64,000 nt of DNA from Myxococcus xanthus (GTDB lineage: Bacteria; Myxococcota; Myxococcia; Myxococcales; Myxococcaceae): assembly GCF_900106535.1 (NCBI RefSeq), contig NZ_FNOH01000005.1, positions 1-64,000 of the forward strand, read 5' to 3'. The notes beneath the pieces were generated by a model. That model worked only from the letters and a program-made list of their open reading frames with translations, was not told where the DNA came from and ran no database searches. Positions within the stretch are counted from its first letter, which is position 1; every line of letters starts with the position of its first letter. A program made the translations under genes and the position numbers. This document shows, piece after piece, positions 1-64,000 of this stretch.

Positions 1-72
1 CCTGCCGAGCTTGCCTCGACTCTCCACCGGGCACCTCTCCCGGATGCGCTCCCTTCCGCGCATCCTGACTGG

Positions 73-126
73 TGCGTTCACCGATTGAGACCGCCCGCAA
101 AACCCCCGACATTTCCGAACAGCAAG
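73..126. repeat. 54-bp dispersed repeat, copy 1
   Basis: This 54-bp block matches 41996-42049 at 50 of 54 positions, and similarity stops abruptly on both sides. It lies 37 bp beyond the stop codon of the leftward epimerase-like gene. Its first 24 bases are identical in both copies. The four mismatches fall in a short central stretch, where this copy has lost one arm of the AAATGTC/GACATTT inverted repeat that is intact in copy 2. It could be a regulatory site, an untranslated motif, or the end of a decayed mobile element. The sequence does not decide between these. Confidence 0.75.
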
Positions 127-163
127 GTGCAGGAGTCGCCCCGGGGGGCTCCGGGCCCTGCGT

Positions 164-1012
164 TCAGCCTTGGATGTCGAAGCGAAGCGACGTCCGAGTT
201 CCAGGCTGCACGTGCGGCAGCCCTTCGCCGGTGGCTAGCGCACCCTTGGCGGCGGTCCACGGCTCCACGCAGACGAAGTCCTTCCCACGTTGCGTCCACA
301 CGACGAGGACGCGGTACTCGGGGCTCCACGACAGGCGAATGGGCTTGAGCCCAGGGCCCCGCTCCAACGTCGTTCCCGGCTTTGAGTGGTCCTTCAAGTG
401 AAGGTCCACTTCCTCCTCGGTGAGGTTCAGCCCGGTGACGTTCACGTCCTGCTTGCGCCAGTTGTCCCACGCGTGCGTGGCGTCCGTGTCCACGCCTGCT
501 TGGGCCTTCGCCGCGTCCGGCACGCGGAAGTACGGATGGAAGCCCAGGTGCAGCGGCATGGGCCGCGTGTCCTGGTTCTCGAACGCGCTCTCCAGCGTGA
601 GCCGTTGGCCAGCCAGCGAGAAGGTGAGCCGTGCGTCGAACCGCCACGGGAAGTGGCGCAGCGTCTCCTCGTTGGAAGACAGCTCCACCACCAGCCGTGA
701 CGTGTCCGCCTGCCGCACCTTCCACGGCAGTTTCCGCGCGAAGCCGTGCTGAGGCAGCGTGTACTGCTGACGGTCCACGGAATAGGTGTCCCCCGGCAGC
801 GGCCCGGCATTGGGGAACAGCACGGGGATGCCCCCGCGCACGTTCTTGGCCGGGTCCGCGACGGTGGCCTCGTCGAGGTACAGCAGCTCGTCACCGTCCA
901 CGCACATCCGGCTGACGAGGGCCCCGCGTGAAGGAAGGACCTCCACGCGGCACCCGCCGTCCACCAGCGCGTACGTGTCCAGCCCTGCGATGCCGGGGAA
1001 CGGACCCTTCAT
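164..1012 (-). CDS. Aldose 1-epimerase / hexose-6-phosphate mutarotase-like protein
   Basis: This 282-aa cytosolic protein has the galactose-mutarotase beta-sandwich signature. Expected catalytic and sugar-binding elements are visible: the LPQHGFAR segment near residue 90, HLGFHPYF near the middle, and CVEPWTA near the C-terminus, which would supply the general base Glu. The family interconverts alpha and beta anomers of free or phosphorylated hexoses. The substrate cannot be read from sequence. The ATG lies only 7 bp after the stop of pruA, so the two are probably co-transcribed, although no pathway obviously links proline breakdown to sugar anomers. Length is normal for the YeaD/aldose-epimerase group. 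Confidence 0.85.
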   Translation of the reverse strand: MKGPFPGIAGLDTYALVDGGCRVEVLPSRGALVSRMCVDGDELLYLDEATVADPAKNVRGGIPVLFPNAGPLPGDTYSVDRQQYTLPQHGFARKLPWKVRQADTSRLVVELSSNEETLRHFPWRFDARLTFSLAGQRLTLESAFENQDTRPMPLHLGFHPYFRVPDAAKAQAGVDTDATHAWDNWRKQDVNVTGLNLTEEEVDLHLKDHSKPGTTLERGPGLKPIRLSWSPEYRVLVVWTQRGKDFVCVEPWTAAKGALATGEGLPHVQPGTRTSLRFDIQG

Positions 1013-1019
1013 ACGTGCC

Positions 1020-2675
1020 TCAGATGGCGCCTTCGTTCGGGTCGTTGTCCATGAAGGGGTAGGGCACCTTCACGGGCGGGACGAAGGTCTCCTTGATGGT
1101 GCGGGGGCTGGTCCACCGCACCAGGTTGAGGGCCGAGCCCGCCTTGTCGTTGGTGCCGGACGCGCGGCCACCGCCGAAGGGTTGCTGGCCCACGACCGCG
1201 CCGGTGGGCTTGTCGTTGATGTAGAAGTTGCCCGCCGCGTGGCGCAGCTCGCGCAGCGCCGTGTCGATGGCCTTCCGGTCGCGCGCGAACACGGCGCCAG
1301 TGAGGGCGTAGGACGCGGCCTGGTCGACCTCGCGCAGCGTCTCCTCGTACTTCGCATCCGGGTAGACGTGCAGGCCCACCAGCGGCGCGAAGATTTCCTC
1401 GCGGAGGATGCGGTGGGTGGGGCTGTCGAGCTGCACCAGCGTGGGCTTCACGAACCAGCCCTGCTTTCGGTCCACGTCGCCGCCGGCCACGATGCTGGCC
1501 CCGCTGTCGCTCTTGGCCAGGTCGATGTACGAGGAGACCTTCTTGAAGGACTTCTCGTCGATGACGGCGCCCATGAAGTTGCGGAAGTCCGACACGTCGC
1601 CCATGCGAATCTCGCTGATGAGCGCCTGGAGGCGCGGCTTCAGCTTGGGCCACAGGGATTCGGGGATGAAGACGCGGCTGGCGGCGGAGCACTTCTGGCC
1701 CTGGTACTCGAAGCCGCCACGGACGATGGCCACCGCGAGCGCCTCCAGGTCGTCCGCCGCGGACGGGTGGGCGACGATGAAGTCCTTGCCGCCCGTCTCG
1801 CCGACGATGCGGGGGTACTGCTTGTAGCGGGAGATGTTCTCGCCCACCGTGCGCCACATGGCGTTGAACGTCGGCGTGGAGCCGGTGAAGTGGATGCCGC
1901 CCAGGTGCGGGCTGGCCAGCACGGGGTTGCCCACCGTGGGGCCATCACCCGGGAGCATGTTGATGACGCCGTCGGGCAGGCCCGCCTCGCGCAGCAGCTC
2001 CATGATGTACCAGGCGCTCAGGGCCGCGGTGGATGACGGCTTGAAGAGCACCACGTTGCCCATGATGGCCGGCGCGGTGGCCAGGTTGAGGGCAATGGCC
2101 GTGAAGTTGAACGGCGCCACCGCGAAGACGAAGCCGTCCAGCGGGCGGTAGTCCGTCATGTTCCACGTCTGGTACGCGGCCTCCGGCTGCCAGCCGAGAA
2201 TCTGCTCGGCGAAGTGCACGTTGAAGCGAATGAAGTCGATGGCCTCGCACGCGGCGTCAATCTCCGCCTGGTGGGCCGTCTTTCCCTGCCCCAGCATGGT
2301 GGCGGCGTTGAGGATGGGGCGGTAGCGCGAGGCCAGCAGCTCCGCGGCGCGCAGGAAGATGGCGGCGCGCGACTGGAAGGGCATGCGCGCCCAGTCGTCC
2401 TTGACGGCCAGGGCGGCCTGGATGGCCTGCTCCGCGTGGCTGGCGTCCGCCTCGTGCAGTGTGGCCAGCACGTGCTGGTGGTTGTGCGGCATGCGCACCG
2501 TGTCCGTCTTGCCGGTGCGGATGTGCTTGCCGCCGATGATGACGGGGATGTCGATCTGCTCACCAGCCATGCGCTTCAGCTCGGCTTGCACCTCCCGGCG
2601 CTCGGTGGTGCCGGGCGCATAGGAGAGGACAGGCTCGTTCTTCGGCGGCGGGACGCGGGTATGGGCGTTGATCAC
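1020..2675 (-). CDS. pruA: L-glutamate gamma-semialdehyde (1-pyrroline-5-carboxylate) dehydrogenase
   Basis: This 551-aa NAD-dependent aldehyde dehydrogenase oxidises glutamate gamma-semialdehyde to glutamate, the second step of proline catabolism. It is the stand-alone P5CDH type, since there is no proline dehydrogenase domain. Family marks are the GETGGKDF segment with the catalytic glutamate, YQGQKCSAASR with the catalytic cysteine, FTGSTPTF in the cofactor region, and a C-terminal PFGGGRASGTNDK. The start is a GTG preceded by GAGGTG about 9 bases upstream. The epimerase-like gene follows 7 bp downstream. No proline dehydrogenase gene is present in the window. Confidence 0.95.
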   Translation of the reverse strand: MINAHTRVPPPKNEPVLSYAPGTTERREVQAELKRMAGEQIDIPVIIGGKHIRTGKTDTVRMPHNHQHVLATLHEADASHAEQAIQAALAVKDDWARMPFQSRAAIFLRAAELLASRYRPILNAATMLGQGKTAHQAEIDAACEAIDFIRFNVHFAEQILGWQPEAAYQTWNMTDYRPLDGFVFAVAPFNFTAIALNLATAPAIMGNVVLFKPSSTAALSAWYIMELLREAGLPDGVINMLPGDGPTVGNPVLASPHLGGIHFTGSTPTFNAMWRTVGENISRYKQYPRIVGETGGKDFIVAHPSAADDLEALAVAIVRGGFEYQGQKCSAASRVFIPESLWPKLKPRLQALISEIRMGDVSDFRNFMGAVIDEKSFKKVSSYIDLAKSDSGASIVAGGDVDRKQGWFVKPTLVQLDSPTHRILREEIFAPLVGLHVYPDAKYEETLREVDQAASYALTGAVFARDRKAIDTALRELRHAAGNFYINDKPTGAVVGQQPFGGGRASGTNDKAGSALNLVRWTSPRTIKETFVPPVKVPYPFMDNDPNEGAI

Positions 2676-3005
2676 GCGGATTCACCTCGGGCGGAAACGA
2701 AGGGCGCGCAGCATAGCCAAGCAGCCCAGCGGGGGAAGCGTGGAAGGTTGCGTCATCTCCAGTGAACCCTTGGGGTTTTGGACAATTCCCTGTCATTCCG
2801 GGGCGCCTTGGCTCACTGACGCAGTGCGCGGGGACGATGAGGCCCATGCGCGTCCCCTCACGCCCCGCCGAGCTGCCTTCCGGCGTGCGCGGTTTCTACC
2901 CGTCGGCGCCGGACGCGCACTACCGCGTCCCGCTGCTGCTGAGTTCCTTCGGCTCCTCCACGTACCGAGGGAGTTGAGCCACGGCGCGCTTTCCCTTGGC
3001 GGCAG
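2676..3005. other. Intergenic stretch between pruA and the DUF488 gene
   Basis: These 330 bases must hold the leftward pruA promoter, but I see no convincing -35/-10 pair or -24/-12 element. The only structure I can point to is a short rightward reading frame at 2837-2977, listed separately. Confidence 0.4.
2837..2977 (+). CDS. Possible 46-aa protein, function unknown
   Basis: A short ATG frame runs rightward toward the end of the DUF488 gene. The codons are strongly G/C at the third position, as in neighbouring real genes. The ATG follows a purine-rich GGGGAC that could serve as a weak ribosome site. The product is basic and proline-rich, with no domain I recognise. It could equally be chance in G+C-rich DNA or a decayed gene tail. 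Confidence 0.25.
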   Translation: MRPMRVPSRPAELPSGVRGFYPSAPDAHYRVPLLLSSFGSSTYRGS

Positions 3006-3425
3006 TCAGGTGTGTCGCGTCGAGCGGCCCCGGCCTCGCCGCGGGAGGCATGGAGGCTTCTTCGGAGCGGCGCCGCCGGACGCCTCTTCGAGGAACTGTT
3101 GGAGGGCCGCCGCGTTGTTGTGCTCGGTGTCATGGGCGCTGTAGACGAGCGTCACCGTGCCGTGGCGCGCGGCTTCGAGCAGGGGCTGCCATGCTGCGGG
3201 ATTCGCCGCGAGCTCGGCGGTGTATCTTCGGCAGAACTCGGACCAGCGCTCGGGGTCGTGTGCAAACCACTTCCGCAGCTCGGTGCTGGGGGCTGCGTCC
3301 TTCAGCCAGGCTTCGAGGGGAAGCGCTGTCTTCCGTACGCCTCGCGGCCACAGCCGTTCCACCAGGAAGCGCCGCCCATCCGTGCGGCTTGCTGCTTCGT
3401 ACGCTCGCTTGAGTCGAATCGTCAC
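3006..3425 (-). CDS. DUF488 family protein
   Basis: This 139-aa protein of the DUF488 family has no established biochemical role. The family core is clear: RAYE near the N-terminus, FLVERLWPRGV, an LEAWLKDAAPSTELRKWF stretch, HDPERWSEF, and VTLVYSAHD near residue 100. The last 25 residues are basic and proline-rich and go beyond the usual 110-120-aa length, so they are probably disordered. It stands alone, between the pruA pair and a receiver-domain gene on the same strand. Confidence 0.85.
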   Translation of the reverse strand: MTIRLKRAYEAASRTDGRRFLVERLWPRGVRKTALPLEAWLKDAAPSTELRKWFAHDPERWSEFCRRYTAELAANPAAWQPLLEAARHGTVTLVYSAHDTEHNNAAALQQFLEEASGGAAPKKPPCLPRRGRGRSTRHT

Positions 3426-3560
3426 TGGACCACCTCGCGTGTCACCCGTTCGTTGGTGGCAACGCCCGTGCGCCCTGCGACCGTCCCGCGCTCCAGCGAG
3501 GCCGGCGCCCGTCTTCTCACTCGGGGCGCGCCGTGCCGGGGGGCTTCGGGGTGGGCGGGC

Positions 3561-3974
3561 TCAGCTCTTCCACGCGGGCTGGATGGTGGGCGCGGCCGGG
3601 GTGACGGCCTCCGCGCGAGCCAGCAGCGCGTGAAGTTGGGCGATGAGCACGGGCGGCTTCACCGGCTTGACCAGGTAGGCGTCCGGGACGGGCTGGTCCG
3701 CGGGCCCTTCCGTGCGAGGCGCATAGCCGCTGACGAAGATGACGGGGATGTGCTTGAGCGTGGGCTCGGAGCGGAAGTGGCCACAGAGTGCGTAGCCGTC
3801 CATTCCGTCCATATTCACATCGGAGATGAGCACATCGGGCGGGTGCGCCAGGGCCTGCTGAAGCCCCGACGCGCCGTCGGCCGCCGTGGTGCAGTCAAAC
3901 TCGCCAGAGAGCAGGAGACGGAGCGTCTCCCGCATCGTCCACGAATTCTCGACGATGAGGACCTTCGGCTTCAC
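3561..3974 (-). CDS. Single-domain response regulator (CheY-like)
   Basis: A free-standing receiver domain of about 137 aa. The acidic pocket and phosphoacceptor lie in VLIVENS and DVLISDVNMDGMDG; the switch Ser is in VIFVSGYAP and the conserved Lys in AYLVKPVKPP. There is no output domain, so it would act by protein-protein contact or as a phosphorelay intermediate. I prefer the GTG at 3972-3974, which puts the first beta-strand at the N-terminus. An in-frame ATG at 4022 would add 16 residues with no domain match. The usual Asp-Asp acidic pair is Glu-Asn here, which may alter Mg binding. No histidine kinase is adjacent. Confidence 0.85.
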   Translation of the reverse strand: MKPKVLIVENSWTMRETLRLLLSGEFDCTTAADGASGLQQALAHPPDVLISDVNMDGMDGYALCGHFRSEPTLKHIPVIFVSGYAPRTEGPADQPVPDAYLVKPVKPPVLIAQLHALLARAEAVTPAAPTIQPAWKS

Positions 3975-4124
3975 GACACCCCGACTCTCAGGGAGGCAGC
4001 CGCCCGGCGGTGCCCGGTGCACACGCTCTCCCCCGGCGAAAGGCCCAGCATCACCCCACGGGCCAGCCGGGGCAAGAGGGGGTGCTCAGCACCCCTTGGG
4101 GCCGTGGGGTCCGTGGCGCGGCGC

Positions 4125-4460
4125 CTACTCCTCGGGAGGGGGGCTCACGAGGCCCTGACGCGAGACGGCGGAGTCGGGCTCCTCGTCGCCTCGGGCCTCC
4201 CTGTCCGGGACATCTTGGGACGTCCACTCCTCGCCGCGCTCCACGCGCGCCTCCCACGGCGTGTCGGCGTGGGGCGCCGCGTCGCCGTGCTCGTGGGCGA
4301 GGTGCCGGGAGGCGTCCGCCGCGCCACGGTCCTGCGCGTCCGCCACCTGCCCGCGGTTGCGCGGTTGGAAATTCTCTCCGGCGTGGAAGCCCGCCTGCTG
4401 GTCATCGCCAATGTCCCTGGGCCGCGCGTCCTGGGGGCCCTTGTCCTTCTTGCCAGCCAT
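4125..4460 (-). CDS. Small hydrophilic protein, function unknown
   Basis: About 111 aa, extremely polar, rich in Asp, Glu, Arg, Gly, Gln and His, with no hydrophobic segment and no domain I recognise. The composition suggests an intrinsically disordered cytosolic protein, perhaps stress-related; this is inference only. I chose the ATG at 4458-4460 because a GGAG lies about 8 bases upstream and the segment before it (from 4556) looks like non-coding read-through. It ends 98 bp before the receiver-domain open frame. Confidence 0.6.
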   Translation of the reverse strand: MAGKKDKGPQDARPRDIGDDQQAGFHAGENFQPRNRGQVADAQDRGAADASRHLAHEHGDAAPHADTPWEARVERGEEWTSQDVPDREARGDEEPDSAVSRQGLVSPPPEE

Positions 4461-4571
4461 GGTGCCGTCTCCGTGGGTAGGGAGGGCGTGAGGTGCCGCC
4501 CCGTTCGCTTCAAGTTCAGAGCGGGCGGCCCCTGGGGCAACGACGCCAGGGCCCATTGATGGGAGGGCGGC

Positions 4572-5234
4572 CTAGCGAGGCGGAGGCGGCGCCTGCCGGG
4601 CCAGGGCCGGTCCCCTTCGCGACAGTTGTGCCACCACCTCCGCGAGCCCCGCGGTGGGCGCGGCGACGCGGCAGGCGGCCCCGCCGTGGACCAGCCCCAC
4701 CACCTGCATGCGCGCGTCCACCAACGGCGCGCCGGAGTCTCCCGGCCGGCCCCGGATGGTGGTGAAGAGCGCGGCGGGCACCTCGGGAAGCGAAGGGCAG
4801 CGGCCCAGCCGTTCCAGCACGGCCTGCTGAGGTTCGTCGGGACGGTCATTGCGGCCCGCGAACACCAACTGTTCGCCCGGAGCGGGCAGGGCCTGGGCGA
4901 CGTCCAGTGGACGCACCGGCGCTGGTGCGTCCAGGCGGAGGACGGCGATGTCCCGGCCCCGGTCCACGTGCACGGCGCTGCCGTCCATCCGGCGTCCGCC
5001 CAGGAAGGACAAGGGCACCCGCGTGTCCTCATTCCGGAGGCAGTGCGCGGCGGTGAGAATGTGCCGGCCGTCTTCCACCACCACGCCCGCGCAGTGGCCC
5101 GGCTCCAGCGTCACCGTCGCCGCCGCCACGTCGTCGAGGTCCGGCGGTGTCTCCTCTTCCGACGTGTGGCATGCCGTCAGCAGCAACGCCCCCACGCCCG
5201 CCCCCAGCCACGTCCTCCAGCCCGCGTCCCTCAT
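4572..5234 (-). CDS. Trypsin-like serine protease, predicted lipoprotein
   Basis: This 220-aa exported protein has an N-terminal signal ending in LLLTAC, a typical lipobox, so it should be lipid-anchored. The chymotrypsin-fold triad is visible: His in LTAAHC, Asp in RDIAVLRL, and Ser in GRPGDSGAPLV. It is a minimal protease domain with no PDZ domain, so it is not a DegP-type chaperone-protease. The likely role is periplasmic or surface proteolysis with unknown substrate. It is divergent from the kinase gene across a 254-bp gap. Confidence 0.88.
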   Translation of the reverse strand: MRDAGWRTWLGAGVGALLLTACHTSEEETPPDLDDVAAATVTLEPGHCAGVVVEDGRHILTAAHCLRNEDTRVPLSFLGGRRMDGSAVHVDRGRDIAVLRLDAPAPVRPLDVAQALPAPGEQLVFAGRNDRPDEPQQAVLERLGRCPSLPEVPAALFTTIRGRPGDSGAPLVDARMQVVGLVHGGAACRVAAPTAGLAEVVAQLSRRGPALARQAPPPPR

Positions 5235-5488
5235 CCGTCACCCTCGTGGCCCGCTCACCCGGCCGGCGCCTTCTCGAGGGAGGATGTGCACCCACGCGTC
5301 CGGGGCTTCGGGCAGGGCTGCCAGGCCGCCGTCCAGCCGAGGCCCCTGTTGTCAGGTGCTTGTCGCCTGGGGCCGCATGCGCGGTACGACACTCAACGCC
5401 GACACGGCACTGATGATGTGTGCCTGTCGCAAGGAAACGTGATATCCCATTAACTTCTGCATTTCGCTGACCCCGCCGGTTCCCCTTC

Positions 5489-8400
5489 GTGAGCGACGAG
5501 GAGAAGACAGCAGTCCTGGACGAGCGCAGCCGTCCTCCAAGTTCATGGGGGGACCGCATCCGCACGCCCATCACCCTGCCGGGAGCGCGCGCCGGGGAGC
5601 GCCGCTCGTTGGCCGTGGGCATGGTGGTGACGGGGCGCTACCGGGTGGAAGGGCTGCTGGGCGAAGGCGGCATGGGCCGCATCTGGCTGGCCACGGACCT
5701 GCACGAGCACCGCCGGGTGGCGCTCAAGGAGATGCAGGTCCCCGCGGGCCTGACGGCGGGCAAGACGGAGGAGCTGGTGCTGATGTTCCGGCACGAGTTC
5801 TTCGCCATGAAGAAGCTCCAGCACCCCGGCACCCTCAAGGTCTTCGACTGGGGCATGACGGAGGCCGGCAACCGCTTCATCACCATGGAGGTGGTGGACG
5901 GGCAGGACCTGAGCTCGCTGGGGCGTGAGTCGCCACTGGACACGCGCACGCTGTACCGCGTGCTCATCCAGATGTCCCAGGTCCTGGCCTTCCTGCACTC
6001 GCGGCTGTACGTGCACTGCGACATCAAGGCCAGCAACATCCGCATCACCAGCGCGGGCGCGGTGAAGCTGATGGACTTCGGCGTCATGCACCAGCTGGGC
6101 ACCCCCAGCCCCGGCCGTCTCAAGGGCACGCTGGAGTACCTGGCGCCGGAGTGGCAGCGCGGCGCGAGCATCGACGGGCGCGCGGACCTCTATTCGCTGG
6201 GCGTCATGGCCTACTACCTGGTCACGCGCCGGCTGCCCTTCAAGCGCAACACCCCGGCGGCGCTCCTGGCGGACCACCTGACGCGGCCGCCGCCGAAGCC
6301 GTCCACGATTTGTCCGGTGGATCCGCAGCTGGAGGAGATCATCCTCCTGCTGTTGGCGAAGGATCCGCGCGAGCGCTTCCAGGACGCCAGCGAGCTGATG
6401 GAGGCGCTCTGCCACGCCAGCGGCGAGCCGATGCCGGAGGAGCCGCTGTCGGCGCGCGCCAGCTACCTGCACGTGCCGGAAGTGGTGGGCCGCGCCGCGG
6501 AGCTGGAAGCGCTGATGAACGGCCTGGCCGAGGCGGACTGGGGCCAGTCCCGCGCGGTGCTCATCGGCGCGCCCGCGGGCGTGGGCAAGACGCGGCTGCT
6601 CCAGGAGTTCGAGCTCCAGGCGAAGCTGGCGGAGCTGCCCTTCGGCCGGGGCCAGTGCCGCGCGGAGGGACAGGCGCCGCTGACGCCCATCGTCCAGGCG
6701 GTGCGGTGTCTGGTGCCGCTCACGCCCTCGGAGATGATGGAGCGCCTCGGGCCGAAGCTGCGGCAACTGCTCCCGGGCCTGACGCCGGACGCGGGCGAAG
6801 TGCACCCGGTGGCGGGCGAGGAGAAGCTGGCCTTCTTCGGCGCGCTGGCGGAGTGGGTGCAGGCGCTGGGCCGGCGGATGACGCTGGTGCTGTGCTTCGA
6901 GGACCTGCAGTGGGCCGACAGCGCCACGCTGGAGGTGCTCAACGTCCTCATCCGCGCGCTGTACGGCACGCGCGGCATGGTGGTGGGCACGTTCCGGAAC
7001 GGCGAGCTGAGCCGCCTGAGCCTGGCCTTCCAGACGGTGGACGAGAAAATCACCACCCGCATGGACCTGGAGCCGCTGGCCGCCGAGCACGTGCGTACGC
7101 TGGTGGAGCTGGCGCTGCCGGGGCTGGCCGTGCCCGCGGCCTTCGTCACGCGGTTGCATGAGACCACGGGCGGCAATGCCTTCTTCGCCACCGAGTGCCT
7201 GCGCGCGCTGGTGGAGGAAGGCGCGCTGACGCGGGTGGGCGGCCGGTGGAGCGCCGTCGAGGGACTGGACACACGGCCGCTGCCCGCGAGCATCCACGAC
7301 GCGGTGCTCGCGCGCCTGGGCAGTGCTCCGGCGGAGCAGGTGTCGCTGCTGCGCCAGTTGGCGCCCGCGGGCCGCAGCCTGGAGCTGCCCATGCTCCGCG
7401 CGCTGGCGGAGCTGCCCGAGTCCGAGCTGTTCGCGGTGCTGGACGGCATCGTGGAGCGGCAGTTCCTCCAGGAGGTGGAGGGCCGCTACGTCTTCACGCA
7501 CGACACCGTGCACCAGGCCGTCTACGACAGCACGCCCGAGGATGCGCGGCGCGTGGCGCACGGCCGCGTGGCGCTGGCGCTCCAGACGCTGCACTCGTCG
7601 CGGCCGGAGCTGTCGCGCACGGTGGGGTGGCACTACCTGCGCTCGTCGGAGCCGGAGCTGGCCATTGGCCCGCTGCTGGACGCGGGACGGGCCGCCATCG
7701 AGGCGCAGGCGCTGCTGGAAGCGACGCTGCTGCTGAAGGAAGCGGCGATGCTGCTGGAGGCCGCGCCGGACTTCCCGGGACGTGACAGGCTGCTCTTGCG
7801 CATCTGGGTGACGATGGTGGAGGTGGGCTATTCGAGCGACCCGCCCACCTCGCTCGTCTTCGCGCGGAAGCTGAGCGCCCATTGGGCCTCCACGGTGGAC
7901 CTGGTGGACGGGCGAACGCAGGCGGTGGCCGCGCTGGAGGCCGCGTGCGCCGCGCCCGAAGCGGAGCGTCCCGCGCGCCTGAAGGCGTTGTTCCGCGAGC
8001 GGGAGGCGGACACGTTCGCCAGCACCGCGGACGTCTTCTGGAAGCAGGCCGAGCTGCGCATCCTCCAGGCCATGGCGCTGGCCAGCGTGGGCCGCACGGA
8101 GGAGCTGACGGCGCTGCTGGAGCGCGTGCGGGCCGAGCAGCCGGAGGTGTCGCCCTACCGCGCCGCGGTGCAACTGGCGCCTGCCCAGTTGTGTGCCTAC
8201 ACGGGCCGCTTCTCCGGCGTGCTGGAGACGCAGTACGAGCAACTGAACCGGCTTCGCGGGCTGTGCGAGGTGATGGGCCGGCTGCCCAAGCGCCTGGCGT
8301 GGGCGCTGGGCATGGGTGGCTTCACGATGAACATGAACCTGGCGCTGCGCGGCGAGCCGCTGGACGCGCAGGCGCTGCGCGACGGGTACGCCGTGGCGGA

Positions 8401-9199
8401 GGCCCATGGGTTCACGGATGTGCGCGGCTTCCATCTGTTCGCGGTGGTGACGCGCGCGGCCTTCACGGGCGACGGCGCGGCGTTCGTCCCGGCCTTCACG
8501 GAGAAGACGGAGCTGGTGCGGCGGCTGGGCAACCCCCGGTTGATGGAGCGCAACCTGGCCCTCTTCACACCGCCGTACTACCTGGAGCGCGGCGAGCACG
8601 AGCACGTGGCCGCGGTGGTGGCCCGCGCCGAGGCGCTGGCGCGGGTGCTGCCGGAGGACCGGTGGCTCCAGTGTCACCTGCGGGTGTATCAGGCCTGCCG
8701 CGACGTGCTCTTCGAGGATGCGGGCGCGGCGCGCCGCTCACTTCCCGCGGCCCTTGCCGCCGCGCGCGAGGGCGGCGTGCGCATGGAGACGCTGCTGCGC
8801 GTCTACCAGTCCCGCTTCGAACGGGAGCAGGGCAACCTGGTGGCGGCGCAGGACGCGGCGGAGGCGGCGCTGGCGCGGGCCACGGACCCGGTGCTGGCCA
8901 ATCCGTGGGATGAAATCCTCTCCCGCCGGGCGCTGGCGGCGCTGCTGCCCGGTGAGGAGGGCCTGACGCACCTGCGCCGGGCGCTCGCGCTGGCGGAGCT
9001 GACGGGCAACGTGCTCCAGGTGGGGCTGGTGCGGCTGGCGCTCGCGGAGCGCGCGCGGGACGCGGAGTCCTCGGTGGTGGCGCTGGAGGCGGCCGAGGCG
9101 GCCTTCATGGATGCCCGGGCCTCCAGCCTGCTGGCCCTGGCCAGCTCCCTGCGGGGGGCGCTCCAGCGCCGGGCCGGGGAGCTGCGTCAGAGCGCCTGA
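5489..9199 (+). CDS. Ser/Thr protein kinase fused to AAA ATPase and helical-repeat region
   Basis: This 1236-aa multidomain signalling protein starts at GTG. The kinase domain spans about residues 50-310, with the glycine loop GEGGMG at 59-63, a VALK lysine at 80, HCDIKASN around 176-183 and DFG at 196-198. The usual HRD arginine is Cys, making it a non-RD kinase that may not need activation-loop phosphorylation. A second module from about residue 330 has a Walker A motif (GAPAGVGKT, 360-368) and a Walker B-like LVLCFEDLQWAD, as in AAA_16/MalT-type ATPases. The remaining 600 residues are Ala/Leu/Glu-rich helices resembling TPRs. No membrane segment is seen. This architecture recurs in myxobacteria. 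Targets are unknown. Confidence 0.9.
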   Translation: MSDEEKTAVLDERSRPPSSWGDRIRTPITLPGARAGERRSLAVGMVVTGRYRVEGLLGEGGMGRIWLATDLHEHRRVALKEMQVPAGLTAGKTEELVLMFRHEFFAMKKLQHPGTLKVFDWGMTEAGNRFITMEVVDGQDLSSLGRESPLDTRTLYRVLIQMSQVLAFLHSRLYVHCDIKASNIRITSAGAVKLMDFGVMHQLGTPSPGRLKGTLEYLAPEWQRGASIDGRADLYSLGVMAYYLVTRRLPFKRNTPAALLADHLTRPPPKPSTICPVDPQLEEIILLLLAKDPRERFQDASELMEALCHASGEPMPEEPLSARASYLHVPEVVGRAAELEALMNGLAEADWGQSRAVLIGAPAGVGKTRLLQEFELQAKLAELPFGRGQCRAEGQAPLTPIVQAVRCLVPLTPSEMMERLGPKLRQLLPGLTPDAGEVHPVAGEEKLAFFGALAEWVQALGRRMTLVLCFEDLQWADSATLEVLNVLIRALYGTRGMVVGTFRNGELSRLSLAFQTVDEKITTRMDLEPLAAEHVRTLVELALPGLAVPAAFVTRLHETTGGNAFFATECLRALVEEGALTRVGGRWSAVEGLDTRPLPASIHDAVLARLGSAPAEQVSLLRQLAPAGRSLELPMLRALAELPESELFAVLDGIVERQFLQEVEGRYVFTHDTVHQAVYDSTPEDARRVAHGRVALALQTLHSSRPELSRTVGWHYLRSSEPELAIGPLLDAGRAAIEAQALLEATLLLKEAAMLLEAAPDFPGRDRLLLRIWVTMVEVGYSSDPPTSLVFARKLSAHWASTVDLVDGRTQAVAALEAACAAPEAERPARLKALFREREADTFASTADVFWKQAELRILQAMALASVGRTEELTALLERVRAEQPEVSPYRAAVQLAPAQLCAYTGRFSGVLETQYEQLNRLRGLCEVMGRLPKRLAWALGMGGFTMNMNLALRGEPLDAQALRDGYAVAEAHGFTDVRGFHLFAVVTRAAFTGDGAAFVPAFTEKTELVRRLGNPRLMERNLALFTPPYYLERGEHEHVAAVVARAEALARVLPEDRWLQCHLRVYQACRDVLFEDAGAARRSLPAALAAAREGGVRMETLLRVYQSRFEREQGNLVAAQDAAEAALARATDPVLANPWDEILSRRALAALLPGEEGLTHLRRALALAELTGNVLQVGLVRLALAERARDAESSVVALEAAEAAFMDARASSLLALASSLRGALQRRAGELRQSA

Positions 9200-9265
9200 T
9201 GTGACGCTGGAAAGTCGACGGGACTGTGTCCTCACGGCCCGGACGCGGGGCGTTAGACTCGGGCC

Positions 9266-9922
9266 ATGGCCCCGACCCCACTGCGGTTCCTGCTGGATTT
9301 CATCTCGCCGTATGCCTACCTGGCCTGGACGCGCCTGCCGGCGCTCGCCGCGCGCCATGGCCGCACCGTGGAGCCGGTGCCCGTGCTGCTCGCGGGGGTG
9401 CTCAACGCGACGGGAAACATCGGTCCCGCGGAGGTCGTGCCCAAGCGGGCCTACATCTTCAAGCAGACCTTCCGCATCGCCCATGACCTTGGCGTGCCCT
9501 TCGCGCCGCCACCGACGCATCCCTTCAACCCGCTGCTCGCGCTGCGAGTGACGGCCGCCGTGGATGACGTGGAGGCCCGGAGCCGGCTGGTGAGCGCCCT
9601 GTATGTCTCCGCCTGGGGCGGCGGGAAGGGGGCGGAGTCGCCCGAGGCCGTGGGCGCGGCGATTCAGGCAGCGGGGCTGGACGCCCAGGCGCTGCTCGCG
9701 GCGGCCCAGACGCAGGAGGTGAAGGACCGGGTCCGGCGGAACACCGAGGCGGCGGTGGCCGCCGGGGCCTTTGGCGTGCCCACCTATCTGGCGGACGGCG
9801 AGCTGTTCTTCGGCGTGGACTCGCTGGGGCACCTGGAGCAGTTCCTGCGCGGCGAAGACCCGCTCACCCCGGCGGACGTCGAGCGCTGGCGCACGCTGCC
9901 AGCCAGCGCGTCCCGGCGCTGA
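9266..9922 (+). CDS. DsbA-fold protein, 2-hydroxychromene-2-carboxylate isomerase-like
   Basis: This 218-aa thioredoxin-fold protein of the DSBA/HCCA-isomerase (kappa GST-like) family has the N-terminal FISPYAYLAWTRLP motif and a C-terminal GAFGVPTYLADGELFFG cis-proline segment. It lacks a CxxC redox pair and a signal peptide, so a cytosolic isomerase or glutathione-dependent role fits better than disulfide formation. HCCA isomerase itself acts in naphthalene breakdown; nothing nearby supports that substrate. It follows the kinase by 66 bp. Confidence 0.85.
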   Translation: MAPTPLRFLLDFISPYAYLAWTRLPALAARHGRTVEPVPVLLAGVLNATGNIGPAEVVPKRAYIFKQTFRIAHDLGVPFAPPPTHPFNPLLALRVTAAVDDVEARSRLVSALYVSAWGGGKGAESPEAVGAAIQAAGLDAQALLAAAQTQEVKDRVRRNTEAAVAAGAFGVPTYLADGELFFGVDSLGHLEQFLRGEDPLTPADVERWRTLPASASRR

Positions 9923-10058
9923 AGCCAGCGCACGCGGGCGCCGCTTTCCGCTAGGGTCCCGGAGTCATGGTCTCCGGTCGGCCCGCCTTGTTGACCTCCC
10001 TCGTTCGGCTCCTCGCGCCCGTGGCGTGGGGGGCAATGCACCTGGAGGTCCTCCCTTC

Positions 10059-10706
10059 ATGAACGTCCTCGCCGAGTTGGGCATCGCCGTCGCCGGCCTG
10101 GTGCTGGCGCTCGTGCTGCTGTCCATGAATCTGTGGCGCAGCATCCTCTTCCTCTTCCCGTCCAGCGTGCGGGTGGAGCCTGAGGCGCCCGCGGACCAGA
10201 TGGATTTGCCCCTGGAGCTGTCGGGGCGCGCCAACCAGCTCCAGGCGCTGGGGTTCGTGCCGCTGGGCAGCCACGAGGAGAAACCGCGCCTCCAGCGCGC
10301 CACGCGCTCCTACGATTGGGCCCACCCGGGTGAGTGCGTCTTCGCCACGCTCCACGAGGGGCAGGGCGGCGCGCCCCGGCTGTACCTCCTCACGCCCCTG
10401 GCCTCCGGGGGCTTCGTCATCACCGCGGACTACCGGCGCCCGGCGCTGGAGGTGCCCGGCGTCTACCTGGCGGGTTCACTGGAGGACGCTCCGCCCGACC
10501 GCCTGCTGCGCGCGCACCTGCGCCGCCTGGACGGGTTGCAGCCCGCCGGGGATTTCACCTGGGAAGGCAGGGTGGCAGCCGGGCGTTCCTGGTACCAGGG
10601 GCTCGGTCGCAAGGAAATCCGGAAACAGAACCTTCAAGGTTTGTTGTGGACCGTCATCGCGCTTGCCATCGTCGCCAGCGCCTTTTTCGGGCCGCGCGCG
10701 CCCTAG
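10059..10706 (+). CDS. Membrane-anchored protein of unknown function
   Basis: About 215 aa with one hydrophobic segment at each end (roughly residues 5-32 and 190-208) and a soluble domain between. The topology suggests a hairpin or double-pass membrane protein. I recognise no domain. The ATG is preceded by GGAGG at a good distance (10043-10050). The longer open frame that begins upstream overlaps the previous gene and has no membrane-protein character before this Met. Confidence 0.7.
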   Translation: MNVLAELGIAVAGLVLALVLLSMNLWRSILFLFPSSVRVEPEAPADQMDLPLELSGRANQLQALGFVPLGSHEEKPRLQRATRSYDWAHPGECVFATLHEGQGGAPRLYLLTPLASGGFVITADYRRPALEVPGVYLAGSLEDAPPDRLLRAHLRRLDGLQPAGDFTWEGRVAAGRSWYQGLGRKEIRKQNLQGLLWTVIALAIVASAFFGPRAP

Positions 10707-10736
10707 GGCCGCCCGTCCCACACGTCACGACGTCAC

Positions 10737-10757
10737 GGCGCGCGTGCACCGCGCGCC
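10737..10757. other. Hairpin upstream of the thiolase gene
   Basis: An 8-bp perfect stem GGCGCGCG/CGCGCGCC with loop TGCAC lies between the membrane-protein stop and the thiolase start. There is no T tract. It may end the upstream transcript or shape the thiolase leader. Confidence 0.35.
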
Positions 10758-10782
10758 CCATGAGAGTAGGTAGACGACCACC

Positions 10783-11979
10783 ATGAAGAGCGTGTCCAAG
10801 AACGAGGAAATCTACTTCCTGTCCGGCAAGCGCACCCCGTTCGGTACCTACGGGGGAAGCCTGAAGGACCTCAGTGCCACCGACCTCGCCGTGGAGTCGG
10901 CGAAGGCCGCGCTGGCCCAGGCGAAGGTGTCTCCGGAAGACGTCCAGCACGTCGTCTACGGCAACGTGGTGCAGACCAGCGCGGACGCCATCTACCTGCC
11001 GCGCCACGTGGGCCTGCGCACCGGCGTGCCCGTCCCCGTGCCCGCGCTGGGCGTCAACCGGCTGTGCGGCTCCGGCTTCCAGGCCTTCATCACGGCGGCG
11101 GAGCTGATGCTCACCGAGCAGGCCGCCGTCGTGCTGGCCGGTGGCACCGAGTCCATGAGCCAGGCCCCCCACGTCATCCGCGGCGCCCGCTGGGGCCTGC
11201 CACTGGGCAAGGGCAGCCTGGAGGACATGCTGTGGACGGCCCTCACCGACAGCTACACCGGCCAGCCGATGGCGCTCACCGCCGAGCAGCTCGCGGTGGA
11301 CTACTCGCTCACGCAGGACCAGGTGGACGAGTACGCCGTCCTCACCCAGAAGCGCTTCGCCGCCGCGCAGGAGGCGGGCCGCTTCCAGGATGAAATCGCC
11401 CCCGTCACGCTGAAGACGAAGAAGGGGGAGACGGTGGTGTCCCGGGACGAGCACAACCGCCCGGAGACGTCGGTGGAGAGCCTGCGCAAGCTGCCCAAGG
11501 TCTTCAAGAAGGACGGCGTGGTGCACGCGGGCGCGGCCAGCGGCATCTGCGACGGCGCCGGCTCCATGGTGATGGCCACCGGCAGCTTCGTGAAGAAGCA
11601 CGGCCTGCAGCCCATTGGCCGGCTCGTCAACTGGGGCGTCTCCGGCTGCGACCCGAAAATCATGGGTATCGGCCCCGCGCCGGCCATCCGCCAGCTGCTG
11701 GAGCGCGCCCAGTGTCAGCTGTCGGACATCGACCTCTTCGAGGTCAACGAGGCCTTCGCGCCGCAGTACCTGGCGGTGGAGAAGGAGCTGGGGCTGCCCC
11801 GCGAGCGCACCAACGTCAACGGTGGCGCCATCGCCGTGGGGCACCCGCTGGGGGCTTCCGGCGCGCGCATCACCACCACGCTGGTGTACGAGCTGAAGCG
11901 TCGCGGCGCCCGCTATGGTATCGGGTCCGCCTGCATCGGTGGCGGCCAGGGCATCGCGGTGCTCGTCGAGGCGCTCTGA
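10783..11979 (+). CDS. Acetyl-CoA C-acyltransferase (thiolase)
   Basis: This 398-aa cytosolic thiolase catalyses reversible condensation of acetyl-CoA to acetoacetyl-CoA, or thiolytic cleavage of 3-ketoacyl-CoA. Active-site elements are complete: nucleophile Cys in [11 protein letters not shown] near residue 88, His in [12 protein letters not shown], and the second Cys in [10 protein letters not shown] near the C-terminus. The sequence cannot separate a biosynthetic from a beta-oxidation thiolase, and no hydratase/dehydrogenase partner is adjacent. Its TGA overlaps the ATG of the next small gene as TGATG. Confidence 0.92.
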
Positions 11980-12224
11980 TGGCACAGGACTTCCAACCAG
12001 GACGCGAGATGAGCAACGAGGTGGACGCGAAGACGGCGCGTGAGCGGGCCAAGGCCATCGCGGAGCAGCGCCGCGCCGAGCGTCGCAACCGCAAGCGCAA
12101 GTGCGTGGTGTGCAGCGTGGAGGAGAGCGACAAGACGCCCCTGACGGCACACCCCGAAGGCATTGGCCCGGCCTGCAAGGACGAGGTCACCTGCCTGTCG
12201 CGCAAGGCCGCCAGCGGCCGGTGA
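11979..12224 (+). CDS. Small Cys-containing basic protein coupled to the thiolase gene
   Basis: An 81-aa protein starting in a TGATG overlap with the thiolase stop, which indicates translational coupling. The middle is a highly basic helix rich in Arg, Lys and Glu. The C-terminal 40 residues hold CVVC, then single Cys residues in PACKDE and VTCLS, which could form a small zinc site. A second in-frame ATG at 12009 is an alternative start. No family recognised; nucleic-acid binding is a guess from the basic helix and cysteines. Confidence 0.65.
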   Translation: MAQDFQPGREMSNEVDAKTARERAKAIAEQRRAERRNRKRKCVVCSVEESDKTPLTAHPEGIGPACKDEVTCLSRKAASGR

Positions 12225-12386
12225 CGTTCCAGCCCCCGGGCCCGCGCGCTCCGTGCGAGGCTCGGGAGCCCACCTCCCGGGTGGGGTGCCAGGACGCGCA
12301 AGGGCCGGATTGTCGGGCCCGATTCTTGATGGCGGAATCGTCTCGGGGTAAACGTCCAGAATCTCTGGTTTATGACGAGGGTCGGA

Positions 12387-12584
12387 ATGGGCGTTATCAG
12401 CTTCACGGGCGTCAAGGTGTTCTCCACCACGCTCGCGCGTGACCGCGAGAACATGGGTGAGAACATCACCAAGTGGCTCAAGGAGAACTCCAACCTCGAG
12501 GTGGTCGACCGGGTGGTGACGCAGTCCTCCGACAAGGAGTTCCACTGCTTGACCATCACGCTCTTCTACAAGCCGAAGGCCTGA
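12387..12584 (+). CDS. Small conserved-looking protein, function unknown
   Basis: 65 aa, starting at an ATG with GAGG six bases upstream; an earlier in-frame ATG at 12372 lacks such a site. The pattern of a beta-strand (VKVFSTTLA), a helix (MGENITKWLKEN), then two strands suggests a compact alpha/beta fold. A terminator-like hairpin follows at 12621, so it is probably a one-gene unit. Confidence 0.7.
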   Translation: MGVISFTGVKVFSTTLARDRENMGENITKWLKENSNLEVVDRVVTQSSDKEFHCLTITLFYKPKA

Positions 12585-12620
12585 TTGGCCGCGAGGCAGT
12601 TGACGAAGCGTGGGTGTTCG

Positions 12621-12655
12621 AGGGCGCTTTCCCCGGTGTCGGGGATGGGCGCCCT
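12621..12655 (+). terminator. Terminator-like hairpin after the 65-aa gene
   Basis: Nested stem: AGGGCGC pairs with GCGCCCT, and inside it CCCC pairs with GGGG. Flanking TGACGAAG (12601-12608) and CTTCGTCA (12654-12661) can extend or compete with it. There is only a weak T-rich tail. Confidence 0.6.
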
Positions 12656-12733
12656 TCGTCATTTGGGGTTGCGAAGCGAGCGGTGTTCCACCACCTTTGG
12701 ACGGCTCTGAGCAACGAGAGGATGGTGTACTGA

Positions 12734-13462
12734 ATGCGACCGATGAGGAGCTTCGGAGGCGGGGGCGGCGGCATGGGACTGCCCGGCCTGGAGACCACGG
12801 CGTCCAAGTTGGCGGTGGCGCTGGTGGCGGGCTCCGTGATGTTCCATCTCACGAAGTCGCAGTCGGGTGGTTTGCTGCTGCTGTTCCCGGACCTGGTGTT
12901 CGGCAAGCTCTACCTGTGGCAGCCGCTGACGTATGCCTTCATCGAGTCCAGCCCCATCGGCATCATCTTCGGCGCCATCATCACCTGGTCCATTGGCGGC
13001 TACCTGGAGTCCATCTGGGGCAGCAGGCGCCTGTTGATGGTGGCGCTGGGCATCGCGGTGAGCGCGGGCCTCATCACCTCGCTGCTGGCCATGCTGGTGC
13101 CCGGCGCGACGGTGCAGGCGTACGCGGGCGGCAACGTCATGACGTCGGTGCTCTGGGTGTCCTACGGACTCTCCATTGGCCGGGGACAGACGAACTTCTG
13201 GGGTCTGCCGCTGTCGGGCAACGCGCTGGCGGGCATCGGTGCGGGCTTCGTCGTCCTGTCGGCCGTCACCAGTGGCTGGCAGACGCAGGTGCCGGACCTG
13301 CTGGGCCTCTGCATGGCGTTCGCCTACGTGCGCGGGGCCAGCCCGCGCAAGCTGTGGCTGCACCTGCAGCACTGGCGGCTGCAGCGTCAGTTGAAGGGCC
13401 GCTCCAAGCACCTGCAGGTGGTGCGGCAGGACCGGCCGGACCGGGACCAGTACCTCAACTGA
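12734..13462 (+). CDS. Rhomboid-like multi-pass membrane protein, probably non-catalytic
   Basis: This 242-aa protein has about five or six membrane segments and a Gly-rich N-terminus. The LYLWQPLTYAFIE and GGYLESIWGSRRLL stretches match rhomboid-fold landmarks after TM1 and TM2. The protease serine motif GxSG is not visible where TM4 should be (the local sequence is YAGGNVMTSV), and no paired late-TM histidine stands out, so I treat it as a pseudo-rhomboid. The C-terminal 50 residues are a basic cytosolic tail. It is convergent with the sigma-54 activator gene, 18 bp apart. Confidence 0.7.
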   Translation: MRPMRSFGGGGGGMGLPGLETTASKLAVALVAGSVMFHLTKSQSGGLLLLFPDLVFGKLYLWQPLTYAFIESSPIGIIFGAIITWSIGGYLESIWGSRRLLMVALGIAVSAGLITSLLAMLVPGATVQAYAGGNVMTSVLWVSYGLSIGRGQTNFWGLPLSGNALAGIGAGFVVLSAVTSGWQTQVPDLLGLCMAFAYVRGASPRKLWLHLQHWRLQRQLKGRSKHLQVVRQDRPDRDQYLN

Positions 13463-13480
13463 CGCCGGGCCCTTCGCGAC

Positions 13481-15118
<1,638 letters not shown>

Positions 15119-15228
15119 GCTGTAGGACTCCTTCCAAAATGAGTGGAGTCTCTATCGTTTTGAGAGGCCCGTTGCACGGAAGGTTTAGGGGGCGGAGCAA
15201 ATCCAATAGGTTGGAGTTTTGGGTGTCG

Positions 15229-15244
15229 TGGTCTTCCGGTTGCA
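15229..15244 (+). promoter_or_regulatory. Weak candidate -24/-12 (sigma-54) promoter
   Basis: TGG and TTGCA are spaced so that GG and GC lie exactly 10 bases apart, as sigma-54 requires, but the four bases after TGG do not match consensus. The predicted start would lie about 6 bases before the dioxygenase ATG, which leaves no room for a ribosome site. It is listed because a sigma-54 activator gene is divergent. Confidence 0.25.
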
Positions 15245-15260
15245 TTAGAAGGCGGCCGTC

Positions 15261-16136
15261 ATGGGCGACGAACTCGACAGACGCGTGGTGCTTCAAGGCG
15301 CGGCGGCGGCCGGGGTGGTGGGTGTGCTGGGGGCGGGTGGCCCTGGCGGCGGCCAGGCCGTGGCCCCTGCGGCGTTCATCTCTCACGGCTCACCGATGGT
15401 GGCCCTGGACGCGGATGCCTACCCGCAGGCACTGCGTCGCTTCGGCGGCGAGGCCCAGGCGCGGGCCCTGGTGGTGGTGTCCGCTCATTGGGAGACGCCC
15501 GGCGAGATTCGCGTCACCGCCAGCGCGCAGCCGTCCCTCATCCATGACTTCTATGGCTTTCCCGAGCCGCTCTACCGCCTGCGCTACGGCGCGCCGGGTG
15601 CGCCGTCCCTGGCCGAGGACGTGGTCGCCCGGCTGAAGGCGGGCGGGTTGCCCACCGTGGCTGACGCGGAGCGCGGCTGGGACCACGGCGCGTGGGTGCC
15701 GCTGCTGCATGCCTTCCCGGAGGCGAAGCTCCCCGTCGTCCAGGTCTCCATGCCGCTGGGCGCGAGCCCCGCGGACATCGCGCGGATGGGCGAATTCCTC
15801 CGGCCGCTGCGCGCGCAGGGCGTGTTGTTGATGGGCAGCGGCGGCATCGTCCACAACCTGCGCCGGCTGAATTTTCAGGAGAAGGCGGCGTCCGTCGAGC
15901 CGTGGGCAGCGGCCTTCGATGCGTGGATTGCGCAGAAGCTGGAGGCGCGAGACTTCACCGGCCTTCAGTCATGGTTGGATGCACCGAACGCGCGGCTCGC
16001 GCATCCAAGGGCCGAACATTTGATGCCGCTCTATTTCGTCCTCGGAGCTGCCCTCCCCGAGGACCGTCTCACCCCCGTATTCGAGGGCTTCCATCACGGA
16101 ACCTTGTCCATGCGCAGCTTCGCGCTGCGCGCCTGA
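15261..16136 (+). CDS. Extradiol ring-cleavage dioxygenase-like protein (DODA/YgiD type), possible Tat substrate
   Basis: This 291-aa protein of the class III extradiol/4,5-DOPA dioxygenase family has metal-ligand candidates in AFISHGSPM near residue 40 and SAHWETPG near residue 75, a histidine in WDHGAWVPL, and a conserved GSGGIVHNLRRL. Ahead of this lies an unusual N-terminus, DRRVVLQGAAAAGVVGVLG, resembling a twin-arginine signal; typical YgiD proteins begin directly at the domain. If used, it would place the enzyme in the periplasm. A V4R-type activator is divergent, which suggests an aromatic inducer. Confidence 0.82.
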   Translation: MGDELDRRVVLQGAAAAGVVGVLGAGGPGGGQAVAPAAFISHGSPMVALDADAYPQALRRFGGEAQARALVVVSAHWETPGEIRVTASAQPSLIHDFYGFPEPLYRLRYGAPGAPSLAEDVVARLKAGGLPTVADAERGWDHGAWVPLLHAFPEAKLPVVQVSMPLGASPADIARMGEFLRPLRAQGVLLMGSGGIVHNLRRLNFQEKAASVEPWAAAFDAWIAQKLEARDFTGLQSWLDAPNARLAHPRAEHLMPLYFVLGAALPEDRLTPVFEGFHHGTLSMRSFALRA

Positions 16137-16167
16137 CTTCGCTGTATCTCCCAGGAGCACACTTCTT

Positions 16168-16782
16168 ATGAAGACGTCCATGAAGACCGCCGTTGCCCTG
16201 TTTTTCGCCCTCCCGTCCATCGCGCTGGCCTCCACCTGGAAGGTGGATGACTCGCACTCCAGCGCCGGCTTTTCCGTCCGTCACATGATGGTGTCGAACG
16301 TCACCGGCTCGTTCAACGTGAAGAGCGGCACGTTGAACCTGGATGACAAGGACATCACCAAGTCCAAGGTCGAGGCCGTGCTGGACGCGTCCACCGTCAA
16401 CACCGGCAACGCCAAGCGCGACGAGCACCTGCGGGCTCCTGACTTCTTCGACACGGCCAAGTTCCCGGAGATCACCTTCAAGTCCACCAAGGTCCAGAAG
16501 GCGGGCCAGGGCAAGCTGAAGGTCACCGGCGACCTGACCATGCATGGCGTCACCAAGCCGGTCGTCCTGGACGTCACGGGCCCGTCGAAGGAGTCCAAGG
16601 ACCCCTGGGGCAACACCCGCACGGGCGTGACGGCGACCACCAAGCTGAACCGCAAGGACTTCGGCCTGGCCTACAACCAGGCGCTGGAGGCGGGCGGCGT
16701 CGCGGTGGGTGAGGAAGTCACCGTGAACCTGGAGCTGTCGCTGGTGAAGCAGGCCGACGCCGCCGCGACGGACAAGAAGTAA
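16168..16782 (+). CDS. YceI family secreted lipid-binding protein
   Basis: This 204-aa protein has a cleavable signal peptide (cut after IALA) and a complete YceI domain: WKVDDSHSSAGFSVRHMMVSNVTGSF, then FFDTAKFPEITFKST, MHGVTKPVVLDV and LNRKDFGLAYN. The family forms a lipocalin-like barrel that binds polyisoprenoids in the periplasm; its physiological role is unsettled. The ATG has AGGAG upstream. It follows the dioxygenase by 31 bp and may share its transcript. A strong hairpin follows at 16808. Confidence 0.93.
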   Translation: MKTSMKTAVALFFALPSIALASTWKVDDSHSSAGFSVRHMMVSNVTGSFNVKSGTLNLDDKDITKSKVEAVLDASTVNTGNAKRDEHLRAPDFFDTAKFPEITFKSTKVQKAGQGKLKVTGDLTMHGVTKPVVLDVTGPSKESKDPWGNTRTGVTATTKLNRKDFGLAYNQALEAGGVAVGEEVTVNLELSLVKQADAAATDKK

Positions 16783-16807
16783 ACCTTCGCTTCTTCTGAA
16801 ATGACGG

Positions 16808-16843
16808 AGGGGCCTCCCACGGTGGTGGGGGCCCCTCTTTCAT
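16808..16843. terminator. Terminator hairpin between yceI and the repeat-protein gene
   Basis: A 12-bp G+C stem with a single T bulge (left arm 16808-16820, right arm 16825-16836), loop GGTG, followed on the plus strand by CTTTCATTT. It lies between convergent genes. Confidence 0.85.
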
Positions 16844-16888
16844 TTGCGGAGCACGGTGGCCCCGCCCGTCCTTCGGGGACGCGCCCGT

Positions 16889-19800
16889 TCAGCCCTCGGC
16901 CACCGCCTGCACGCTGGAGCGGTAGATGAAGATGCGCGCGGTGTTGGTGCGCTGGTCGGCGGGGATGACGAAGAAGCCCGGCGTGCTGCCCTGGAAGTCC
17001 TGGGAGAAGCCCGCGACCTGACGTCCGTCGTTGAAGGTGACCCGAATCTTCTGTCCCTCCACCTGCGGCTGACGCGCACCGGCGGCGAGCATGAAGAAGA
17101 TGGCCTTCACGCGCTTGCCCGGAATCTGCTCGGCGGCGAAGCCGCTCTGCTGCTCGAGGGAGATGACCTCATCGAGCAGGTCCGCGTCGCGGATGGTGCC
17201 GCGCTTCACCTGGCCTTCGACGGTGTGGATGATGACGCGGTGCTCGCCTTCCACGAAGGAGGTGAGGGCCGTGCCTCCGACGATGGCGGTGTCATCGAAG
17301 AGCGGCTCACGCTCCACGGCGACGTGGTTGGCGGGCGCGGCCGGCATGACGACGGCGGTGTGCTGCGCCTGCGCGGCGGTGGCCAGTGAGGCCGCCTGGG
17401 CGAAGTGCACGGGCGCCGACGCGACGACGGGGATGGCGGCCATGGGGGCGGGCGGCGGCACCACGGCTTCTTCCTCGACGTCGATTTCGGCCACCTCCTG
17501 CTCGAGCTCCATCGAGACTTCTTCTTCCTCGATGGGCATGGCCTCGGTGAAGTCCTGCGCCTGAGCGCCGAAGGGGCTGTCCGTGCTGGCGGCGGCCCAC
17601 TGCGACGTCACGGGGGCGCTGTCCAGGATGGGCTCGGCCTCCCACGCGGACGCCGCTTCGATGGGCTCGGCCTCCTCCATGACGGGCTCCACGTCCACGG
17701 AGGCGTCATTCCACTCCGCGGAGGCAGGCGTGGCCGTGTCCGCGAGGGAGACCTCTTCAGCGGATGCTTCGTTCCAGTTCGCCGTCTGCTCCGACGACCA
17801 CTCGGTGGTGGCGGGGGCGTCCCAGGTCGCGCTGGTGTCGTGGCTGGTCGCGGACCATTCCGCGGCCGCGGGGGCGTTGTCCGCGGGCGTGTCCCACTGC
17901 GAGGCGGCAGGCGCGCTCGTTGAGGCCCATTCGGCGGCCGGAGCGGCTTCCTCGATGGGGTCGGCCCACTCGGCCTGGACTTCCTCGGTGGCGGGCGTGG
18001 ACCACTCTGCGTGGGGGGCTTCCGTGGGCGTTGCCCACCCCTGCTGAGCGCCCTCCGCCGGAGCGGCGGCCCACTCTTCCTGGACTTCTTCTGCCTCGGG
18101 GGCGGCCCACTCTGCCTGCGCGCCTTCCGTGGGGGCGGCCCAGACAGGCTGGGCGGCTTCGGTCGCAGGCGAGGCCCACTCAGGCTGGGCTGCGGTTTCC
18201 GTGGCAGGCGTGGCCCACTCAGCCTGGACTTCCTCGGTCGCAGGCGAAGCCCATTCCGACGCCGGTGCAGCGGCATCGGTCGCCCACTCGGCCTGGACAT
18301 CCTCCGTCGCGGGCGAAGCCCACTCCGGTGCTGGAGCAGTGCCTTCCTCGGGCGTGGCCCACTCGGCCTGGACTTCCTCGGTCGCAGGCGAAGCCCACTC
18401 CGGTGCTGGCGCAGCGCCTTCCGCGGGCGTTACCCATTCGGCCTGAGCTTCCTCGGCAGCAGGATTCGCCCACTCGCCTTGCGCCTCTTCCGTCGCAGGC
18501 GAAGCCCATTCGCCCTGAGCCTCTTCTGCCGCAGGCGAAGCCCACTCCGGCTGCGCGGCTTCCACGGGCGCTGCGGCCCAGCCGGCCTGCGCGGCCTCGG
18601 TCGCGGGCGTAGCCCACTCGGACTGGGCGCCTTCTGCCGCAGGCGAAGCCCACTGCGACGATGCGGCGGCTTCGGTGGCAGGCGTGGCCCACTCGCCCTG
18701 AACCTCTTCAACTGCAGGCGAAGCCCACTCCGACGATGCGGCGGTTTCGGCCGCAGGCGTGGCCCACTCGGCCTGGACTTCCTCGGTCGCAGGCGAAGCC
18801 CACTCCGACGATGCGGCGGTTTCGGTGGCAGGCGTGGCCCACTCGGCTTGGGCGCCCTCGGCCGCAGGCGAAGCCCACTCCGACGATGCGGCGGCTTCGG
18901 CCGCAGGCGTGGCCCACTCGGCCTGGACTTCCTCGGTCGCAGGCGAAGCCCACTCAGGCTGAGCACCTTCGCCGGGCACGGCTTCGGTCGCAGGCGTGGC
19001 CCACTCGGGCTGCCCGGCGTTTTCGGTACCGGGAGCGGCCCAGTCGGTTCGTGCTGCTTCAGCCGCAGGCGTCGTAGCCCACTCGGGCTGCGCGGCGGTT
19101 TCGGTCGCAGGCGCAGTCCATTCGGTCTGAACTTCCTCGGCGGTCGCCCACCCGTTTTCAGAAGAGGCAGTCCATTCCGACTGAGCGGTGTCGGCGCCCG
19201 GCGTCGTCCAACCTGCCTGGGCATCCGTAGTGGCGTCAGCGATTTCTGGCGCAGCCCATTCGGCCTGGGCCTCCGTCGCCGCAGGTTCAGCCGTCAGGGT
19301 AGCTCCATCCTGCTGGGCGGGGTCGTCCCACTCGGCTTGCACTTCCACCGGCGCTGCGTCGAGCGTAGGGGTCGACCCATCGGCCTGAACCTCAGTGGGC
19401 GAGGCCTCAGAAGACTCGGCCCACTCGGCCTGGACTTCCACGGGCGCTGCTTCAGTCGACGCCGTGTTCCAGCCGTCGCTTGGGGGCGCTTCAGCCGTGG
19501 CCCACTGGGCCTGGCCGTCCTCGGCGATCGGCTCAGCCCACTCCGCTTGGATTTCGCCGGGCGCGGTCTCGGTGGAGGACGAAGCCCAGTCGGCCTGGGC
19601 TGCCTCGGGCGTGTTCGCAGCCCATTCTGTCTGCTCGCTGCCGAGGGCAGCTTGCGCGGCGGTCTCGGTCCACTGCGCCTGCGCCTCGGTGTGCGCCTGC
19701 TCCGCGGAGGTGGCCCACTCGGGTTGGGCTTCAGGGGCTGCCGCGCCTTCGGCCGCAACCCATTCGGGCTGGAGCTCGGTGGTGGAGTCGGCCCACTCGG

Positions 19801-22800
19801 CCTGGCCAGCCTCGGAGGCGATGCCTGTATCGGAAGCCGCCCACTCCGCGTGGCCCGTGGCAGCCGCCGTTTGTTCGGAGGTCGTCCACTCGGAAGCGGT
19901 GACAGGCTCCGCCCACTCCGCCTGGAGTTCGACGGTTTCCGAAACAGGATCCTCCCAGCCTGCATACGCATCGCTGGCAGCGGCCTGCTCACCGGAAGTG
20001 GCCCATTCCGTCTGAGCCGCTTCCGCAGCGGGCTGCTCGGAAGTGGAAGCCCATTCAGGCTGCAGCTCGATGGCGCCCGCGTCACCCTCCGCCATCGCCA
20101 CACTGCGCTCATCGGTCGGCGCGAAGTGTCCGTGGGCCAGGAACTCGTTCGCCGCGGCGAGAGGCACGGCCTCTTCGGGGTTCCCGCTCAGGTCGAACAT
20201 CTCCTCGGCGGAAGGCGTGCGCGCGGACGACTGCGGCGGATCTCCCGCCACCTCGATCGTTTCCGCGTGGAGGTCCGGACCCACCTGGACCGGCCGGATC
20301 TCGAGCGACGGGACATCCGACGACGCGAAGGGCGCAGCCTCCGGCGGGAAGTCCACTTCCGAAGCGGTGGCCTCCGTACCGACTTCGATAACCTCGAGCG
20401 TGGGCTGCTCGCTCCCGCCGTCAGCGGCCTGGAACGATGCCTCGTCCCCGGCGTGTCCGGGCGCGGACTCGACATCGATGACATCGAGCGAGGGCTCGTC
20501 GGACGACACCTCGGCCGCGTTGAGCTCCAGCGTGGGGACGCTTCCCTGCTGCGCGGGAGACTCTTCGCTCACCTCCGAGCCATCGAGGGCGATTTCAGCC
20601 GACTGCGGCTCGGCGACGTCGGAGGCCTCCAGGGAAATCTCCGCGGCCGGCTCAATCGGGGCGGACTCGGCGACGTCTGTGGCGTCGAGCGTGATTTCGG
20701 AGGGCGACTGGGCGGAAGGCGATTCGGCGACGTCGGACGTATCGAGAGCGATTTCGGGCTCGCTCATCTCGGTCGCGTCGAGGACGACCTCCTTCCCATC
20801 GAAGGCCTCACTCGAGTGGTCGTAGGTGCTGTGAGCCGTCTCGGGCGCAGTCTCGATGGCAGCCAATTCGCTGACGTCGGAGGCCGCATACTCCGTGGTG
20901 GCAAACTCCTCGGCCGCGTCCGTGCTGCCCCATGCGCTGGATGCGAGCGCCGTGTCGGAGGTGGCTTCGGCAGCGGTCTCCACCGAGTCCAACTCCATCG
21001 TGGCCGCATCACTGACATCGGCGGTGTCGAGCGCCACTTCCGGATACGCCTCGGCAGTGGCCGACTCGCTCGTTTCGGACGTCGCGAAAGCGTGCTCGCT
21101 CACAGCCGTGTCGCTGACCTCTGCGGCGTCGAGCACCGCTTCGGCGTACGTTTCACCAGCGGCGGTTGCATCGCCTTCGCTGAAGGCAGTCTCGGCGAAG
21201 GGCTCTTCGAACGAGGCTGCTGCGCTGCCGTAGGGGGAAGCCTCGGCGACGACTTCGCTGCTGGCATCCGCGGCGGCCAGCTCCGGCTCGGGAGCAGACG
21301 TTTCGATGACATCCGAAGCCGAGAGCGCCAACTCGGGAGCGGCTGCGGTCGTATCACTTGCCTCGGAGGCAGTCAGCGCCACCTCGGGATAAGCCTCCGC
21401 CGTCGAGGCATCGCTGACATCGGCCGTCGCGAAGTCTGCCTCAGGGTAGGCCTCCGCCGTCGCGAACTCCGTCGTGGGATAGGCCTCCGCCGTCGCGAAG
21501 TCTGCCGCGGGGTAGGCTTCCGCCGTCGCGGCATCGCTGGCGTCAGACGCCGTGAGGGCCGTCTCGGGATAGGCCTCCGCCACGGCGACATCGGACGCGT
21601 CGAGCGCGATTTCAGCGGGCGAGTAATTGGCGCCCGTCTCGGTCCCGGCAGATGCGTCGAACGCCATCTCCGAGGCGTGCTCAACCGCCGCATCGCTCAC
21701 GTCGGCTGCATCGAGCGCAATCTCGGTGGGCTCGGCTTCGGCCGAAGCCTCATCCGCGGTGTCGAGTGCAATCTCGGCGGGCTGTGCCTCGTACGTATCG
21801 CCCGCGCTGGCCGCGATGAAATCTGTCGCGCCGTGGTCGGCCGTCGCCATGGCATCAGCCGTCACGTCGGTCGTCGCACCCGCGTCCCACGCATCCGTCG
21901 TATCCGCGGAGTCCGCAGCCGACGCTTCGACCATTTCGGAGGAATCGAGCGCGATTTCGGAATCCGCAGCCTGCGAGGCCGCCTCCGGCTCCGCCATGGC
22001 GGCAACGTCGATGATGTCGCCCGCATCGGCGACGTCCATGTGCTCCGTCTCGACGGCGAGCGGCGCGGAGGCCCACGCATCATCGATTGGGGCGGGAGAC
22101 TGCTCGTGGGCAAGGACAGGTTCGCTGTCGGCGGTGCCGTCCAGCAACTCGACCTCGGAGGAGGGGACCTCCACTTCCGTCGAGGCCAGGGCATCGCCCG
22201 TGGGCGCCACCGGCGCATCCGGTGCCGACTCGACCTCCATCGACAGGTCGGCGAACGATGCCTCCAGCGAGGTCTCGGGTTCGGCGCTGGCGGCCACCGC
22301 TGGGGTGTCCGACCCCACTTCGGAGAAGTCATCCTCCGCAACGCTCAGGGCTTCCGGCTGCGCCTCCTCGAATACGGGCTGCGCATCCTGCTGGAGGTCC
22401 GCGGTGACGTCCGCGAACGACGCAGACGGGTCATCCGCCGCGGCCGGTTCCTCGTCGGCGGACATCGCCTCGATGTCGGGTTCTTGCTCCGCGCTCAGTG
22501 CATTCTGAGCCTGTCCACCGGCGCCCGGCGTCATCCACGGCGCGGGCTCGCTCAGCGCGGGAATGTCGATGTCGTCCGAAAGGCTGAGGTTGTCCGGCTC
22601 GACAGCCGGCTGGTGTGCCGGAGCGGTGGGGTAGGACTGCTGCTGCGCGGACTGCGCGGCATAGGCCTGCGGATCCGCCTGCCATGCTTCGGCAGTGCCC
22701 TGAGCGTAGCCCGCATTCGGGTCATGCGCCTGCTGCGCGTAAGCCTGCGCATTCGGGTCATACGCATGCTGCGAATAGGCCTGGGCGTTCGGGTCGTAGC

Positions 22801-23305
22801 CTTGCTGTGCGTAGGCCTGAGCGTTCGGGTCGTAACCCTGCTGCGCGTAGGCCTGAGCGTTCGGGTCGTAGCCTTGATGTGCGTAGGCCTGAGCGTTCGG
22901 GTCGTAGCCCTGCTGTGCGTAAGCCTGCGCGTTCGGATCGTACCCCTGGTTCGGGTCGTAGCCGGCGGGGTAGGGGTACCACTGGCCGTCAGCGGCGTAG
23001 TAGCCCTGGGGTTGCTGCTCGTAGCCGGCGGGGTAGGGGTACCACTGGCCATCGTCGGCGTAGTAGCCCTGGGGTTGCTGCTCGTAGCCGGCGGGGTAGG
23101 GGTACCACTGGCCATCGTCGGCGTAGTAGCCCTGGGGCGCGGCCTGCTGCTGCCAGGCGGCGGCGTCCGCGGCTGGCGCGTCATCCACGCCCAGCTGTGC
23201 GCGCAGCTCGTTCCAGCGAGCCTCCTCCACCGGAGACAGGCTTCCCAGCTTCCGCTTCTCGTCGAGAAAGCGGAATTCTCTCATCGCTGCGCGCGTGTCC
23301 GACAT
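16889..23305 (-). CDS. Giant acidic, tryptophan-patterned repeat protein with C-terminal DUF6982-like domain
   Basis: 2138 aa and mostly low-complexity. Residues 1-50 are a short helical leader (REFRFLDEKRKLGSLSP). Residues 57-116 are three 21-aa repeats beginning PQGYYADDGQWYPYPAGYE. Residues 121-200 are about seven 12-aa GYDPNAQAYAQQ units. About 400-1000 is an Ala/Asp/Ser/Glu region with recurring EIALD-SDV and AEAYPE motifs. About 1080-1870 repeats EWA(S/T)PATEEVQA-type units, with a Trp roughly every 10-12 residues. Lys and Arg are almost absent between residues 200 and 1900. The last ~150 residues form a normal domain (HRVIIHTVEGQVKRGTIRD; IRVTFNDGRQVAGFSQDF) resembling DUF6982. No signal peptide or membrane segment, so probably cytosolic. 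A scaffold role is inference. Confidence 0.88.
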   Translation of the reverse strand: MSDTRAAMREFRFLDEKRKLGSLSPVEEARWNELRAQLGVDDAPAADAAAWQQQAAPQGYYADDGQWYPYPAGYEQQPQGYYADDGQWYPYPAGYEQQPQGYYAADGQWYPYPAGYDPNQGYDPNAQAYAQQGYDPNAQAYAHQGYDPNAQAYAQQGYDPNAQAYAQQGYDPNAQAYSQHAYDPNAQAYAQQAHDPNAGYAQGTAEAWQADPQAYAAQSAQQQSYPTAPAHQPAVEPDNLSLSDDIDIPALSEPAPWMTPGAGGQAQNALSAEQEPDIEAMSADEEPAAADDPSASFADVTADLQQDAQPVFEEAQPEALSVAEDDFSEVGSDTPAVAASAEPETSLEASFADLSMEVESAPDAPVAPTGDALASTEVEVPSSEVELLDGTADSEPVLAHEQSPAPIDDAWASAPLAVETEHMDVADAGDIIDVAAMAEPEAASQAADSEIALDSSEMVEASAADSADTTDAWDAGATTDVTADAMATADHGATDFIAASAGDTYEAQPAEIALDTADEASAEAEPTEIALDAADVSDAAVEHASEMAFDASAGTETGANYSPAEIALDASDVAVAEAYPETALTASDASDAATAEAYPAADFATAEAYPTTEFATAEAYPEADFATADVSDASTAEAYPEVALTASEASDTTAAAPELALSASDVIETSAPEPELAAADASSEVVAEASPYGSAAASFEEPFAETAFSEGDATAAGETYAEAVLDAAEVSDTAVSEHAFATSETSESATAEAYPEVALDTADVSDAATMELDSVETAAEATSDTALASSAWGSTDAAEEFATTEYAASDVSELAAIETAPETAHSTYDHSSEAFDGKEVVLDATEMSEPEIALDTSDVAESPSAQSPSEITLDATDVAESAPIEPAAEISLEASDVAEPQSAEIALDGSEVSEESPAQQGSVPTLELNAAEVSSDEPSLDVIDVESAPGHAGDEASFQAADGGSEQPTLEVIEVGTEATASEVDFPPEAAPFASSDVPSLEIRPVQVGPDLHAETIEVAGDPPQSSARTPSAEEMFDLSGNPEEAVPLAAANEFLAHGHFAPTDERSVAMAEGDAGAIELQPEWASTSEQPAAEAAQTEWATSGEQAAASDAYAGWEDPVSETVELQAEWAEPVTASEWTTSEQTAAATGHAEWAASDTGIASEAGQAEWADSTTELQPEWVAAEGAAAPEAQPEWATSAEQAHTEAQAQWTETAAQAALGSEQTEWAANTPEAAQADWASSSTETAPGEIQAEWAEPIAEDGQAQWATAEAPPSDGWNTASTEAAPVEVQAEWAESSEASPTEVQADGSTPTLDAAPVEVQAEWDDPAQQDGATLTAEPAATEAQAEWAAPEIADATTDAQAGWTTPGADTAQSEWTASSENGWATAEEVQTEWTAPATETAAQPEWATTPAAEAARTDWAAPGTENAGQPEWATPATEAVPGEGAQPEWASPATEEVQAEWATPAAEAAASSEWASPAAEGAQAEWATPATETAASSEWASPATEEVQAEWATPAAETAASSEWASPAVEEVQGEWATPATEAAASSQWASPAAEGAQSEWATPATEAAQAGWAAAPVEAAQPEWASPAAEEAQGEWASPATEEAQGEWANPAAEEAQAEWVTPAEGAAPAPEWASPATEEVQAEWATPEEGTAPAPEWASPATEDVQAEWATDAAAPASEWASPATEEVQAEWATPATETAAQPEWASPATEAAQPVWAAPTEGAQAEWAAPEAEEVQEEWAAAPAEGAQQGWATPTEAPHAEWSTPATEEVQAEWADPIEEAAPAAEWASTSAPAASQWDTPADNAPAAAEWSATSHDTSATWDAPATTEWSSEQTANWNEASAEEVSLADTATPASAEWNDASVDVEPVMEEAEPIEAASAWEAEPILDSAPVTSQWAAASTDSPFGAQAQDFTEAMPIEEEEVSMELEQEVAEIDVEEEAVVPPPAPMAAIPVVASAPVHFAQAASLATAAQAQHTAVVMPAAPANHVAVEREPLFDDTAIVGGTALTSFVEGEHRVIIHTVEGQVKRGTIRDADLLDEVISLEQQSGFAAEQIPGKRVKAIFFMLAAGARQPQVEGQKIRVTFNDGRQVAGFSQDFQGSTPGFFVIPADQRTNTARIFIYRSSVQAVAEG
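17700..19900 (-). repeat. Imperfect EWA-coding repeat array inside the giant gene
   Basis: A long run of related units, each encoding EWA followed by Ser/Thr-Pro-Ala-Thr-Glu and Val-Gln-Ala. Copies near 18210-18960 are almost identical at the DNA level, which suggests recent duplication. Outer copies have diverged. Boundaries are approximate. Confidence 0.8.
22706..22945 (-). repeat. 36-bp tandem repeat encoding GYDPNAQAYAQQ
   Basis: Six near-identical 36-bp units plus a degenerate seventh, in frame, residues 121-200 of the giant protein. Confidence 0.9.
22958..23137 (-). repeat. 63-bp tandem repeat encoding a Tyr/Trp-rich unit
   Basis: Three in-frame copies, the last slightly short, each encoding PQGYYA(D/A)DGQWYPYPAGY. 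Residues 57-116 of the giant protein. Confidence 0.92.
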
Positions 23306-23431
23306 CCGTCACCTTGCTGCGGACAGCGTACAGCCGAGCTTCTGTCGCAGCGTAAATAGAGGGGGCTGCGAGTCTAGGGGACTCCCGGGAACGGGTAAAC
23401 CAATTGGCCCGGGCCCGGCTGGCAGCCTCCC

Positions 23432-24823
23432 CTACTGGAGAGCGGCCCGGACGTCCTCGTCGAGGCTCGCCCGCGTCTTGCCGTAGTGCTCCGTCAGGGC
23501 CTCGTCGATGGGTCTTCCCTGTCCCACCTCACGGACCATCGTGAGGAACCGGCCCGTACCGCCCCGCTTCACCAACTCGCGGACCGCCACGGCGGAGGTG
23601 GCATAGGCGACGGTCGGGTTGCGCTGCATGATGAGGGACGAGCCCTCCATCTGCGCCAGCTTGGGCAGGGAGTTCGCCTTGGCGGCCCGGGCCATGTAGT
23701 TCCGGACCGACCGCTCGGGGTCCTCGCCGCCCATGTAGCGCCACTCGACGTACTCGGCCAGGCCCTCGTTGAGCCAGACGGGGAGGTTGTTCCCGTAGCC
23801 GCCACAGAGCTCATCCAGCGCGGCGTGGACGTACTCGTGGACCAGGGTGGCCTTGGTCTGCGGCGTGAGCTCCGCGGCGTCGTTGATGCGGATGGCGTTG
23901 TCGGAGTAGAGCCCGGCGACTGTTCGCGCCCGCGCCGCGCCGAAGTGCGTCTGGAACTCCGCGAGGGTGTACAGGATGATGTCCACCGGCGCGTGGCGCA
24001 CCTCGCCCAGCATGCTGCGGGTGAAGTCGTAGGCCTCGTCCAGCGCGGCGACGATGCGGCCCTCGTACTCCGCGCGTTGGCCGAAGTCGCGATCGTTGTT
24101 GAAGTACCGGATGACGAAGCGGCTGTTGGAGCGCGTCCGCATGCCGTCCGCGCCGGTGCCCGACTCGTAGTTGAGGCTGGCCGAGCGCGTGGAGCCCCGG
24201 CCCTGGCCGGCCACCGTGGGCTGGGTTTCGACCATGACGGTAGGCCGCCCGCTCGTGGCGCCATTCATCCGCAGCTCCAGGCGCTCCGCCTCCCGCCGCG
24301 CGGCGGTCTCCTCCGTCGTCTTGGCGCGGGCCTGCACGAGCAGCCGCTTCGCTTCCGCGGCCTCCTTCGACTTCGCCGGCACCTTCTCCAGCGCCGCCAC
24401 GGCGCCCGCCGCGTCCTGTTCCTCCATCAGCAGCCGCCCCAACTCCAGGCCGAAGGCGCCGTCCTTGGGGTACTGGGCCAGCCCCTTGCGCAGGGCGGCT
24501 TCCGCGGTGGCCCGCTGGTCCGTCTTCCGCGCGGCCCGGGCCAGGCACCGCAGCGCGCCCGCGGACTCCTCGTACACGGTGGCCCGCTCGCCCAGTGAGT
24601 ACGCCATCACCGGGTCCTCGTCCTTCAGCGCCTCGCAGCCCTTCTGGAGCGCCGTGGCGACGGTGCCCCGCTGCGGGGTGGGCACGTCCGATGCCTCTCC
24701 GGCCGAGAAGGCCAGATAGAGCTCCTCCCACGCGCGGCTGGCGGCGAGCGACTTCGCCTTCTGTCCGGGAGAAGAAGGGGCGGCGGTCAGTAGCAGGGCG
24801 GAGAGCAGGGCGGCGGGGCTCAT
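23432..24823 (-). CDS. Secreted gluzincin metallopeptidase (peptidase-MA-like) with TPR-like N-terminus
   Basis: About 463 aa. A signal-like segment (MSPAALLSALLLTAAPSSP) is followed by ~180 residues of Ala-rich helices resembling TPRs, a linker, and a metallopeptidase domain. The zinc site is ATLVHEYVHAALDEL, an HExxH motif, with a downstream NEGLAEYVEWR that supplies the third ligand. This fits the peptidase MA family, a group with few known substrates. A GTG at 24844 is an alternative start. It lies 59 bp after the threonine ammonia-lyase stop and on the same strand as the giant-protein gene. Confidence 0.82.
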   Translation of the reverse strand: MSPAALLSALLLTAAPSSPGQKAKSLAASRAWEELYLAFSAGEASDVPTPQRGTVATALQKGCEALKDEDPVMAYSLGERATVYEESAGALRCLARAARKTDQRATAEAALRKGLAQYPKDGAFGLELGRLLMEEQDAAGAVAALEKVPAKSKEAAEAKRLLVQARAKTTEETAARREAERLELRMNGATSGRPTVMVETQPTVAGQGRGSTRSASLNYESGTGADGMRTRSNSRFVIRYFNNDRDFGQRAEYEGRIVAALDEAYDFTRSMLGEVRHAPVDIILYTLAEFQTHFGAARARTVAGLYSDNAIRINDAAELTPQTKATLVHEYVHAALDELCGGYGNNLPVWLNEGLAEYVEWRYMGGEDPERSVRNYMARAAKANSLPKLAQMEGSSLIMQRNPTVAYATSAVAVRELVKRGGTGRFLTMVREVGQGRPIDEALTEHYGKTRASLDEDVRAALQ

Positions 24824-24882
24824 GCCCTGAGTATCGCCGGACACGGGCGCACGGGCGCAAGGCCCTGCCCCCGCATGGGGCG

Positions 24883-26100
24883 CTACTTGCGGGCCACCTG
24901 CCAGCCCAGCCGGTGGAGCGCGCGCTCCAGCTCCTCGATTTGCGCGGGCCCGGTGGTCTCCAGCGTCACCTCCACCATGGCCTCGCCCAGGCCCGCCTTG
25001 GAGAAGGCGCGCTCGTGGTGGATCTCCACGACATTGGCGCGCAGGTCGGCCACCTGCGTGGTGAGCTTCGCCAGCATTCCGGGCCGGTCCGGCAGCCGGA
25101 CCTCCAACTGCACCAAGCGGCCAGCCTTCACCAGACCGCGCTCGATGATGCGGCTGATGACGTTCATGTCGATGTTGCCACCGCTCAAGATGATGGCGGT
25201 GCGCCGGCCCCTCGCGGCGGGAACGTCACCGCTGAGCAGCGCCGCCAGGCCCACCGCGCCGGCGCCCTCCACCACGCTCTTCTCCTGCTCCAGGAGGGTG
25301 AGGATGGCGGCGGCGATTTCCTCCTCGTCCACGGCCACCACCTCGTCCACGTACTTCTGCACCATGGGGAAGGTGAGGTCGCCCACGCGCTTGACGGCGA
25401 TGCCGTCCGCGATGGTGGTGCCCGCGGCGGCCAGCAGCACGCGCTCGCCCGCCTCCACCGACGCCTTCATGCTGGCGATGGTCTCCGCCTGCACGCCCAC
25501 CACGCGGATGTCGGGCCGCGTCTCCTTCAGCGCGCACGCGATGCCGGAGATGAGCCCGCCGCCGCCAATGGGGACGAGCACCACCTCCAGGTCGGGGCAC
25601 TGCTCCAGCAGCTCCAGGCCGATGGTGCCCTGGCCGGCGATGACGTGCGCGTCATTGAAGGGGTGGATGAAGACGCGGTCCTCCGCCTTCTGGATGCGCA
25701 GCGCCTCCGCGTAGGCCTCGTCGTAGTTGGTGCCCTTGAGCACCACGCGCGCGCCGTAGTCATCCCGCGTGCGCGACACCTTGATGAGCGGGGTGCGCTC
25801 CGGCATGACGATGGTGGCACTCACGCCCAGCCGACGCGCGTGGTACGCGACACCCTGCGCGTGGTTTCCGGCGGACGCGGCGATGACGCCCCGGCGCCGC
25901 TCGTCCTCGGTCAGCGTCAGCAGCTTGTTGAGGGCGCCGCGCTCCTTGAAGGCCCCGGTGCGCTGGAGGTTCTCCAGCTTGAAGAACACCGCGGCGCACT
26001 CCGTCCGCTCCGTGTAGTAGTCCGACTGCGGGCACGGCGTGGGGCGGATGGCCGAGCGAAGGCGCTCGCGCGCGGCCTGGATGTCCTCGAGGGTGACCAT
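24883..26100 (-). CDS. Threonine ammonia-lyase (threonine dehydratase) with ACT domain
   Basis: This 405-aa fold-type II PLP enzyme converts threonine to 2-oxobutanoate and ammonia. The PLP lysine is in KLENLQRTGAFKERGA near residue 55, the phosphate loop is GGGGLISG near residue 185, and SGGNID is near residue 310. The last ~75 residues form one ACT domain (LEVRLPDRPGMLAKLTTQVADL). One ACT module and this length fit the TdcB/short-IlvA type. Whether it is biosynthetic or catabolic is not clear; the neighbouring glutamate dehydrogenase favours amino-acid use. Confidence 0.92.
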   Translation of the reverse strand: MVTLEDIQAARERLRSAIRPTPCPQSDYYTERTECAAVFFKLENLQRTGAFKERGALNKLLTLTEDERRRGVIAASAGNHAQGVAYHARRLGVSATIVMPERTPLIKVSRTRDDYGARVVLKGTNYDEAYAEALRIQKAEDRVFIHPFNDAHVIAGQGTIGLELLEQCPDLEVVLVPIGGGGLISGIACALKETRPDIRVVGVQAETIASMKASVEAGERVLLAAAGTTIADGIAVKRVGDLTFPMVQKYVDEVVAVDEEEIAAAILTLLEQEKSVVEGAGAVGLAALLSGDVPAARGRRTAIILSGGNIDMNVISRIIERGLVKAGRLVQLEVRLPDRPGMLAKLTTQVADLRANVVEIHHERAFSKAGLGEAMVEVTLETTGPAQIEELERALHRLGWQVARK

Positions 26101-26214
26101 GTGCGCGCCTCTATCGGAAGCGCGCCCCGGGCGGAAGAGACACGAGGAAGGAGCGTGCTCCGCCGGCTGCCTGCCGCGCCGCGCTACGTCCAGCGCGTGA
26201 CACGGCGGGCCGCG

Positions 26215-27444
26215 TCAGATGCCGCGCAGCACGGTGGCCTTGCCCACCCGGCCAATCGCCAGGATGTACGCGGCCGTCCGCATGGAGACCTTCCGGGAGC
26301 GCGCCACCTGCGCCACGCGCTCGTAGGCCTCCTTCATGGACTTCTCCAGCTCCGCGTTGACGCGGTCCTCCTCCCACGACAGGTGCTGGAGGTTCTGCAC
26401 CCACTCGAAGTAGCTCACCGTCACGCCGCCTGCGCTGGCGAGCACGTCTGGCACCACGAAGATGCCGCGCTTCTCGAAGATTTCGTCGGCCTCCGGCTGG
26501 GTGGGGCCGTTGGCGCCTTCGATGATGAGCTTGGCGCGCACCGCGTGGGCATTCTCCCGGGTGAGCACGTGGCCCAGCGCCGCGGGGATGAGGACCTCAC
26601 AGTCCGCGCCCAGCACGTCATCGTTGCTGCACGAAGCGCCCCCGCTGAAGCCCGTCACCGTGCCGGTGCGCTTCACGTGCTCGAAGAGGGAGGGGATGTC
26701 CAGGCCCTGCGGGTTGCGAACGCCGCCCAGCGCGTCCGCCACGGCCACCACCACGCCGCCGTCCTCCCAGAGGAGCTGCGCGGTGTGGCCGCCCACGTTG
26801 CCGAAGCCTTGGAGCGCGAAGCGCGTGCCCTTCACCGGCAGGCCCAGGTCGCGCAGGATTTCACGCGCCACGTAGAGCAGCCCGCGGCCGGTGGCGGCCT
26901 CGCGGCCCTTGGAGCCGTAGAGCTCCAGCGGCTTGCCCGTCACCACCGCGGGAGAGTGGCCGTGGTAGCGCGAATACTGGTCCATGATCCACGCCATCAC
27001 CTGGGGGTTGGTGTTGACGTCGGGGGCCGGGATGTCGCGCGTGGGGCCGATGACGTCCTGCACCTGGTCCACGTACTTCCGGGTGAGGCGCTCCAGCTCC
27101 TTGATGCTCAGCTGGGACGGGTCGCAGGCGATGCCGCCCTTGGCGCCGCCATAGGGGACATTCACGACGGCCGTCTTCCACGTCATCAGCGAGGCGAGCG
27201 ACGCGCACTCGTCCTGGTCCAGCATCGGGTGGTAGCGCAGGCCGCCCTTCATGGGGCCACGGCTGTTGTCGTGCTGAATCCGGTAGCCGAGGAAGGTGCG
27301 AATCTCTCCGGAGTCCATCTCGATGGAGACCTGGACCTTCACCTCGCGAAGGGGCGTGGCGAGCAGCGTTTCGATGGGGGTGCCTACGTCCATGATCCGC
27401 GCGGCTTTGCGGAAGTAGTAGTTGGTACCCTCGACGGCGCTCAT
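26215..27444 (-). CDS. gdhA: Glutamate dehydrogenase (Glu/Leu/Phe/Val family)
   Basis: 409 aa. It interconverts glutamate and 2-oxoglutarate plus ammonia with NAD(P). Landmarks are GPMKGGLRYHP and MTWKTAVVNVPYGGAKGGI (substrate site), DIPAPDVNTN, and a GFGNVGGHTAQLL Rossmann loop. Length suits the hexameric class. The ATG has AGGAG about 11 bases upstream. Together with threonine ammonia-lyase, 114 bp downstream, this is an amino-acid deamination pair. I use gdhA as a family symbol; cofactor specificity was not determined. Confidence 0.92.
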   Translation of the reverse strand: MSAVEGTNYYFRKAARIMDVGTPIETLLATPLREVKVQVSIEMDSGEIRTFLGYRIQHDNSRGPMKGGLRYHPMLDQDECASLASLMTWKTAVVNVPYGGAKGGIACDPSQLSIKELERLTRKYVDQVQDVIGPTRDIPAPDVNTNPQVMAWIMDQYSRYHGHSPAVVTGKPLELYGSKGREAATGRGLLYVAREILRDLGLPVKGTRFALQGFGNVGGHTAQLLWEDGGVVVAVADALGGVRNPQGLDIPSLFEHVKRTGTVTGFSGGASCSNDDVLGADCEVLIPAALGHVLTRENAHAVRAKLIIEGANGPTQPEADEIFEKRGIFVVPDVLASAGGVTVSYFEWVQNLQHLSWEEDRVNAELEKSMKEAYERVAQVARSRKVSMRTAAYILAIGRVGKATVLRGI

Positions 27445-27515
27445 GTGTCGGCAAGCTCCTGGATGGCGGCGCGCGAGACCTTAACAGAAGGGGTGCGCTA
27501 CCATAGGAAACTGCC

Positions 27516-28028
27516 ATGCCGCCCGATCCGCCGGACGCTTCCACCGTGAGTGGACACCTCCAGGGACTGGCCCGGCGCATCCGGACACTGCGGGAGCGGC
27601 GGGGACTCACCCAGGAGGACTTCGCCGCCCGCTGCGGCATCTCCGTGTCCTTCGCGTCCCTGCTGGAGCGAGGCGAGCGCAGCCCCAGCTACGAGACGCT
27701 GCTCCAGGTGGCCGCCGCGCTCCAGCTCCCACTGTGGGAACTCTTGCGGCTGGAGGACACGCAGGACGCGGGTGTCCACCGGCTGGAGGCCTTCGTCCGG
27801 GGGCGCGGCCTGGCTCGCGTGGACGTGGACCGGTTGCTGTCGGTGGCGGAGGTGATGTTCAACGAGCCCACGCGGGCAACGGAGGACATCCAGGCCGTCC
27901 GGCCGGAGCCTGCCCGCTGCGGCGAGCCCGGCTGTGAGAAGCCAGTGCTCGCCCGGGGCCTGTGCGCCGCCCATTACCACCGCGAGCGGCGCAGGAAGGC
28001 CGCCAGTCCAGGGACTGGCGGCACCTGA
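27516..28028 (+). CDS. XRE-family regulator with C-terminal Cys/His motif
   Basis: 170 aa. Residues ~15-75 form a Cro/CI-type helix-turn-helix (RIRTLRERRGLTQEDFAARCGIS, SFASLLERGERSPSYETLLQVAAAL). A helical linker follows. The last 35 residues contain CGEPGCEKPVLARGLCAAHYHRERRR, a C-x4-C-x8-C-x3-H pattern that looks like a small zinc site. It is divergent from gdhA across 71 bp and may regulate it; this is untested. It is convergent with the helicase, stop codons 5 bp apart. Confidence 0.85.
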   Translation: MPPDPPDASTVSGHLQGLARRIRTLRERRGLTQEDFAARCGISVSFASLLERGERSPSYETLLQVAAALQLPLWELLRLEDTQDAGVHRLEAFVRGRGLARVDVDRLLSVAEVMFNEPTRATEDIQAVRPEPARCGEPGCEKPVLARGLCAAHYHRERRRKAASPGTGGT

Positions 28029-28032
28029 GGGA

Positions 28033-30459
28033 CTACTTCCGCTTGGCCTGCTCCACCTTGAGCGTGCGCTCGCCGTGGGGCTTGCCGTGCGTGGCTTCGA
28101 AGGCCGCCACGTCCTCGTCGGCGACGAAGACATAGGCGTAGGTGGGGCGCAGGTCCGTGCGCAGCACCTTGCCGGCCGGAGCGCCCGCGGCCTCCAGCGC
28201 GGCGGCGACGCCCGCCTCGTCCAGCCCGTCCTGCTTGCCCAGACCCACCCACAGGCGCGTCTGGCCGGGAACCTCCGGCAGGGCCTCCGTGCGGGGACGG
28301 CGCTCCGGGCGTGCGCCCCGCGGACGGTGACGCTCCACCTTCAGCGCCTTCTCGCCGTGGGGCTTGCCGTTGACGGCCTCGAAGCCGGGCGCGTCCTCCT
28401 CGGCCACGTAGGCGTAGCCGTAGGTGGGGCGCAGCAGGGTGCGCAGCACCTTGCCGGCCGGAGCGCCCGCGGCCTCCAGCGCGGCGGGCAGCTTCGCCTC
28501 GTCCATGCCGTCGTCCATGCCCAGGTTGATCCACAGCTTCGCCTCGCCGGGGCCCGCGTCCGGGGACGGGGGCGGGCGGGGCGTGGCGTCACGCTCCGTG
28601 CGCGGCTTGCTCTTCTCCACGCGCAGCGTCTTGGCGCCGTGCTGCTTGCCGTTGATGGTCTCGAAGGCGGCGGCGTCCTCCTCCGCCACGAAGACATAGG
28701 CGAAGGTGGGGCGCAGCTCGGCGCGCACGACCTTGCCCACCGGGGCGCCCGCGTCTTCCAGCGCCGTGGCGATGCTGCCCGGCCCCAGGCCATCCGCGGT
28801 CCCCAGGTTCACCCACAGCTTCGCCTCGCCCGGACCGGCCTCCAGCGCCGCCGCGCCGCGGCCACTCTCAGCGCCGCGCTCGCGCCGCGCGTCGTCACGG
28901 CGGGGCCGGCGCTCGCGCTCGCGCTCGGAGGACTCGCCGCGCTTCTCGCGCCGGTCGTCGCGCTCACGGTCTCGGCGCTCGCCACGCTCCTTCCGCTCGC
29001 CGCGCTCGCGCCGGCCGCCCTCGCGGCTCTCGAACTTGCGCTCTTGCGGAGGCTCACGCCCTTCCGCCGCCATCGCCGCGGCGGCCTTCTCCATGCGCAG
29101 GTGGCTGAAGAAGTACTTCAGCAGGAAGGCGATGAGGTCGTCGGCGTCCGCGCGGGGCTTGAGCTGCGCGGCCAGCGGCAGGAAGCCCTCGAAGACGGAG
29201 CCGCCCGCGGCCTCCTGGATTTCGCGCACGTGGCGCTCCGTCCACAGGCGCATGGCCTCTTCCGGGGCCGGCATCTCACGCTTGTCGAACTTGATGCCGT
29301 ACTTCTTCTCCAGCGAGGTGTACGTGGCCAGCTCGCGCCCGGAGAAGAGGTTGATGGCGGTGCCCTTGTTGCCGATGCGGCCGGTGCGGCCCACGCGGTG
29401 CAGGTACACCGCCGGGTCCTCCGGCAGCGAGTAGTTGATGACGTACTCCAGGCCGGAGATGTCGATGCCGCGCGCCGCGATGTCCGTGGCGACCATGAAG
29501 GCCACCTCGCCGCGCTTCACCTTGCCCATGACCCGCTCGCGCTCCTTCTGCGGCAGGTCGCCATTGAGCAGCTCCGCGTCGAAGCCGTTGCGGTTGAGCA
29601 CCGCCGTCACCAGGGCCGTGTCATCCCGCGTGTTGCAGAAGATGATGGCGTTCTGCGGCTCCTCCTTCTCCAGCACGTAGATGAGGTTGCGCGGCTTGGG
29701 GAAGGCGTCCGACACGTCGTAGCGGATGTGGTGGATGTGCTCCACCGTGAAGACGTCGCCCGACAGCAGCAGCGTCTCCGCGTTCGTCGTGTAGCGCGCG
29801 ATGAGGTTCTGGATGTCCGTGGGGACGGTGGCGCTGAAGAGCAGCACCTGGCGCGTCTTGGGAAGGCGGTCGAGGATGCGCGTGACTTCCTCGTAGAAGC
29901 CCTGGTTCAGCATCTCATCCGCTTCATCCAGGACGGCGTGGTCACACGCGTCGAGCTTCAGGTTGCCGCGGTTGATGTGGTCGAACACGCGTCCCGGCGT
30001 GCCGACGATGATGGGGGTGCCTTCCTCCAGCGCGTCCTCCTGCTGCTTCATGGAGGCGCCGCCGTAGATGGCCGCGATTTTCAGGCCCTTGTGCTTGGCG
30101 AGCATCTTCAGCTCGTCCGCCACCTGAAGGGCCAGCTCGCGGGTGGGGCAGAGGATGAGCGCTCGGACGCGGCGCTCGTCGGCGGGAATCTTTTCGAGCA
30201 GGGGCAGGCCGAACGCGGCCGTCTTGCCGGTGCCCGTCTTGCTGCGAACGATGAGGTCTTTTCCCTCGATGGCGGGCCGGAAGGCGCGGGCCTGGACAGG
30301 GGTGGGGTTGGTATAACCGCGCTCCGCCAGGGCGAGGCGGATGGGCTCTGACAGGTTCATGTCGTCGAAGCCGATGTCCGCGATGTACTCGGCGGGACGT
30401 GTCGGGGCTTCGTCAGGCGCCGGACTCCCCGGCGCGTTTGGCTCTTGGATGTCGCTCAT
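28033..30459 (-). CDS. DEAD-box ATP-dependent RNA helicase with three C-terminal DbpA-like repeats
   Basis: About 808 aa. Helicase core motifs: PTPVQARAF (Q motif), SKTGTGKTAA (Walker A), PTREL, LDEADEML, SAT, and HRVGRTGRIGNKG (VI). A highly charged Arg/Glu linker (about residues 470-550) follows. Three tandem ~75-residue repeats come next, each beginning with a LW(V/I)(N/G)LG motif and ending with a Lys/Arg-rich strand, resembling the DbpA/CsdA RNA-binding domain. DEAD helicases of this kind normally carry one. The start is the ATG at 30457-30459; the longer open frame is proline-rich and reads into the sigma-factor gene. Role: RNA unwinding in ribosome assembly or decay (inference). Confidence 0.9.
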   Translation of the reverse strand: MSDIQEPNAPGSPAPDEAPTRPAEYIADIGFDDMNLSEPIRLALAERGYTNPTPVQARAFRPAIEGKDLIVRSKTGTGKTAAFGLPLLEKIPADERRVRALILCPTRELALQVADELKMLAKHKGLKIAAIYGGASMKQQEDALEEGTPIIVGTPGRVFDHINRGNLKLDACDHAVLDEADEMLNQGFYEEVTRILDRLPKTRQVLLFSATVPTDIQNLIARYTTNAETLLLSGDVFTVEHIHHIRYDVSDAFPKPRNLIYVLEKEEPQNAIIFCNTRDDTALVTAVLNRNGFDAELLNGDLPQKERERVMGKVKRGEVAFMVATDIAARGIDISGLEYVINYSLPEDPAVYLHRVGRTGRIGNKGTAINLFSGRELATYTSLEKKYGIKFDKREMPAPEEAMRLWTERHVREIQEAAGGSVFEGFLPLAAQLKPRADADDLIAFLLKYFFSHLRMEKAAAAMAAEGREPPQERKFESREGGRRERGERKERGERRDRERDDRREKRGESSERERERRPRRDDARRERGAESGRGAAALEAGPGEAKLWVNLGTADGLGPGSIATALEDAGAPVGKVVRAELRPTFAYVFVAEEDAAAFETINGKQHGAKTLRVEKSKPRTERDATPRPPPSPDAGPGEAKLWINLGMDDGMDEAKLPAALEAAGAPAGKVLRTLLRPTYGYAYVAEEDAPGFEAVNGKPHGEKALKVERHRPRGARPERRPRTEALPEVPGQTRLWVGLGKQDGLDEAGVAAALEAAGAPAGKVLRTDLRPTYAYVFVADEDVAAFEATHGKPHGERTLKVEQAKRK

Positions 30460-30527
30460 CAGGCATGGGCATAGCCCCTGCATTACCCTGTGGCAACAAT
30501 CGCGGCACTTTGCTGTATGGAGCCCCC

Positions 30528-31634
30528 ATGGCGAATGGGAGGAAAAGAACCAAAGGTACGTCCCCCCGACCCCGCGTGAAGCGGCCGGCCTCGCCCGGGG
30601 CTGGCGACGTCGTGGACGCCGAGGTGGAGGGGGTGGAGGTCGAGGCTCAAACCGACCCGGATTCACTGGAGCCGGACGCGGCGGAGCTGGCGGAGGTCGA
30701 ACCGGAGGCCGAGCTGGACACCCCCGTGGTGCCCCCCCGAGCGCTCGTCCGCTCTGCGGAGACGGGGCTCACGCCCAGGGACCCTCTCCAGGCCTACATG
30801 GCCGAGGTGCAGCGCCATCCGCTCCTGACGCGGGAGGAAGAGCTCCAACTGGCCCGGCACTACAAGGAATCCGGGGATGTGAACGCCGCCTACCGGCTGG
30901 TGGCGTCCAACCTGCGCCTGGTCGTCAAGCTGGCCCACGAGTACCACCGCAACCCGTTGTCCCTGCTGGACCTGGTCCAGGAGGGCAACATCGGACTGAT
31001 GCAGGCGGTGAAGAAGTACGACCCCGAGCGCGGCGTGAAGCTGAGCAGCTACGCCGCCTGGTGGATTCGCGCGTACATCCTCCGCTACATCATGGACAAC
31101 TGGAAGATGGTGAAGCTGGGGACCACCGAGGCCCAGCGGAAGCTCTTCTTCAAGCTGCGCCAGGAGCAGGAAAAGCTCATCGCCCAGGGCTTCGAGGCCA
31201 GTCCCAAGCTGCTCGCCGAGCGGTTGAACGTCACCGAGCAGGACGTGGTGGAGATGGACCAGCGGCTGGGGCACGACGAGATGTCCATCGACGCGCCCCT
31301 GGGCAATGACGACGACTCGCGGACCACCCGTGCGGACCGCTACCTGCCGTCCAACTCGATGCCAGCGGACGAGCGCCTGGGCGCCGAGCAGCTCAAGGCC
31401 CTCTTCCGGGAGAAGCTGTCCGAGTTCGCCCGGACGCTGGAGGGCAAGGAGCGCTTCATCTTCGAGAGCCGCCTCGTCTCCGACGAGCCCCTGACGCTCC
31501 AGGACATCGGCGACAAGTACGGCGTCAGCCGGGAGCGGGCCCGGCAAATCGAGGCGGCCCTCATCAACCGGATGCGTGACTTCATGCGTGAACAAATCCC
31601 GGACTTCGACCTGGTGGCCAGTCCCAAGGCCTGA
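30528..31634 (+). CDS. Sigma-32-family RNA polymerase sigma factor (RpoH-like)
   Basis: 368 aa. Region 2 is intact (NLRLVVKLAHEYHR, DLVQEGNIGLMQAVKKYDPERGVKLSSYAAWWIRAYI). The TEAQRKLFFKLRQEQEKL segment matches the RpoH box that distinguishes sigma-32 from vegetative factors. Region 4 ends in TLQDIGDKYGVSRERARQIEAALINRMR. About 85 residues precede region 1.2 and are basic then very acidic (DAEVEGVEVEAQ; ELAEVEPEAEL), an extension missing from E. coli RpoH. Myxobacteria carry several such paralogues in stress and development; I cannot say which one this is. It is divergent from the helicase, 68 bp apart. Confidence 0.9.
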   Translation: MANGRKRTKGTSPRPRVKRPASPGAGDVVDAEVEGVEVEAQTDPDSLEPDAAELAEVEPEAELDTPVVPPRALVRSAETGLTPRDPLQAYMAEVQRHPLLTREEELQLARHYKESGDVNAAYRLVASNLRLVVKLAHEYHRNPLSLLDLVQEGNIGLMQAVKKYDPERGVKLSSYAAWWIRAYILRYIMDNWKMVKLGTTEAQRKLFFKLRQEQEKLIAQGFEASPKLLAERLNVTEQDVVEMDQRLGHDEMSIDAPLGNDDDSRTTRADRYLPSNSMPADERLGAEQLKALFREKLSEFARTLEGKERFIFESRLVSDEPLTLQDIGDKYGVSRERARQIEAALINRMRDFMREQIPDFDLVASPKA

Positions 31635-31724
31635 CGGCGGGGGAGGGGGCGAGTCAGCCGGCCGGGCACTGGCGATATGCTGGGGGGCGCCCGGCCGTTC
31701 TCCTCGCACCTTCAGGAGCCCCCC

Positions 31725-32276
31725 ATGCACAGCTCCACCCGCCTCGCGGGAGTCTGTCTCGTCGTCGCCACGCTGCTGACGCTCACGGGTTGTTCCAGCT
31801 CGATGCGCAAGAACTACGTGCGCGACAAGGCGGCCAGCCACGTCTACCGCCAGGAGCTGGCGCAGCTATGGCCCCACGTCCAGGAGGTGCTGCGGGGCCA
31901 CGGCTACTCCTGGAAGGAGATGCCGGGCCGCTACGTCCTGGAGACGGAGTGGCTGGACTCCGGCGGCGGCAGCCTGGGGCCGGGCACGGCGTCTCGCTTC
32001 CTGGTGCAGGGCATCGTGCTCACCGGCGGCGGCACGGCCCTGCGGGTGATGCGCGGAGACCGCATCACCCAGTCCATTGGCGTCGGTTACGTGGACAAGG
32101 AAATCAAGACGGACGAGGACTACGCCCAGGCCGTCCACGACAGCCAGGCCAGCGGCGTCCTGCCCACCCGGCAGAACTACTTCCGGGACCTGGAAATCGA
32201 GCTGGAGATTCTCCGCCGCAGTGACCCGGAGGCGGCCGCGCGCTTCGACGCGGACGCGCTGGCCGCACACCCCTGA
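31725..32276 (+). CDS. Predicted lipoprotein, function unknown
   Basis: 183 aa with a signal peptide ending LTLTGCSSS, a lipobox with Ser at +2, so the outer membrane is likely. The mature part is alpha/beta (LWPHVQEVLRGHGYSWKEMPGRYVLETEW) and could resemble small BamC-like or DUF modules, but I recognise no family. An AGGAG lies upstream. It follows the sigma-factor gene by 90 bp on the same strand. Confidence 0.75.
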   Translation: MHSSTRLAGVCLVVATLLTLTGCSSSMRKNYVRDKAASHVYRQELAQLWPHVQEVLRGHGYSWKEMPGRYVLETEWLDSGGGSLGPGTASRFLVQGIVLTGGGTALRVMRGDRITQSIGVGYVDKEIKTDEDYAQAVHDSQASGVLPTRQNYFRDLEIELEILRRSDPEAAARFDADALAAHP

Positions 32277-32297
32277 GTCCCGCGGCGGACCCCGCCC

Positions 32298-33866
32298 CTA
32301 CTTCGACCAGGGGCGGGAGATGACGCAGGCGTTGATGCCGCCCACGCCCATGGACAGCTTGCCCGCGCAGCCCGCGGGCGCCTCGACGGCTTCGTCGAAG
32401 ACGAAGCGGCCGTGCACGCGGGAAATCTGCTTGTTGAGCTCCGCTTCCTTCAGCGGCGTGGGGAACACCTTGCCCTGGCCGTAGCCCAGGTACTGCGCCG
32501 TCAGCTCCCAGCCGCCGCCGGCGGACATGCCGTGGCCGAAGGTGCCCTTGCGCGCCGTAATCAGCACCTGCTCGGGCAGCACGTCGCGCAGGTTCTGGAC
32601 CTCCAGGTAGTCACCCGGGGTGGCGGTGGCGTGCAAGTCCCAGCTGCCCATGTCCTCCGGGGCGCAGCCGGCCGCGGCCAGGGCCTCGCGGATGGCCAGC
32701 GTGGGGCCTTCCTTGGACGGGGTGATGATGTGGTCGGCGTCCGCGGTGACGCCCACCGCGATGGGCTCCATGCCCAGCGGCTTGAAGCCCTTGGCCGTGA
32801 AGTGCTCCAAGTCACCCAGCACCCACACCACCGAGCCGCCCGCGATGTGCGTCCCGCGCAGCGCGGTGAGGGGCTTGGAGATGGAGGCGTCCGCGGAGAT
32901 GACGCGGGCGTTGTAGAAGCCGCCCACCGTGAGCGGCATCGGCGGCGGGTCCGTCATACCCATGACGACGGCCTTCGCCTGGCCCAGTTGAATCGCGTTG
33001 ATGGCCAGCCGCAGGCCGTAGCCGAACGACGAGCACGCGGCCACCGGGGCGAACGTCATGCCGGTGATGCGGCCCATCATCGAAATCTGCGAGGCCGGCG
33101 TGTTGTGGATGTTCCACAGCACGTTGGAGGACACGGCGTTCCACGGCGGCTCCGGCGACATCCACTTCTTCTGGAGCCGGGCGTTGCGCGTGCGCTTCTC
33201 CTTGATGACGGCCAGCTTGGCGGACTCCACGTCGCCATCCTCGGGCACGCCAATGGCTTCGATTTCGCGCAGCTCGTCCAGGTACTCGCGCAGCTCCGGC
33301 GAGCGGCCCGCCCAGAAGTGCCACCACGCGTCCTCGGCCTCGTCGCGCGTGGCCTCGTCCACCGTGGACGGCTCCGGCGGAAGGCCAGGCAGCGGCTCCT
33401 GCGTCTCACGCCACTTCCGCAGGGCGCCGTTGCGCTCCGGCGCGGACCAGAAGCGGTCCCACCGGCGCTGCGCGCGGTACAGGTCCAGGGAGATGGAGCG
33501 GATGGTGGGCAGGTCGCCCAGGCCGGTGCCCACGTAGACGTGCGCGCGGGGCCCCAGCGCCTGCAGTTCCTGCTCCAGGCCCGGGTTCTGCGCCAGGGAC
33601 TGGATGAAGGCGCCAATGGCGAACTGGGTCGGCTGACCCATCTTCCGCTCGAGCTGCGAGAAGCGGCTGCCTGGGAAGCGCGCGTCAATCCACGGCTTGT
33701 AGTCGGCCAGGTCGAACTCCGGCATGCCGACGAGGAAGTTGTCGGGGCCGAAGCCGTTGAAGGGGGACAGCCAGCTTTCGGACGACGAGAGGTTGCGCTC
33801 GAACGCCTCGATGTTCCTGGACCGGGGGGCGACCACGCCCCAGCCGAAGATGCCTACTCTGCGCAC
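32298..33866 (-). CDS. Beta-ketoacyl synthase with large N-terminal insertion
   Basis: 522-aa thiolase-fold condensing enzyme. The nucleophile is Cys278 in VAACSSFGYGL; the histidines are in WDLHATATPGD and KGTFGHGMSAGG, giving the Cys-His-His set of FabF/KAS-II. In E. coli FabF the Cys is near 163, so over 100 residues are extra, mainly a charged helical insert at about 135-245 (RRWDRFWSAPERNG; EIEAIGVPEDGDVESAKLAVIKEKR). No acyl-carrier protein or other fatty-acid gene is near. It follows the membrane protein gene at 33886 by 19 bp, so they are likely co-transcribed. Product unknown. Confidence 0.85.
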   Translation of the reverse strand: MRRVGIFGWGVVAPRSRNIEAFERNLSSSESWLSPFNGFGPDNFLVGMPEFDLADYKPWIDARFPGSRFSQLERKMGQPTQFAIGAFIQSLAQNPGLEQELQALGPRAHVYVGTGLGDLPTIRSISLDLYRAQRRWDRFWSAPERNGALRKWRETQEPLPGLPPEPSTVDEATRDEAEDAWWHFWAGRSPELREYLDELREIEAIGVPEDGDVESAKLAVIKEKRTRNARLQKKWMSPEPPWNAVSSNVLWNIHNTPASQISMMGRITGMTFAPVAACSSFGYGLRLAINAIQLGQAKAVVMGMTDPPPMPLTVGGFYNARVISADASISKPLTALRGTHIAGGSVVWVLGDLEHFTAKGFKPLGMEPIAVGVTADADHIITPSKEGPTLAIREALAAAGCAPEDMGSWDLHATATPGDYLEVQNLRDVLPEQVLITARKGTFGHGMSAGGGWELTAQYLGYGQGKVFPTPLKEAELNKQISRVHGRFVFDEAVEAPAGCAGKLSMGVGGINACVISRPWSK

Positions 33867-33885
33867 GTTTGATTGTCCTTCGCCG

Positions 33886-35322
33886 CTAGGGGCCGAGCGG
33901 CTGAATCTTCAAGTTGTCGAAGTGAACCCGGTTCTTCCAACCGGAGAAGCCGAAGTACTGATTGCGTGGGCCCTCCAGCGGGACGGGGTCCTTGAGCGTC
34001 AGGTAGGGCTGGCCATCCAGCTCCCACGCCAGGGTGCCGCCGTTGCGGGTAATCTTGATGTGGTGGCGCTTGCCGGGCACCACCGCGGCGCCGTCGCGCA
34101 CCGCCCGGTCATTCGCGTGCTCGTTCTGCCGGGCGATGGCGGACTGGGTGTTGCGCCAGCCACCGAAGATGATGACGTACCCGGTGGCGGTGTACTGCAG
34201 CCGCAGGTCGCCCGCGTAGAACGAGCGCCCGTCGCCCCACACCTCCACCTTGATGTCGCCCTCCGGGTTGTCCGTCCAGGCGTCGAATTCAATGGTGGCG
34301 TTGGTGGGGATGGGCTGCTTCAGCCACACCGGCCGGTTGTGCATCAGCTCCACCACCAGCGCCCCGTCCACCAGCTTCACCGCGGAGGGGTTGGTGGCGT
34401 TCCACGCGTCACCCAGCGTGTCGCGGTTGAAGTCGTCCGCGTAGGGCCCGGGGGGCGGCGTGGGCGCGCGCGGCGCCGCCGTGAAGGGCATCCGGTCCGG
34501 CGTGTCCACCCGCAGGTTGTCGTAGAAAATCTGGGACTCGAAGCCGGACAGGCCCAGCCGGTCCTGCCCGGGGCCCTTGAGCGGGAAGGGGTCGTCCAGC
34601 TCCAGCATCAGCTCGCCGTCGACGAACCAGCGCAGCAGCGAGCCCCGGCGCTCGATGCGCCAGTGATACGTGCGGCCCACCTGCACCGGCTGGCCTCGCA
34701 GCTCCACCCGGACCTTGGTGTTCTCCTTGAAGAAGCCGCTGGCCTTCAGGTCCACGTTCTCCTTGCCTCCACGAGCGGCGCGGCGCCGGAGGGCGTCCAG
34801 GGAGGGCGCGTTCATGTCGCGCCGGCCGATGACGGACATGGAGTTGTTCCAGCCGCCCTGCACCAGCACGTACCCGGAGGCCGGGTCCACGCCGTTGCCG
34901 AAGAGCTCCACCCGGATGTCACCGGCGGGCAGCTCCGAGCGAACGTCGAATTCCACGGCGACGTCATCCGGCAGCGGGGCCTGCAGCCACAGCGGGTTGT
35001 TCTTCACGCCGGGGGCGAGCAGCTCGCCCTGCAGCACGCGCCAGTAGCCACCCGCGGAGAAGAAGTCGCGCTCCACCACGCCCGGGTCGGAGAAGTCCTG
35101 CGTGTAGGGCAGCTTCGCCGTCACCTCCGCCTGTCCTCGCAGCAGCGCGTAGTGGATGAGCGGGAACTGGATGACGAGGATGAGGCCGACGAGCACGGCC
35201 CACCCCTTGCGAGTCAGTCCCGTCGGCTTCACCCACGCGGTGCTCGCGGGAGGCTCCTGCCGGGGAGCGGACTCCGTGGGGGACTCGTGCTGCTTCTCCT
35301 GACGCCTAGCCTGACCCATCAA
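33886..35322 (-). CDS. Single-pass membrane protein with two lectin-fold-like domains
   Basis: 478 aa. A disordered cytosolic N-terminus (~35 residues) is followed by one membrane helix (WAVLVGLILVIQFPLIHYALL). Two related ~180-residue modules follow. Each has a D-F-(S/N)-(D/R) opening, a W-V/N...G-A/L-V pair, an (A/I)EFD strand, a GDI(R/K)VE(L/V)(F/W)G(N/D)G strand, and a closing GLSGFESQIFYDNLRV or GFSGWKNRVHFDNLKI strand, as in DUF1080/LamG concanavalin-like folds. It is expected to face the periplasm and may bind glycan. The start codon could be either of two consecutive ATGs. Confidence 0.75.
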   Translation of the reverse strand: MMGQARRQEKQHESPTESAPRQEPPASTAWVKPTGLTRKGWAVLVGLILVIQFPLIHYALLRGQAEVTAKLPYTQDFSDPGVVERDFFSAGGYWRVLQGELLAPGVKNNPLWLQAPLPDDVAVEFDVRSELPAGDIRVELFGNGVDPASGYVLVQGGWNNSMSVIGRRDMNAPSLDALRRRAARGGKENVDLKASGFFKENTKVRVELRGQPVQVGRTYHWRIERRGSLLRWFVDGELMLELDDPFPLKGPGQDRLGLSGFESQIFYDNLRVDTPDRMPFTAAPRAPTPPPGPYADDFNRDTLGDAWNATNPSAVKLVDGALVVELMHNRPVWLKQPIPTNATIEFDAWTDNPEGDIKVEVWGDGRSFYAGDLRLQYTATGYVIIFGGWRNTQSAIARQNEHANDRAVRDGAAVVPGKRHHIKITRNGGTLAWELDGQPYLTLKDPVPLEGPRNQYFGFSGWKNRVHFDNLKIQPLGP

Positions 35323-35400
35323 TCCTTCCGGGGGGGGAAAGGCGGCGGAATGTACGCCCCGGGCAGGGGGACGTAAAGCACGGCCACCAGTCTCTGGGGG

Positions 35401-36105
35401 CTACTTGACCCCCCACCGTTTTTCGAGCGCATGTTGCTCCGCCTGCCGCACCTTGAGCCGCTCACGCTCCGCGCGAAGCTTGTCCGCCTCCTCGGGAGAG
35501 GGCCGGACGGCGAGCTGGTACACCGCGCCGGCCACGGCGAAGAGGCCCGCGGCGATGATGACGCCCCAGGGCTTGCTGGCCACCGCCTGCACCACGCCGC
35601 CCACCTGGTGGAGCGCCGCGAGCGCGCCGATGACGAACATCCACGCACCCACCGCGGAGGCCACCATCACGGCCACCGGGCGTTGCAGCATCGCGCCCGC
35701 CAGCCCGCCGATGATGAAGCCCGGCGCGAAGCCCAGCAGGAAGTCCTGCTGCCCGGCGATCTGCCCGGCCACGAGGCCCAGCGGCACGCCCACGCCCAGG
35801 AAGGTGATGGCCGTGGGGAGCAGGAAGCCCAGCGCCATCAGCACCGCGGCGGCGATGGTGGACATCTTCGCCACGTCCGGCAGGCCCAGCTTCATGACGA
35901 GCACGGGCGTCCACAGCAGGCCCAGCACCGCGCCGATGGGGCCCGCGAGCACGCGGAACAGCTTGCCCCCACCGGCGACGAGCAACGTCACGCCAGCGAC
36001 ACAGCACACGATGCCGGCCCACATGGGCAGCATCCGGTAGACGGCCACCCAGCCGGTCGGATTGAACGTCTGGTAAGCCCCGAGGGCCTGGAGGAGGCCT
36101 TCCAT
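35401..36105 (-). CDS. Multi-pass membrane protein, function unknown
   Basis: About 234 aa with six or seven hydrophobic segments in Gly/Ala-rich pattern (for example GIVCCVAGVTLLVAGGGKLF, FAPGFIIGGLAGAMLQRP) and a charged C-terminal helix (EEADKLRAERERLKVRQAEQ). AAGGAG sits upstream of the ATG at 36103-36105. It follows the 87-aa membrane-protein gene by 32 bp. No transporter family is recognised. Confidence 0.75.
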   Translation of the reverse strand: MEGLLQALGAYQTFNPTGWVAVYRMLPMWAGIVCCVAGVTLLVAGGGKLFRVLAGPIGAVLGLLWTPVLVMKLGLPDVAKMSTIAAAVLMALGFLLPTAITFLGVGVPLGLVAGQIAGQQDFLLGFAPGFIIGGLAGAMLQRPVAVMVASAVGAWMFVIGALAALHQVGGVVQAVASKPWGVIIAAGLFAVAGAVYQLAVRPSPEEADKLRAERERLKVRQAEQHALEKRWGVK

Positions 36106-36137
36106 GGCAGATTCTCCTTGATGCGGTCCGCCGAAGC

Positions 36138-36401
36138 TTACGCGTATCGGACGATTGCGAGTACGAGCAGGAGCACGAAGACGGTGGCGGCGAGCAGGGC
36201 GAAGCCGTACAGGGCGCGCGGGGTGGTGGTGCACCGCAGCAGCTCCTCCGCCTCCGCGCGGTCCTCGGCGGACGGGTTGCCCGCGAGGATTCGCTCGGCG
36301 TCGCGCCGCGCCCCCGCCACGTCGCCCGCCTCCTTCCGGGCCCAGGCGGCATGTGCCTCCGCCGAGCCGGGCGCCGGGGGCGTCTGTCCGCCTTTCGCCA
36401 T
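36138..36401 (-). CDS. Small tail-anchored membrane protein
   Basis: 87 aa: a hydrophilic Ala/Glu/Arg helical region of about 55 residues, then a single C-terminal membrane helix (ALYGFALLAATVFVLLLVLAIV). This is the topology of a tail-anchored protein with its domain in the cytosol. It is first in a short leftward unit and divergent from the DUF4159 gene, with a TATAGA element only 8 bases before its ATG. Confidence 0.7.
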   Translation of the reverse strand: MAKGGQTPPAPGSAEAHAAWARKEAGDVAGARRDAERILAGNPSAEDRAEAEELLRCTTTPRALYGFALLAATVFVLLLVLAIVRYA

Positions 36402-36409
36402 GACGCCGT

Positions 36410-36450
36410 TCTATACCGGGGAATGCGCATACCCGTCGACGGTATATAGA
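36410..36450. promoter_or_regulatory. Paired divergent -10-like elements abutting both start codons
   Basis: TATAGA occurs on the minus strand at 36415-36410, eight bases before the ATG at 36401. It also occurs on the plus strand at 36445-36450, eight bases before the ATG at 36459. They sit in mirror-image CGGTATA contexts. No good -35 is seen. Either start would give a nearly leaderless mRNA, consistent with the absence of Shine-Dalgarno sequences. Confidence 0.4.
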
Positions 36451-36458
36451 TACGCCCT

Positions 36459-37217
36459 ATGTCCGCGCGGCGTCTGACCCGTCGAAACCTCCTGCTCGGC
36501 ACCGCCGCGCTCGCCCCACTGCTGGCGCGGCGGGCGCATGCCTTCGGTGAGAAGAACCGCTTCATCCCCGCCGTGGCCCGTCACAAGGGCCGCTGGGATA
36601 CACGGCTGTCCGGGCTGCGCCGCATCGCCTGGGAGCTGCAGCGCCGCACCTCCGTGGAAGTCGTGCCGGACGCGCGCCCGTTTCCGCTCAGTTCACCGGA
36701 CCTCTTCGAATACCCGTTCCTCTACTTCGGCGGCGAGGGGGAGTTTCCCCCGCTGGAGGAGGCGGAGGTGGCCAACCTGCGCCGCTACCTGACGTACGGC
36801 GGCTTCATGCTCGCGGACGCCAACGATGCCAGCGACGGGGCCGGCTTCGATGCGTCCTTCCGCCGGGAGATGGCGCGGGTGCTGCCGCAGAGCCCGCTGG
36901 CCGAGGTGCCGTCGAAGCACGTGGTGTTCAAGTCCTTCTTCCTGTTGGACGCGGCACCCGGGCGGGTGCTCAACAAGCCCCAGTTGATGGGCTGCAACCT
37001 GGGCAAGCGCGCCGCGGTGCTGTACTCGCAGAACGACCTGGCCGGGGCGTGGAGCCGCAACGAGTCGGGTGACTACGAGTTCGACGTCTCGCCGGGTGGC
37101 GAGCCCCAGCGCGAGCTGGCGGTGCGGTTGGGCATCAACGTGTGCATGTATGCCCTCTGCCTGGACTACAAGGACGATGCCGTCCACCTGCCGCTCATCC
37201 TCAACAAGCGGCGCTGA
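36459..37217 (+). CDS. DUF4159 domain protein with Tat-like signal
   Basis: 252 aa. The N-terminus RRLTRRNLLLGTAALAPLLARRAHA looks like a twin-arginine export signal. The rest matches DUF4159 (YPFLYFGGEGEFPPLEEAEVANLRRYLTYGGFMLADA), a domain distantly related to glutamine-amidotransferase folds and often encoded beside MoxR/VWA clusters. It precedes the VWA/membrane gene by 27 bp, and such pairs recur in bacteria, so the two probably work together at the cell envelope. Biochemical role unknown. Confidence 0.85.
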   Translation: MSARRLTRRNLLLGTAALAPLLARRAHAFGEKNRFIPAVARHKGRWDTRLSGLRRIAWELQRRTSVEVVPDARPFPLSSPDLFEYPFLYFGGEGEFPPLEEAEVANLRRYLTYGGFMLADANDASDGAGFDASFRREMARVLPQSPLAEVPSKHVVFKSFFLLDAAPGRVLNKPQLMGCNLGKRAAVLYSQNDLAGAWSRNESGDYEFDVSPGGEPQRELAVRLGINVCMYALCLDYKDDAVHLPLILNKRR

Positions 37218-37244
37218 AGCCCCGGCCCTCCGCCGAAAGCCTGG

Positions 37245-39524
37245 ATGAATTCCCCCACGTTCAACGCCTGGAAGCTCGTCACCCTCTCGCCATTGCCACC
37301 GTGGGCGCTGGTCCTGCTCGCCCTGGGGTTGGTGCTGGGCGTGGCGCTGGCCGCCTGGGGCGTGCGCCGGGAGCCTTCGCGCGGGCGCCGGGTCCTGCTC
37401 TGGGCCCTGCGTGTCGGCGCCGGCGTGGCCGCGCTCTTCTTCCTGCTGGAGCCCGGCATCCGTCACCTGCAGGTGGCGCGCATGAAGAACCGCGTCGCGG
37501 TGCTGGTGGACCGCTCCGCGTCCATGAGCTTCCCCGCGGAGGTGGGAGGACGCTCGCGCTCCGAGGAAGTGGCCGCGTTCCTGGAACGGGCCGCGCCGCG
37601 CCTGGCGGAGCTGCAGGACCGCTTCACGGTGGAGCTGTACGGCTTCGACCCGGAGCTGGCGCCGGCGACGCCGGAGACGCTGATGACGCCCGCGCGCGCG
37701 GGCACCACGGACCTGCTCTCGGCGGTGCGCGCCGCGGCGGGGGCGGGGCAGGGCTCGCGCAAGCTGTCCGGGGTGCTGCTGTTCAGCGACGGCGCGGACA
37801 ACACCGAGCTCAAGGCGGGCGTGGTGGGCCGGGCGCGCGCGGCGCTGGCGGACCTGAACGTCCCCGTCTCCACCTTCACCGTGGGGCAGGAGACGCTGAA
37901 GGACGTCGCCGTGGAGGGGCTGAAGGTGGATGACTTCGCCTTCGTGCGCAACTCGCTGACCGTGGAGGTGGAGATTCACGGCCGCGGCTTCGCGGGGCAG
38001 GACATCCCCGTGGTGCTGAGTCAGGAAGGCAAGACGGTCGCCAGCAAGGTGGTGCGGATGGAGTCCGCGGACGACGTGAAGCCCGTGGCCTTCACCTTCA
38101 CCCCGGACCAGACGGGGCGCTTCGTCTACACGGTGACGGTGCCCACCTTCCCGGGCGAGGCCGTGGCGGACAACAACACGCGCTCCTTCACGCTGAAGGT
38201 GATTCGGGACCGCGTGCGCGTGCTGCTGGTGGTGGGACGGCCCTCCTGGGACGAGCGCTACCTGCGTGGCCTCTTGCGCCAGGACGCCAACGTGGACCTG
38301 GTGTCCTTCTACATCCTGCGCACGCTGTCGGACGACCCGGGCGTGGTGAACGACCAGCGCGAGCTGTCCCTCATCCCGTTCCCCATGGAGGAGATTTTCG
38401 ACACGAAGCTGGACACCTTCGACGTCGTCATCTTCCAGAACTTCGGGCACGCGGACCCGTCGCTCTCCATCGCCGAGTACGAGCGCAACCTGGAGCGCTA
38501 CGTCCACAACGGCGGCGCCTTCGTGATGATTGGCGGCGACAGTGTGCTGGGCGAAGGCCGCGCCACCATGCCCACGCTGATGGAGGCGCTGCCCGTGGCG
38601 GCCGCGGGCCCCGCCAACCTGGACGCCTTCAAGCCGCGCCTGACGCCCGAGGGGCTGCGCCACCCGGTGACGGGCATTGGCATGGGCGCCGCCAGTACGG
38701 AGGCCGCGTGGGCGGAGCTGCCGCCCATCCCTGGCGCCAACCTGACGCAGGCGCGTCCGGGGGCCACGGTGCTGCTGGACCACCCGCACCTGACGGTGGG
38801 CGGGAAGAACGCGCCGCTGGTGGCCGTGTGGGACTACGGCCGGGGCCGCTCGCTGGTGATGGCCACGGACGCCTCCTGGTACTGGGCCTTCGCGGCGCAC
38901 AAGCACGGCTCGCCCAGCCGCGCGTATGACCGCTTCTGGGGCAATGCGCTGCGGTGGCTGGTGAGGGACCCGGACCTGACGACGCTGAAGGTGACGGCGG
39001 ACCCGCCGTCCGTGGAGCCGGGCCGGCCCGTGGGCGTCGTGGTGCAGGCGCGGATGGCGGACTACCAGCCGGCGCAGGACGCGCAGGTGCGGGTGGAGCT
39101 CTTCTCCGTCGCCACGCAGAAGCCGGTGGCGGTGCAGACGGGCACCACGGGGACGGACGGCGTGGTGCGGCTGGAGTTCGAGCCCCCCGCGCCCGGGCCC
39201 TACAAGCTGCTGGCCTCCGCGAAGAAGGGCGAGACGGACCTGGGCAAGGGCGAGGACGCGGTGGCCGTGCGCGCCGTGGGGCCCGAGCTGTCGGACGCGT
39301 CCGTGCGGCCGGAGTTGATGGCGCAGATTGCGAAGGAGACGGGCGGCAAGTCATACACGCTGCCGCAGGACGGCCTTCCGGATGTGCCGCTGCTGGACCC
39401 GCCGGTGGTGGAGGTGGGCCGCGCCAGGGACCAGCCGCTGTGGGACCGCTGGTACTACCTGGTGGCGCTCATCGCGCTGCTGGGCGCGGAGTGGTTCGCC
39501 CGCCGGCGCTTCGGCTACGTGTGA
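37245..39524 (+). CDS. Membrane VWA / glutamine-amidotransferase-like protein
   Basis: 759 aa. Two N-terminal membrane helices lead into a von Willebrand A-like domain (VAVLVDRSASMS, the DxSxS metal-site motif, near residue 85). Beta-sandwich segments follow, then an amidotransferase-like domain (FDVVIFQNFGHAD; YVHNGGAFVMIGGDS) without the catalytic Cys-His-Glu. Another Ig-like stretch and a final membrane helix (YYLVALIALLGAEWF) complete it. The set of VWA, non-catalytic amidotransferase and C-terminal anchor is typical of partners of MoxR AAA ATPases, though no moxR is in the window. Confidence 0.85.
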   Translation: MNSPTFNAWKLVTLSPLPPWALVLLALGLVLGVALAAWGVRREPSRGRRVLLWALRVGAGVAALFFLLEPGIRHLQVARMKNRVAVLVDRSASMSFPAEVGGRSRSEEVAAFLERAAPRLAELQDRFTVELYGFDPELAPATPETLMTPARAGTTDLLSAVRAAAGAGQGSRKLSGVLLFSDGADNTELKAGVVGRARAALADLNVPVSTFTVGQETLKDVAVEGLKVDDFAFVRNSLTVEVEIHGRGFAGQDIPVVLSQEGKTVASKVVRMESADDVKPVAFTFTPDQTGRFVYTVTVPTFPGEAVADNNTRSFTLKVIRDRVRVLLVVGRPSWDERYLRGLLRQDANVDLVSFYILRTLSDDPGVVNDQRELSLIPFPMEEIFDTKLDTFDVVIFQNFGHADPSLSIAEYERNLERYVHNGGAFVMIGGDSVLGEGRATMPTLMEALPVAAAGPANLDAFKPRLTPEGLRHPVTGIGMGAASTEAAWAELPPIPGANLTQARPGATVLLDHPHLTVGGKNAPLVAVWDYGRGRSLVMATDASWYWAFAAHKHGSPSRAYDRFWGNALRWLVRDPDLTTLKVTADPPSVEPGRPVGVVVQARMADYQPAQDAQVRVELFSVATQKPVAVQTGTTGTDGVVRLEFEPPAPGPYKLLASAKKGETDLGKGEDAVAVRAVGPELSDASVRPELMAQIAKETGGKSYTLPQDGLPDVPLLDPPVVEVGRARDQPLWDRWYYLVALIALLGAEWFARRRFGYV

Positions 39525-39528
39525 CAGC

Positions 39529-39555
39529 GGCCTCTCCCAGTGCGAGGGAGAGGCC
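39529..39555. terminator. Bidirectional terminator hairpin
   Basis: A perfect 10-bp stem GGCCTCTCCC/GGGAGAGGCC with a 7-base loop, between the convergent VWA and SOD genes. The T-rich tail is weak. Confidence 0.8.
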
Positions 39556-39579
39556 GGGTTGCTTCCCGCGTGGGGCGGA

Positions 39580-40134
39580 CTAGGTCTTCTCCACCACGCC
39601 GCAGGCGATGCGGCCGCCCGCGTCGCCCGCCGGATCGGTGTGGTAGTCGTCCTCCTTGGCGTGCACCACCACCGCGGAGCCGTCCTTGTCGAACAGCGAC
39701 TTCAGGGTGAGACCGTTCTGCGAAAAGATGTCGAACTGCACCGTGCCGTCCTGCGCCACGTAGAGGTTGGGCAGGTCGCCTTGGTGCTTGCCCTTGGGCG
39801 CCAGCAGGCCGTGGGCCTTCTTGGTGGGGTTGAAGTGGCCGCCCGCCGTGGTGAAGGCGGGCCCCTCGCACTTGCCCACCTCGTGGATGTGGAAGGCGTG
39901 CTGGCCCGGCGGCAGGTTGCTCAGCTTGCCCTTGATGAGGACGCCTTGCTTGGTCTGCTCGAGGGTGATTTCGCCCACGTCCTTGCCCTCGGAGTCCTTC
40001 ACCTGGGCCTTGGCCGTCTGGCCCTTGGGCTGCGTCTTCTTGTCCGCTGGCGGCGGCGTGCCCGCGCCCTCCTGAGCCAGTGCGGGGAGGGCGGCGGTCA
40101 GTGCGGCGGCGGTGAGCAGGGCTCGAATCTTCAT
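39580..40134 (-). CDS. Cu/Zn superoxide dismutase, secreted
   Basis: 184 aa with a cleavable signal peptide (MKIRALLTAAALTAALPALA). It converts superoxide to hydrogen peroxide and oxygen in the periplasm. Metal-site landmarks are complete: HAFHIHEVGKC, GGHFNPTKKAHG, HQGDLPNL, VVVHAKEDDY and GGRIACGVV, with the two cysteines that form the conserved disulfide. A Lys/Gln-rich linker follows the signal. The ATG at 40132-40134 has a GGAGGAAG purine stretch upstream. Gene symbol left open because bacterial names vary. Confidence 0.93.
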   Translation of the reverse strand: MKIRALLTAAALTAALPALAQEGAGTPPPADKKTQPKGQTAKAQVKDSEGKDVGEITLEQTKQGVLIKGKLSNLPPGQHAFHIHEVGKCEGPAFTTAGGHFNPTKKAHGLLAPKGKHQGDLPNLYVAQDGTVQFDIFSQNGLTLKSLFDKDGSAVVVHAKEDDYHTDPAGDAGGRIACGVVEKT

Positions 40135-40248
40135 GAGTGTGTCTTCCTCCTGAGGCATGCGCTACGGAGCGAAGGTGGACACTAGCGGTTGCGCGTGCCC
40201 GCCGCAGGGGAAAGCAAGCGGGCACCCGAGCCATCTGCCCTGTAGCGC

Positions 40249-41817
40249 TCACTCCTCCGCGAGGGGCACGGGCACGACGCGGGAGGCGCCGAAGGCGGGC
40301 GCCCAGATGCCTTGGACTTCCGGCCCATTGAGGAAGCGGACCAGGGCCTGGAAGGCGGGCAGGGGGCCGCCCAGGCGTTCGGCCCATGCCAGGCCCCGGG
40401 GAGAGAGGTTGGGCACCAGCGGGCCCAGTTCGTCCCGTGTCTTCACGGACCGGGTGAGGCCCAGGCCCTCGTCGCGCAGGCGCTGCGGCACGTAGAGCGG
40501 GGCGAAGCGCGCGTGGCGGTGGTCATGCACGCAGCCTTCGTCCTCCAGCAGCGCGGCCGACAAGGGCAGCTCTCGCACGTTGAAGAGCAGCTTCACCGCG
40601 CCCAGGTGCGGGTCATAGGGGCCGCGCAGCCGGTGGTCACCGCGGGGGACGAGCCGCCGGTCCAGGTAGCAGTAGGCGCGGGCCTCGGGCGGCACGCTGC
40701 CGCGGTGGCGCGCGCCGCCGTAGCGATAGAAGGGCCGCACGTAGCTGGCGTCCACCTCCAGCGGTGGCCCGGCCTTCAATGCGCGCAGCTTGGGCAGCAG
40801 CTCTTCGGGCAGGCCGTGGGCCTTCGCGAACTCGGGCAGGGCTTCTTCGGGCGTGGCCGCGAAGTCCTTCACGCGGGTGAGGAGTCGCTCCGGGTCCGCG
40901 TCCACCAGCAGCTCGTCGAAGCGTGTCTTCACGCCGGGGAGGCTGACGGGGACGAGCCGCGTCAGGGGCTCTCCACGCTCTCGCCAGCGGGCGTCCAGGG
41001 CGGAGGCCTCGGGCGCAGTGGGGGCGAGCCGCCACTCGGGGGGCTCGGGGGTGAAGTGTTGTCCGATGCCGCGCCGCTCGAAGCGCGGGGCGGGGTGGGG
41101 GCCCGGGAGGGAGCTCCACACGGTGATGCAGGTCCGCACCTGGGTGCCCGCGAAGGCGCCGGGGCCCAGGTCCACCACCTCGCGCAGGGAGAGTGTCTCC
41201 AGCAGCGACTGGCGAAGCGGCGCGTACATGAAGGCGTCGAGGAAGCTCGCGGGGATGATGAAGGCGAGCGCACCGGGACGGGTGGCCAGCCGGTGCGCGG
41301 CCACCAGGAGGAAGAAGGCGAAGTCGTCTCGCAGGCTGGTGCCAGGCATCAGTGCCAGTGGGAGCAGGGCGCGCAGCCGCGCATAGGTGCCCGGGTCCTT
41401 CAGCACGGAGGAGGTGCCGTTGTAGGGCGGGTTGCCCACCCACAGCTCCTGGTGGTCCGGCGGAGTGGTGGCGAGCAGGGGCTCCAGTCCGTCTCGCAGC
41501 GCGTCTCCCGCGCGCACGGTGGCCTCGGGCACGCGGGCCTGGCAGAGGCGGGCGACCTCGGGGTCCAACTCGAGGCCACAGAGCCGGACGCCGGGCCGCA
41601 GCCGCGAAGCGGCGGTGAGGAAGGCGCCCGCGCCGCACGAGGGGTCCACGACCGTGAGGGGGCCTCCGCCCACGTGCTGGAGCGCGAGCGCGAGGGTGCG
41701 TTCCGCCAGCGGTGCAGGCGTGAAGAAAGCACCCACGGCCTTACGGTCCAGGCTGGGGAATTGAAGGACGAGCTTCTCCTCATCCACTTCCAGCGGCCTA
41801 TGCGCGGTGCGAGGCAT
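40249..41817 (-). CDS. N6-adenine-type DNA methyltransferase, solitary
   Basis: 522 aa. The N-terminal half is a class I SAM-dependent methyltransferase with motif I in VVDPSCGAGAFL, an acidic LELDPEVA, and motif IV NPPYNG, the adenine or amino-methyltransferase signature. The C-terminal ~270 residues look like a target-recognition region. The upstream Met at 41910 is rejected because its leader is not methyltransferase-like. No endonuclease motif or restriction gene is nearby. It may be an orphan epigenetic methylase or a relic of a restriction or BREX-like system. The 54-bp repeat lies 179 bp upstream. Confidence 0.87.
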   Translation of the reverse strand: MPRTAHRPLEVDEEKLVLQFPSLDRKAVGAFFTPAPLAERTLALALQHVGGGPLTVVDPSCGAGAFLTAASRLRPGVRLCGLELDPEVARLCQARVPEATVRAGDALRDGLEPLLATTPPDHQELWVGNPPYNGTSSVLKDPGTYARLRALLPLALMPGTSLRDDFAFFLLVAAHRLATRPGALAFIIPASFLDAFMYAPLRQSLLETLSLREVVDLGPGAFAGTQVRTCITVWSSLPGPHPAPRFERRGIGQHFTPEPPEWRLAPTAPEASALDARWRERGEPLTRLVPVSLPGVKTRFDELLVDADPERLLTRVKDFAATPEEALPEFAKAHGLPEELLPKLRALKAGPPLEVDASYVRPFYRYGGARHRGSVPPEARAYCYLDRRLVPRGDHRLRGPYDPHLGAVKLLFNVRELPLSAALLEDEGCVHDHRHARFAPLYVPQRLRDEGLGLTRSVKTRDELGPLVPNLSPRGLAWAERLGGPLPAFQALVRFLNGPEVQGIWAPAFGASRVVPVPLAEE

Positions 41818-41995
41818 GGAACCGCATCCTACCCAGCGTGGTGCGGAGTGAACGTCGGGGGCCTGCTTTCTGGCGGGTGTTTCATCGAGTTGTGCGCTTG
41901 GCATCAACATACCTGCCCTGGAGTCGCAGGAGGCGGTGATGTCTGGGTGGGGCTCGCTGCCGTGTTGTGACAGGTTGGCCCGGGAACGTGGCGCG

Positions 41996-42049
41996 TGCGT
42001 TCACCGATTGAGACCGCCCACAAATGTCCCGACATTTCCGAACAGCAAG
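41996..42049. repeat. 54-bp dispersed repeat, copy 2, with intact inverted repeat
   Basis: 50 of 54 bases match 73-126. It includes a perfect inverted repeat AAATGTC-CC-GACATTT at 42022-42037. It lies 28 bp beyond the stop of the metallo-hydrolase gene and 178 bp upstream of the methyltransferase ATG. Terminal-repeat motifs of this AAATGTCGG kind are reminiscent of IS21-family ends, but no transposase is present; this is a weak resemblance. Confidence 0.8.
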
Positions 42050-42077
42050 CCTTGAGCCGGCGCCGCCCCCCTGTACC

Positions 42078-42791
42078 TCAATGTGTGAAGCTGCCTCGCG
42101 CGCGGACCGGTGCCGTCAGTCCACAAGCGCGGTTGGCGGGAACCGCCACGTCGATGAGCTTGGGCTTCGGCAGGCCCAGGTTGTTCATGAGCTGGATGAA
42201 GCCGTCTCGGCTCCGGCCGGCCACGCGCGGGTTGTGTCGCTTCTCCTCGCCGATGGTCGTCACCGTCAGCCCTCTGTAGTCATGGGCCGGGTACACGAGC
42301 GTCTCATCGGGGAGCGCGAACAGCACCTGGGTGATGGAGTCATACAAGGTGCCGGCGTTCCCATTCTGGAAGTCTGTCCTGCCATTGCCACGGATGAGCA
42401 GGGCATCCCCGGTGAAGACACGGTCTCCCAACAGGTAGCTCACGCTGTCATCCGTGTGGCCCGGCGTCGCGAGCACCTGGAGCGTGAAGGTCCCGGCGCG
42501 CAGCGTGTCGCCATGTTTCACGTGGATGTCAGCGCACGGTGCCCCGGTGATGCCACTCACCACCTTGGCGCCCGTGCGAGCCCGGAGCAGGCCGGACGCA
42601 GTGACATGGTCCGCGTGCACGTGTGTGTCGAGCGCATGGGTGAGGGAGAGGCCTAGCTCCCGCAGCAGCGTGAGGTCCCGGTCGAGCTTCTCCGCGACGG
42701 GGTCGATGAGGAGTGCCGTTCCTTGTTCCTCGTCCCCAAGCAGATAGGTGTACGTCGAGGACGTCGTGTCGAAGAGCTGGCGGAAGAGCAT
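42078..42791 (-). CDS. MBL-fold persulfide dioxygenase-like protein (ETHE1/Blh type)
   Basis: About 237 aa. Metallo-beta-lactamase fold with THVHADHVTAS (HxHxDH), ATPGHTDDSVSY, and GDALLIRGNGRTDFQNG, which is the ETHE1-type signature, plus VYPAHDYRG. ETHE1 enzymes use one iron to oxidise glutathione persulfide to sulfite. The ATG at 42789-42791 has GGAGG upstream; upstream extension to 43001 is non-homologous. It lies downstream of the ion-channel gene on the same strand, separated by 148 bp. Confidence 0.9.
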   Translation of the reverse strand: MLFRQLFDTTSSTYTYLLGDEEQGTALLIDPVAEKLDRDLTLLRELGLSLTHALDTHVHADHVTASGLLRARTGAKVVSGITGAPCADIHVKHGDTLRAGTFTLQVLATPGHTDDSVSYLLGDRVFTGDALLIRGNGRTDFQNGNAGTLYDSITQVLFALPDETLVYPAHDYRGLTVTTIGEEKRHNPRVAGRSRDGFIQLMNNLGLPKPKLIDVAVPANRACGLTAPVRARGSFTH

Positions 42792-42939
42792 GGTTGCCTC
42801 CAGGGCATCGAGAGCCAGGGCTCCGTCGATAAGCTTCACCCTGTGAGGGGCATTGGCTGGAGTCGGACGCCGGTTCCGCCTCCGTCCAGTCCAGGAGGCG
42901 CCCGGCCGCTGGTACGGGGGCCATGCGAGCGCCCGCGAC

Positions 42940-43767
42940 CTAGAGCCCGTGACCGCAGTGCTTGCAGAAATGCGCGTCCAGGTCATGCCCCTGCTGGCCA
43001 CAGGCGGGGCACGCCCGGTTGTCCACCGCGTGCCGCGTGGCGGCGGCCAGCTCCACGGAGACGATGCCCGTGGGCACGGCGATGATGCCGTAGCCCATCA
43101 CCATCAGAATGGAGGCGATGAACTGCCCAGGTGCCGTCTTGGGGGTGATGTCGCCAAAGCCGACCGTCGTCACGGTGACGATGGCCCAGTACATGGCGCG
43201 CGGGATGCTGTCGAAGCCGTTCTCCTGGCCCTCCACCACGTACATCAGCGCGCCCATGATGACGACGATGGTCAGCACGGTGCCCAGGAAGACGGTGATT
43301 TTCGGGCGGCTGGCGCGCAGCGCGGTGAGCAGCACCTCCGCCTGGCCGAGCAGGTGCGACAGCTTGAGCACGCGGAAGACGCGCAGCAGCCGCAGCACTC
43401 GAATCGCCAGCAGGGACTGTGCCCCGGGAATCAGAACGCTCAGGAAGGTGGGCAGGATCGCCAGCAAATCCACCAGCCCGAAGAAGCTGCGGGCGTAACG
43501 CAGCGGCTTGCTGACGGAGAAGAGCCGGAGCAGGTACTCCAGGGTGAACAGGCCCGTGAAGAACCATTCGACGCCGAGCAGCAGGCTCCCGTACTGGGCC
43601 CGCACCGAGGCGACGCTCTCCAGCATCACCGCGATGATGCTGAAGAGGATGGCCCACAGGAGGCCGACGTCGAATGCCCTGCCCGCGGGCGTCTCCGCCT
43701 CGAAGATGATTTCGTGCAACCGACCGCGGAGGCCCTCGGTGGGGCCCTGCTCTGAGGCGTTGGACAC
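42940..43767 (-). CDS. Voltage-gated ion channel (K+-channel type) with C-terminal zinc ribbon
   Basis: About 275 aa. Six membrane segments: an S4-like helix with spaced arginines (AIRVLRLLRVFRVLKLSHLL) and a pore loop TVTTVGFGDITPK containing the K+-selectivity TVGFGD. After S6, the cytosolic tail ends with a ribbon of two CxxCG pairs (ACPACGQ and FCKHCGHG). I use the GTG at 43765-43767; an earlier Met at 43857 would overlap actP. It follows actP by 43 bp and appears to be the last gene of the acetate operon. Confidence 0.88.
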   Translation of the reverse strand: MSNASEQGPTEGLRGRLHEIIFEAETPAGRAFDVGLLWAILFSIIAVMLESVASVRAQYGSLLLGVEWFFTGLFTLEYLLRLFSVSKPLRYARSFFGLVDLLAILPTFLSVLIPGAQSLLAIRVLRLLRVFRVLKLSHLLGQAEVLLTALRASRPKITVFLGTVLTIVVIMGALMYVVEGQENGFDSIPRAMYWAIVTVTTVGFGDITPKTAPGQFIASILMVMGYGIIAVPTGIVSVELAAATRHAVDNRACPACGQQGHDLDAHFCKHCGHGL

Positions 43768-43810
43768 GGGCCCAGTGTAGGCGACCCGTGCCCCAGGGGA
43801 ATGTCCGTCC

Positions 43811-45445
43811 TCAGGCCTTGGCCTCGCTGCCCGTGGCGGCGGGGCGGGACGGCTCATCCGCGGGCTTCGATGCCACGGTGGCCACCGCGGGGGCCGGCTG
43901 GGGCACCCCCACGTGCATCCGGTGCTTCACTTCGGCGAAGCGGGCGGCGGACTCGTGCTCGGGGAAGAGCAGCGACACCGCCGCGCCCACGATGAAGGCC
44001 AGGGGAATGGTGATGACGCCCGGGTTGCGCAGGGGGAACAGCGCGGACGTGTTGCCCAGGAGGTCCACCTGCACCGTGGGGGACAGGAAGATGAAGAGCA
44101 CCGAGCTGATGGCGCCCGTCAGCATGCTGGCCACCGCGCCATTCGTGGTGAACTTCTTCCAGGCCATGGACAGGAGCAGCGCCGGGAAGTTGGCGCTCGC
44201 CGCGATGGCGAAGGCCAGACCCACCATGAAGGCCACGTTCTGCCCCTTGAAGGCCACGCCCAGGATGATGGCCAGGACGCCCAGGAAGAGGCTGGCCAGC
44301 CGGGCCACCTTGAGCTGCTCCGCCTCGGGGGCCTGCCCCTTGCGCACCACGCTGGACCACAAGTCATGGGACAGCGCCGCCGCGCCGGACAGCGTCAGGC
44401 CGGCCACCACCGCCAGAATCGTGGCGAAGGCGACGGCGGAGATGAAGCCCAGGAAGCCCGTGCCACCCACGACTTCGGCGAGCATGGGCGCCGCCATGTT
44501 GCCGCCCTTGTCCACGCCGGTAATCGCCTGACGGCCCACCAGCACGGACGCGCCGAAGCCCAGGATGAACGTCACCAGGTAGAAGTAGCCGATGAGCCCC
44601 GTGGCGTAGAAGACGCTGCTGCGCGCCGCCTTCGCGTCCGGCACCGTGTAGAAGCGCATCAGGATGTGCGGCAGGCCCGCGGTGCCGAACATCAGCGCCA
44701 CGCCCAGGGAGATGGCCTCCAGCGGGTTGTTCACCAGCTTCCCGGGTGCCAGCACCTCCGCGCCGTATTGGGTGGCGGCCTCGTTGAAGAGCCGCAGTGG
44801 GCTGAAGCCGAACTTGGACAGCACCATGCCCGCGAGCCCCGTGGCGCCCGCCAGCAGCAGCACCGCCTTGACGATCTGCACCCACGTGGTGGCAATCATC
44901 CCGCCGAAGAGGACGTAGAGAATCATCACCGCGCCCACGATGACGACCGCCGCCTCATAGGACAGGCCGAACAGCAGGTGGATGAGGTTGCCGGCGCCCA
45001 CCATCTGCGCAATCAGGTAGAAGCTGACCACGGTGAGCGTGCCCACCGCCGCGGACAGGCGCACCGGCGTCTGCTTCAGCCGGTAGGCCACCACGTCCGC
45101 GAAGGTGTACTTGCCCAGGTTGCGCAGGGGCTCGGCGATGAGGAACGTCACGACCGGCCAACCCACCAGCCAGCCAACGGAGTAGATGAGCCCGTCGAAG
45201 CCGGACGTGGCCACCAGGCCCGCGATGCCCAGGAAGCTGGCGGCGCTCATGTAGTCGCCCGCGAGCGCGAAGCCGTTCTGCGCCGCGCTCACGCCGCCGC
45301 CCGCGGCGAAGAACTCCGAGGTCGTCTTCGTCTTGCGCGCCGCCCAGTACGTAATCGCCAGGGTGACGCCGACGAAGAGGAGGAAGAACAGGATGGCCGT
45401 CGCGTTCGGCTGGCCGAGCTGCGTCGTCGTTTCTGCGGGGTTCAT
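43811..45445 (-). CDS. actP: Cation/acetate symporter
   Basis: About 544 aa with roughly 13 membrane helices; sodium/solute symporter (SSS) family. ActP-like features: [31 protein letters not shown] in the first helices, and a full run of SSS core helices after. It imports acetate or short-chain acids with Na+ or H+. The ATG at 45443-45445 has a GAGG site and lies 7 bp after the DUF485 stop. Gene order acs-DUF485-actP matches the E. coli acs-yjcH-actP operon, which supports the assignment strongly. Confidence 0.95.
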
Positions 45446-45452
45446 GCCTGCC

Positions 45453-45737
45453 TCACTTCCCACCGCGGAGTTGGTGCAGGGCGCGGTCGTACTTCCCGTT
45501 CGCCCACAGCATGTAGATGCCCGTCAGCGCCCAGGCCGCGACGATGACCAGCGCGCCCAGCAGGATGCCAATGGACAGGCCGGGGACGAGCTGCTGCCCC
45601 ATGAGCGGCTTGTCGAACGCCACCAGCAGGATGAAGCCCAGGTACGCCACCAGCGTCGTCACGGTGAGCACGCCGGCCACGCGCCAGCGCGCCGCCGCGA
45701 GTGCTTCCAGCGCTTCCTCATTCGGATTCGTGGACAT
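45453..45737 (-). CDS. DUF485 small membrane protein (YjcH-like)
   Basis: 94 aa with two membrane helices ([20 protein letters not shown] and [20 protein letters not shown]) and short charged ends. This is the DUF485 family, whose members are nearly always encoded next to actP and may assist its assembly. GGAG lies upstream of the ATG. It is 16 bp after the acs stop. Confidence 0.9.
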
Positions 45738-45753
45738 GGGAATTCTCCTCCGG

Positions 45754-47718
45754 TCAGCGCTTCGCCTGTGGGGGTGTGGCCTTCGCGAGGAGTTCGTCGA
45801 GCACCGACGGGTCCGCCAGGGTGCTGGCGTCACCCAGGTTCTCCACCTCGCCCGAGGCAATCTTGCGGAGCATGCGGCGCAGAATCTTCCCGGAGCGCGT
45901 CTTCGGCAGGCCGTTGACCAGCACCACCCGGTCCGGCGTGGCGATGGGGCCAATGACATGCCGAACCTGCTCCTTGAGCGCGCCCACCATCTGCTCGGAG
46001 GCGGACTCCTGCCAGTCCGGCTTCACCGTGACGAACGCGCATACGCCCGTGCCCTTGAGGTCGTGCGGGAAGCCCACCACCGCGGCCTCGGCGACGGCCT
46101 CATGGGCCACCAGCGCGCTCTCCACCTCGGCGGTGCCCAGGCGGTGCCCGGAGACGTTGAGCACGTCGTCCACGCGGCCGGTAATCCAGTAGTACCCATC
46201 CTCGTCGCGGCGGCACCCGTCACCGGTGAAGTACAGGTTGGGGAAGCGCGCGTAGTACGTCTCCTTGAAGCGCTGGTGGTGGCCATACAGCGTGCGAGCC
46301 TGTCCCGGCCACGAGCGCGCCAGACACAGGTTGCCGCTGACGCCGTTGCCTTCGATGACGCGGCCCTCGTCGTCCACCAGCACCGGCTCCACGCCGAAGA
46401 AGGGCAGGGTGGCGGAGCCCGGCTTGGTGGGCGTGGCCCCCGGCAGCGGGGCAATCAGGATGCCGCCCGTCTCCGTCTGCCACCACGTGTCCACCACCGG
46501 GCAGCGGCCTTCGCCCACGACGTCGTGGTACCAGCGCCACACCTCCGGGTTGATGGGCTCGCCCACGCTGCCCAGGAGGCGCAGCGACTGGCGCGAGGAC
46601 TTCTTCACCCACGCGTCACCCTCCTTGATGAGCGAGCGCAGCGCGGTGGGCGCGGTGTAGAGGATGGTGGCCTTGAGGTCGTCCACCACGCGCCACAGCC
46701 GCCCTGCGTCCGGGAAGGTGGGCGTGGACTCGAACATCACCGTGGTGGTGCCGTTCATCAGCGGCCCGTAGAGGATGTAGCTGTGTCCGGTGACCCAGCC
46801 CAGGTCCGCCGCACAGAAGTAGACGTCCTCCGGCTGGATGTCGAAGACGTAGCGGAACGTGGTGGCCGCGTAGACGAGATAGCCGCCGGTGGTGTGCAGC
46901 ACGCCCTTGGGCTTCCCCGTGGAGCCGGAGGTGTAGAGGATGAAGAGCGGATCCTCGGAGTCCATCCACTCCGCGGGACAGACGCCGCGGTGCTTCGCCA
47001 TCTCCGCGTCCAGCCAGTAGTCGCGGCCGGCGAGCATGGGCACTTCCTTGCCCGTGCGGCGCACCACGAGGATGGACTCCACCAGGGACAGGCCCTCCAC
47101 GGCCTCGTCCGCGATGGCCTTGGTGGGCACGAACTTCGGGCCGCGCGGCCCTTCGTTGGCGGTGATGAGCACCTTGGCGCCGGAGTCGAGAATCCGCTCG
47201 CGCAGGGCCTCCGATGAGAAGCCGGCGAACACCACGGAGTGCACCGCGCCGATGCGCGCGCACGCGAGCATGGTGTAGGCCAGCTCCGGCACCATGGGCA
47301 GGTAGATACAGACGCGGTCGCCCTTGCGCACGCCGTGCGCCTTCAGCACGTTGGCCACGCGGCCCACGTGGTGCTGGAGGTCGCGGTAGGTGATGGATTC
47401 GTACTCGCCCGGCTCGTTCTTCGCCCAGATGATGGCGACCTTGCCGGGGCGCTCCGTGGCGTGCCGGTCGATGCAGTTGTAGGCCGCGTTGAGCTTGCCG
47501 CCGCCGAACCAGGAGAAGTCCACCTGTTCGGCGTCCAGGTCCATGATGGCGTCTGGCTTGTGGAACCAGGTGAGCTGTTCAGCCATCTCACTCCAGAAGG
47601 CCTCGGGCTGCTGGATGCTGCGCTGGTAGAGGCGCTGGTAGTCCTCCAGGCTCTTCACGTGGGCTTTGCGGCTGAAGGCGTCCTTCGTGGGAATGAGCGC
47701 TTCCTGCGTCTGGGCCAT
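45754..47718 (-). CDS. acs: Acetate-CoA ligase (acetyl-CoA synthetase, AMP-forming)
   Basis: 654 aa. It activates acetate with ATP and CoA. Landmarks are [15 protein letters not shown] (AMP-binding P-loop), [34 protein letters not shown], and the C-terminal [11 protein letters not shown], whose Lys is the site of reversible acetylation in other bacteria. Length equals the E. coli enzyme. AAGGAA lies upstream of the ATG. It is second in the operon behind the porin gene (28 bp) and ahead of DUF485/actP, so uptake and activation of acetate are expressed together. Confidence 0.97.
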
Positions 47719-47746
47719 CGTTGGCTTCCTTGGGAGTGGAGGAGGG

Positions 47747-48853
47747 TTAGTAGAAGAGCTGGAGCTGGCTCGTGCCCGTCACGGCGGCACGTGCCTGGGA
47801 GATGTCGCCCGTCCACGCGACGGCGACCTCTGTCCGGAGGTTGAGCGTGTGCTTCTGGAACCAGATGTTGAAGCCGGGCTTGAGCGCGAGCAGGTCCTGG
47901 CCGTCCACGCGCGCCTTGAAGTACTCGCCGGAGATGAGCGGCTGGAACTTGCCGAAGCGCCAGCCCGTCTCCGCGTAGAGCCCTGTGCCGCTCTGCGGGT
48001 TGTCCAAGCCCTGGCGGTAGTGGAAGAGGGTGGCGTTGAAGACGAACTCCTGGTCGTTCGCCAGGGGCACGTCGAGGAACACGTCCGCGGCCGTGCCCAA
48101 CGAATCATGGAGACCGGATTCCGTGGACACCGCCTTGGGCTGGTAGTCGGCGCCGATGCCCACCGACAAGCGCGGCTCGGAGGCGAAGTAGATGCCTTGG
48201 AAGAAGAGGTCCTCCTCGCGCGTGAAGAAGTTCCAGCGCGCCATCGCCGTGATGCGAGGCAAATCGTCCGGGTTGAGCACGGTGCCATCCGGGGTCGTCT
48301 TGCCGTTGACGCCATTGAAGATGGCGGCCCGGAATCCCAAGGGGCCGGCGAAGCCGCGGACCTGCACGCCGATGTCCCGCCACACCTTGCCCACGCCAGG
48401 TGCCCAGCGGACCAGGCTGGAGTGGTAGTCCACGGCCTGCAACGCGACGGCGCCCTGGAGGACATGGCGCGTCAGCGGTGGCAGCAGCATGCCCACGTCA
48501 ATCCAGACTTTCTCCGCCACCTCGTAGGAGATGAACGCGTCCTGGATGAAGAAGGCGACGTTCCAGTCGCCGTTCTTGCCGAAGTTGGGCTGGTCCGTCT
48601 CGGCGAAGAACGACAGCTTCTGGGTGATGTGGCCGAAGACGAGCAGGCGCGTGCGCCGCAGGAACATGTCGGAGCTGGGGCCGCCGGACGGCGCGCCTTC
48701 GTCGACAATCTGGAGCTGCGGCTGCAGGAGGATGGCGACGTTGAGGTAGGACTCCTCGCTGATGGGAATCTTGAATGCGCTCGACGGAGTGGCTGACAGC
48801 AGGACCGCGAGCGCGGCCATGAACGACAGCATGCGTGCGGGGGCAGTGCGCAT
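47747..48853 (-). CDS. Outer-membrane porin, phosphate-selective porin (OprO/P)-like
   Basis: About 368 aa. Signal peptide [26 protein letters not shown], then alternating amphipathic beta-strands and a C-terminal aromatic ending (QLQLFY), hallmarks of an outer-membrane barrel. The motif [26 protein letters not shown] resembles the porin O/P family. As first gene of the acetate operon it probably lets small organic anions across the outer membrane (inference). The sigma-54 promoter predicts a 2-base leader for this ATG. An ATG at 48832 is the alternative but gives a signal peptide with no positive charge. Neither has a clear ribosome site. Confidence 0.82.
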
Positions 48854-48865
48854 GCCCCAGCACAG

Positions 48866-48881
48866 AGCAACGTGTCTGCCA
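48866..48881 (-). promoter_or_regulatory. Sigma-54 (-24/-12) promoter of the porin-acs-actP operon
   Basis: Read leftward, TGGCA-N6-TTGCT has GG (48880-48879) and GC (48868-48867) separated by exactly 10 bases, and fits the consensus TGGCACG-N4-TTGCW at 10 of 12 defined positions. The predicted transcription start is near 48855. It is the best sigma-54 element I found in the window, and it sits downstream of phased palindromes and near an NtrC-type activator gene. Confidence 0.75.
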
Positions 48882-48933
48882 ACGCGCCGCGCTCGGAGAT
48901 TCAAGACGTTGCAGGTTGGCTCGGCGCGTCAGG

Positions 48934-48997
48934 ACGTTACCGAAGGTGACGTTCGCGTTACCGCGGTAACGCTTCATGCGCTGCGTCGTAACGCTTC
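48934..48997. promoter_or_regulatory. Phased palindrome array, probable enhancer (UAS) for a sigma-54 activator
   Basis: Site 1 (48934-48952) is ACGTTACC-GAA-GGTGACGT, one mismatch. Site 2 (48955-48972) is the perfect 18-bp palindrome GCGTTACCGCGGTAACGC. CGTTACC begins at 48935 and 48956; GTAACGCTTC begins at 48967 and 48988. Both pairs are exactly 21 bp apart, two helical turns. The array is about 80-140 bp upstream of the predicted start, the usual place for an NtrC-family enhancer. Confidence 0.72.
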
Positions 48998-49007
48998 GCG
49001 CGCGGCG

Positions 49008-49835
49008 TCAGGTCTGCTTGGAGTTCGAGTGGTCGCCTGTCTTTCCTAGCAGGTATCCACCATGGCTGATGGCCAGCAGGGCGAGCATGCCTTGCGACAG
49101 GGCGGGCATCGCGTGGGTCGTCCCGCGCGCCACCGACATGGCCACGTCCATGAAGTAGCCCACCGCTGCGATGAGCGTGAAATAGAACATCTGCACCTTG
49201 GCCAGGTCGATGTGCGCGGTGTTGCCCACCTCGTCTCCCTGGAACATGTCCGCCATGCGCGCGTCCGTCATGTTCGCGTTGGCGTAGAGCACGCCCTGGC
49301 GGTGAGCGTCGATGTCCGCGGGGGCCTCCGCGAGTTGGACGGAGGTGTTCTGCACCAGCTTCTCGTCCGGGCTGCGCGCACGCTTGCCGCCCAGCACCAG
49401 CGGTGTGCCCAGAAGGGACGTGGTGGAGATGCCCATGGCAATCCAGAGCTCCTGGGGGATGTCGACCCCCACTGCGTTGGGCGCGCCCGACTTCACGCGG
49501 GAGAGCGTCATCGTCAGGTAGCCCGCCATCACCACCACGGTCCACACGAGCGCCTGGAATCGGGAGAGGCTCATCAGGTTGCGCTCACTGATGAGCAGCG
49601 CCAGCGGCACGCCCGCGATGGCCTTTCCCAACACCAGCAGGAAGCCGGTGAGCATGGCGGCCGTTCCGAGCAGGTTCCATCCCGGCGGCAGGAACCATGT
49701 CGTGGTGATGATGGCCATGGGCATGACCGTGGTGAGCACCACCATCCGCCCGTACTCCGCGCGAGGAACGACGCCAACGATTTCCCCCGCGCGATTGCCA
49801 GCCCCACTGCCAATCACAGGCACGCTGTCTGCCAT
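49008..49835 (-). CDS. Multi-pass membrane protein, function unknown
   Basis: 275 aa with about five or six membrane segments (VVLTTVMPMAIITTTWFL, LLGTAAMLTGFLLVLGKAI, ALVWTVVVMAGYLTMTL, MFYFTLIAAVGYFMDVAM, then MLALLAISHGGYLL) and a soluble loop of about 70 residues between the fourth and fifth. No family recognised. It lies between the response-regulator gene and the enhancer array, on the same strand, but its stop is upstream of the operon promoter, so it is a separate unit. Confidence 0.75.
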   Translation of the reverse strand: MADSVPVIGSGAGNRAGEIVGVVPRAEYGRMVVLTTVMPMAIITTTWFLPPGWNLLGTAAMLTGFLLVLGKAIAGVPLALLISERNLMSLSRFQALVWTVVVMAGYLTMTLSRVKSGAPNAVGVDIPQELWIAMGISTTSLLGTPLVLGGKRARSPDEKLVQNTSVQLAEAPADIDAHRQGVLYANANMTDARMADMFQGDEVGNTAHIDLAKVQMFYFTLIAAVGYFMDVAMSVARGTTHAMPALSQGMLALLAISHGGYLLGKTGDHSNSKQT

Positions 49836-49971
49836 GAGCTCCCCCCAACGGTGTGTTGGCGGAAATCCTAGCGATGGGGCGCGGCAGGCGTTCCGCTGTG
49901 CCGGGGCGGCGCCCCTGGTGGACGGGCTTCCAGCACTGGAGGGCAGTGGACAGACGCGAGGGCGCCGTGCC

Positions 49972-51350
<1,379 letters not shown>

Positions 51351-51354
<4 letters not shown>

Positions 51355-54323
51355 GCCGGGGCCTCCCGCTCGGGGTTCACGCTGGCTTCCATCCGGCGTG
51401 GCTCCGGAAGGCTCACCACGATGCTAGTCCCTCCCCCCTGCCGCTTGTCCACCTGCATCGTTCCGCCGTGCTCTCGGACGATGCCCGCCGCGAGCGCCAG
51501 GCCCAGGCCCGTTCCCTCGCCGGGGCCCTTCGTGGTGAAGAAGGGCTCGAACACGCGCTGCGCCAGCTCGGTGGGAATCCCGTGTCCCCGGTCCATGACG
51601 CGCAGGCGCACCGCGCTACCGTCGATGTCCGCTTCCAGCTCCACCACGCCGTGCTCGGGTGAGGCGTCCATCGCGTTGGTCAGCAGGTTGACGAGCACCT
51701 GCTCCAGCCGCTGCGCGTCGCCTTGCACCTCCAGGCCCTCTGGACAGCGATGCTCGAAGCTCACCCCATGCTGCTTGCGTGCCAGCCGCGCCAGTTGCAC
51801 GGCTTCGCTCAGCAGTGGCGCCACGGCGACGCGCGTGAAGGGCCGCGCCTGTCCGCCCACCGTGCCTTCGTGGCTGAAGCCCACCAGCGTCCGGACGATG
51901 GCGTCGATGCGCCGGCATTGCTGGAGGATGAGCCCCGCGCGCTCCTGCACCGCCGCCGGGTCCTCCAACTCGTACTTGAGGTTCTGCGTCAGGCTGGCGA
52001 TGGCCGTCAGCGGGTTGCCAATCTCATGGGCCACGCCCGCGGCCACGCGCCCCAGTGAGGCCAGCCGGTCCTGATGCGCCATGCGCGCGTCCACGGCCTT
52101 TCGTGCCGTGAAGTCCTCCACCAGGAGGGCCATGCCCTCGGACGAGCCCGTGCCCTGCTCCGCGGGAGAGAGCCGCGAGCGGTGCAGCCGGAGAATGCGC
52201 TCGACGCCCGCCACGGTGACACGTGTCTCCGTGTCTCCGTCCACACCGCTGGCGAAACCGGACAGCAGCGGGCCCCAGGGGGCGGGCAGGGCATCCAGGG
52301 GATGGCCACGCACGGTGTCCACCGGCACGCCGGAGAGCTGCTCGAGCGTCGCGTTCCAGATGACGACCTCACCATCCGGCCCCACGGCGCAGACGCCCAC
52401 CGGGAGGTCCTCCAGGATGCGGCGCAGGTAGCGGCGCACGGCCTCCAGCGCGGGCACCGGGCCTTGCAGTCCCCGCGCGTCGCGAAGGCGCTCCTCGACG
52501 AAGCGGAGTTGTTCGGCCAGGGCGGTGCGCGCGCCGGGCTCCAGCCGCAGCGCCTCCTCCACCGTTATGCGCGCGAGCACGGGGCCCAGCAGTCCCGACA
52601 GGTTTCGCTCCACGCCGTCGCGCAGGCGGCGCAGCTCGGAGGGCCGGCGCTCGTCCTGCGGCAGCGACAGGGAATTCAGCGCCCGGTCCACCTCCGCCGT
52701 CGCGGCCTCCTCACCCAGCAGCGGGGCCAGCTTGCGGCGGAACTCGTCGGGCGAGCCCGCCACCACGCCGCCCGCGGCGGGCGCGGCCTCCTCGCGTGTG
52801 CAGGCCCGCGCGGCCTCTGCTTCCTCGGCGGACTGGCGCGTCGCCAGCGACACGCCGATGAAGGCCAGCCCGTTGAGCGTGAGCGAGGCGAAGGTGGCGA
52901 AGCCCCAGGGCTCACTGTCGGAGAACCCGAGCAGCGCCGCCATGCGATGCGTCCACGCGACGACGCCCGGCGACGCCCACAGGGGCACCACCAGTGTCAG
53001 GAGCCAGAGGCTGGCGCCCACCGCCAGGCCCGTCAGCAGCCCGGCGCGCGTGCCCCGCTTCCAGAACAGCAGCCCCAGCACGCCCGGGATGAACTGCGCC
53101 ACCGCGACGAAGGACACCAGCCCCAGGTCCACCAGTCCCGTGCCGCGGATGTTCAGCAGCCAGTGGAAGCCGTAGCCGGCCAGGATGATGATGCCGATGA
53201 ACAGCCGGCGCGCCCACAGCAGCCAGCCGTATAGATGCGGCTGCCCGCGTGCGTAGCCCAGCGGCAGCACCAGGTGCGTGAGGCACATGGGCGCCAGGGC
53301 CAGTGTGGTGACGATGACCATGGCGCTGGCCGCGGAGACACCGCCCAGGAAGGCACCCAGCGCCAGCCACGTGGCGCCGCGTGACGCGGGCACCGCCAGC
53401 ACGTGGAAGTCCGCGGGCCAGGGCAGTCCCAGCGCCTCGCCGCTCCAGAGCACCACGGGGACGACCAGGTTCATCACCAGCAACAGCAGCGGGAAGGCCC
53501 AGGTGGCGGTGGCCAGTCCCTCACGCTCCGGGGCCTCGGTGAAGGCCACGTGGTAGCTGCGAGGCGTGAGGAACGCGGCCGCGCAAGAGAGCACCAGCAG
53601 CGGTGCCCAAGAGGCGTCTCGCGCCGGGCGCTGAAGTGCGTCGATGGCCTCTGGATGCGCGTCGACCCAGGCCAACAGCCCGTCCACGCCGCCGAACACG
53701 TTGGAGACCGCCCAGACACCCACGGCCACCAGTGCGACGAGCTTCACCGCGGACTCGAAGGCGATGGCCAGCATCAGGCCTTCGTGCCGCTCGCGCGGAG
53801 TGAGGTGCCGTGCGCCGAAGAGGACGGAGAAGACGGTGAGGACCGCGCAGAAGCCCAGGCCCACCAGCGTGGGAGACGCGGAGGGACTGAGCACGCGCGC
53901 GGACTCCACGACGGCCCGCACCTGGAGCGCCAGATAGGGGAGGCTGCCCGCCAGCAGGAACAGTGTCACCGCCGTACCGGTGGATTGCCCCGGGTAGCGG
54001 AAGGCCAGCACGTCCGCTAGCGACGTGAGCTGCAACTCGCGGGACAGGCGCAGCAGCGGGCGCCACAGCACGGGTATCAGCAGGCACGCCAGGGTGACGC
54101 CCAGGTAGATGCCCAGGTAGCGGAAGCCATGCCGGGCCGCGTAGCCCACGCTGCCGAAGTAGGACCACGATGTGGCGTACACGCCCAGGGCCAGCGCGTA
54201 GACGAGCGGATGCTGGGTGATGCGCGCGGGGATGGCGCCTCGCTCCGCCGCGTAGGCCACCAGGAAGAGCACCAGCAGGTAGGCGACGGACGCGGCGACG
54301 AGCGAACCGAGCTCGAGCGTCAT
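51351..54323 (-). CDS. Sensor histidine kinase with sodium/solute symporter sensor domain (CrbS-like)
   Basis: About 990 aa. Residues 1-480 carry about 13 membrane helices of the SSS transporter fold (YATSWSYFGSVGYAARHGFRYLG, then LTSLADVLAFRYPGQSTG). A linker and a PAS-like segment (DLPVGVCAVGPDGEVVIWN) follow. The HisKA box has His766 in AAGVAHEIGNPLTAI, and a HATPase domain has NLLTNAMDAS and GTGLGLALAAGI. CrbS of Vibrio and Pseudomonas has this design and controls acs. The ATG at 54321-54323 overlaps the stop of a 64-aa gene. Whether the SSS part still transports is unknown. Confidence 0.93.
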
Positions 54324-54514
54324 GGGCCACGACTCCGGTGCGCCGCCCAGCCGCCCAGGAGGATGACGCCCAGCCACACCGCGAAGGGCAGGTACCCCGG
54401 CGCGCCCTCCGCCAGCCACAGTCGGCGCAGGGGAGAGCCGAAGAGGAGCACCGCGACGGCGAAGACGAGCAGCGACGGCATCACGGGGGCGTCGGGCTCG
54501 GTAGGGCGCTTCAT
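54320..54514 (-). CDS. 64-aa membrane protein coupled to the sensor kinase
   Basis: Two predicted membrane helices (PSLLVFAVAVLLFGSPL and YLPFAVWLGVILLGGWAA) and short basic ends. Its TGA overlaps the ATG of the sensor kinase (ATGA), so it is the first gene of the three-gene regulatory unit. Small partners are common next to SSS transporters; here it could be a subunit of the symporter-like sensor. The longer open frame reaching 55276 has no membrane-protein character upstream of this Met. Confidence 0.75.
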   Translation of the reverse strand: MKRPTEPDAPVMPSLLVFAVAVLLFGSPLRRLWLAEGAPGYLPFAVWLGVILLGGWAAHRSRGP

Positions 54515-54748
54515 GGTGGCGAGGATACCAGCCGTGTCGCCTTCGGGTGACGAAGCCACCACGTGCGTCGTGTGGACGCGGTGGGCCTGTTCGCCGGGCG
54601 CGGGAGGAGCATCCTCACGGCGCACCTGCTGTCCGGACGTGGGCGCACGGGCCTGCCTGGCCGTGGATTGAGGCTCGACAGGCAGGCCGGGCCGTCCTGA
54701 GAATGCGGACGGCCGAGCGGCGCCTGCGTGCGCCATCGGGGAACGGAG

Positions 54749-55936
54749 ATGTGCGTGGAGACGCAGCCTGGCGACTTTGGACCGCCGCGAGACGAACGTG
54801 AGATGGCCGCCGTCGCGGACATCATGATGCAGTCGTATGCCCTGTCCCCCGCAGACATCGCCGCCTGGGTGCAGCGGGTGTCGCGGCCGGACCTGCGGTT
54901 GTTGCGCGAGGGCGGCGAGGTGGCGGCCACGCTCGTGTTCATCCGCATGGGGCAGTGGTACGGCGGGCGCAGCGTGCCCGTCATCGGCGTGGGCGGCGTG
55001 GGCGTGTCTCCCGTCCACCGGGGACGCGGCACCGCCACGCGACTGATGCAGCACCTGCTGCGCGAGGCTCGCGCGACGGGCGCTCCGCTGTCGGTGCTCT
55101 ATCCCGCGACGCAGCCGCTCTACCGGCGCGTGGGGTACGAGCACGCGGGCACGCGGCAGGAGATCCGCATCCAGGTCCCATCGCTGAACTTCAGTGAGCG
55201 GACGTTGTCGCTCCGGGCCATCGAGGAGAAGGACACGCAGGCCATCGTCCTGAGCTACCAGCGCCACGCGCGTCACCGGCCGGGCTGGCTGGACCGCGGG
55301 GACTTCTCATGGGGCCGCGTTCGCAACATGCGCGGCGAGGTGGCACATGGCTACCTGGTGGAGGGCAGCGCCGGTGTGGAGGGCTACCTCTACGTCATCC
55401 GCCGGCAGCTCAAGGACTTCAATCAGGAGCTGTTCCTCACCGACGTCGTGGCCCATACGCCCGCGGCGGCGCGGAGGATTCTGAGCTTCCTGGGGGACCA
55501 CCGTTCCCTGGCCACGGATGTCTTCTGGTACGGCGGCGTGGACGACCCGCTGCTCCTGCTGCTTCGCGAGCAGACGTACGCGGTGAAGCAGGCCACGCAC
55601 TGGATGGTGCGGGTGCTGGACGTGGCCTCCGCGTTGGAGGCGCGCGGCTGGCCGGAGGGACTCTCCGGCACCCTCCATCTGGACGTCGAGGACGACCTCT
55701 TCCCGGAGAACCAGGGCCGCTTCGTGCTGGAGGTCTCGGACGGTCAGGCGCGCGTGCGCCGTGGCGGCGACGGAGGCCTGCGGCTGCACGTGCGATACCT
55801 GGCGCCGCTCTACACCGGTCACCTGTCCGCGGCGTCGCTGCGGGCCATGGGCGCGCTGGAGGGTGATGATGCCTCGGTGCGCGCGGCGGGCAGTCTCTTC
55901 GCCGGGGCACCGCCCTCCCTGCGCGACATGTTCTGA
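54749..55936 (+). CDS. GNAT acetyltransferase, Eis type
   Basis: About 395 aa. The N-terminal GNAT domain has the acetyl-CoA loop VGVSPVHRGRGTATRLM. A second GNAT-like half and a C-terminal SCP2-like domain (LHLDVEDDLFPENQGRFVLEV; LAPLYTGHLSAASL) follow, as in Mycobacterium Eis. The chain ends with a Phe (DMF), as Eis enzymes do; their C-terminal carboxylate is used in catalysis. Eis proteins acetylate aminoglycosides or protein lysines; the substrate here is unknown. The start has GGAG just before the ATG at 54749. Confidence 0.88.
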   Translation: MCVETQPGDFGPPRDEREMAAVADIMMQSYALSPADIAAWVQRVSRPDLRLLREGGEVAATLVFIRMGQWYGGRSVPVIGVGGVGVSPVHRGRGTATRLMQHLLREARATGAPLSVLYPATQPLYRRVGYEHAGTRQEIRIQVPSLNFSERTLSLRAIEEKDTQAIVLSYQRHARHRPGWLDRGDFSWGRVRNMRGEVAHGYLVEGSAGVEGYLYVIRRQLKDFNQELFLTDVVAHTPAAARRILSFLGDHRSLATDVFWYGGVDDPLLLLLREQTYAVKQATHWMVRVLDVASALEARGWPEGLSGTLHLDVEDDLFPENQGRFVLEVSDGQARVRRGGDGGLRLHVRYLAPLYTGHLSAASLRAMGALEGDDASVRAAGSLFAGAPPSLRDMF

Positions 55937-56013
55937 CCCGGGCCGGGCGCTCTATCGGGCCCGGCGCGGGAGTGCTAGGAGCGCAAGCAGTCCTTCACAG
56001 GAGCGTGCAGGCA

Positions 56014-57009
56014 ATGCGGGCATTCGTCACCGGTGGTTCAGGCTTCGTGGGCAGGCACCTCCTCACCGCACTGAAGGTGCGCGGGACGCCCGCTCGGGCC
56101 CTGGCGCGCTCCGCCGCGGCACGGGCCTCGGTGACGGAGGCCGGCGGGGAGCCCTTCGAGGGCGACCTGTCGGACGTGGAGAAGCTGAAGGCGGGCATGG
56201 AGGGCTGTGACACCGTCTTCCATTGCGCCGCGGTGGTGAAGGGCTGGGGCGCGCGCAGCGAGTTCTACGAGACGAACGTGCGCGGCACGGAGCGGGTGCT
56301 GGAGGCGGCGCGCGCCGCGGGCGTCAAGCGGCTGGTCCACGTCAGCACGGAGGCGGTGCTGGCGGATGGCTCGCCCCTGGAGCGGGTGGATGAGACGATG
56401 CCCCTGCCCGAGCGCCCCATCGGCGACTATCCCTCCACCAAGGGCGAGGCGGAGCGCCGGGTGCTCAGCGTGAATGCGCCGGACTTCGTCACCGTGGTGG
56501 TGCGTCCCCGCTTCATCTGGGGCGCCGGTGACACGTCACTGCTGCCGCAGTTCCAGGAGGCGGTGCGGACCGGGCGCTTCCGGTGGTTCGGCGGTGGCCG
56601 TTACCTGACGTCCACCTGCCACGTGGCCAACTGCGTGGAGGGCATGCTGCTGGCGGCGGAGAAGGGCCGTGGCGGCGAGGCCTATTTCCTCACCGACGGG
56701 GAACCCGTGGAGTTCCGGGGCTTCATCACCGCCATGCTCGCGACGCAGGGCGTGGACGCGGGCGAGCGCACCCTGCCATACGGCGTGGCCGCGACGGTGG
56801 CCTCGGTGGGGGACTTGCTGTGGGGCACCTTCGGCCTGGGCGGCAGGCCTCCGCTCACCCGCACCGAGGTGCTGCTCATGGGGCGGGAGGTGACGGTGCG
56901 GGACGACAAGGCCCGCCGGGAGCTGGGGTATGAGGGCCGCCGCTCCCGTGAAGAAGGGCTCCGCGAGATGAAGGCGGAGCATCAGGACACGGCGTCGCGT
57001 ATGCTCTGA
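56014..57009 (+). CDS. NAD-dependent epimerase/dehydratase (extended SDR)
   Basis: 331-aa extended short-chain dehydrogenase. The Rossmann loop is GGSGFVGRHL at the N-terminus, followed by the VFHCAAVVKG strand and the YPSTKGEAER active-site motif, which has the YxxxK tyrosine and lysine. It resembles 3-beta-hydroxysteroid dehydrogenase or dihydroflavonol reductase-like members. An AGGAG lies upstream of ATG 56014; an earlier open frame from 55972 lacks the Rossmann start. It is followed by the WGR gene after 3 bp, so they are co-transcribed. Substrate unknown. Confidence 0.88.
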   Translation: MRAFVTGGSGFVGRHLLTALKVRGTPARALARSAAARASVTEAGGEPFEGDLSDVEKLKAGMEGCDTVFHCAAVVKGWGARSEFYETNVRGTERVLEAARAAGVKRLVHVSTEAVLADGSPLERVDETMPLPERPIGDYPSTKGEAERRVLSVNAPDFVTVVVRPRFIWGAGDTSLLPQFQEAVRTGRFRWFGGGRYLTSTCHVANCVEGMLLAAEKGRGGEAYFLTDGEPVEFRGFITAMLATQGVDAGERTLPYGVAATVASVGDLLWGTFGLGGRPPLTRTEVLLMGREVTVRDDKARRELGYEGRRSREEGLREMKAEHQDTASRML

Positions 57010-57012
57010 GGC

Positions 57013-57879
57013 ATGCGAAGGTTCGAGTTCGTGGAAGGCTCCAGCTCCAAGTTCTGGGAGCCGGAGCTCAAGGGCAACACCTTCATCGTCACCTTCGGCC
57101 GCATCGGCACCGCCGGTCAGCGGCGGGAGAAGGCTTTCGCGGACGAAGCCGGCGCCCGGAAGGAATACGAGAAGAAGGTCGCTGAGAAGCTGCGCGAGGG
57201 TTACCTCGAGGTGACGGAGGGCGGCGCCGCCGAGGCCGCGCCCGCGTCCGCGCCACCGCCTGCGCCGAAGAAGGCGGAGCTCCCCCGCCGCGTGCCCGCG
57301 GCCACGCCCACGCCCGAGTCGCTGAAGGCCGCCGCCGAGGCACTGGCCGCGCTCCGGGCCCGGCTGGGGTGGCGGAGCTGGGAGGTGACGTCGCGGGCCC
57401 GGCGTGCGAAGCGCGCGCTGCGGGCCCTGGGCGGCGTGGACCCCGCGGCCCACTCGGAGCTGGCGGGCACCTTCACCGCGTTGATGGAGCGCGTCGTCGC
57501 TCCGAAGAAGGATGGCCGGCTCCCGCTGCGGCACGCGCTCGCGTTGCTGGGCGAACTGGACGTGGCTGCCTTCACCCGCGCTGCCGAGGTGTGGCTCGCC
57601 GCGCCGGACGCCGTTCCCGCCGCGACGACCGTGGCCCGGCAGGCGTCGGCGCTGGGGCAGCCCGAGCTGGCGCTGCGCATGGGCATGCTGCTGGCGGAGC
57701 GTCCCGGTCAGGCGGGCGCGCCTTCCGAGGAGGGGTGGAGCAAGCGGTGGACGCGCCTGCGGCCGCACGTGGAGGAGCAGCTGTCCTCCAGCGGCGGCTC
57801 GCTGGCCAGTTGGGCCCAGTCCGTCGATGCCTCGAAGGACGCGCACCTGGCCAGCCGGTTGGCCCGCCTGGAGGCGTGA
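57013..57879 (+). CDS. WGR domain protein
   Basis: 288 aa. The first ~75 residues are a WGR domain (EGSSSKFWEPELKGNTFIVTFGRIGTAGQ), known from PARPs and some bacterial proteins, where it binds DNA ends or poly-ADP-ribose factors. A Pro/Ala linker follows, then an Ala/Arg-rich helical region (residues ~95-288) with no recognised domain. It starts 3 bp after the epimerase stop. Link to DNA repair is from the family, not shown here. Confidence 0.85.
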   Translation: MRRFEFVEGSSSKFWEPELKGNTFIVTFGRIGTAGQRREKAFADEAGARKEYEKKVAEKLREGYLEVTEGGAAEAAPASAPPPAPKKAELPRRVPAATPTPESLKAAAEALAALRARLGWRSWEVTSRARRAKRALRALGGVDPAAHSELAGTFTALMERVVAPKKDGRLPLRHALALLGELDVAAFTRAAEVWLAAPDAVPAATTVARQASALGQPELALRMGMLLAERPGQAGAPSEEGWSKRWTRLRPHVEEQLSSSGGSLASWAQSVDASKDAHLASRLARLEA

Positions 57880-57902
57880 GGCGTCGGCGTCACTGGCTTT
57901 CA

Positions 57903-57931
57903 GGAGCGCGTGGGAGTGCCCCACGCGCTCC
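57903..57931. terminator. Perfect 12-bp hairpin between convergent genes
   Basis: GGAGCGCGTGGG pairs with CCCACGCGCTCC around a 5-base loop. It lies between the WGR and lipoprotein genes and may end both transcripts. Confidence 0.8.
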
Positions 57932-57946
57932 GCGAGAGACGGTGGG

Positions 57947-58789
57947 CTAGCCCGGGCCGCCGTCGCTGGGCGCGGACGACTTCTTGGCGGCGCCCTGGCC
58001 CGAGGACGGGACGCTGTCGGGCTGACGGTCCATCTCCGCCGTCGGATAGGCGCGCGCGGCATCCAGGTAGGACTGGGGCTTGATGCGCCGGCGCATGCGC
58101 CACGACAGGTTGTCGGGCTGCACGAGCACGGGCTCACCTTCGGCGCGCTGCTCCACCAGGTGTCCGTCGCAGAAGCGCCACAGCTTGCGGCCGTCCACCT
58201 CCTGCCGCGCGTAGAACAGGTCCGTCTGCCCCACCTGGGGGTTGGGCGGGCACCAGGTGCGGCGGGCGGCCTCCTCCCGCTCGGGCATCTCCTCGCGCCA
58301 CTGCCGGCGGGCATCCTTCAATGCCACGGCGGCCAGCACCTTGGGCCCTTCTTCCAGCCGGACATCCACCTCCGTCAGCAACTCCTGGCCACGACGGGCA
58401 ATCTCCGGGAAGGCCCCGGTGTTGCGGAAGCCGCACTCCTTCAGCCGGTTGAGCGTGTAGCGGTGCACCTCCATGATGGGCGGAAGTGAGCCGGTGGCCT
58501 CCCGCATCATCGCCAGTTGGCGAGCGTGGTCCGGCGCGTCCAGCTTGGAGAGCTGCTCCGTCTCCCGGAGGAAGCGCGCCATCGTACTGTTCACCGTCGT
58601 CAGCTCGTCCGCCAGCCACCGCGGTTCCGAGGACGCACAGGGGTCCGCTTTCGCCTTCTTGTAGTCCCGGTACTCCGCCCGAGACATGCCGAGCGAATAA
58701 TGCTCCACCGGAGGAGCGGGCTTGGTCGCGCACGCGCTCAGCGCCGTGCCCAGGCCCGCAAGCACGAGCTGCCGAATGTTTGGCGTCAT
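57947..58789 (-). CDS. Predicted lipoprotein, function unknown
   Basis: About 280 aa with signal and lipobox (LVLAGLGTALSACATK). The mature chain is mostly helical and charged (RAEYRDYKKAKADPC; TMARFLRETEQLSKL), with a few cysteines and a Ser/Gln/Lys-rich tail. No family recognised. I chose the ATG at 58787-58789 to give a standard lipoprotein signal. It is divergent from the substrate-binding protein gene. Confidence 0.75.
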   Translation of the reverse strand: MTPNIRQLVLAGLGTALSACATKPAPPVEHYSLGMSRAEYRDYKKAKADPCASSEPRWLADELTTVNSTMARFLRETEQLSKLDAPDHARQLAMMREATGSLPPIMEVHRYTLNRLKECGFRNTGAFPEIARRGQELLTEVDVRLEEGPKVLAAVALKDARRQWREEMPEREEAARRTWCPPNPQVGQTDLFYARQEVDGRKLWRFCDGHLVEQRAEGEPVLVQPDNLSWRMRRRIKPQSYLDAARAYPTAEMDRQPDSVPSSGQGAAKKSSAPSDGGPG

Positions 58790-58959
58790 CCGCCCATTCT
58801 GGCATGTCATTTGTGTTCAAACAAACGTGCAGAAGCGGACACTTCGGGTTCCAGGCCTGGGTTCCGAGGCGGACGTGCCGCCCCTGTACGGCGTCGCGGA
58901 GGTTGCCTACAAGGATGCTCAGGCGCAGAGCACCCGTTCCCAGAAGTGCGAGCCGGTCC

Positions 58960-60162
58960 ATGAAGCCCGCGGTCCTCATCATCATCGGGGTGCTCACTGC
59001 GTTGGGTGGGGCCCTCTACCTGTCTTCGCGGCGCGCCGCGGAGCGAACGGAAGAGGCGCGTCCCGCGGCGCAGGCGCCCGTATCCACCCGCGCGGTGCGG
59101 ACGGAAATCACGTTCCTCTACAGCACGGAGAAGAAGGCGTGGGTGGAGGAGGCCGCGGCGGACTTCCAGAAGGCACATCCGCTCATCCGGGTGAACCTGG
59201 TGGGCCGGGGCTCGCTGGAGGCCGCGCGGGCCATCCTCGAAGGCAGTGAGCGGCCCACCGTGTGGAGCCCCGCCGACAGCGCGGTGCTGCGGATGCTGGA
59301 GTCGGACTGGGCCACGGACGCCACGCGCGAGCCGCTGTTCGCCACGGAGGGCGAAGCGGCGCCGCGGCCGTTGGTGAAGACGCCGCTCGTCTTCGTGGCG
59401 TGGGAGGACCGGGCGGAGGTGCTCCAGCGCGCCAGCGGCGGGGGCGCGGTGTCCTGGAAGGTCATCCACGACGCGGTGTCCAGTGACCAGGGCTGGCCCG
59501 CGGTGGGCGGCCAGCCGGAGTGGGGCTTCGTGAAGCTGGGCCACACGGACCCCACGCGCTCCAACTCCGGGCTCCAGGCGCTGCTGCTGGCGTCGCTGGA
59601 GTTCTACGGCAAGCAGAGCGGATTGACGGTGGCCGACCTGCTGGAGCCGCGGTTCCAGACGTGGCTGAGCCAGTTGGAGCGAGGCACGGGCCGCTTCGAG
59701 CAGTCCACGGGCACGCTGATGGCGGACATGGTCCGCTTCGGCCCGTCCCGCTACGACATCGCCGTGGTGTACGAGAACCTGGCCATCGCTCAGCTCTCCC
59801 AACCGCAGGGGACCTGGGGGGCGCTGAAGGTCCTGTACCCGACGCTCACGTCCTGGAGCGACCATCCGGCGGCGGTGCTGGACGGGGATTGGGTGCTGCC
59901 CCGCCAGCGTGAGGCCGCGCTGGAGTGGCTGCGCTATCTGCACAGCCGGCCGGTGCAGCAGCGCGCGCTGGCCTTCGGCTTCCGCCCCGCGGATGCCTCC
60001 GTGCCGCTGACGCCTCCCGGAGAGGCCAGCCTCTTTCCCCCGCTGGCCGCGCGGGGCCTTCAGGTGGACGTGCCGGACGGCGCGGCAGTCCCTGATGGCG
60101 CGGTGGTCCGCAACCTCCTCACGCTGTGGACGCGGCGGGTGGGCAACGCGCGGTCGCCGTAG
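58960..60162 (+). CDS. Membrane-anchored extracellular solute-binding protein
   Basis: 400 aa. One N-terminal hydrophobic helix (AVLIIIGVLTALGGALYL) anchors a periplasmic binding-protein type 2 fold: TEITFLYSTEKKAWVEEAAADFQ, LVGRGSLEAARAIL, WSPADSAVLRML, PLVFVAWEDRAEVL, HTDPTRSNSGLQALLL. This resembles molybdate/sulfate or iron-type ABC binding proteins. No permease or ATPase gene is next to it. The longer upstream open frame to 58486 overlaps the divergent lipoprotein gene and is not used. Confidence 0.85.
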   Translation: MKPAVLIIIGVLTALGGALYLSSRRAAERTEEARPAAQAPVSTRAVRTEITFLYSTEKKAWVEEAAADFQKAHPLIRVNLVGRGSLEAARAILEGSERPTVWSPADSAVLRMLESDWATDATREPLFATEGEAAPRPLVKTPLVFVAWEDRAEVLQRASGGGAVSWKVIHDAVSSDQGWPAVGGQPEWGFVKLGHTDPTRSNSGLQALLLASLEFYGKQSGLTVADLLEPRFQTWLSQLERGTGRFEQSTGTLMADMVRFGPSRYDIAVVYENLAIAQLSQPQGTWGALKVLYPTLTSWSDHPAAVLDGDWVLPRQREAALEWLRYLHSRPVQQRALAFGFRPADASVPLTPPGEASLFPPLAARGLQVDVPDGAAVPDGAVVRNLLTLWTRRVGNARSP

Positions 60163-60189
60163 CCCGTCGCTTCGCCCGATGCTCCGCCA

Positions 60190-60987
60190 TCAGCCGCCGC
60201 GCGCCACCAGGTCGATGAAGCCGCGAATCCAGATGAGATTTACCGCGTCGCAGACGTCACGCGGTGTCGGCGTCGTCGTCTCCAGCGCGGCCGTGTAGGG
60301 CACGCCCTGGCGCGAGTACCAGTCGGTGACGCTGCCGTCGTGGTACTCGATGAGGCCGTCCGCGTCGGTGAAGCTGTGGTCGTCCACCTTCTGGCTGCGC
60401 ACCACCGCGACGTGCTTCGCGCTGGCCTCCACCAGCGGGCGGTAGGCCGCCTTGTCTCCGAAGGTGTACGCATACGTCGACGCCCCGCCCAGGTAGTCGT
60501 CCTGGTGGATGTCGAGCGCGGCGGCCGGAGCGGCATAGCGCGCCAGCTCGCTGCGTATCGCGCGCGTCTCCTTGGGGCCTTCGTCATACAGCGCCCAGCG
60601 GAGGATGGGGCGCGCGACGTTCAATTCGCCCACCCACTCCCCGGGGGCGACTTCGTAGCGGAGGAAGTCGTTGTTGGGCTTCTCGCCGCTGCGGTTGTAC
60701 CGCGTACCCGCCTCGAAGCCGGACGGGTTGATGCAGGGGTAGACGCGCAGCCCCACGCCGCGCTCCACCGCGTACGCCGCCACCGCCGGGAAGTGCTCGG
60801 CCAGGGTGAGGGGACCGGCGGGTTCCTCCCCGTGGAAACCGGAGGTGATGACCAGCCAACGCTCTCCCGGGACGACGAGCCGGAAGAGGGGGTAGTCCTG
60901 GTCCCCCTCCGTCACGCGGCCGTATTCGGAGACGTCCGCGACCTGGGCGTGGGCGCGGATCCGCTTTGCGTAGTCGGTGTAATTCAC
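60190..60987 (-). CDS. M14-type zinc carboxypeptidase / succinylglutamate desuccinylase-like protein
   Basis: 265 aa. Zinc-ligand motif SGFHGEEPAGP (HxxE), then a PCINPSGFEAGTRYNRSG substrate-binding stretch and a later LDIHQDDYLGG with the third ligand. It has no signal peptide and is shorter than secreted M14 enzymes, so a cytosolic amide hydrolase on a small peptide or amino-acid conjugate is likely. It is convergent with the binding-protein gene. Confidence 0.85.
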   Translation of the reverse strand: MNYTDYAKRIRAHAQVADVSEYGRVTEGDQDYPLFRLVVPGERWLVITSGFHGEEPAGPLTLAEHFPAVAAYAVERGVGLRVYPCINPSGFEAGTRYNRSGEKPNNDFLRYEVAPGEWVGELNVARPILRWALYDEGPKETRAIRSELARYAAPAAALDIHQDDYLGGASTYAYTFGDKAAYRPLVEASAKHVAVVRSQKVDDHSFTDADGLIEYHDGSVTDWYSRQGVPYTAALETTTPTPRDVCDAVNLIWIRGFIDLVARGG

Positions 60988-61080
60988 GCACCTAAACTAG
61001 CCGTGCTCCGCCGCCCCGCCCACCCTTTCCCGCAAGCACACACCCCACCTGTCCTGACGCCACGGTGGCGTGCGCGCGGA

Positions 61081-61524
61081 CTACGGGCCTACGTGCTCGC
61101 GGAACTGTTCGGCCAGCGCCTTGCGCTGCTGCGGCGTCAGCGTGCCGTGGACCTCCAGGGCGGCGTCTGTCGCCTGGTGAGCGAAGGCGCGCATGGCCTC
61201 GATGCGCGCGTCCACCAGGGCGTGGAGCTTCTGCCGGTCTGGCGTGTCCGACGCGAGCTGTTGGAAGGCCTCCTCGCGCACCGCGCGGTGCTCCTGCATG
61301 AGCTGCACCCCGTCGGAGAACAGTCGGTCCTTCACGGCGTGGATGGACTGGCGCTGGGACTCCGTGGCGTCCAGCGTGTCCAGCTTGTCGTCGAGCTTCC
61401 ACGTCACCAGTTGCTTCACGCGTTCTGGGTCCTTGCCCCAGCGGGGGCCTCCCCGCAGCGCGAAGCCGCTGAGCAGCGCGACGGCGAGCATCGCGGAACC
61501 GACGACGGCGAACCTCTTCATCAT
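61081..61524 (-). CDS. Spy/CpxP-like periplasmic protein
   Basis: About 147 aa: signal peptide (MMKRFAVVGSAMLAVALLSG) followed by helical hairpins with charged repeats (RLFSDGVQLMQEHRAVREEAFQQL) and a C-terminal LTPQQRKALAEQF, as in Spy/CpxP/ZraP proteins. These act as periplasmic chaperones or metal-stress buffers. The start is the first of two adjacent ATGs, with AGGAGAAGG upstream; the longer frame (from 61593) is discarded. Confidence 0.82.
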   Translation of the reverse strand: MMKRFAVVGSAMLAVALLSGFALRGGPRWGKDPERVKQLVTWKLDDKLDTLDATESQRQSIHAVKDRLFSDGVQLMQEHRAVREEAFQQLASDTPDRQKLHALVDARIEAMRAFAHQATDAALEVHGTLTPQQRKALAEQFREHVGP

Positions 61525-61905
61525 GGCCTTCTCCTGGGTGGAGCGCGGACGGCTCCACGTGAAGTCGCCACCCCTCGCGGCGACGGTGGGCAATGTGCCG
61601 GCCCGCCGTTGCTGGGACTTGTACGAGGCGTGAAGAAGTATGAAGCCGCCCGTCCGCTCACCGGCCAGGGGCCACGTCCCGGCGCCTGAGGGTTGGACGC
61701 ATCGTGATTTCCACGGAGACGGGCGGTGGGAAGGGCGGGCCGTTAGCGTTCCGTCCAGGGCTTCCGCTCATGGCGGAACGCCGCAAGAGGCCGATTTTCC
61801 GGCTTCCCCCGCGCTTCTCCGCCAGGGGCAACACTGGACTGGCGAGCAGGGGAGCACGGCCCTAGTGTTCGGCGGCACCCCGGCCTCCAGGAGCGGAACG
61901 CGCAT
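61525..61905. other. Intergenic stretch upstream of dnaE
   Basis: 381 bases between the divergent Spy-like gene and dnaE. It must contain both promoters, but I see no clear -35/-10 or -24/-12 pair. There is no convincing small ORF or RNA structure. Confidence 0.4.
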
Positions 61906-64000
61906 ATGTCCTTTACCCACCTCCACCTGCACACCCTCTACTCGCTCCTCGATGGGGCGATCCGGATGAAGGACCTCATCAAGACGGTGAAGGAGAAGGG
62001 GATGAGCAGCGTTGCCGTGACGGACCACGGCAACATGTTCGGCGCCATCGACTTCTACAAGAAGGCGAAGGACGCCGGCATCAAGCCGATTCTGGGCATG
62101 GAGGCGTACGTCGCCGGACCCAAGGGGCGTGAGGACCGCTCCGAGAAGGTCTCCCACCACCTCATCCTGGTGGCGAAGAACGAGGAGGGTTACGCCAACC
62201 TGCGCTACCTCTCCTCCACCGCGTACATGCACGGGTTCTACTACCACCCGCGCATCGACAAGAAGGTGCTCGCCGAGCACAGCAAGGGCCTGTTCGCGCT
62301 CACCGCGTGCCTGGGTGGTGAAGTCACCAGCGCGTGTTTCCGCGGCGACATGGACCACGCCCGCCGCGCCGCGCAGGAGTACAAGGACATCTTCGACCCG
62401 GGGCACTTCTTCCTGGAGGTGCAGTCCAACGGGATGCCGGAGCAGGACAAGGCGAACGAGAACCTCAAGCAGCTCTCGCGCGACCTGGACATCCCGCTGT
62501 GTGCCACCGCGGACGCGCACTACATCAAGCGCGAGGACGCGCGCGCCCACGAACTGCTCATGTGCATCGCCAGTGGCAAGACGCTGGCGGACGGCAAGCG
62601 CATGAAGCACTCCACGGACAAGCTCTACGTCACCAGCCCCACGGAGATGCTGGAGTTCTTCAAGGACATCCCCGAGGCGGTCCACAACACCCAGCGCATC
62701 GCCGAGCAGTGCAACCTGGAGCTCAAGCTGGGCAAGCCGATGCTGCCCACCTTCAAGGTGCCCGACAGCCACACGCCGGACAGCTACATGGCGGAGCTGG
62801 CGTATGAGGGTCTGCGCGAGCGCTTCACCGAACTGGCGGCCACCGTCACGTATCCCATCGACCGCGAGCAGTACCAGGCGCGGCTGGCGCTGGAGATTGG
62901 CGTCATCCAGAAGATGGGGTTCTGCGGCTACTTCCTCATCGTCCAGGACTTCATCAACTGGGCGAAGAAGATGAACATCCCGGTGGGCCCGGGCCGTGGC
63001 TCCGGCGCCGGCAGCCTGGTGGCCTACGCGCTGCGCATCACCGACGTGGACCCCATCCCGTACAACCTCCTGTTCGAGCGCTTCCTGAACCCGGAACGCG
63101 TGTCGATGCCCGACTTCGATATCGACTTCTGCCAGGACCGCCGGGACGAGGTCATCCAGTACGTCGGCCGGAAGTACGGCGAGATGAACGTGGGGCAGAT
63201 CATCACCTTCGGCTCGCTCAAGGCGAAGAGCGTGCTGCGCGACGTGTGCCGCGTGTTCGCGCTGCCGTTCAGCGAAGGTGACCGCATCGCGAAGCTGGTT
63301 CCCGAGGTGCTCAACATCACCTTGAGGGAGGCCATCGAGATGGAGCCTCGCCTCAAGGAGATGATGGAGACGCCCTCCAACATCGGCGAGGTAGAGGGCA
63401 AGCCCGTCACCACCAGGGACGTGCTCGAAATCGCGCTCGCGCTGGAGGGCCTGCATCGCCAGCCCGGCATGCACGCCGCAGGCGTGGTGATCGCCGACAA
63501 GCCGCTGTGGGAGTTCGTGCCCGTCTACCAGCCGCCGGGTGAAAAGACGCTGATCACCCAGTTCGCCAAGGACGAGGTGGAAGCGGCCGGCCTGGTGAAG
63601 TTCGACTTCCTCGGTCTGAAGACGCTCACCGTGATTCAGCACGCGCTGGACCTGGTGAAGCGCAACCACGGCAAGGACATCCCGCGGCACGAGATTCCGC
63701 TCAACGACGAGAAGACCTGGGAGTTGATGGCCAAGGGCGACACGGCCGGCATCTTCCAGATGGAGTCCAGCGGCTTCACGGAAATGGTCGTGAAGCTCAA
63801 GCCGAACTGCTTCGAAGACGTCATCGCCGCCGGCGCGCTCTACCGCCCGGGTCCGCTGGACTCCGGCATGGTGGACGTCTTCATCAACCGCAAGCACGGC
63901 CGGGAGAAGGTGTCGTACCCGCACCCCGCGCTGGAGCCGGTGCTCAAGGACACCTACGGCGTCATCGTGTACCAGGAGCAGGTGATGCAGATTTCGCAGG
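61906..64000 (+). CDS. dnaE: DNA polymerase III alpha subunit, 5' part (runs off the window)
   Basis: The replicative polymerase subunit; the first ~698 codons are present and the gene continues past the right edge. The N-terminus has the PHP domain (THLHLHTLYSLLDGA, VTDHGNMFG). The polymerase core has GPGRGSGAGSLVAY and PDFDIDF at residues 402-408, where two Asp residues bind the catalytic metals. LHRQPGMHAAGVVI and LYRPGPLDSGMVDVF follow. The sequence is of the standard DnaE1 type rather than the error-prone DnaE2, judging by the complete PHP motifs, though the C-terminus needed to be sure is outside. Confidence 0.97.
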   Translation, partial: MSFTHLHLHTLYSLLDGAIRMKDLIKTVKEKGMSSVAVTDHGNMFGAIDFYKKAKDAGIKPILGMEAYVAGPKGREDRSEKVSHHLILVAKNEEGYANLRYLSSTAYMHGFYYHPRIDKKVLAEHSKGLFALTACLGGEVTSACFRGDMDHARRAAQEYKDIFDPGHFFLEVQSNGMPEQDKANENLKQLSRDLDIPLCATADAHYIKREDARAHELLMCIASGKTLADGKRMKHSTDKLYVTSPTEMLEFFKDIPEAVHNTQRIAEQCNLELKLGKPMLPTFKVPDSHTPDSYMAELAYEGLRERFTELAATVTYPIDREQYQARLALEIGVIQKMGFCGYFLIVQDFINWAKKMNIPVGPGRGSGAGSLVAYALRITDVDPIPYNLLFERFLNPERVSMPDFDIDFCQDRRDEVIQYVGRKYGEMNVGQIITFGSLKAKSVLRDVCRVFALPFSEGDRIAKLVPEVLNITLREAIEMEPRLKEMMETPSNIGEVEGKPVTTRDVLEIALALEGLHRQPGMHAAGVVIADKPLWEFVPVYQPPGEKTLITQFAKDEVEAAGLVKFDFLGLKTLTVIQHALDLVKRNHGKDIPRHEIPLNDEKTWELMAKGDTAGIFQMESSGFTEMVVKLKPNCFEDVIAAGALYRPGPLDSGMVDVFINRKHGREKVSYPHPALEPVLKDTYGVIVYQEQVMQISQ

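Follow-up and report, generated by a model that had tools for sequence, protein, structure and literature searches.

A CbrA/CbrB-like pair and a predicted sigma-54 enhancer-promoter unit before an acetate operon of Myxococcus xanthus

Sigma-54 promoters require an enhancer-bound AAA+ activator, usually located about 80-150 bp upstream. Sigma-54 dependence is known for an acs-type gene, acoE of Cupriavidus (acetyl-CoA synthetase), which has a -24/-12 promoter; it is controlled by the acetoin regulator AcoR and not by a transceptor two-component system. Among systems with an SLC5-STAC kinase, CrbS/CrbR of Vibrio and Pseudomonas activates acs and actP; according to the available part of the source, CrbR is LuxR-type and its ACTU repeat adjoins an RpoD promoter (PMC5715377). 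RpuS/RpuR of Sinorhizobium controls a carboxylate symporter operon, which in the accessible text involves the pyruvate symporter mctP and an imperfect direct repeat (PMC9100948). CbrA/CbrB is called unique to the Pseudomonas family in a review, the accessible part of which gives the CbrB consensus site as TGTTAC-N12-14-GTAACA-N15-19-GTAACA, i.e., F1-N12-14-R1-N15-19-R2 (PMC8871633).

The locus reported here resembles CbrA/CbrB-crcZ in several respects. The gene order, with an SLC5-STAC-PAS kinase adjoining an NtrC-type regulator, is the same; GTTACC/GTAAC half-sites are found with a -24/-12 promoter at a similar enhancer-promoter distance, and the enhancer directly follows the regulator gene in many genomes. 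The target is different: instead of crcZ, the unit precedes a porin-acs-DUF485-actP operon. The difference from CrbS/CrbR is that the regulator is NtrC-type (receiver and sigma-54 AAA+ domain) rather than LuxR-type, and the promoter is of the -24/-12 kind. Considering the DNA and its relatives together, we believe it very probable that the CbrA/CbrB-like pair drives porin-acs-DUF485-actP via a sigma-54 enhancer-promoter at 48866-48993 of the window (the whole 64-kb stretch that was analysed). The features are listed in Table 1; numbers beginning with L and G are our handles for loci and genomes.

Table 1. Features of the predicted control region and adjacent genes, in the order of minus-strand transcription (window positions)
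Feature	Position	Strand	Remarks
Kinase, CbrA-like SLC5-STAC-PAS-histidine kinase	51351..54323	minus	PDB 10ED match; PAS, HisKA, HATPase
CbrB-like NtrC-type response regulator	49972..51354	minus	receiver, sigma-54 AAA+ domain; C-terminal HTH by eye
275-aa membrane protein	49008-49835	minus	between regulator gene and array
Upstream half-site CGTTACGACGC	48983..48993	minus	GTTAC in 22/25 loci
Dyad 1, perfect 18-bp palindrome GCGTTACCGCGGTAACGC	48955..48972	minus	contains CGTTACCGCGGTAACG at 48971-48956
Dyad 2 CGTCACCTTCGGTAACG	48935..48951	minus	15/17 columns invariant in 25 loci
Second block CTGACGC...GCCAACCTGCAACGTCTTGAAT	48899..48932	minus	between enhancer and promoter
IHF-like site ATTCAAGACGTTG	48899-48911	plus	1-2 mismatches to IHF consensus
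Putative sigma-54 -24/-12 promoter TGGCAGACACGTTGCT	48881-48866	minus	GG-N10-GC, TGGC/TTGC core
Predicted transcription start	48854 (about +/-2)	minus	27 nt downstream of T of TGGC
Outer-membrane porin, first operon gene	47747..48853	minus	start ATG 48853
acs, acetate-CoA ligase	45754..47718	minus	TIGR02188 957.7 bits, cut-off 725
DUF485 protein	45453..45959	minus	PF04341 at ORF residues 82-165
ActP-like cation/acetate symporter	43811..45463	minus	PF00474 E=8.5e-108

On the minus strand the order is kinase, regulator, membrane protein, control region, porin, acs, DUF485 and ActP-like symporter. The kinase ORF has 1022 aa (51351-54419), and the start common to its relatives is at 54323. The membrane protein has no Pfam or NCBIfam match; by eye, the array in other same-genus loci is preceded by the end of the regulator gene or by that of another gene. 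The porin has no Pfam match and scores 52 bits against NF040900 (porin ExtI), under the cut-off of 150. The DUF485 start is uncertain, the initial part of the ORF overlapping acs, and the symporter scores 714 bits against NF006903, slightly under the cut-off of 750. We presume that porin, acs, DUF485 and actP are co-transcribed as one operon. A K+ channel ORF (42940-43857, minus strand) overlaps the end of actP and may be an operon member; a K+ channel relative lies about 2 kb away in L265 and L268.

The pair itself is similar to CbrA/CbrB at the protein level. Kinase residues 32-627 match PDB 10ED (CbrXA SLC5-STAC) with E=1.7e-146 and, together with the PAS and kinase domains, give the CbrA architecture SLC5-STAC-PAS-HK. 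Ten gammaproteobacterial relatives of the kinase, among the matches listed, are 38-44% identical over the best segment, and each is followed by a regulator 52-58% identical to that of the window; the scan for relatives covers at least 80 loci and speaks of presence only. A tree built from 40 regulators separates the Myxococcota proteins, together with the 10 CbrB-type ones, from 14 chosen paralogues with support 100/100, the Myxococcota rows not forming one supported clade. Within this sample of 40, the window regulator groups with CbrB. Further SLC5-STAC kinases are found at 36-42% identity (family f5).

The first-pass annotation had described a palindrome array with a period of exactly 21 bp in two motifs. 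The period is correct for CGTTACC but not for the second motif, since GTAACGCTTC occurs at 48966 and 48988, i.e., 22 bp apart. CGTTACCG repeats at 48935 and 48956, 21 bp apart; the dyad centres in the window are 20.5 bp apart, and the overall phasing is 20.5-22 bp. The perfect 18-bp palindrome claimed there is indeed present (dyad 1), and the dyads, which lie about 89 and 110 bp upstream of the predicted start, fall in the 80-150 bp enhancer range that had been proposed for the array. On the question of chance, GCGTTACCGCGGTAACGC with at most 3 mismatches matches once in the window against 0.03 expected, and CGTTACC-N1-4-GGTAACG has a single place in the 9.26-Mb genome, the present locus. The combined unit, defined as GTYAC-N4-5-GTRAC followed by GG-N10-GC (score of at least 9) 85-93 bp from the dyad start, is found once in the window and in none of 300 first-order Markov simulations. 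Compared with the consensus in the accessible part of PMC8871633, the half-sites and GTAACG-N15-GTAACG agree, whereas the F1-R1 spacing is not observed and the dyads here are compact (16-17 bp). The resemblance of the half-sites to these published ones is one of the reasons for which the CbrB-like regulator is proposed as the activator.

The search for further targets in the same genome was negative. CGTTACCNNGGTAACG with at most 2 mismatches has 15 places, below the reversed-pattern control (25), and GTTACSNNNSGTAAC with at most 1 mismatch has 4 places, dyad 2 among them, against 32 in the control. Two of the 17 other places have a -24/-12-like site (score 9) at a distance of 40-160 bp: L067 at 141 bp and L073 at 87 bp with a poor -12. 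The remaining 15 have none in this range, L062, the sole 1-mismatch place of the CGTTACCNNGGTAACG search, being one of them. A regulon beyond the porin-acs operon is unsupported, considering that the matches are below the controls and 15/17 places are without a promoter; weak sites may exist.

The -24/-12 element with GG-N10-GC spacing named in the first-pass annotation is present; it lies on the minus strand. Its sequence TGGCAGACACGTTGCT is the sole exact match to TGGCAN6TTGCW in the window; with at most 1 mismatch there are 3 matches against 5.3 expected, i.e., no enrichment. The element scores 10 of 12 positions against the consensus, and it is not decisive by itself, since the window holds 5 sites scoring at least 10 and 42 scoring at least 9. 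It could be proposed on this ground that the -24/-12 match is incidental and that a repressor, or else an activator of sigma-70 transcription, uses the dyads, all the more as the CTGACGC..AASGTC block could hold weak -35/-10 hexamers (by eye). A sigma-70 promoter in this block was set aside, the hexamers being weak by eye. The conservation of the element speaks against such a proposal: TGGC and TTGCT are invariant in 25/25 same-genus loci while the sequence on either side drifts, with no invariant column in the 7 bp separating them or in the 17 bp upstream. The distance from the start of GTTAC/GTCAC to TGG is also conserved, being 87-91 bp in all 15 loci selected from Myxococcota regions and earlier loci of several genera, and exactly 89 bp in 9 of the 15. 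We consider the incidental match very improbable and retain the sigma-54 promoter; the genome encodes rpoN (TIGR02395, 416 bits, cut-off 277). In M. xanthus, loss of sigma-54 by deletion is reported to be lethal (PMC12316311).

The predicted start is placed by the boundary of the Rfam CrcZ model, which is a model boundary and not a mapped start. In L143 and L144 this model begins 27 nt past the T of TGG; therefore, the start in the window would be at 48854. The aligned porin ATG is 13-15 nt after the GC of the -12 element in 25/25 loci, which is consistent with a sigma-54 start, and the predicted mRNA leader is therefore as short as about 1-3 nt. L010 and L018 have an additional earlier ATG; their aligned ATG is at 14 nt.

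Between the dyads and the promoter there is a second conserved block, in which CTGACGC is invariant in 7/7 columns and the 22-bp part in 15/22 columns (25 loci). It includes an IHF-like site 17 bp before TGG, and the top match to the IHF consensus falls in this block in 32/34 loci. At a single locus the evidence for IHF is weak, because as many as 15% of simulated sequences score equally to the loci with 2 mismatches. The genome encodes IHF alpha above the cut-off and an IHF-beta-like protein slightly under the cut-off.

Conservation in relatives had been named beforehand as one test of this prediction. A porin homologue is present in 25/27 same-genus genomes, the window genome counted, and both elements and their spacing are found at all 25 porin loci (L002-L026). 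Dyad 1 is 75 bp from TGG in 23 loci and 74 bp in 2, and the dyad centres are 20.5 bp apart in 25/25. Dyad 1 is invariant in 12/16 columns (48956-48971); the upstream half-site is lacking in L019-L021, in which the end of the regulator gene occupies that place. The mean identity between a near group of 7 loci and a far group of 18 loci is 1.00 for CTGACGC, TGGC and TTGCT, 0.91 for dyad 1, 0.92 for dyad 2, 0.87 for the half-site and 0.89 for the 22-bp block. Lower values are obtained for the spacer preceding TGGC (0.53), for the 7 bp that separate TGGC from TTGCT (0.45) and for the third codon positions of the porin (0.66).

Such unusual conservation might also mean that the stretch encodes a protein or a small RNA and does not act as DNA control elements. 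We regard this explanation as scarcely credible here: L007 and L008 have a 1-bp deletion inside the stretch, the upstream gene varies between relatives (by eye), and a scan of 47500-51500 against Rfam gave no match at E<=1, CrcZ included; CrcZ was found in both L143 and L144 when these were scanned. Control elements in DNA are the reading we keep.

The CGTTACSNVGGTAAC pattern occurs in 27/61 genomes, in 25 of them beside the porin. The other two cases were attributed to chance, there being no relatives of the window genes nearby: in G035 the dyad is inside an open reading frame, and in G046 it is in an ORF gap (by eye). Two same-genus genomes, G015 and G021, are without kinase, regulator, porin and dyad, i.e., the whole module is absent; in both, the acs homologue closest to that of the window has no more than 54-55% identity.

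The next question is whether the dyads belong to the adjacent regulator. Another NtrC-type activator might bind them, the promoter and enhancer being real, considering that the genome has 17 regulator matches at E<=1e-100 (self included; 27 scored candidates) and that in G002 the kinase-regulator pair is about 40 kb from the operon. Nevertheless, within the genus the dyad, the regulator and the kinase are present or absent together. The kinase is found at E<=1e-150 in 29/61 genomes, and regulator matches of at least 66% identity are found in the same 29. Moreover, the dyads use the published CbrB half-site and the regulator groups with CbrB-type proteins. A unit is also observed at an acs unlinked to the pair in a pair-bearing genome, G033: besides the unit before DUF485-actP near the regulator (2.72 Mb), there is one before a second acs at 10.38 Mb of the same 13.2-Mb contig. 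We consider a different activator improbable. The link to the NtrC-type regulator suggested in the first-pass annotation is supported by the joint presence and absence and by the unlinked acs of G033.

In the acs survey, which covered 13 acs-homologue loci (L118 had no upstream sequence), the whole unit was found at 2, in G033 and G029. In G029 it precedes the second acs, and the linked acs has a degenerate form; one linked locus of G029 in the survey has a -24/-12 element and a half-site. Seven acs-homologue loci from 6 genomes that lack the pair showed no unit, and neither did 2 further acs homologues of G032, a genome with the pair. Most of these negative homologues are 42-54% identical, and only those of G027 and G034, at 71-72%, are comparable to the positives. 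G032 has a dyad with a -24/-12-like site (by eye), and G056 has a dyad with no GG at -24.

Beyond the genus, the SLC5-STAC part matches in 70/195 genomes of the phylum at E<=1e-60. Twenty Myxococcota regions were fetched; L270, L273, L274 and L280 are without the regulator and thus uninformative, so that 16 were counted. In 12 of the 16 the unit follows the regulator gene or precedes the porin, although in L277, one of the 12, it is behind and not before an acs-like gene. In L279 the unit precedes a symporter-like gene, while by eye L271 is degenerate and L281 has about 180 bp between its -24/-12-like site and the dyad; in L272 the regulator is present and no unit was seen nearby. Two more weak unit hits in L277 and L278 look incidental. 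The claim of an enhancer-promoter unit readable from the DNA is supported to the extent that the predicted unit is kept in the genus and recurs in other genera.

A similar layout is observed in gammaproteobacteria. In two Pseudomonadaceae (L143, L144) half-sites and a -24/-12 element precede crcZ directly after cbrB. Units of GTTACC/GTAAC half-sites with a -24/-12 element stand behind the regulator gene at 6/10 gammaproteobacterial loci, 7 units in all (L143, L144, L146 with two units, L147, L148, L149). Each has a GTAAC whose start lies 78-82 bp ahead of TGG, the window value being 80 bp; this GTAAC was picked after seeing the spacing, and L148 has another at 65 bp. L141, L142, L145 and L150 have no such unit behind the regulator gene. 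In L144 (Pseudomonas fildesensis) the Rfam match "P36 sRNA" at 14448-14508 covers the half-sites before crcZ; therefore, this family may reflect CbrB enhancer DNA and not an RNA.

Direct control of acs by CbrB as the ancestral state was also considered. An acs gene is located within 10 kb downstream of the pair in 5/8 loci with full flanks (L141, L144, L145, L146, L148; L142 and L150, with short flanks, are omitted), at about 5-8 kb in these five. The region within 600 bp upstream of 4 gammaproteobacterial acs genes (L141 excluded) has no GTTAC/GTAAC and no -24/-12 element scoring at least 9, so ancestral direct control is unsupported.

A preprint names 11 CbrA residues for histidine contact in simulations or coupling. 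Of these, the window kinase retains Y51, W55, Y75, K196 and F406, and 6/11 differ (S53T, A56S, C74I, F248S, S251A, H257R). Comparison of 15 Myxococcota rows with 8 readable gammaproteobacterial rows (besides L141) gives S/T against A at position 56, S (A in L278) against F at 248, and R against H at 257. The contrast is carried by these three positions, because the gammaproteobacterial rows are themselves variable at 53, 74 and 251. Since the named histidine-contact residues differ, including H257, which is R here, the ligand may differ as well; arginine at position 257 would suit a carboxylate. L141, a gammaproteobacterial MAG, has a CbrA-type kinase with Myxococcota-type pocket residues, and acs homologues flank its kinase-regulator pair on both sides.

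The proposed mechanism is as follows. The CbrA-like transceptor kinase, on a cue that may be acetate or another short carboxylate, would phosphorylate the adjacent CbrB-like regulator. Regulator dimers would bind the GTTACC/GGTAAC dyads, oligomerise and contact the sigma-54 polymerase at the -24/-12 element, possibly assisted by DNA bending where the IHF-like block is located, at about -45 to -57. ATP hydrolysis would then open the promoter, and transcription would begin about 1 nt before the porin ATG.

A bolder version may be proposed tentatively, as one more apt to prove wrong than right: that in Myxococcota the specificity of a CbrA-type transceptor has shifted from histidine to a short carboxylate (perhaps acetate) through pocket changes, H257R among them, and that this transceptor directly controls an acetate porin-ligase-symporter operon of its own via a CbrB-type sigma-54 enhancer, with the half-site and the promoter distance common with Pseudomonas.

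The sigma-54 enhancer-promoter architecture is ordinary in itself. What seems new is a CbrA/CbrB-like pair in another phylum and a CbrB-like enhancer on an acetate operon; an earlier description of such a pair with acetate genes was not found in the open-access literature, judged by titles and abstract beginnings.

Pairs similar to CbrA/CbrB occur in further gammaproteobacterial families as well, and in another phylum with a similar enhancer and a different, compact target. If the bolder version is true, the kinase and regulator together with the layout of their enhancer would represent an ancient module, connected to crcZ in one lineage and to acetate uptake in another. Since the genome has the strict dyad at this operon alone, a single promoter could serve to study signal, binding and output, and the substitutions in the pocket allow the evolution of ligand choice in a transceptor to be tested directly. 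For the myxobacteria, the prediction is that acetate scavenging would be under sigma-54 control.
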